From Ridgeia piscesae (Eukaryota; Annelida; Polychaeta; Sabellida; Siboglinidae), in the NCBI GenBank assembly GCA_025642075.2, contig JAODUO010000434.1, positions 71,001 through 135,000 of the forward strand: a stretch of 64,000 nt of DNA, written 5' to 3'. Positions 1-64,000 of the stretch are shown here, in pieces (positions within the stretch are counted from its first letter, which is position 1; every line of letters begins with the position of its first letter). The notes below the pieces were generated by a model. That model was not told the origin of the DNA, searched no databases, and was given only the letters and a program-made list of their open reading frames with translations. A program made the translations under genes and the position numbers.

Positions 1-6
1 CTACAG

Positions 7-20751
<20,745 letters not shown>

Positions 20752-22985
20752 AAGCGAAAGTAACTAAAATGAAACAAAAGTTGTGAAAGACAGTGAAGTT
20801 GATGCCTATCTGTAGGAATTGGACGTGAAAGAAAACAGTAGACGTGAAAGTTGTTTTGCATTTCAGATGGTTGACTGTCACTGAGGTCGTGTAAAGTGAA
20901 AGCACAGAGAATGATGGTTCATGAAAGTGAACGGCAACTAAGAATGTTATAAAAGTTTCATGTCTCAATGACAGTTAGCAAGGTTTGGTGTGAATGCACG
21001 GATACTGTTCAGATGAAACAGTTTTTTCAAGGTTGTTTTAGTTGTTATCGCTGCTACTATCCCAGACTTTTAATTTTGTACACATGTTGATGACAAAGAT
21101 TAATAAAAAAATTCCTTGAAAGTGTAAGTAATTCAATAAATACTGATGCTCTTTTTGTAAACTAGCACCACATGTTGCTGTGGTGTTAATGCCCTTTAGT
21201 TTTTAAATAGGAAGCTTTTGCAGAGAATTAGAAGAATTTATGTTGTTACTATAATATTTGTCTTACTTAAGACTAAGAGTCATATTATTGTGGTGATAAC
21301 ATCCCCCAAAAAACAATAAACTGCCAGTTTTGTATCTTTTGTACACATTACATCACATTCCTTAGGTCTGTTAGATTAGTAGACGCTACAGTTGGAAAAG
21401 TATTGCTTACAACTGGTCTTCTCATAGACTAGTATTATAATTAGACCTACAGTGTTTGTTTCATTGCACATTTAAAAAGACACTTATCTTATGATATTGT
21501 TTATGCAGTGAACTGAGCATAGTGTATGATTCGTTATTTGCACAATAAAGGGAAAATCTAAACAGGAAATATAATTTGTTGTGTCTGACTTATGACTTAC
21601 ACTATCTTACTTATACATGATACAGTGCAGGAACTGTGACATTATTATCATAACAACTTGTAGAGCATTATTGTATTATACTTTCCGTAACCATGAATAC
21701 AATTTCAGTTTGACATCTTAGATATTTTTATTGGCTCAGGTTCCTAAAATGATGAATAATTTGTATGTCCATTCTGTTTTAGTTTATGGGGTATGTTTTT
21801 TTAATAAGTTTGAAAACTCCAATAGAATAGTGAGGCGTATAGTTAAACCTACCATCCAACCCCTATAATTAAGTGAAATTTGGCATAAGATTTTTAGCAA
21901 TCTAAAATTTTCATCATAGCCTTTACACACGGAATTCAACAGATCTGTCAGTCACATTTTCAAGGTGTCAGCGGGCAGCCAGGTAAGCTAAATTTGTTAG
22001 CAACGCAGTGTTTGTGTTACGCATATATCTGCATAAGTTGTAGTAATTGTTAGACAGTTCCTGCGTTCACAGTAAAGAAAACTAAAACGCCAGAAATAGT
22101 TGACCTATAGTGACAGCAATGCCAATGGTTATACGTAAATAGTTGTTGCAAGTACATAATTTAGCCTTCATATTGGTAGCATATATGCAGTGCAGTTGCC
22201 AACAACACAATACGTATGTAAATATGAGTGTTGCCTTGGTCCGTATTCCCGACATCTGGACTTGGTAAGTTGGTTGCTTATAACCACGGATATAACCACA
22301 GCACAGGTGTGAGCATACGACAACACACCTAAAGGTTGTAGCATCTGCATAACCTGTAGCATTTAGTAAAATTGCCAACGTTCCTAACAATTCGTTACAA
22401 CGTCGAAACTGAGAACATGGAACCAGGAAGTAAAATGTCAACAAGTCCAGGTAGACTACCATGACAAAACCACAGGTTACCACAAAACCACAGGTAATGC
22501 CTGAAATGTGCGGCGAGTCAGGTATTACTGGCTAAGTCATCATGTTAATCTAATGAAACGCTAACATTAGAATGCGTTCAGAAGTACACGTGTGCTGTGT
22601 GCTTTGAAAGCTACCACTGTATTTAGAATTCCATGCGTGTTGCCACCTGTTGGACAACGTATTGATAGAATTAATGGAGGAGGACCACTGAAACAGTGTG
22701 ACTACATTTATCAGTTTCTGCGTTGTAGAACTTGCAAATAACAGGAGTATTTAAAACAATATATATCAGAAATGATCCATCCAAAGTAGAGATGTATTTA
22801 AATTTGAACAAATGAACGCATGTGTTGTTTCTGTAATAAACCACCATCATCATAGTTGATTTTGGTGTTTACGGCACATATCATACATCCTTGTATGTGT
22901 GTGTCTACCCCATACACCAACCCACAGATACATACAAACACACATACAGTGTAATCCAGTTTCACACAAACACACATACACACGC
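20752..22985. other. SNRNP200 3' UTR and intergenic spacer
   Basis: The first 0.8 kb is likely 3' UTR. The rest is AT-rich with no shared repeat families. A 133-codon minus-strand frame at 22082-22483 resembles nothing I know. The promoter of the downstream TRIM-like gene should lie here, but no TATA box or initiator can be named with confidence. Confidence 0.5.
21102..21549 (+). promoter_or_regulatory. Candidate poly(A) signals for SNRNP200
   Basis: AATAAA occurs at 21102-21107, 21135-21140 and 21544-21549, that is 350, 385 and 795 bases after the stop. No coding sequence lies between. Which one is used cannot be told from sequence alone. Confidence 0.45.
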
Positions 22986-22989
22986 ACCG

Positions 22990-22990
22990 G

Positions 22991-23050
<60 letters not shown>

Positions 23051-23082
23051 TCACTCACTCACACACACACACACACTCCAGT
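22990..23082 (+). repeat. CA microsatellite with CACT interruption
   Basis: CA repeats with a short CACTCACT stretch, ending about 100 bases before the ATG of the TRIM-like gene; probably promoter or 5' UTR. Confidence 0.9.
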
Positions 23083-23180
23083 TTTACACTTGCACACCGC
23101 TTTTTCACATTAATTACCAACACAAAATCATATGATTCATTGCAGACTGAACAACACACTGATACCCACAAATAACCATC

Positions 23181-31366
<8,186 letters not shown>

Positions 31367-31659
31367 CGTCACAACCGATGGTCGACACACGGTCACCAAC
31401 ACAGAAAAATGTGTGTTGCAGACCACCTGTAGCCCTTTGACTTCGTCAATGTCGGCAACGTAAATTGTAGTTGTTTTCTGAACAGCGACGAAGGACAAGG
31501 AAATTGCAAATGAGATTGAATATGTTTGTACAACTGTACATAGGACCCATTCTTGCCAAACAGATAAGTCATCGTAGCAACATGTAGATATATTTGATTA
31601 TATCTACAAGGACTTGATCAAAGTATGTTTCTATTTCAATTTTTTAATGGGTACCCAAA

Positions 31660-31985
31660 AAAAAGATAGAACTTTCAACCAGTGAAGTTCAACCCAAATT
31701 CAACTGAAGTTCAGTTGAGCTTCAACTATGGAGGAGTTGAAAAACTCGTATGCAAATGAGCTCGCGTTCAACTGTTGAAGCTTAGTTGAGCTTTAACTAT
31801 ATGCAAATATGTGAGTTGAACGCGGGTTGAATGCGAGTTGAAAATTTCACATGCAAATGATCTTGCGTTCAACTGTTGAAGCTCAGTTGAGCTTCAATTA
31901 TATGCAAATATGTTAGTTGAACGCGGGTTGAACGCGAGTTGAACATTTCACATGCAAATGAGCTTGCGTTCAACTGTTGAAGTGG
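31660..31985. repeat. 101-bp tandem repeat with regularly spaced ATGCAAAT octamers
   Basis: Perfect ATGCAAAT occurs at 31750, 31801, 31851, 31902 and 31952, giving spacings 51, 50, 51, 50. The full period is 101 bp, about 2.5-3 copies. Between octamers lie GTTGAACGCGGGTTGAA and its inverted form CGCGTTCAACTGTTGAAG. It starts about 300 bp downstream of the TRIM-like stop codon. Function unknown. Confidence 0.85.
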
Positions 31986-32324
31986 GGAAACGGGTCAATT
32001 GGTGTGGTAGTGAATGCTGTTTACCATTGCTTCTTGTAAGACATAGGTATTATTTATTTTAATAAAGCGGCTACGGTTTTTCAAGACCGATGTTTTACAA
32101 CAATACGGTACAAAACAAATAATGAGTAGATCTAACATTTCAATTCGCTGACTGACTAAATGTACAGTATAAACAATGTTTTGTTGATTATGTATTTACA
32201 ATCCTGTGTGTGTGTGTGCTTGCATGCGTGCATGCGTGCATGCGTGCGTGTGTGATTTTAATATAGAGGTTGTACTTCATGATACCAGTTAACAACTATA
32301 TATATATATGATTAATGTACACAG

Positions 32325-32580
32325 TTTTGGGGCTGAGTGTCTAGAATGCCAGACTCATCCAATAGGTCAGATTGTGGGGCTGTGTCGAACTTTTGGCAAA
32401 TTCGTTCTCATTGAATAGCTCCAGACCACTCAGCTCTGAGAATGAGTAAGTGGTGGATATTTGGGTGCAAATGCATTTCGTGCATTAATTGCAGCTTCGC
32501 TGAATACTTCCCAGAGAAGTCGCGATGGTGTACGATTTAACAGGTCTGCCAGAGAGTAAAATGTATCGCTTTTAACTATA
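32325..32580 (+). mobile_element. Decayed family A SINE
   Basis: GGGGCTGAGTGTCTAGAATG, ATGAGTAAGTGGTGGATAT and CGTGCATTAATTGCAGC, then TCCCAGAGAAGTCGCGATGG and AACAGGTCTGCCAGAGAG follow the order of family A, with many changes and no intact B-box. Confidence 0.7.
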
Positions 32581-33044
32581 TTGTTGTCATTAAAAATGTA
32601 AATATGCTTTTTACATGCACAATTTGAATGATGACGAGGCATGTTGCCAATGGTAATTTCTAATTGCATTTTGTGTACTTCTGAAATCTCACAATTACTG
32701 ACAGCTGCCATACCTATCCTACGTTTAAATCTTTACTGTAAAGTTCAATAAGTCAAAATATTAATCTTAAAGTATGTTGCATTAAAATCATGCTTGACAT
32801 CATACCCACAGATCACATGAAAATCTTCTAAATACTTGATGTTTTCATCACTTGCAAGAACAATGTGATAATTATTAGTTAAGTTACTATTTCGCATTTC
32901 ATTTTCGAGACGCAGCACGGAAATGTGTTGGCGTTCGTCTCGCGTTGTAGGCCTATATTAATTATTATATAATATCTGTCTGTCTGTATCTATAACTGGC
33001 AAAATGTCCTAGGGATACATCACGCCAGTGCGCATGGTGGGTCG

Positions 33045-33935
33045 TCTGACTTAATTGTTAAAATGTTGGATTAAACTATTTTGAAATGAGTTTAGTGATT
33101 TACGTGAGACAGTGTTTGGGGTGGGAGAGAATTCCATTCTTTAATTGTTGTTGGGAAGAAGCTGTTTCCAAATATGTTTGCAGAGTATCTAATTTGCAAG
33201 AACTGACTGTCATGTTTACGTGAGGATCTAGTGTTGTGTTGGATATAGTGATCTAGCGGGATATCTATAAGGTTATGTTCCATTTTGTATATTATGCTAA
33301 GTCTTTTAATTTTTCTTCTTGTTTGGAGGGTGTCCCACTGTAGGTCTTTAAAAAGTTGGGTTACTGTTCCTGGTTCTCTAGAATAGTTTTGTGTACAAAA
33401 TCTGGCTGCTTGTCTTTGGATTCTTTCTAAGGTTTTAATATGTTTTAGGCAGTGTGGATCCCATGATGCTGATGCATATTCAAGTATTGGTCGGACAAGG
33501 GTTGTGTAGGCTATTGACTTAATGTGGGTTGGGCATTTATTTAGATTTCTCCTAATGACTCCTAGAGTCTGCTGTGCTTTCCTAGCGACTGAGTTGCATT
33601 GTGCTGTCCGATTTAATGTATTTGATATTTGTACACCAAGATAACAATGTGATTGAACAGATTTAAGTTGTTGGCCACAGAAGGTGTAAATATTTGGTGT
33701 CAGTTTTCTTGAGGCTAATGTCATTGTGAAGCATTTGGTAGGATTTAATTTCATAAGCCAGGTGTTTTGCCATTCCTCAAGTTTGATTATATCATTTTGG
33801 AGGAGAGAAATGTCATTGTCTGATTTAATTGGTTGATATAGTAGGCAGTCATCTGCAAAAAGGCGAACGTTTGAAGTGAGATTGTTGGGTAGGTCATTTA
33901 TGTAAAGTAAGAAAAGTAGGGGCCCCAGTACGGGC
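33045..33935 (-). mobile_element. 5'-truncated non-LTR retrotransposon, reverse transcriptase C-terminal part
   Basis: A continuous minus-strand frame (33092-33973) has VLGPLLFLLYINDLP, the catalytic box LFADDCLLY, NPTKCFTMTLAS, YLGVQISNTLN and LVRPILEYASASWDPH, and ends SFFPTTIKEWNSLPPQTLS. This is the palm/thumb and tail of a LINE reverse transcriptase. The expected QGS before VLGPLL is missing and upstream domains are absent, so it is a dead 5'-truncated copy although still open for nearly 300 codons. Family (CR1/jockey-like or other) not determined. Confidence 0.9.
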
Positions 33936-34560
33936 ACATGCAAATATTTTGCCAAACATGTTGCAAGTGCCACAGATTTTTAATATCGCTATACTTTGCA
34001 AACATTTCTTCATAAATTGGAAGAATCGGCATGTTTGATTGATGTGTTCGACTCGCAGCGACGCAGGCTGTCCGGTATACGACATGTTACTGGTATGCTG
34101 GCTTATACTTATACGAGCGCACGTGATATCGACGGAGACGACGAAAGTCAAGTGTGGCGACACCGTATGTTGATATTGCTAACATGAATGCATACTTTTT
34201 ACCTGGTAATCATTTTAAAGCTTATAATTTTATGTCAACGATGTATCAATTCTTCAATATGCATTAAAAAATATTTATTGACTGTAAAAGGTGAATATGC
34301 TACCTGAATTTTTACGAACCTTGTTGATATCAGTCATAAAGGGCAAAATAATTATCCGGAAAGGTACGTACCAGCTGAAAAGGGGTTATAACACTATTTT
34401 TACTTACTCATCACACACGTAATATATCAAGACTCCGCGAGGTGTCACCACTGGCGACAAAACGGGGCGCCCGAATGGCCACGAATATTAAGTGATTGGA
34501 CGGCCGATATGCGAGTTAATGCGAAAATTGTAGATGATAATAATGTGTCTTTTAAAGCAC
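33936..34560. other. Spacer, nothing recognised
   Basis: Between the LINE and the microsatellites I see no gene or known repeat; open frames are under 90 codons. Confidence 0.5.
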
Positions 34561-34563
34561 TCT

Positions 34564-34564
<1 letters not shown>

Positions 34565-34610
<46 letters not shown>

Positions 34611-34670
34611 GTGTGTGTGCGCTTGTGCGCTTGTGCGCTTGTGTGTATGGGCGTTTGTGCGCTTGTGTGC

Positions 34671-34745
<75 letters not shown>
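34565..34745 (+). repeat. AG array and GT array at the edge of the duplication
   Basis: AG repeats at 34565-34608, GCTTGTGC-type units at 34620-34670, then GT repeats at 34671-34744. The duplicated segment starts about 15 bases later. Confidence 0.93.
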
Positions 34746-34748
<3 letters not shown>

Positions 34749-35689
34749 AAAATGGCGCACGTTCCGGATGACGTAATACACATCCTAGATGACGCTGCGG
34801 TCGCTTCGTAGTCCCGGACTAGACTGCTTCCTGAAACTATGTTACTCTTAGCGTGGAGACATTCAACTAGCCATGGAAAATAGTACCAATATTATTGTAA
34901 TTTAATTTTACCCTCATTGTTTGCAATTGTACCATTCAGTGCTAGAAAATATTTCTTCCTACTGATCCCCAATCACGTGACTGCGAAGGAATTACGTCAC
35001 AAACAGCGCTCGTGAACGGCAGAGCCGGCGAAGACAAACTTTCAAGCTAATCGTTCGCCATCGAGACGGAGAATCAAGCCATACACGGAGAACATTTACA
35101 AGAAGTTACATGAACATCTAACAGATAAGTTCAAGCTATATTACCATTAACTATTTACTTAACTTTTCTATCAAATTATCTTCGGCGTTCTCCCTGGAAC
35201 AGTGGGTAGGGCACTGACGTCAAACGCAGCCGATTAACAAGAGAGTTAACTCTGGAGAACATTTCCAATAAATTACACGACAAAATATACAATACCATAT
35301 AACCTTAGCATTAATAATTTCAAAAAAGATTGTTTGCTTAGCCTTGAGTTGACGTTCCATTTGGAATAGTAGACGGGATACAGACGATGACTGGTAACTG
35401 TAAGGACGTAAGAAAAGAAGGAAGGAAAGAAGGAATGAAGAAAAAAGGAACGCGATTAAGCCTAAGGACAAATTAATCAATATGCCTATAGCAGCATTAA
35501 GTAATTCACTTAAAGCGGTAGTGCTAGCGTCAGGACACGCCTCATCCAGACCAAATTACGGGCTTCGATTGAGAGCAGGGATGGTCTGGGGCAATACGTC
35601 ATAATTTATATCCATCCATCCGTCAATCCATTAGTCATGTAGTCACTCATTCAATCAGTTCTAACTAACTCACTCATTCACACACGCAC

Positions 35690-35708
35690 GCACGCACGTA
35701 CGCACGTA

Positions 35709-35740
<32 letters not shown>

Positions 35741-36820
35741 CACAGTCAGCCACACAGCCAGACAGACAGACAACCAGTCTCGTATCTTCAACTGCACTCT
35801 GTGTCTTCTACGGCACACCGCTTCCTCCGTCCTTCCGCCTGTTCGCCTGTCCACCCACCGTTCCGCCCTCCCTCCTTCCCTCCGCCTGCCAGTCTATCCG
35901 TCTATCCGTTCATCACCCCGGTAGTCAGTCAGTCAGTCAGTCAGTCAGTCAGTCAGTCAGTCAGTCAGTCAGTCAGTCAGTCAGTCAGTCAGTCAGTCAG
36001 TCAGTCAGTCAGTCAGTCAGTCAGTCAGTCAGCCAACCAGCCAGTCAGTCAGTCAGTCACGCAGTCAGTCACGCAGTCAGTCACGCAGTCAGTCACGCAG
36101 TCAGTCACGCAGTCAGTCACGCAGTCAGTCAGTCCTTACTCATCTACTAACTAATTAACTCCTTCAGCCAACAGCCAGTCGTCCGTCCGTCCGTCACTCA
36201 CTCCCTCACTCCCTCCGTCCTTCCGTTTGACCGTACGTACGTCGGTCCGTCCATCCACACGTGGATGGGGTGGCGTGGTTGGGTGGATGGTGTGTGAGCG
36301 GTGGTTGGGTAGACAGTGGGCGTCTTCAACGACATTCCGTGTATTCAACTGCACACCGCTTCCTCTGCCCATCCGCCTGTTCGCCCGTCCACCCGCCCGT
36401 CCGCCCTCCTCCACCCCGCCCCCCTCCTGTCATTCCGTTCATCACTAAATCAGTCAGTCAGTCAGTCAATCAATCAGTCAGTCAGATAGTCAGTCAGTCA
36501 GCCAGCCAGCCAGTCTCGCAGTCAGTCACGCAGTCAGTCAGTCCTTATTCATCTACTAACTAATTAACTCACTCAGCCAACAGCCAGTCGTCCGTCCGTC
36601 CGTCCGTCACTCACTCCCTCACTCCCTCCGTCCCTCCGTCCCTCCGTCCCTCCGTCCCTCCGTCCCTCCGTCCCTCCGTCCCTCCGTCCCCCGTCCCTCC
36701 GTTTGACCGTACGTACGTCGGTCCGTCCATCCACTCGTGGATGGGGTGGCGTGGGTGGATGGTGCTTGAGCGGTGGTTGGGTGGATAGTGGACGTCTTCA
36801 ACGACACTCCGGGTGTTCAA
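35690..36820 (+). repeat. CAGT/GTCC/CACG tetranucleotide higher-order repeat, copy 1
   Basis: A ~400-bp module (CACG or CAGT array, then CTACTAACTAATTAACTC, GTCC/CCGT units, GTTTGACCGTACGTACGTCGG, ATCCAC-GTGGATGGGG, CTTCCTC...CGCCTGTTCGCC) appears about three times. CAGT runs occupy 35928-36030 and shorter stretches up to 36540. Long frames here are repeat artefacts. Confidence 0.85.
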
Positions 36821-36824
36821 CTGC

Positions 36825-37295
36825 AGTTCACGTCTTAAACTGCAATCTGTGTTTTCAGATGCATTCCGCGTTTTCAACTGCACTCCGTGTCTTCAACTGC
36901 ACTCCGCGTGTCTTCAACTGCAATCCGTGTCTTCAACTGCACTCCGCGTCTTCAACTGCACTCCGCGTCTTCAACTGCACTCCGCGTGTCTTCAACTGCA
37001 CTCCGTGTCTTCAACTGCACTCCGCGTCTTCAACTGCACTCCGTGTCTTCAACTGCACTCCGTGTCTTCAACTGCACTCCGTGTCTTCAACTGCACTCCG
37101 TGTCTTCAACTGCACTCCGCGTCTTCAACTGCACTCCGTGTGTCTTCAACTGCACTCCGTGTCTTCAACTGCACTCCGTGTCTTCAACTGCACTCCGCGT
37201 GTCTTCAAATGCATTCCGTGTTTTCAACTGCACTCCGCATCTCCAACTGCATTCCGCGTCTTCAACTGCACTCCAAGTGTCTTAAACTGCATTTC
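36825..37295 (+). repeat. 19/21-bp minisatellite (CTTCAACTGCACTCCGTGT), copy 1
   Basis: About 24 units of CTTCAACTGCACTCCGTGT or the same with an extra GT. The counterpart is at 56565-57130. Confidence 0.93.
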
Positions 37296-38707
37296 GTGTC
37301 TTGTACGTATATTAATTTTGTGTACATTGGTGATTTTACACTTTATTTAAATATAGGAGTACAGTAAAAAGAAGTATGTAACTTTGTATATTTGTAAGTT
37401 GATTCAAGGCATCAACGAAGAAGACGAAGACGACGTAAATGAAGACCAAGGAAGCATTGTGTTCATGGAAAAGAGGATATGTAGGCCGAGATTAGCAGTA
37501 GTTAGGAAACGGTTCCGGCGGACAGGCGAGAAGAAGACGCCGAGTGGGCGAAATAAATGTATAATGACAGGGTCAATACGACTATAAACTAATACAATCT
37601 TCGTGTACAATGGGTTGACGCCGGGGAACCACAAACCATAGAGTGACCGATTTTCGTTTCCTGATTCACACACTCCGCAGCATATTTGGTGTCCCCTTGT
37701 TAAGAACGTCATCGTGTATGGTTGCAGTTAATGATTAAACACTGGCGTGTTTTCAGAACGACATCATACGAGGCATGACGAGGGTAGAGGGGGGCTCATG
37801 ATCACCACACCCGCTGGAAGACAGACCCAGTCGTGTAGAGGTGTCTGTACAGAAGCCTTGCTGCGAGAACGGCGCCTCTGGTGGATACGTGGGACACTGA
37901 AATGTTGCTCTTTGACATGACACACACAACAACGTGCCGCTAATAAGTCTGAATGGTAGCGACTTGGTACAAATATAATAGTACTGAAATGTGAAGGCAG
38001 TAACGACATGGGAGATTGTCAAAATGACACAGCCCTGAACTCTCACTTCCCTTCTGTTGTTTGATACTTTGATCACAATCTCAAGTTATTTCGTACTGTT
38101 GTTCACGGAGATTTTATTTGTTGAGACACATTAATGAAATGATTAAATATACGACACATGATTGGCGTCATACTGGGGCTGTTCTGAAGACCTTTATACT
38201 TCCTGTCTGCGCAGAACAACGGTATTAGTTGTATGACCAGGAAGCTGTTAAGAGACCTTCTTTGTTATTACCATTTCAGCCGGAATACGTTTTACACAGT
38301 TATTTCACATTGTAAGGTAGCCAGTTCATTTACTTAAAATGTTTCCAGGAATCACCTCAATTGCACGAATTGCCTGTTTTAAATAGCTACCTTTCAGTTG
38401 GTCCTTACTGTGTGTATATGTATGCCATCTGGTGATGTTGTATAAACATGTACGAACACCACAATGTGGCCGTTTCTGTTTAATATTAAAAGACACACTG
38501 GGATGACATGTTCTTCTGCAAGGTTGTTCCATCGGCTTACAATCATTAATTACATTTATTATAATTTTCACAACGCTTTTCCTTTCGTTCTGACAAGTTA
38601 TCGACACAATCCCGAACGCAGTCACCGACTGGTCGCTATTTGAAAATGCATTCTGCTACACTGGTGGAATATCGCTGATAGCAACTCTACCAGTGTGGTG
38701 CATGTCT

Positions 38708-39061
38708 CTAGAAGATGCGGCAACTGCCTGTCGTAATTTGCCGCCGCCATAGCCTCCGGCATGGCATCTTCAGACAGACTTTGCGGAACTGGATGACGTT
38801 GATGACGTCAAGGACGTAATGGCCGACAATGAGCGGCAAGAGTTTCCACCAGTTCTCCCGGTATTTTAACGGCGTGTCAGTCTGGGTGACGAGAACGCTG
38901 AAGAAGATGACGGAGACGAGATTGGAGAGGACAAGGAAAATCATGTACAGGCCTTGGTTGTCGGCGGTGATACAGCGATGAAGGATGTAAGAGTGGTTCA
39001 CCATCTTGTAGTAACAATGTCCGCACTTGAAGCAATGCCGGGCACCGTGCGGCTGCACGAT
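38708..39061 (-). CDS. DHHC-like last exon, copy 1
   Basis: The acceptor (minus strand GTGTTTAG) precedes ATCGTGCAGCCGCACGG. The exon encodes 117 residues holding the second half of the cysteine-rich domain and two transmembrane helices. Copy 2 keeps an identical protein from ILHRC to the stop with a synonymous GTC/GTT change, which argues for recent duplication or allelism. An AATAAA on the minus strand (38555-38560) lies about 150 bases past the stop. Confidence 0.75.
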   Translation of the reverse strand: MVQPHGARHCFKCGHCYYKMVNHSYILHRCITADNQGLYMIFLVLSNLVSVIFFSVLVTQTDTPLKYRENWWKLLPLIVGHYVLDVINVIQFRKVCLKMPCRRLWRRQITTGSCRIF

Positions 39062-42000
39062 CTAAACACACGCACACATATAGTCGCATTAGCGTATATC
39101 CATCGCCTCATTCGCCTGTATCTATTATTTCCGAGCAACCTAGTTAGGATATTCCGAACACTATAACGCGTCTCACCTCACATATCGCACAAACACGATA
39201 ATACATCACCTACACGTTGCACAGACACACTAAGACATCGCCTACACGTAGCACATACACGATAAAACATCACCTACGCGTAGCATAGGCACGTTAAAAC
39301 ATCACCTACATGTCGCACAAACATGATAAATAATCACCAACACTTAGCACTGACACGATAACACTAACCTACACGTAGCACAGACACGATAGCATTAATC
39401 TACACGTAGCACTGACACGATAACACTAACCTACACGTAGCACTGACACGATAACACAAACATACACGTAGCACGGACACGATAACACTAACCTACACGT
39501 AGCACTGACACGATAACACTAACCTACACGTAGCACAGACACGATAACACTAACCTACTCGTAGCACTGGCACGATAACACTAACCTACACGTAGCACAT
39601 ACATGATAACACAAACCTACACGTAGCACAGACAGGATAACACAAACCTACATGTAGCACAAACACGATAACACTAACCTACACGTAGCACATACATGAT
39701 AACACAAACCTACACGTAGCACAGACACGATAACACAAACCTACATGTAGCACAAACACGATAACACTAACCTACACGTAGCACAGACACGATAACACTA
39801 ACCTACACGTAGCACTGACACGATAACACTAACCTACACGTAGCACATACATGATAACACAAACCTACATGTAGCACAAACACGATAACACTAACCTACA
39901 CGTAGCACTGGCACGATAACACTAACCTACACGTAGCACTGACACGATAACACTAACCTACACATGGCACAGACACGATAACACTAACCTACACGTAGCA
40001 CAGACACGATAACACTAAACTACACGTAGCACTGACACGATAACACAACCTACTCGTAGCACAGGCAGGATAAATCATCACCTACACGTAGCACTGATAC
40101 GATAACACTAACCTACACGTAGCACAGACACGATAACACTAACCTACACGTAGCACTGACACGATAACACAAACCTACTCGTAGCACTGATACGATAGCA
40201 CTAACCTACACGTAGCACAAACACGATAACACTAACCTACACGTAGCACTGATACGATAACACTAACCTACACGTAGCAAAAACACGATAACACTAACCT
40301 ACATGTAGCACTGATATGATAACACAAACCTACTCGTAGCACTGATACGATAACACAAACCTACACGTAGCACTGATACGATAACACAAACCTACACGTA
40401 GCACAGACACGATAACACTAACCTACACGTAGCACTGACACGATAACACTAATCTACACGTAGCACTGACGTGACAACACAAACCTACTCGTAGCACAGA
40501 CCCCATAACACTAACCTACACGTAGCACAGACACGATAACACTAACCTACACGTAGCACTGATACGATAACGCTAACCTACACGTAGCACAGACACGATA
40601 ACACTAACCTACACATAGCACTGATACGATAACACTAACCTACACGTAGCACATACACGATAACACTAACTTAAACGTAGCACAGACACGATAACACTAA
40701 CCTACACGTAGCACTGACATGACAACACAAACATACACGTAGCACAAACACGATAACACTAACCTACACGTAGCACTGACATGACAACACAAACCTAAAC
40801 GTAGCACTCACATGATAACACAAACCTACACGTAGCACAAACACGATAACACTAATCTACACGTAGAACTGACACGATAACACAAACCTACACGTAGCAC
40901 AAACATGATAACACTAACCTACACGTAGCACTGACACGATAACACTACCCCCTACACGTAGCACTGACGTGACAACACAAACCTACTCGTAGCACAGACC
41001 CCATAACACTAACCTACACGTAGCACAGACACACATAACACTAACCTACACGTAGCACAGACACACATAACACTAACCTACACGTAGCACTGATACGATA
41101 ACGCTAACCTACACGTAGCACAGACACGATAACACTAACCTACACGTAGCACTGATACGATAACACTAACCTACACGTAGCACAGACACGATAACACTAA
41201 CTTAAACGTAGCACAGACACGATAACACTAACCTACACGTAGCACTGACATGATAACACAAACCTACACGTAGCACAGACATGATAACACTAACCTACAC
41301 GTAGCACAGACACGATAACACATTACCTACACGTAGCACAGGCATGATAAATCATTACCTACACGTAGCACTGATACGATAACACTAATCTACACGTAGC
41401 ACTGACACGATAACACAAACCTACATGTAGCACAGACACGATAACACTAACCTACACTTAGCACTGATACGATAACACTAATCTACACGTAGCACTGACA
41501 CGATAACACATTACCTACAGGTAGCACTGACACGATAAATTATCACTTGCTGGAAACACAGACACGAGAAAACATGACATGATATGAAAGTTTATTTAGA
41601 ATATTGTTAACAACAATAAAACACAATTCAAACAGGCACATTTTACTACAATACTACAATGTTTCAGAGGGTTAAATTTGAAGTCAATGACTTTTGTGTC
41701 AATTTACCCCTGACACATATTTAAATAATGTTTACAAATTCATTTTCAAAGTATAACATAAGTAAACATATTTACGCATAATATAGTTAAGAGGGATGGT
41801 CCACAACCAAAACATCACAGAGAATTCTACACTTACACCCCCTTTACACAAAGAGACATTGATCGCATAGTAGAACAGATTGGCTCGCATTGAATAAGCT
41901 ATTCCCGTCTTGTAAACAAACGCTGAATATTTGATGGCAAATAACTGTAGTACGCTCTCATAAAAGATAACGTTTATGATATCTGTACATTTTAGTACAT

Positions 42001-45000
42001 GTCGTTGGAAAAATGAGTGTGTGATCCAATCGTCTTGCACCAAATACAATTCAGATTTTCCTTTTCTGCAGTAAAAAGATTTTGTTAGTATTTGTTGGTT
42101 GTTTCCCAACATCTCCACACAGAAATTTAAATAAGGCAAAAAGACAGTTTTTGTATAAAATTCATTTACTATTTCTACCAAGTAGATGACTGCATCTATG
42201 CATTATAGCAGTACTTTTTGAAAGCTTTGATTGTGCATATTGTATATGAGCTTTCCAATTTAGAAGTTCATCAATAAACAACTCAAAAACTTTGTGACCC
42301 TTAGTCTTTCGATATTAACATTTTGCAGTTTTATACTGATTTCTTTGTTCAGCATACGACTTCCGAATAGCATATAATTGGTTTTAGTTACGTTCACAGT
42401 TAATTTATTTACTGCAAGCCATACGTATAATTTTTCCAATACATAACATATTGTTTCATTTACTCTACTGATATTACTATTTGCATGAAAAATATTAGTA
42501 TCTGCAAAGAGGATGAATTTACTAGATGAGATATGTTACACAAATCATTAATATATAGAATAAATAAACATCATCTACAGGAAGCACGGACACGATAAAC
42601 ATCAACACACGTGGCAGACACGATACCATCTACGATAATAGTATCGACATGATAACAGATCACATACCCGTAGCACATACACGATAACACGTCACCTACA
42701 TGTCGCACAGACACGATAATAGGCCTACATCTCACCTCGCATGTCCCACAGAAGCGTCGCTTTTCGGCTAACGGACCGTCCAAGTCTTTTATCGAAGCCG
42801 CGTCTTTTCCCACCATTGTTGAAATCGTACACGCACCTGGAGGTCGAACGAAAACATGTCACACAGTGTAATGGGGTTCCACAAATCCACGTTAGTCGCT
42901 AGAGGCGCCAATACGCAACTAGACCCTAGTTGCTTATCAGCGCCTCTAGCGACTAGCGGGATTTGATTGTATGTTTTGCTGAAAGCTTGTTTAAATCATC
43001 CTCAATTAGCCATTGACCGTGCAGGGCTAGCCAGCGATAGCTTGTATGTGGGTAACTGGGCATGCCGTATGTGTGGTCAATAGACAGAACAGCATACCGT
43101 ATGTGTGGTCAATAGAACGAACAGCCAAAACACCGCCATCTTGGCACTGAATTCAATCGAACGTCCCGCGACGTTTCATCGACTGTAACTGTACATTAAT
43201 GTAGACTTTATGCTTTCATACTGACGGACATGTTATACGATATCAATATTTAACTATGTGTGAAGACGTAGCAGTCTCGTGTGATGCATACGGCGAGCTG
43301 TAGATGGTTTTAAACATCCTTTCCGGCATCGAGCCAGCACACCTTTCGTCGGGCCACCAGTCGACGTTCCATCGGCTGTAAATGTACATTAATGTACATA
43401 GTATACTTTCACATTGACGGACATGTCAGACGGTATCCATATTTAGCTATGTGTAAGGCTTCGGAGTCATGCGAGTTCAACAGCTGATTGTAGGATGATT
43501 TAAACAAGCATTCCGCAAAATCTTCCGCAAAACGGTGTCGCATTTTACACACGCTCAAAGACCCCAGTTGCCTCAGGGCGCCCTCTGTCGGATTAGTTAT
43601 TGCGGTACCTCATTGTTGACATTTCAGGAATTAGCTCTATCGTGTTCGTACAACTGATTACGATTTGTAGTTATACGTACGCTATAACTCCTCCACATAA
43701 AGCAAACCACGTGTCGACCGTTAACTTGCCCAACTACCCTGACCCTGTCTTCTTCCGGGCCTTCCCGGGTTCACGAACTTTTCAAATCGGCATTATCTAG
43801 TCTAGTCTGCGCTAGGTCAATGCAGTATGCACTGAGGAATGGCCATTTTATTAACGTTACATAAACCGAAATCGTCCATCTTTTCAACACAATTTCCAGT
43901 TGATCAGCATACCGCATACAATTGTAAAGAAATTCCCGACACACAATGACCTTGGTTTCACATAATATGCAGGCATGCAATTTTTTTATTATTTCAATGG
44001 CCGGATCTGGCGGACCGGTAACTTAGATAAAAATATGTTTTTAATAATATAGTGCCCAACAATGCCAATGCGGCATGCACTGTGTATAGTAGCAAGTGCG
44101 GTAAGTTAGACATCCGTTTATTTTGCAGTTGCACATATATTTCCTTAGCAACAGTTAAAAAGGTAGTTTAACTTAGAATGCGAAAAGTCAATTTAAAGGG
44201 CAAAAAAAGACAACGGTTTCGTATCATACACTTAATAGAGTTTATACAAACTAACAATTTCCACGTATACTAAATTTTTTAACGTCAGCGGTTTACTCAG
44301 AATGTGACCTTAAAGTCTAAAAATCTAACGAAATCCATGATGGCCTAGACACCACCATCTTAATCGGTGACGTATTCGTTTGACTTTGCCTGGCCTATAA
44401 GCGCGCGGCATTCTAGGTCTCTGCTGAGGCCGGTCAGCTTCCTGCGACGTCACTACGGCACACAACAACTTCGAGTCTTCGTTTAGTTGGCGATATAGCA
44501 GCTGCTTAGACGTAAATCTGTGGCCAACAAGTAATTATGAAGTAGACATATATTACCAGTTGATGGAACAAGATCCAACAAAACGTCGCCGACCGTCGTC
44601 TTCTTAAACCCGGGGCAGTGCTGACAATATTTAGCCATGGATGGACCTAAACTTCTAAAGGCTAAACGTCGAAGCAACGCATATATCAAGCTGGCCGAGA
44701 CATCAATGATCAGATCGCAAGAAGGTTAGTATAATGTACTATTTTTTCTGTGGTATAACGTTTGTATTTAATTGTGTTTTTTACAGACGTCAAGCACATG
44801 TAACGTTTTTATGGTGTTAAAAGTAGTTTTGACCTCCGTAGACCGGCTATCGATTGACGATGCCGATGGCTCGAGCATCGATGTGTTGACGATGCCCGAT
44901 GCCGATGTCCCTCGATGACAGCTAATCTGTTTTTACGGTATCACGTCCACATGTGTAAAGACTAAGATATACTTGAACCAAGCTAGGACAAAAGCACAAT

Positions 45001-48000
45001 TTATATCATCGCAGAATTTAGTACAATGCAGAATAAATAATGTTGCCTTTAGAAGAAACTTGAATAACTGAACTTGAACATGACACGTCTCATGGGTGAT
45101 AATATGTCATCGGCGGAGGGACCGTGGCCTTGGATTGTCGTTGGCACTTCTTCTTAAATTCAGTAAGTTAACTAACCGCTCATAGTGACATAGACATTTT
45201 TTCCCATCGATGTGAATGTAGGCTATGTCAGAGTAAGGTGACATTGATCAATACAGCTAGTAAAGCTTATGATCAATGTGTTCAGATATGTGCTAAGAAA
45301 TAATGAAAATGTTATGATGCTGAAAACTAGAAATTCAGTCAGTATTTATTTAAACATTAAGTTTTTACAAAGTTTTGTTAGTTGCATTTTTCTGTTAGTT
45401 TCCAATTATGAGATTCACATCTGATTATATTTATCATAATTTTATCAAGTTTCTGCATGCACTTTGACACCCCACTTTCAAAATTAGTTTCACCTTCGAG
45501 TAGCAGTATTTATGACTGTTTAATGGCTGGTGGAATTCAATGATTGTTTGAAATCCATGGACAGTTGCTGCATGCATGTTTCAAACTAAATCTTCATTTA
45601 AACTACTCATTTTATCTGCAACAAGTTGTGTTTATTTTGATGTTTTATTAGCTTTTTAGATGTGACGTCGGTATCCACTGGTTAAAGATCTATTGTCACC
45701 TGTAAGTGATAATTGAAAAAGATATGTTTTATTTTAGATAATTATAGAGTGAAAATTCATACACTTGATTGATATTGTCTGCTGCATTCTCACAATATGG
45801 CTGTTTCTCACTTTCTGGTAATCTCATATGAATAACCAGAGGAAATGCCAATTAGGTGATGATGCAATGAATTATTTCACGTTCCTTTGTTGTTGGTTAC
45901 AGAAAACAATGATTGTCACTCCTGTATCACATTGTGGCATCCATACGCATGTGCATACGCTGCAATTGCATGTGCATACGACAATGTATCTGGAGCAAAG
46001 TTCAGCAGCATTCAATGCCCTGCCTGAAGTCAGTCATCACAGCACGGCACTTTCTGGGAGCCATTCCCTAGCTCACTAAATTCTGTCATACTGGACAGGT
46101 GGAGGTATATCAGAGTTACCTGCCCCAAGAGACAGCACTTCTATGAAGGTATGACAGCAGTCGTAACTACAAGGGGACTTTTGCGACAAGGGGACTTTTG
46201 CGATAAGTTGCATTTGAATCCTTGCTTGTACAGTTCTCTTCACATTGCACCAAGCTGTATAAAGTAGCACATAGTAATTGCAGTATTGCTTCACATTTCT
46301 AAGATAATACAGGTATGGCATTTGAATGAACTCCTAGTAACTGTGTCATGGGGGACAAAACACAGCTGTAAACAGTTACTGTGTACATTTATGAATACAG
46401 CTACTTGTGTAATTAATAACTTCTCTGTTTTTGATAAAATAAAATAAATAACAAGTCATTATCACTGAATGTATTAAAATATAATATAAAAATACATAAA
46501 AATACAGTCACTGTATATACATGATACAAAGTGAAACATTAAGATTAGAACAACAAGTGATAATTGGGAGTGGAATGTGATAGTGGAATTCCTGGTCAAT
46601 GTGTTGTTATTTAACTTATGGTTACCAATTTGGCTAATGTTTGGTTACTAAAACAATGACTTCTTGCATGATTATCAAATGAAATTACAAACAAATTAGT
46701 ACATGTTTATAACCATGTAGAAAAACGTTTCAAAGTTGTCTAATTACTAATCAGTTAATGCAAGCACTATATTCATTGTAGGAATGAAATCACGATTGAT
46801 GTTATCTGCTCTTGCGGGGAACTATCGGCCACGTCCTGTCCCAGGCATCCCTGTTAACACAGATGTCATCTTCGAGAAACAATGATTAAACTGGAGGTTG
46901 CGCAACAGAACACAAGTCCGACATAACCGTCTCTACCCATGCTGATGAGCCACATAATGCATGTGGTGATGGGAAAAGTTACACTGCCACTAATCACTGT
47001 ACCAACAGGGGTTGCTTGATCGGGGCAAATGTGCCAAAACCGAGTAAGGAAGATCTGCGGACTGCATGGCTCAATCGTTTTGTACACTAGTCAAGTCTTC
47101 GAGAGCAAAGTGATATCCCTCGTGCTGCTCTCCAAGCGAGGACAGGGAACTTTGTCCTGATTAGGTGGCTGGTGCATGCTGGCAGTACTCGATGAACACT
47201 CCGGCCCAACTTGTTGTGAACCCACCAGTAGACTGCCTATAGACAGCCCACCTGAGCAACCTGAAATAAACGTGTTCAGATAAATATACATATGACATTG
47301 TAAATAAGATGAAAATTAATCAATGATCCTTTTAATTTAAAATATATCATTAAAGACAAACCCCATTTCAAACATGTGGTGCTTTTTAAGAAATAAAATA
47401 AATATGTGGCAGTATTAGAGCATATTGCATCAAATGTTGACAATATGCACTTTTAAATCGCTGTGTGGCATTAGAAACCATTGAGGATCTATTTCTATAA
47501 TTTGGAATAAAATGAATTAGGGTATTGCTAGTAAGCTCAAGAAATGTTTATTAATTTGATTGAACCATTCTGAAAGCTGTCAAACATAAACATCTTGTCT
47601 AAAACCTCTAATGACAACTCCAGTCCCTGCATTCACATATTTGGGTTGTCATATTCACATCTCATAATGGATAACCAGAGGAAATGTCAATTAGATTATA
47701 ATTGTGAAAAGACTAGGCACTATAATTTACTCTATGATCCATTCTATACTTTGGGCAGTAGTAGGAACTATGCACTATGTTCACAAATTTACCTGCCATT
47801 TTCACTACATAGAAATCATAATGGTTCCATGTGTTGTATCTATATGTAATGATAACTGTTATTTTTTATTTATAGTGTTACTTTGTTTGATGTTGTATTG
47901 TTGCTTCTTATTTGATGCATTAACGTTTATTGCAACATAATTATATACAATGTATGCACATTATACTTACTTGTTTGTTGATGGATCTAGTTGCCAGTTA

Positions 48001-49996
48001 TCTATCTGTATATGGTTCAGTGCAACCAATACATTCCGAAGCACCAGTTGCTCGAAGCAGAGAATTTCAAATCCGACTTTTCGTAATACACAGCAGTCCA
48101 CCTGTAATACAAAATCGAACATTAAGAAATGTTTTATGTGAATCATTGCAAACATGGATTATTATTCTGAATGAACATAATTTCACAAAGCATGAATTCT
48201 GACACATTTCCTTTATTCATCTCGTCACTACTATCTCTGGGTTCTTTGAAACAAACTCATTATCTATGTTTATATATGACTCCATAAGATGAGAAGATAA
48301 CCCTGCAGTTTATGTTCAAATAAAATAATCGTAACTGCCTGCCATTGCTGTGTAGGCTGTGCATTTAGATCATGATATATGAATCAATATAGCTGCTGTT
48401 ATTACAAATGTGATGAGTGTCCACACCTGGGGGATGCAAAAAAACAGCAAGGTATTGACTATTCATTTGTATGGATTCTTTCCACAATTGATACACCTGC
48501 ACAATTGTGGGACCTGATTCATTTAATTTCATTGGAACTATTCCTTACAATTTATGTTAAATGATAAACCCCACCAAGTCTTAACAAATGTGTTATTATC
48601 ATAAAACGTAATAAGTGACACATACTTAGTCTAATAGTTGAATGCGGCAAGCCTGAGCCTGAGGTCACTGAGGTGACCCGGCTGGCCCAAGCTAAGCGAT
48701 CATATTTCGCTTGTCATAATAATACGATCATTACGCAGTCCGGACCTCAGGATAATAATATTTAAGCAATAACAATAATAGACAACTTAATATTTACCTT
48801 CATCAATATGCTCCGCGCGTTGCCGAGTTGCAGCCATTTCATGACAGCAGACAAACTTGTCACCGCATCAACAAATTGGTTCGAGTTGACACCGTTTCTG
48901 CTAGTTTTGTTTGTGTACGTTCAGCTTCCCGTGTGTCTTTCTTTTCGTGGTCACTCGCGTCTAGTGAATATCTTCCAATACGTGCCTTTGTCTTTGCGGC
49001 TGGAATCTATATCCAGATACTTCTGCATCCGTTAAATGATCCGATTTAGATCATGCATAACAAACACGCCATTTTTTTTTCTCTGCGCACAGCGCCTCCA
49101 GACGGATTTATGAATAACTAATCTGTGGAGAAGCCTAAGCTTACTGACGTCATTCTTCGTCGACAATGGTGTAGCTCATAGTATTTCGATGGCTGGGTGT
49201 TCAAAAATATTTTTCAGGTAAACGGCTGGCGTTAAAAGATTGAGTATATGTGGAAATTGTTACTTTATATTAACTCTATTAGGTGTACGCCACGAAACCG
49301 TTGCCTTTTTTGCCCTTTAACGATATAGTGCAGGCCTCCTGGAAGTACGTGAAAGTTTGACTTATTAAAGTATAAGAAGAGCTAATATTCAAAGGAAATC
49401 AAGACATTAGCTAAACTCCACCAACAAACCTTATGCTATAAATAACTCATAGTTCCACCATTACAACCACAGGAGCGGCAAATGTACTACAGAGAACGGT
49501 GACGTCACATCTCGGAATCTCGAAAGCGCGGAAAAAATATGCATTTTCAAAAAATGCGACTTACTTAATAAAATGTGGCATTTCTAATTTATTAAACTTT
49601 TATGATTTATTTGGCTTAGTGCACATGGAAATATATAGCAGGATGTAATATCAAACGAATTATAAGAAAAAGTGTTTTTATTTTAAGTAAAGATATAGAG
49701 GAACCTCAGTATTAATGTCGGCCTCGAGACAGGAACCCACTGACGGAATCTGCGCAACTTTGCGTCATTTTTGCCGCGTTTCGAGTTTCGGATCGGGCCA
49801 AATAAATGGCGTAAGCATTTAAATAAGTACCATCTCTACAGTATCGGGTTTAACTGCAGGGCCAAGCAAGAGGATTACATTACAGCGGCATCAAACTTTC
49901 TTGGCTCTATGCGGAGAAGTGCGTAGTAGACACTACTGTACAGCGACATCATCACGACGATGACGAACGAGACGAACGGGTGCTTCTTGAATACAC
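38708..49996 (-). CDS. DHHC-family membrane protein with degenerate catalytic motif, copy 1 (partial)
   Basis: Three minus-strand exons were recognised: 49884-49996 (37 codons, hydrophobic FVIVVMMSLYSSVYYALL), 42736-42836 (zinc-finger start KRRFCGTCE) and 38708-39061 (ARHCFKCGHCYYKMVNHSY, then LHRCITADN, membrane segments MIFLVLSNLVSVIFFSVLV and LLPLIVGHYVLDVINVI, stop TAG at 38708-38710). This is the C-x2-C...HC-x2-C-x2-C cysteine-rich domain of protein S-acyltransferases, but the DHHC tetrad reads NHSY, so the acyl-accepting cysteine is absent. Exons 2 and 3 join in phase 0. Exon 1 ends in phase 0 while exon 2 needs phase 1, so at least one exon is unseen. The N-terminus was not found. Likely a non-catalytic paralogue or a decayed gene. 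Confidence 0.65.
39172..41545. repeat. 31-bp minisatellite inside the DHHC-like intron, copy 1
   Basis: Unit (plus strand) CACGATAACACTAACCTACA plus CGTAGCACTGA, about 75 units with variants (ACAGACACG, ACATACATG). On the gene's strand related units begin a few bases after the exon 2 donor (42735 downward, GTGAGATGTAGGCC, then GACATGTAGGTGACGTG). The far end near 39172-39183 repeats a donor-like GAG-GTGAGAC. The array therefore grew from sequence next to the 5' splice site. Confidence 0.93.
41600..42562 (-). mobile_element. Decayed non-LTR reverse transcriptase fragment, copy 1
   Basis: On the minus strand, frames shifted against each other give FILYINDLCNIS, KFILFADTNIF (one D of FADD lost), VTKTNYMLFGSRMLNKEI, FLPYLNFCVEMLGN and IPLNYIMRKYVYLCYTLK. 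This is the palm and thumb of a LINE protein. Frameshifts and stops make it a pseudogene. It interrupts the 31-bp array, which resumes at 42563. A different family from the LINE at 33045. Confidence 0.75.
42736..42836 (-). CDS. DHHC-like zinc-finger exon, copy 1
   Basis: 101 bp: two bases plus 33 codons, acceptor GACCTCCAG, donor GAG-GTGAGA. It encodes SIKDLDGPLAEKRRFCGTCE. Together with the next exon it gives the spacing F-C-x2-C-x(10)-H-C of DHHC proteins. The same exon is intact in copy 2 (62872-62972). Confidence 0.7.
42893..42960. repeat. Long hairpin near the DHHC-like exon
   Basis: AGTCGCTAGAGGCGC and GCGCCTCTAGCGACT are perfect arms, with an inner pair GCAACTAG/CTAGTTGC. In copy 2 the right arm is gone and AACTAACGTGGATTT follows directly, pairing with the outer AAATCCACGTTAGTT. 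Together they suggest a palindromic element in two states of decay. Confidence 0.75.
43163..43470 (+). repeat. ~200-bp direct tandem duplication, present only in copy 1
   Basis: 43163-43265 (ACGTTTCATCGACTGTAACT, then ACATTAATGTAGACTTTATG) matches 43366-43468 (ACGTTCCATCGGCTGTAAAT, then ACATTAATGTACATAGTAT) with scattered changes. Confidence 0.75.
44637..46884 (+). CDS. Possible small plus-strand gene inside the TTAA element
   Basis: A start at 44637 opens MDGPKLLKAKRRSNAYIKLA and ends at a donor after 44724 (GAAG then GTTAGT, phase 1). Candidate downstream exons are 46099-46148 (phase-compatible, GGISELPAPRDSTS) and 46782-46884 (MKSRLMLSALAGNYRPR, stop TGA near 46882). Exon 1 joined directly to the last gives about 62 residues. 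No similarity recognised. Splicing is guessed from consensus only. Confidence 0.25.
47071..48101 (-). pseudogene. P2X7 C-terminal (ballast)-domain-like gene fragment
   Basis: Exon 47971-48101 (acceptor TTGTATTACAG, donor AACAA-GTAAGTA) encodes VDCCVLRKVGFEILCFEQLV then LRNVLVALNHIQIDNWQLD. The next exon, 47071-47260, continues LLRWAVYRQ, then in a shifted frame YWWVHNKLGRSVHRVLPACT and LIRTKFP, then in a third frame SLGEQHEGYHFALEDLTS and a stop. The order CC...L-VL...STN-LR-A-YR...LP-C...IR-KFP...GQ--G-F is that of the cytosolic ballast domain of P2X7 receptors and of standalone invertebrate relatives. Two frameshifts make this copy broken. A candidate first exon is 48798-48837 (MAATRQRAEHIDEG, donor GTAAAT), but the phase does not join, so a middle exon with the CxC zinc ligands is missing or unseen. 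Confidence 0.7.
49884..49996 (-). CDS. DHHC-like transmembrane exon, copy 1
   Basis: 113 bp on the minus strand between acceptor GTGTGCAG and donor GCT-GTAATG. It encodes VFKKHPFVSFVIVVMMSLYS and SVYYALLRIEPRKFDAA, a membrane helix with basic flanks. The copy 2 exon (63557-63669) differs by one residue (R to S) with several silent changes, which supports a coding role. Confidence 0.6.
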
Positions 49997-50724
49997 CTGC
50001 ACACTGACGTCAAGTTAAATCTACTCGTGTCGGAACCAGAACATGTTTAGTCTTTCGTCGACTATAAGGCAGCGATGACAAATTTTAATAAAATCAAGAC
50101 ATGACAACCGCAGTGATTGAAACAATCAGCTGAAGTTGTTTGCCGTCATCAATAAAACAATGATGTCCGTGGGAAGATATTGCCACTCTGACTAACACGG
50201 CTGTTTTCACAGGACTAACTAAATCCACACATGGTCATCCACGACACATTTACTTTCTAAGTGAACCTTGAAACTGAATGAGAATAAGCAAACCTTCTGG
50301 TTCTTTGAACGATTGATTTTTAAAATAACATGAAGTTGATTAACAGTGTGACACTATCGTGACGTCTCATCCCTTAATACTGTCAAAAACACGGTATGGC
50401 CATCGTCGTAAGCCAGGGGGCGCTGCGGCTGATTACGTCACCACCAGCTTTTACTACCCTGGCAAATCCTTTAAAAAACTTGTCTTTTAACGTTAGCCAA
50501 TGAAATCGCCCACGAGGAGTGTGGTCGGTCTGCGGTCGCACGACAATATAATTGTAGGTAATTTCAGCCGCATGTCGCTCGTGTTACACGCAATGTTTAG
50601 GACGCGATAAGATCATTATAGTGGGATTCCACCAGTCGTGTATCGTCTTCAAATTGGGACGGGTATTTGCGCTCTTCCCACGGCTGACGCAATATCGACT
50701 GGCGTAGTAAATTTCAACAGTTCG

Positions 50725-51125
50725 ACTCTGCTCACTACCTAGCCTCGACTAACCAGGCTCCGTGAGGTGGCATCACTTTTAAGCCCCTCAACTCTGCCTG
50801 GGAATCTAATGCTCTGCATTTGTAACCGCCAAGGTAGCCTGGCTTAACCGACTGTCTTTTTATCGAATAATGCTGTATTATAAAAACTATTCAAAATTAA
50901 ACTGATATTAATACAAAATAAATAGAAATACAAATTTGGAGTTGTTTATAAAAATAGAAATGACGGCAGGATTAACCAGTATCCGTGAGGTGGCAGCATT
51001 GTTTAGATCACGCGGATAAAATTATTCGAAAGCCAGCAGAATCACCAGACTGTCTTCTCGACGTAGTTCCGCAGCCGACCGACAGTCGGTTCAGCGAGAC
51101 TACTCACTACCACGGTTAACGGAGA
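50725..51125 (-). mobile_element. Dispersed repeat R1, full-length reverse copy
   Basis: The reverse complement matches 6926-7312 along its whole length (AGTCTCGCTGAACCGACTG, AATGCTGCCACCTCACGGA, ATTTGTATTTCTATTTA). GGTAGTGAGTAGTCTCG and GGTAGTGAGCAGAGTCG lie at its two ends. Confidence 0.75.
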
Positions 51126-51407
51126 CGATCAGCCAGAGTACAGCAGCTCTGCGCAGCGATCCCTGGCTTGCGAGGATGGGTATGAACTTAAATTACTGGT
51201 AAACCAAAGGTAATGTATGTTGCCAACTTATACATCCAACGGAAGTAATGCAAAATAACTATTAGCAACTACAGTAACGAACATCGTGTCAGAATCTTGT
51301 CAGAGGTACAGTTAAAAACATACGCACACACGCCCACGTTAACCTATATTTGGAAGTGAAGCATAACGTTTTTTTACACACTGGATACTTGTTTTTGTCG
51401 AATTCTG

Positions 51408-51673
51408 GGGATCATTTCACTCAGACAAAGATCTCTTAAGGAAAACTTATTATTAAACAAAATCCGTTGTTAAATTAATACTTATTTTTTCAAAACGCAA
51501 ATAATATCCGCTGTCGTATTACTGTTTCCATGACACACCAGTGACAATGTTCCGCGGCGCGTCGCGGTGTTGACGGTTTTCAGGTATTCAAGATCAGTAT
51601 TAAAGATCAAAATTGATTATAAATGGCAAAAACGGATTTAAGCGCTCCTTACAAGGTTAGTGAAATGGTCTCC
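51408..51673. mobile_element. MITE family R2, second copy
   Basis: Starts GGGATCATTTCACTCAGAC and ends GGTTAGTGAAATGGTCTCC. The inner match to 12297-12574 includes CTGTCGTATTACTGTTTCC and ATGACACACCAGTGACAATG. Confidence 0.75.
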
Positions 51674-52072
51674 TATTCGCACTGAATGGTTCCGCGGTCC
51701 ATTTTAGCCGACTTTCCTGCAATATGAAATCATAAACCCATCACAAACCTAGTGATACTACTCAACTGATATGCAAAGGATACCATACAGCAAGTATTGG
51801 TATATGACGTACAGAGTGTACACGCACCCCGCCGCATACAGTCCCGCTGTGATGGGGTTGGTCCACCTGGAACACGTCGCAGACAACAGAAAGAAGAACA
51901 CTATCTTATGGAAACTTCACGAACGCCTCACCTGGAAGAAACCGGCGCTATATCAGACGTCACCATTGGTGTACTGTGTCAATATAGCCGAACAATCTTA
52001 GCGATAGTCCACATGGAACACGTCGCAGACAGCAGAAAGAAGAATACCAAAACGATTTGGAAATGGTGGCGT

Positions 52073-52655
<583 letters not shown>

Positions 52656-52794
52656 GATGAATTAGCGCAAATCAAGTGGCTGATTTTGATGGAACATTCT
52701 GGGATGCAACTGAATTCTGAAAGAAGAAGAATACCGAACAAATCGACTATAAAAAGACTGAGGAGGTGAAACTGCTCAGTTCAGTTCATGTTGG

Positions 52795-53370
52795 CCACTG
52801 GGGTCGATCATTTCTGGTTTCAGCTATCCTTCTTCATGTCCCACGGTTTACCGTTGCCGACTTTAGGCCTATGCCCTGTAGGCCTACATCATCATTGGAA
52901 CAGTCTTCTCCTCTTGGCCATTCCATCATTCATGTGCCGGTTGTCACAAGATCATCCTGGATGCCATTGTATCGTCTTCTTATTGTTTCGGTGAATTTAC
53001 ACATTCCATCGTATAGTCTGTTGGGCAGATATTATTGACAGTATTGCGACACCAAGCATTCTGGTGTAACACCCGTCTAGCTGTTTGTTATGTTTTTTGT
53101 TACATTCCAACTTCCGCACCCTTACAGCAACATAGACTCGGTTGTTGCGTTCAACAATCTCTGTTTGATTTGGTGTAACGGTGTGGACTTCCATACGTGG
53201 TTTAGTTGGTTGAATGCTCTCCATGCCATTGCCTTCCGAATCTTGATGTCTTTGTCTGTTGGTCAGACTCAGGAGCCAAGCTATTTGTAATCTTCAACCT
53301 TCTCTAAAACATCTCCTCCCATGGAAATGATGTTGGTGTTATCTAATTGTTTGAATGAAATAGGCTAAGA
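52795..53370 (-). mobile_element. Decayed second-type LINE reverse transcriptase tail
   Basis: The minus strand in mixed frames gives VLEKVEDYKYLGS, DKDIKIRKAMAWRAFNQLN, VWKSTPLHQIKQRLL, NATTESMLL and QLDGCYTRMLGVA. These are the post-catalytic phrases (VEDYKYLGSW, LDGCYTRMLR) of a widespread LINE group. Several frameshifts. It ends just before the ATC/GTC microsatellite (53449-53482) and copy 2 of the duplication. Confidence 0.75.
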
Positions 53371-54726
53371 CTCCTGGAACCTTGGACTGGTTGTCATGTT
53401 TATTTGATGAAATATATATTTCTATGCGGACAAGAACTGTTCTATTCATCATCATTATCACCATCGTCGTCGTCATCATCATCCCTGTGCAGCCGTAGTG
53501 TCCAGTGGTTGGAAAAAGGCCTCAGCATGCTGCTTCCAGATCTGCCGTTCCGGATGACGTAATACACATCCTAGATGACGCTGCGGTCGCTTCGTATTCC
53601 CGGACTAGACTGCTTCCTGAAACTATGTTACTTTTAGCGTGGAGACATTCAACTAGCCATGGAAAATAGAACCAATATTGTTTAAATTTAATTTTGCCCT
53701 CATTGTTTGCAATTGTACCATTCAGTGCTAGAAAATATTTCTTCCTACTGATCCCCAATCACGTGACTGCGAAGGAATTACGTCACAAACAGCGCTCGTG
53801 AACGGCAGAGCCGGCGAAAACAAACTTTCAAGCTAATCGTTCGCCATCGAGACGGAGAATCAAGCCATACACGGAGAACATTTACAAGAAGTTACACGAA
53901 CATCTAACAGATAAGTTCAAGCTATATTACCATTAACTATTTACTTAACTTTTCTATCAAATTATCTTCGGCGTTCTCCCTGGAACAGTGGGTAGGGAAC
54001 TGACGTCAAACGAAGCCGATTAACAAGAGAGTTAACTCTGGAGAACATTTCCAATAAATTACACGACAAAATATACAATACCATATAACCTTAGCATTAA
54101 TAATTTCAAAAAAGATTGTTTGCTTAGTCTTGAGTTGACGTTCCATTTGGAATAGTAGGCGGGATACAGACGATGACTGATAACTGTAAGGACGTAAGCA
54201 AAGAAGGAAGGAAGGTGGGAAGAAAAGAAGGAAGGAAGAAAAACGGAACCCGATTAAGCCTAAGGACCAATTAATCAATATGCCTATAGCAGCATTAAGT
54301 AATTCACTTAAAGCGGTAGTGCTAGCGTCAGGACACGCCTCATCCAGACCAAATTACGTTTATAGGGCTTCGATTGAGAGCAGGGATGGTCTGGGGCAAT
54401 ACGTCATCATTTCTATCCATCCGTCCGTCAATCCATCAGTCATGCAGTCACTCATTCAATCAGTTCTAACTAACTCACTCATTCACACACGCACGCACGC
54501 ACGCACGCACACACGCACGCACGCACGCACGCACGCACGCACACAGTCAGCCACACAGCCAGCCAGACAGACAGACAACCAGTCTCGCATCTTCAACTGC
54601 ACTCCGTGTCTTCAACGACACACCGCTTCCTCCGCCCTTCCGCCTGTTCGCCTGTCCACCCACCGTTCCGCCCTCCCTCCTTCCCTCCGCCTGCCAGTCT
54701 ATCCGTCTATCCGTTCATCACCCCGG

Positions 54727-55300
54727 TAGTCAGTCAGTCAGTCAGTCAGTCAGTCAGTCAGTCAGTCAGTCAGTCAGTCAGTCAGTCAGTCAGTCAGTCA
54801 GTCAGTCAGTCAGTCAGTCAGTCAGTCAGTCAGTCAGTCAGTCAGTCAGTCAGTCAGTCAGTCAGTCGTCAGTCAGTCGAGTCGTCGTCAGTCGGTCAGT
54901 CAGTCAGTCAGTCAGTCGTCGTCGTCAGTCGTCGTCAGTCGTCAGTCAGTCAGTCAGTCAGTCAGTCAGTCAGTCAGTCAGTCAGTCAGTCAGTCAGTCA
55001 GTCAGTCAGTCAGTCAGTCAGTCAGTCAGTCAGTCAGTCAGTCAGTCAGTCAGTCAGTCAGTCAGTCAGTCAGTCAGTCAGTCAGTCAGTCAGTCAGTCA
55101 GTCAGTCAGTCAGTCAGTCAGTCAGTCAGTCAGTCAGTCAGTCAGTCAGTCAGTCAGTCAGTCAGTCAGTCAGTCAGTCAGTCAGTCAGTCAGTCAGTCA
55201 GTCAGTCAGTCAGTCAGTCAGTCACGCAGTCACGCAGTCAGTCACGCAGTCAGTCACGCAGTCAGTCACGCAGTCAGTCACGCAGTCAGTCACGCAGTCA
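54727..55300 (+). repeat. CAGT array 1, copy 2
   Basis: About 125 CAGT units with irregular GTCGTC slips at 54866-54945, ending in CACGCAGTCAGT units. The copy 1 counterpart (35928-36135) is about a third as long. Confidence 0.93.
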
Positions 55301-55639
55301 GTCAGTCCTTACTCATCTACTAACTAATTAACTCACTCAGCCAACAGCCAGTCGTCCGTCCGTCCGTCACTCACTCCCTCACTCCCTCCGGCCCTCCGTC
55401 CCTCCGTCCCTCCGTTTGACCGTACGTACGTCGGTCCGTCCATCCACACGTGGATGGGGTGGCGTGGTTGGGTGGATGGTGTGTGAGCGGTGGTTGGGTA
55501 GACAGTGGGCGTCTTCAACGACATTCCGTGTATTCAACTGCACACCGCTTCCTCTGCCCATCCGCCTGTTCGCCCGTCCACCCGCCCGTCCGCCCTCCTC
55601 CACCCCGCCCGCCCTCCTGTCATTCCGTTCATCACTAAA

Positions 55640-56290
55640 TCAGTCAGTCAGTCAGTCAGTCAGTCAGTCAGTCAGTCAGTCAGTCAGTCAGTCAGTCAGT
55701 CAGTCAGTCAGTCAGTCAGTCAGTCAGTCAGTCAGTCAGTCAGTCAGTCAGTCAGTCAGTCAGTCAGTCAGTCAGTCAGTCAGTCAGTCAGTCAGTCAGT
55801 CGTCGTCAGTCAGTCAGTCGTCGTCGGTCAGTCAGTCAGTCAGTCGTCAGTCAGTCGGTCAGTCGGTGGTCAGTCGGTCGTCAGTCGGTCGGTCAGTCAG
55901 TCGTCGGTCAGTCGTCAGTCAGGTCAGTCAGTCGTCAGTCAGTCGGTCAGTCGTCAGTCAGTCAGTCAGTCAGTCAGTCAGTCAGTCAGTCAGTCAGTCA
56001 GTCAGTCAGTCAGTCAGTCAGTCAGTCAGTCAGTCAGTCAGTCAGTCAGTCAGTCAGTCAGTCAGTCAGTCAGTCAGTCAGTCAGTCAGTCAGTCAGTCA
56101 GTCAGTCAGTCAGTCAGTCAGTCAGTCAGTCAGTCAGTCAGTCAGTCAGTCAGTCAGTCAGTCAGTCAGTCAGTCAGTCAGTCAGTCAGTCAGTCAGTCA
56201 GTCAGTCAGTCAGTCAGTCAGTCAGTCAGTCAGTCAGTCAGTCAGTCAGTCAGTCAGTCACGCAGTCACGCAGTCACGCAGTCACGCACT
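55640..56290 (+). repeat. CAGT array 2, copy 2
   Basis: About 150 CAGT units with a disordered stretch of GTCGTC/GGTCAGT at 55799-55960. The copy 1 counterpart (36450-36530) has only some 15 units. Confidence 0.93.
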
Positions 56291-56564
56291 CAGTCAGTCC
56301 TTATTCATCTACTAACTAATTAACTCACTCAGCCAACAGCCAGTCGTCCGTCCGTCCGTCACTCACTCCCTCCGTCCCTCCGGCCCTCCGTCCCTTCGTC
56401 CCTCCGTCCCTCCGTCCCTCCGTCCCTCCGTCCCTCCGTCCCTCCGTCCCTCCGTTTGACCGTACGTACGTCGGTCCGTCCATCCACTCGTGGATGGGGT
56501 GGCGTGGGTGGATGGTGCTTGAGCGGTGGTTGGGTGGATAGTGGACGTCTTCAACGGCACTCCG

Positions 56565-57130
56565 GGTGTTCAACTGCAGTTCACGTCTTAAACTGTAATC
56601 TGTGTTTTCAGATGCATTCCGCGTCTTCAACTGCACCCCGAGTCTTCAACTGCACTCCGCGTGTCTTCAACTGCACTCCGCGTCTTCAACTGCACTCCGC
56701 GCGTCTTCAACTGCACTCCGCGTCTTCAACTGCACTCCGCGTGTCTTCAACTGCACTCCGCGTCTCAACTGCACTCCGTGTCTTCAACTGCACTCCGTGT
56801 CTTCAACTGCACTCCGTGTCTGCAACTGCATTCTGTGTCTTCAACTGCACTCCGTGTCTTCAACTGCACTCAGTGTCTTCAACTGCACTCCGCGTGTCTT
56901 CAACTGCATTCCGTGTCTTCAACTGCACTCCGTGTATTCAATTGCACTCCGCATTTCTTCAACTGCACTCCGTGTCTTCAACTGCACTCTGTGTCTTCAA
57001 CTGCACTCCGCGTGTCTTCAACTGCACTGCGTGTCTTCAACTGCACTCCGCGTGTCTTCAAATGCATTCCGTGTTTTCAACTGCACTCCGTGTCGTCAAC
57101 TGCACTCCGCGTGTCTTAAACTGCATTTCG
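56565..57130 (+). repeat. 19/21-bp minisatellite, copy 2
   Basis: Same unit as 36825-37295 but about 28 units, with a different order of 19- and 21-bp variants. Confidence 0.93.
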
Positions 57131-58157
57131 TGTCTGGTATGTATATTAATTTTGTGTACATTGGTGATTTTACACTTTATTTAAATATAGGAGTACAGTA
57201 AAAAGAAGTGTGTAACTTTGTATATTTGTAAGTTGATTCAAGGCATCAACGAAGAAGACGAAGACGACGTAAATGAAGCATTGTGTACATGGAAAAGAGG
57301 ATATGTAGGGCGAGATTAGCAGTAGTTAGGAAACGGTTCCGGCGGACAGGCGGGAAGAAGACGCCGAGTGGGCGAAATAAATGTATAATGACAGGGTCAA
57401 TACGAGTATAAACTAATACAATCTTCGTGTACAATGGGTTGACGCCGGGGAACCACAAACCATAGTGACCGATTTTCGTTTCCTGATTCATACACTCCGC
57501 AGCATATTTGGTGTCCCCTTGTTAAGAACGTCATCGTGTATGGTTGCAGTTAATGATTAAACACTGGCGTGTTTTCAGAACGACATCATACGAGGCATGA
57601 CGAGGGTAGACGGGGGCTCATGATCACCAGACCCGCTGGAGGACAGACCCGGTCGTGTAGAGTTGTCTGTACAGAAGCCTTGCTGCGAGAACGGCGCCTC
57701 TGATGGATGCATGGGACACTGCCTGCGGACGAGCAACGACTGGATGTGACAATGATGCTTTTTTAGGAACTATTACAACAGATTCTTTCGAACTGTGTTG
57801 TTTATGATAAGCCAGTTCAGTGTGCGAACGTTTATGCATAATGCGTATAGGGACTGTGTACTACGTCATCAAAACACGAGAGACTATATTGGCATTCTAA
57901 ATGCTGCGTTTGACATAATCCGTTCTCTCTGCGTTTAAGCTATTCTAACCGTACGGTACAACGTGCCAGTCCGTTGTACATTTAGCGTAGTTTGAATCAA
58001 TAAACCTTGAGATAAATAACTCTTTCCCGATGTTGTGAAACTGTCGAACTAGTTAGCACGTTGGGCATTGCGTAGAGTTTGATTACAAACCAATCGATGC
58101 AAGAGTTGACGCTGCGGAATCGCTCATAAATACATTGTTGCGCTTACATTTTTCCAG

Positions 58158-58588
58158 CGTTATAAACGTTCCGGTTAACGTTTCTGCGCATGCGCGATAT
58201 ATGTAAAATCATCAATGTGCAGCGAAAAGACAAAGCATTTATGGTATAAATACTACGGGTTGTTCATTAGGATGTATATAACCTATCAGCAAAGTTATTT
58301 GTCGCAAATTAACACGAGACAAACAAGTTTTGAGACATATTTTGATAGCAAGCGTAAATCACGTGACAGTAGTGCGCCATAATCCGTGACAATGATTTAT
58401 TTAAAAAAAAACGTAATATTTTATTGCATTGAACGACATTTTAAGAGACTCTTCACAGTAATAATCACAGGAAAGTTAACGAACAGCTCGTGGCATTTAT
58501 ACCGAAAATGTTTCGTTGTTTCGCTGGACATTGATGATTTTACATTTATAGCGCATTCGCAGAAACGTCAACCGGAACGTTTTTAACG
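58158..58588. mobile_element. 431-bp palindromic MITE-like element, copy 2 only
   Basis: The left arm begins CGTTATAAACGTTCCGGTTA; the right arm's reverse complement begins CGTTAAAAACGTTCCGGTTG. The arms match for about 95 bases (ACGTTTCTGCG, ATGCGC, ATGTAAAATCATCAATGT). No transposase. Confidence 0.8.
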
Positions 58589-58699
58589 ACCGGAAAACTG
58601 TAAGGGCGACAACGTCCACCCCGGCATAGCGGATGGCCGTGGGATCGTGAGGACGGGTACTCCGGCAAAAACCGCCTTCGGCCCAAACCATAATACGTA

Positions 58700-58828
58700 A
58701 CCAATCCACCAAAAGAACTAGGGTTATGTGACACGACAAACCAAAAGTTAGATATTTTTTTAAATTATTTAAAATATATATATATATATATATTATTAAT
58801 TAAAAATTTTTTAAAAATATGGTGTTTT

Positions 58829-58876
<48 letters not shown>

Positions 58877-59230
58877 TTAAAACCTAAATAGCAAAAAATA
58901 TAATTAAATTTTTTTCCGGGTTTTTTCCTTTAAACATATTTATATATATATATAATTATATATATAATTAAAAAGTTTCAAAAACCAATTTTTTTTTTTA
59001 AAATATTTTTAAACATTAAAAATTTTTTAAAATTTTTTATATATATATATATTTTTTTTTTCAATAAAATTTAAAAATAAAATTTTAAATAAAATTTTTT
59101 TTTCAAAAAATTAAATTTTATATTTTTTAATAAAAATTTAATTTTTAAAATAAAAAAAATATTTTTTTTATTTTTTAAAATTTAAATATAAAAATTTATA
59201 TATTTTTATAAATATATATAAAATATAAAA

Positions 59231-59263
<33 letters not shown>

Positions 59264-59421
59264 AATTATAATATATATATATATATATAAAAAAAACATA
59301 TAAATTATAATAAAAATTTATATTATTTTATATATAATTTATATTATAATAGTTTAAACACATAAATACCTAACTTTGGGTTTGTCGTGTCTCATAACCC
59401 AAGTTCTTTCAGTAGATTTGG
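58700..59421. mobile_element. Inverted-repeat element with extremely AT-rich core
   Basis: The arms 58700-58757 and 59363-59421 are inverted (AAAGAACTAGGGTTATGTGA versus AAAGAACTTGGGTTATGAGA, then CACGACAAACC). The 600-bp core is nearly all A/T with erratic homopolymers, possibly a poorly resolved TA hairpin. Confidence 0.7.
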
Positions 59422-60346
59422 TTGAATCCTACATACGTCCCCAGCAAGTTAACCTTTCCGCTGGAATCACTACACAGACCGGTTTAAAATTGAATTTATA
59501 CTACAAATGACACTGACACTGGTATCGTTGTAAAACTGAAATGTTGCTCTTTGACATGACACACACAACAACGAGCCGCTAATAAGTCTGAATGGTAGCG
59601 ACTTGGTACAAATATAATAGTACTGAAATGTGAAGGCAGTAACGACACCGGAGATTGTCAAAATGACACAGCCCTGAACTCTCACTTCCCTTCTGTTGTT
59701 TGATACTTTGATCATAATCTCAAGTTATTTCGTGCAGTTGTTCATGGAGATTTTATTTGTTGAGACACATTTCTGAAATGAAGAAATATACGACACATGA
59801 TTGGCGTCATACTGGGGCAGTTCTGAAGAACTTTATACTTCCTGTCTGCGCAGAAAGACGGTTTTGGTTGTATGACCAGGGGGATATTAAGAGACCTTCT
59901 TTGTTATTACCATTTCAGCCAGGATACATTTCATACAGTTATTTCACATTGTACGGTAGCCAATTCATTTACTTAAAATGTTTGCATGAATCGCCTCAAT
60001 TGCACGAATTGCCTGTTTTAAATAGCTACCTTTCAGTTGGTCCTTACTGTGTGTATATGTATGCCATCTAGTGATGTTGTATAAACATTTACGAACACCA
60101 CAATGTGGCCGTTTCTTTTTATATTTAATGTCAGCACTGGGATGACATGTTCCTCTGCAAAGTTGTTCCATCGGCTTACAATCATTAATTACATTTATTT
60201 TAATTTTCACAACGCTTTTCCTTTCGTTCTGACAAGTTATCGACACAATCCCGAACGCAGGCACCGACTGATCGCTATTTGAAAATGCATTTTGCTACAC
60301 TGGTGGAATATCGCTGATAGCAACTCTACCAGTGTGGTGCATGTCT

Positions 60347-60627
60347 CTAGAAGATGCGGCAACTGCCTGTCGTAATTTGCCGCCGCCATAGCCTCCGGCA
60401 TGGCATCTTCAGACAGACTTTGCGGAACTGGATGACGTTGATGACGTCAAGGACGTAATGGCCGACAATGAGCGGCAAGAGTTTCCACCAGTTCTCCCGG
60501 TATTTTAACGGCGTGTCAGTCTGGGTGACGAGAACGCTGAAGAAGATAACGGAGACGAGATTGGAGAGGACAAGGAAAATCATGTACAGGCCTTGGTTGT
60601 CGGCGGTGATACAGCGATGAAGGATGA
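60347..60627 (-). pseudogene. DHHC-like last exon, copy 2, 5' truncated
   Basis: Matches 38708-38985 of copy 1 nearly base for base: both membrane helices and stop (60347-60349), and upstream as far as ILHRCITADN. At 60627 it runs into the 31-bp array, so the HC-x2-C-x2-C and NHSY part and the acceptor are gone. The copy 2 gene cannot make the cysteine-rich domain. Confidence 0.8.
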
Positions 60628-60639
60628 AAGATCACAAAA

Positions 60640-62125
60640 AATACAGTGCACTGAACATCCACTCCTCACGTACACGACACATAACACTAACCTACACGTA
60701 GCCTGACAAGAAAAAAAAAAACACAAACCCATCACTAGCACACACGATAACACTCCTACACGTGCACGACAAATAAACTCCTACACGTAGCACTACACGA
60801 TAAACTAAACCCACCGTAGCATGCAAGTAAAAAAAATACACGTGCACCAGATAAATAACCACACTAGCACTGACCGATAACACAACCTACACGTAGCACG
60901 ACACGATAACATAACCCACACGTAGCACTGACAAGATAACACAAAAATACACTAGCACGGGCACGATAACACTAACCTACACGTAGCACATACATGATAA
61001 CACAAACCTACACGTAGCACAGACACGACAACACTAACCTACACGTAGCACTGACAAGATAACACAAACATACACGTAGCACGGACACGATAACACTAAC
61101 CTACACGTAGCACTGACACGATAACACTAACCTACACGTAGCACAGACACGATAACACTAACCTACACGTAGCATATACATGATAACACAAACCTACATG
61201 TAGCCAAAAACCCATAACCCCTAACTTACACGTAGCACTGCCCTAACCCAAAAAAAACCAACTAGCATGCACGTTTAAAAACCCCCGTGGGACGACACGA
61301 TAACACTAACCTACACGTAGCACGACACGATAACACTAACCTACACGTGCACAGACACGATACCCCTAACCTACACGTAGCACGACACGATAACACAAAA
61401 CCCACCGTAGCACAAACGATAACACTAACCTACACGTAGCACAAAAACGATAACACAACCTACACGTAGCACTATACGATAACACTAACCTACACGTAGC
61501 ATAAACACGATAACACTAACCTATACGTAGCACTGACATGATAACACAAACCTACTCGTAGCACTGATACGATAACACAAACCTACACGTAGCACAAACA
61601 CGATAACACTAACCTACACGTAGCACTGATACGATAACACTAACCTACACGTAGCACAAACACGATAACACTAACCTATACGTAGCACTGACATGATAAC
61701 ACAAACCTACTCGTAGCACTGATACGATAACACAAACCTACACGTAGCACAAACACGATTACACTAACCTACACGTAGCCCTGATACGATAACACTAACC
61801 TACACGTAGCACAGACACGATAACACTAACCTACACGTAGCACAGATACGATATCACTAACCTACACGTAGCATAGACACGATAACACTAACCTAAAAAA
61901 GGCACGAAAACACAAAACCACAGTTGCACAACAGATAAAAAACCAACTAGCACTGACACGATAACACCAAACTACACGTAGCACTGACACGATAACACAT
62001 TACCTACGCGTAGCACAGGCATGATAAATCATCACCTACACGTAGCACTGATACGATAACACTAATCTACACGTAGCACTGACACGATAACACAATCCTA
62101 CACGTAGCACAGACACGATAACACC
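60640..62125. repeat. 31-bp minisatellite, copy 2
   Basis: Same unit as 39172-41545 but shorter. The stretches 60660-60960, 61200-61400 and 61890-61960 have dropped letters and A- or C-runs, unlike the clean units around 61430-61870. Confidence 0.92.
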
Positions 62126-62700
62126 ATTTTAGTACATGTCGTTGGAAAAATGAGTGTGTGATCCAATCGTCTTGCACCAAATACAATTCAGATTTTCCTT
62201 TTCTGCAGTAAAAGGATATTGGTAGTATTTGTTGGGTGTTTCCCCACATCTCCACACAGAAATTTAAATAAGGCAAAAAGACAGTTTTTGTATAAAATTC
62301 ATTTACTATTTCTACCAAGTAGATGACTGCATCTATGCATTATAGTAATACTTTTTGAAAGCTTTGATTGTGCATATTGTATATGAGCTTTCCAATTTAG
62401 AAGTTCCTCAATAAACAACTCAAAAACTTCGTGACCCTTAGTCTTTCGATATTAACATTTTGCAGTTTTATACAGATTTCTTTGTTCAGCATACGACTTC
62501 CGAATAGCATATAATTGGTTTTAGTTACGTTCACAGTTAATTTATTTACTGCAAGCCATACGTATAATTTTTCCAATACATAACATATTGTTTCATTTAC
62601 TCTACTGATATTACTATTTGCATGAGAAATATTAGTATCTGCAAAGATGATGAATTTACTAGATGAGATATGTTACACATATCGTTAATATATAGAATAA
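62126..62700 (-). mobile_element. Decayed reverse transcriptase fragment, copy 2
   Basis: Counterpart of 41987-42560. It keeps FLPYLNFCVEMWGNTQQ, closer to the LINE consensus (WGNT) than copy 1 (LGNN). The distal 400 bp found in copy 1 is absent. Confidence 0.75.
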
Positions 62701-62871
62701 ATAAACATCACCTACAAAGCACTGACACGATAACACATCATAACACGTAGCAGACACGATACCATCTACGATAATAGTATCGACATGATAACAGATCACA
62801 TACACGAAGCACAGACACGATAACACGTCACCTACATATCGCATAGACACGATAATAGGCCTACATCTCAC

Positions 62872-63669
62872 CTCGCATGTCCCACAGAAGCGTCGCTTTT
62901 CGGCTAACGGACCGTCCAAGTCTTTTATCGAAGCCGCGTCTTTTCCCACCATTGTTGAAATCGTACACGCACCTGGAAGTCGAACGAAAACACGTCACAC
63001 AGTGTAATGGGATTCCACAAATCCACGTTAGTCGCTAGAGGCGCCAATACGCAACTAGAACTAACGTGGATTTTTTTGTATGTTTTGCTGAAAGCTTGTT
63101 TAAATCATTCTCAATTAGTCATTGACCGTGCAGGCGCATAGCCAGCGATAGCTTGTATGTGGGCAACAGGGCAGCCGTATGTGTGGTCAATAGACAGAAC
63201 AGCCAAAACAACGCCATCTTGGCATTGAATTCAATCGAACATAAAATGTGGCATTTCTAATTTACTAAACTTTTATGATTCATTTGGCATAGTGGACATG
63301 GAAATATATAGCAGGATGTAATATAAAACGAATTAAAAGAAAAATTGTTTTTATTTTGAGTTAAAATGTAGAGGAACCTCAGTATTAATGTCGGCCTCGA
63401 GACAGGAACCCACTGACGGAGTCTGCGCAACTTTGCGTAATTTTTGCCGCGTTTCGAGTTTCGGATCGGGCCAAATAAATGGCGTAAGCATTTAAATAAG
63501 CACCCTCTCTACTGTATCGAATCTAACTGCAGTGCGAAGCAAGAGGATTACATTACAGCGGCATCAAACTTACTGGGCTCTATGCGGAGAAGTGCATAGT
63601 AGACACTACTGTACAGCGACATCATCACGACGATGACGAACGAGACGAATGGGTGCTTCTTGAATACAC
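62872..63669 (-). pseudogene. DHHC-like exons 1 and 2, copy 2
   Basis: Exon 63557-63669 (membrane helix) and exon 62872-62972 (FCGTCE zinc-finger start) keep the same splice sites as copy 1. They are only 584 bases apart here against 7 kb in copy 1. With the last exon truncated the locus is probably dead. If it is an allele instead, the break would be structural heterozygosity. Confidence 0.6.
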
Positions 63670-64000
63670 CTGCACACTGACGTCAAGTTAAATCTACTCG
63701 TGTCGCAACCAGAACATGTCTAGTCGTTTCGTTGACTATAAGGCAGCGATGACACATTTTAATAAAATCAAGACATGACAACCGCAGTCATTGAAACAAT
63801 CAGCTGAAATGGTTTGCCGTCATCAATAATACAATGATGTCCGTGAGAAGATATTGCCGCTCTGACTAACACGGCTGTTTTCACAGGCCTAACTAAATCC
63901 CCACATGGTCACCCATGACACATTTACTTTCTAACTGAACCTTGAAACTGAATGAGAATAACTAAACCTTCTGGTTCTTTGAGTGATTGATTTTTTTTAA

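Follow-up and report, generated by a model that had tools for sequence, protein, structure and literature searches.

The element at positions 44193-49320 of the window, by which we mean the whole stretch of 64,000 nucleotides of Ridgeia piscesae DNA analysed here, is a copy of a young, multi-copy transposon family with a size of 5.1 kb, and we hold with high confidence that it derives from a Kolobok DNA transposon of the Kol0 type and is itself decayed and non-autonomous. This assignment relies on its AG...CT ends, on the C-terminal relic of a transposase and on its relatives in the genome, no catalytic core having been recognised in the element.

Kojima & Bao 2022 (PMC9587614) describe Kol0 elements as consisting of a transposase gene and a second gene, KolX, report that KolX is similar to residues 476-595 of P2X7 (the ballast), and derive P2X7 from a P2X4-like gene to which KolX became fused. 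The proposal made in a first-pass annotation of this DNA, that a transposon offers a vehicle for the spread of this domain and for the origin of the P2X7 tail, is thus right in kind and was already published. Rump et al. 2020 (PMC7016195) report ballast domains across animals, and neither "transpos-" nor Kolobok appears in the text of that paper; PMC9319628 mentions P2X7 and Kolobok, each once, and among the PMC papers searched PMC9587614 is the one that treats KolX together with Kolobok, or the ballast domain together with P2X7 and a transposon. As the central idea was in print before, the value added here is modest: what is new is the description of one family, a derivative probably mobilised in trans, in a vestimentiferan tubeworm.

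Ends of the element and remains of two genes

The features of the element are as follows (TIR, terminal inverted repeat).

44193-44196: TTAA target-site duplication, left (from the sequence)
44197-44296, plus strand: left TIR, starts AGGGCAAAAAA; 86.5% identical to the right end over 104 bp including TTAA
45916-46159, plus strand: Kolobok transposase relic, C-terminal half, reading ...CLKSVITARHFLGAIP, stop, LTKFCHTGQVEVYQS... / PKRQHF; tblastn E 1.1e-7, a stop and a frame break
47025-47087, plus strand: relic of the transposase C-terminal tail, ANVPKPSKEDLRTAWLNRFVH, then a stop; a tblastn match to P0138 (52% over 21 aa, E 0.12) that is weak by itself
47090-47260 (lower limit approximate), minus strand: relic of the last KolX exon with two frame breaks (LLRWAVYRQ..WWVHNKLGRSVHRVLPACTSHLIRTKFP..GEQHEGY); KolX profile E 5.6e-5, exon open in the C3273 relative
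47971-48101, minus strand: relic of the middle KolX exon (CCVLRKVGFEILCFEQLVLRNVLVALNHIQIDNWQLDPSTNK) with one frame break and a GTAAGT splice donor; KolX profile, spacing the same in 21 of 21 copies
48798-48885 (limits approximate), minus strand: KolX zinc-cysteine exon relic (C, in-frame stop, CGDKFVCCHEMAATRQRAEHIDE); KolX profile 8.3 bits
49218-49316, minus strand: right TIR; self-comparison, and a homologous right end with TTAA in the C3273 relative
49317-49320: TTAA target-site duplication, right (from the sequence)

The TTAA on both sides and the inverted termini of about 110 bp that had been noticed at first are both borne out. The two termini start with the same bases and, aligned in inverted orientation by self-blastn, are 86.5% identical over 104 bp, a second alignment giving 84% over 101 nt, and the outermost bases in the window sequence are AG...CT, that is, of the form 5'-RR...YY-3'. 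Apart from the inverted termini, the sole self-match of the element is a 44-bp internal direct repeat (self-blastn, E 1e-3).

A stretch at 10461-10530 (TTAAGGGAAACAAAAGACTACG...) is 69% similar to the element terminus over 71 bp (E 0.006); a partner end was not seen within the window, and the stretch is possibly the lone end of a related element. Two pairs of segments flank the element (34760-36134 with 53546-54947 and 37896-38992 with 59535-60631, 94% and 96% identical among the matches listed), and these we read as a local duplication. Long tandem-like self-similar arrays lie at 39173-41575 and 23655-25132, with about 86-88% identity between shifted copies among the matches listed. At 23163-23663 (plus strand) Pfam matches a RING domain and, weakly, a B-box, as in TRIM proteins; an ORF of 295 aa at 33092-33979 (minus strand) resembles the terminal part of a non-LTR reverse transcriptase, and the exons at 8400-12260 resemble those of the U5 snRNP helicase SNRNP200/BRR2. 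An Rfam scan of the window gave nothing at the gathering threshold.

On its minus strand the element keeps the remains of three exons that encoded the C-terminal domain of P2X7 ("ballast", P2RX7_C). The P2X7-like residues quoted in the first-pass annotation do lie on this strand and in the order given, but they are spread over exons and frames: between STNK and LLRWAVYRQ there is about 0.7 kb with consensus splice sites, and the YRQ and GEQHEGY pieces do not share the frame of VLPACTSHLIRTKFP. The middle exon has an open stretch of about 44 codons. A KolX/P2RX7_C profile was built from 120 proteins listed among the 274 found with a search probe, and it was run against 2616 stop-to-stop ORFs of at least 15 residues from all six frames of the whole window. 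This search gave its best, and significant, hit within the element, at 47090-47236 (minus strand, E 5.6e-5, 20.0 bits, profile positions 140-167), followed by 48790-48867 (minus strand, E 0.21, 8.3 bits, positions 61-78) and 47970-48158 (minus strand, E 0.4, 7.4 bits, positions 86-107). The window's top three hits are thus all within the element and on its minus strand, the first being the only one significant alone.

It could be argued that the resemblance to P2X7 arose by chance, with frames chosen by eye, since the Pfam score hangs on the joining of the pieces (26.1 bits for P2RX7_C, E 9.4e-6 and cut-off 23.5, in a hand-joined read-through spanning one intron and two frame breaks, and 16.3 bits, below the cut-off, in an earlier exon joining) and just one of the three unjoined hits reaches significance by itself. 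We consider this extremely unlikely, because the unjoined six-frame scan places the three hits in the correct gene order and because 500 second-order Markov resamplings of the element never reached either 20 bits (maximum 12.0) or, summed over three hits of one strand, 35.7 (maximum 18.9), 8.3 bits being reached by 13 of them. Moreover, the C3273 relative (L065) reads the same peptides: its KolX, on the minus strand, is split into three exons, has a single frame break and keeps each of the seven zinc-cysteine positions, and with the break masked it scores 61.4 bits with P2RX7_C. The remnant of the ballast domain is real. The family-majority reading of KolX keeps six of the seven zinc-cysteine positions and is 62% identical to KolX of C3273.

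Pfam gave no P2RX7_C match with single unjoined KolX pieces, and none with 10 of 16 homologous short proteins. In phmmer searches of PDB nothing relevant was found with KolX pieces, and of the five hits obtained with the better joining four were P2X7 (best E 0.023). From the 120 listed proteins 47 KolX proteins were chosen by hand, and a profile built from them matched four distinct PDB sequences at E < 0.001, all of them P2X7 (E 1.5e-13 to 1e-11) and over residues 466-595. With P0002 as the query, no relatives turned up in viral_contigs or genome_contigs.

On the plus strand only a C-terminal relic is left of a Kolobok-type transposase, separated from the left TIR by about 1.7 kb (44300-45916). 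Thirteen of the 14 Kolobok-type transposases found via the C1918 transposase end (P0150 was left out) were compared by tblastn with the element alone, and they matched 45916-46159 with best E values of 1.1e-7 (P0143) and 3.4e-7 (P0138); in a scan of the whole window with a transposase profile, the unjoined pieces of 45916-46159 are the top two hits (E 0.0035 and 0.065). The counterpart of this region in C3273 is open and scores 120 bits, and a tail like the one at 47025-47087 is present there as well. In Pfam, the six frames of 44297-49221 contain no family, and no DDD/E catalytic core was recognised in them. A point against the Kolobok reading is that a 44-base stretch of the relic (about 46042-46085) is matched, with up to six edits allowed, in only eight of 21 copies, which indicates that the transposase relic is variable or partly missing among copies.

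Copies of the element and lesions common to the family

The genome-wide search with the termini, proposed at the outset, revealed a multi-copy family. For the left 128 bp, 40 places were scored among 1048 first-look candidates: apart from the window's element (100%), there are 39 with 97-98% identity. For the KolX region 40 were likewise scored among 448 candidates, and the 39 outside the window have 93-97% identity. These numbers are lower bounds, as scoring covers the best candidates only: very similar copies amount to dozens as scored and probably to hundreds in total. Twenty copies were fetched from the 39 KolX-region places, several near contig ends being passed over, and 13 of them have TTAA and the element termini at both ends, 4.2-5.2 kb apart. 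As to the other seven, the right TTAA is altered in L039, L043 has a run of N, L030 meets a contig end, the left end is missing in L032, L033 and L045, and both ends are missing in L046. The 28 flanks of the 13 copies and of the window's element (up to 200 bp each) show no mutual match at E 1e-5, which means that the copies are separate insertions. Over 4.9 kb, twelve copies including the window's are pairwise 96.7-99.6% identical (mean 97.9%). The left-end loci compared (n=8, one being the window's) all run on into the element, and a large internal deletion is found in L003.

These copies bear on the idea that the ballast domain belongs to a nanor-like host gene whose presence at this site is an accident, the transposon being unrelated to it. 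The occurrence of the domain elsewhere in the genome away from these termini, which the first-pass annotation had taken as a sign of such an accident, is indeed observed, with 19 P2RX7_C matches over the Pfam cut-off (two of which, L060 and L061, overlap). However, the family carries the domain in 40 of 40 scored places (in a search whose query was the domain region itself), the 39 places beyond the window share the region at the identities given above, and the 13 complete copies hold it between TIRs and TTAA in unrelated flanks, so that an accidental neighbour has next to no probability in our estimation.

The domain, as part of the element, is broken in the same way throughout the family. 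The last exon of KolX has two breaks and its middle exon has one, and the spacings at these breaks are the same in all 21 copies (20 fetched and the window's). The stretch of the zinc-cysteine exon that holds the stop was located in 20 copies, 19 of which have the stop, and was not located in one more. Further small KolX changes occur in single copies (L041, L035, L046). The splice sites of the middle exon, as read by eye in the aligned rows, are kept in 21/21 (donor) and 20/21 (acceptor AG). KolX is a pseudogene common to the family and was broken already in its founder, and the lesions common to the copies indicate that the family spread after the death of KolX. This suggests that an intact KolX in cis was not required for that spread.

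Relatives in the genome and the Kolobok assignment

Among the 19 KolX loci, the C3273 relative is the only one with a DNA match to the element at E 1e-4: five collinear blocks are 68.5-74.6% identical, and the right end (TIR) is the same, with TTAA. It also has a transposase piece on the plus strand, opposite to KolX and near the contig end. More generally, a piece of Kolobok transposase (E < 0.001) lies within about 1.5 kb at nine of the 19 loci (L049, L052, L053, L055, L056, L059, L062, L065 and L067, the last of which gave the query that retrieved the transposases), and at each of the nine, transposase and KolX lie convergently on opposite strands. At the other ten no transposase piece was found at E 0.001 within about 1.5 kb; weak hits (E 0.1-0.5) were obtained at L050, L051 and L063. 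A second KolX group is formed by L049-L052, L054-L056, L059 and L063, which share DNA blocks of 66-94% similarity; several of these loci have transposase remains close by.

The element on contig C1918 (L067), of 3.57 kb, reads TTAA|AGGAACATGCAACC ... GGTTGCATGTTCCT|TTAA with AG...CT ends, and it has a 22-bp inverted match of which 14 bp are inside the element. It combines KolX with a transposase C-terminus and with a THAP-like N-terminus that is near-identical in reading to that of P0137, the middle of the transposase being apparently missing. P0137, a Ridgeia piscesae protein with a THAP domain, is 96% identical to the C1918 transposase piece over 88% of the query, in keeping with a vestimentiferan tubeworm as host. 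L062 (C269) is 99.4% identical to L067 over 1.86 kb and has the same right end at TTAA.

Since the domain and Kolobok transposase remains are found together at several distinct loci, these data support KolX as a Kolobok gene, and from the arrangement of the relatives it is most likely that the Kol0 lineage has KolX as its regular second gene and did not capture it. A single genome thus provides independent support for the P2X7 tail domain being a regular Kolobok gene. The first reading had left open a Kolobok or a piggyBac type, and a domain either captured or normally carried; a TTAA-specific DNA transposon of the Kolobok kind is upheld by its ends and its transposase relic, the domain is most likely an ordinary KolX gene (from the paired loci, C3273 and C1918), and the evidence speaks against piggyBac and capture. 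Indeed, the alternative that a piggyBac-type transposon captured a host ballast-domain gene as cargo accounts for the TTAA sites, which are common to piggyBac, but is very unlikely on several grounds. The AG...CT ends fit the 5'-RR...YY-3' rule that, in a passage of PMC9587614, separates Kolobok from piggyBac termini; the transposase relic within the element is of Kolobok type; of the seven zinc-cysteine positions, six are readable in the KolX relic (family-majority reading), and most of the seven are lacking in the piggyBac proteins treated in PMC9587614; and KolX and transposase are paired alike at other loci. In the six frames of 44297-49221 Pfam finds no piggyBac transposase domain, in a scan that a decayed relic could escape.

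Proposed history and comparison with known systems

To judge from its relatives, the Kol0-type Kolobok ancestor of the family would have been autonomous, with TIRs of about 100 bp and two convergent genes: a Kolobok-type transposase and, on the opposite strand, KolX, a zinc protein resembling the P2X7 tail. By the time of the family's founder the transposase had been reduced to C-terminal scraps and KolX had its frame breaks and stop, while the TIRs, having been kept, could be recognised by a transposase made elsewhere in the genome. This transposase, supplied in trans and most likely that of an autonomous Kolobok, would have cut and pasted the element into TTAA sites, duplicating TTAA. The termini, the TTAA, the copies in unrelated flanks, the relics of both genes and the common KolX lesions on which this history draws are direct observations. 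Copies in host introns could in principle be spliced into host genes, replaying a fusion of the P2X7-tail type, a prospect that we regard as quite unlikely.

With piggyBac the element has the TTAA target duplication in common, and it differs in its end bases and in having no transposase domain detected by Pfam. KolobokP belongs to the same superfamily and has TTAA and RR...YY ends as well; unlike it, the element is without long terminal direct repeats (none of about 450 or 660 bp in self-blastn at E 1e-3) and without any Pfam family in its six frames. With the P2X7 ballast domain (PF20478, P2RX7_C) and the nanor-like ZCD proteins (PMC7016195), it shares the same domain and the cysteine pattern WCxCGxC / CC / CIT / PSC seen in KolX; here, however, the domain is broken and inside a transposon, and no P2X channel domain joined to it was found by Pfam in the six frames. 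Kol0 Kolobok (Kolobok-1_XT type, PMC9587614) differs in that both genes are relics in the present element, whose family is multi-copy, apparently non-autonomous and hosted by a siboglinid annelid, and it is alike in TTAA, in RR...YY ends, in KolX and in the remains of a Kolobok-type transposase.
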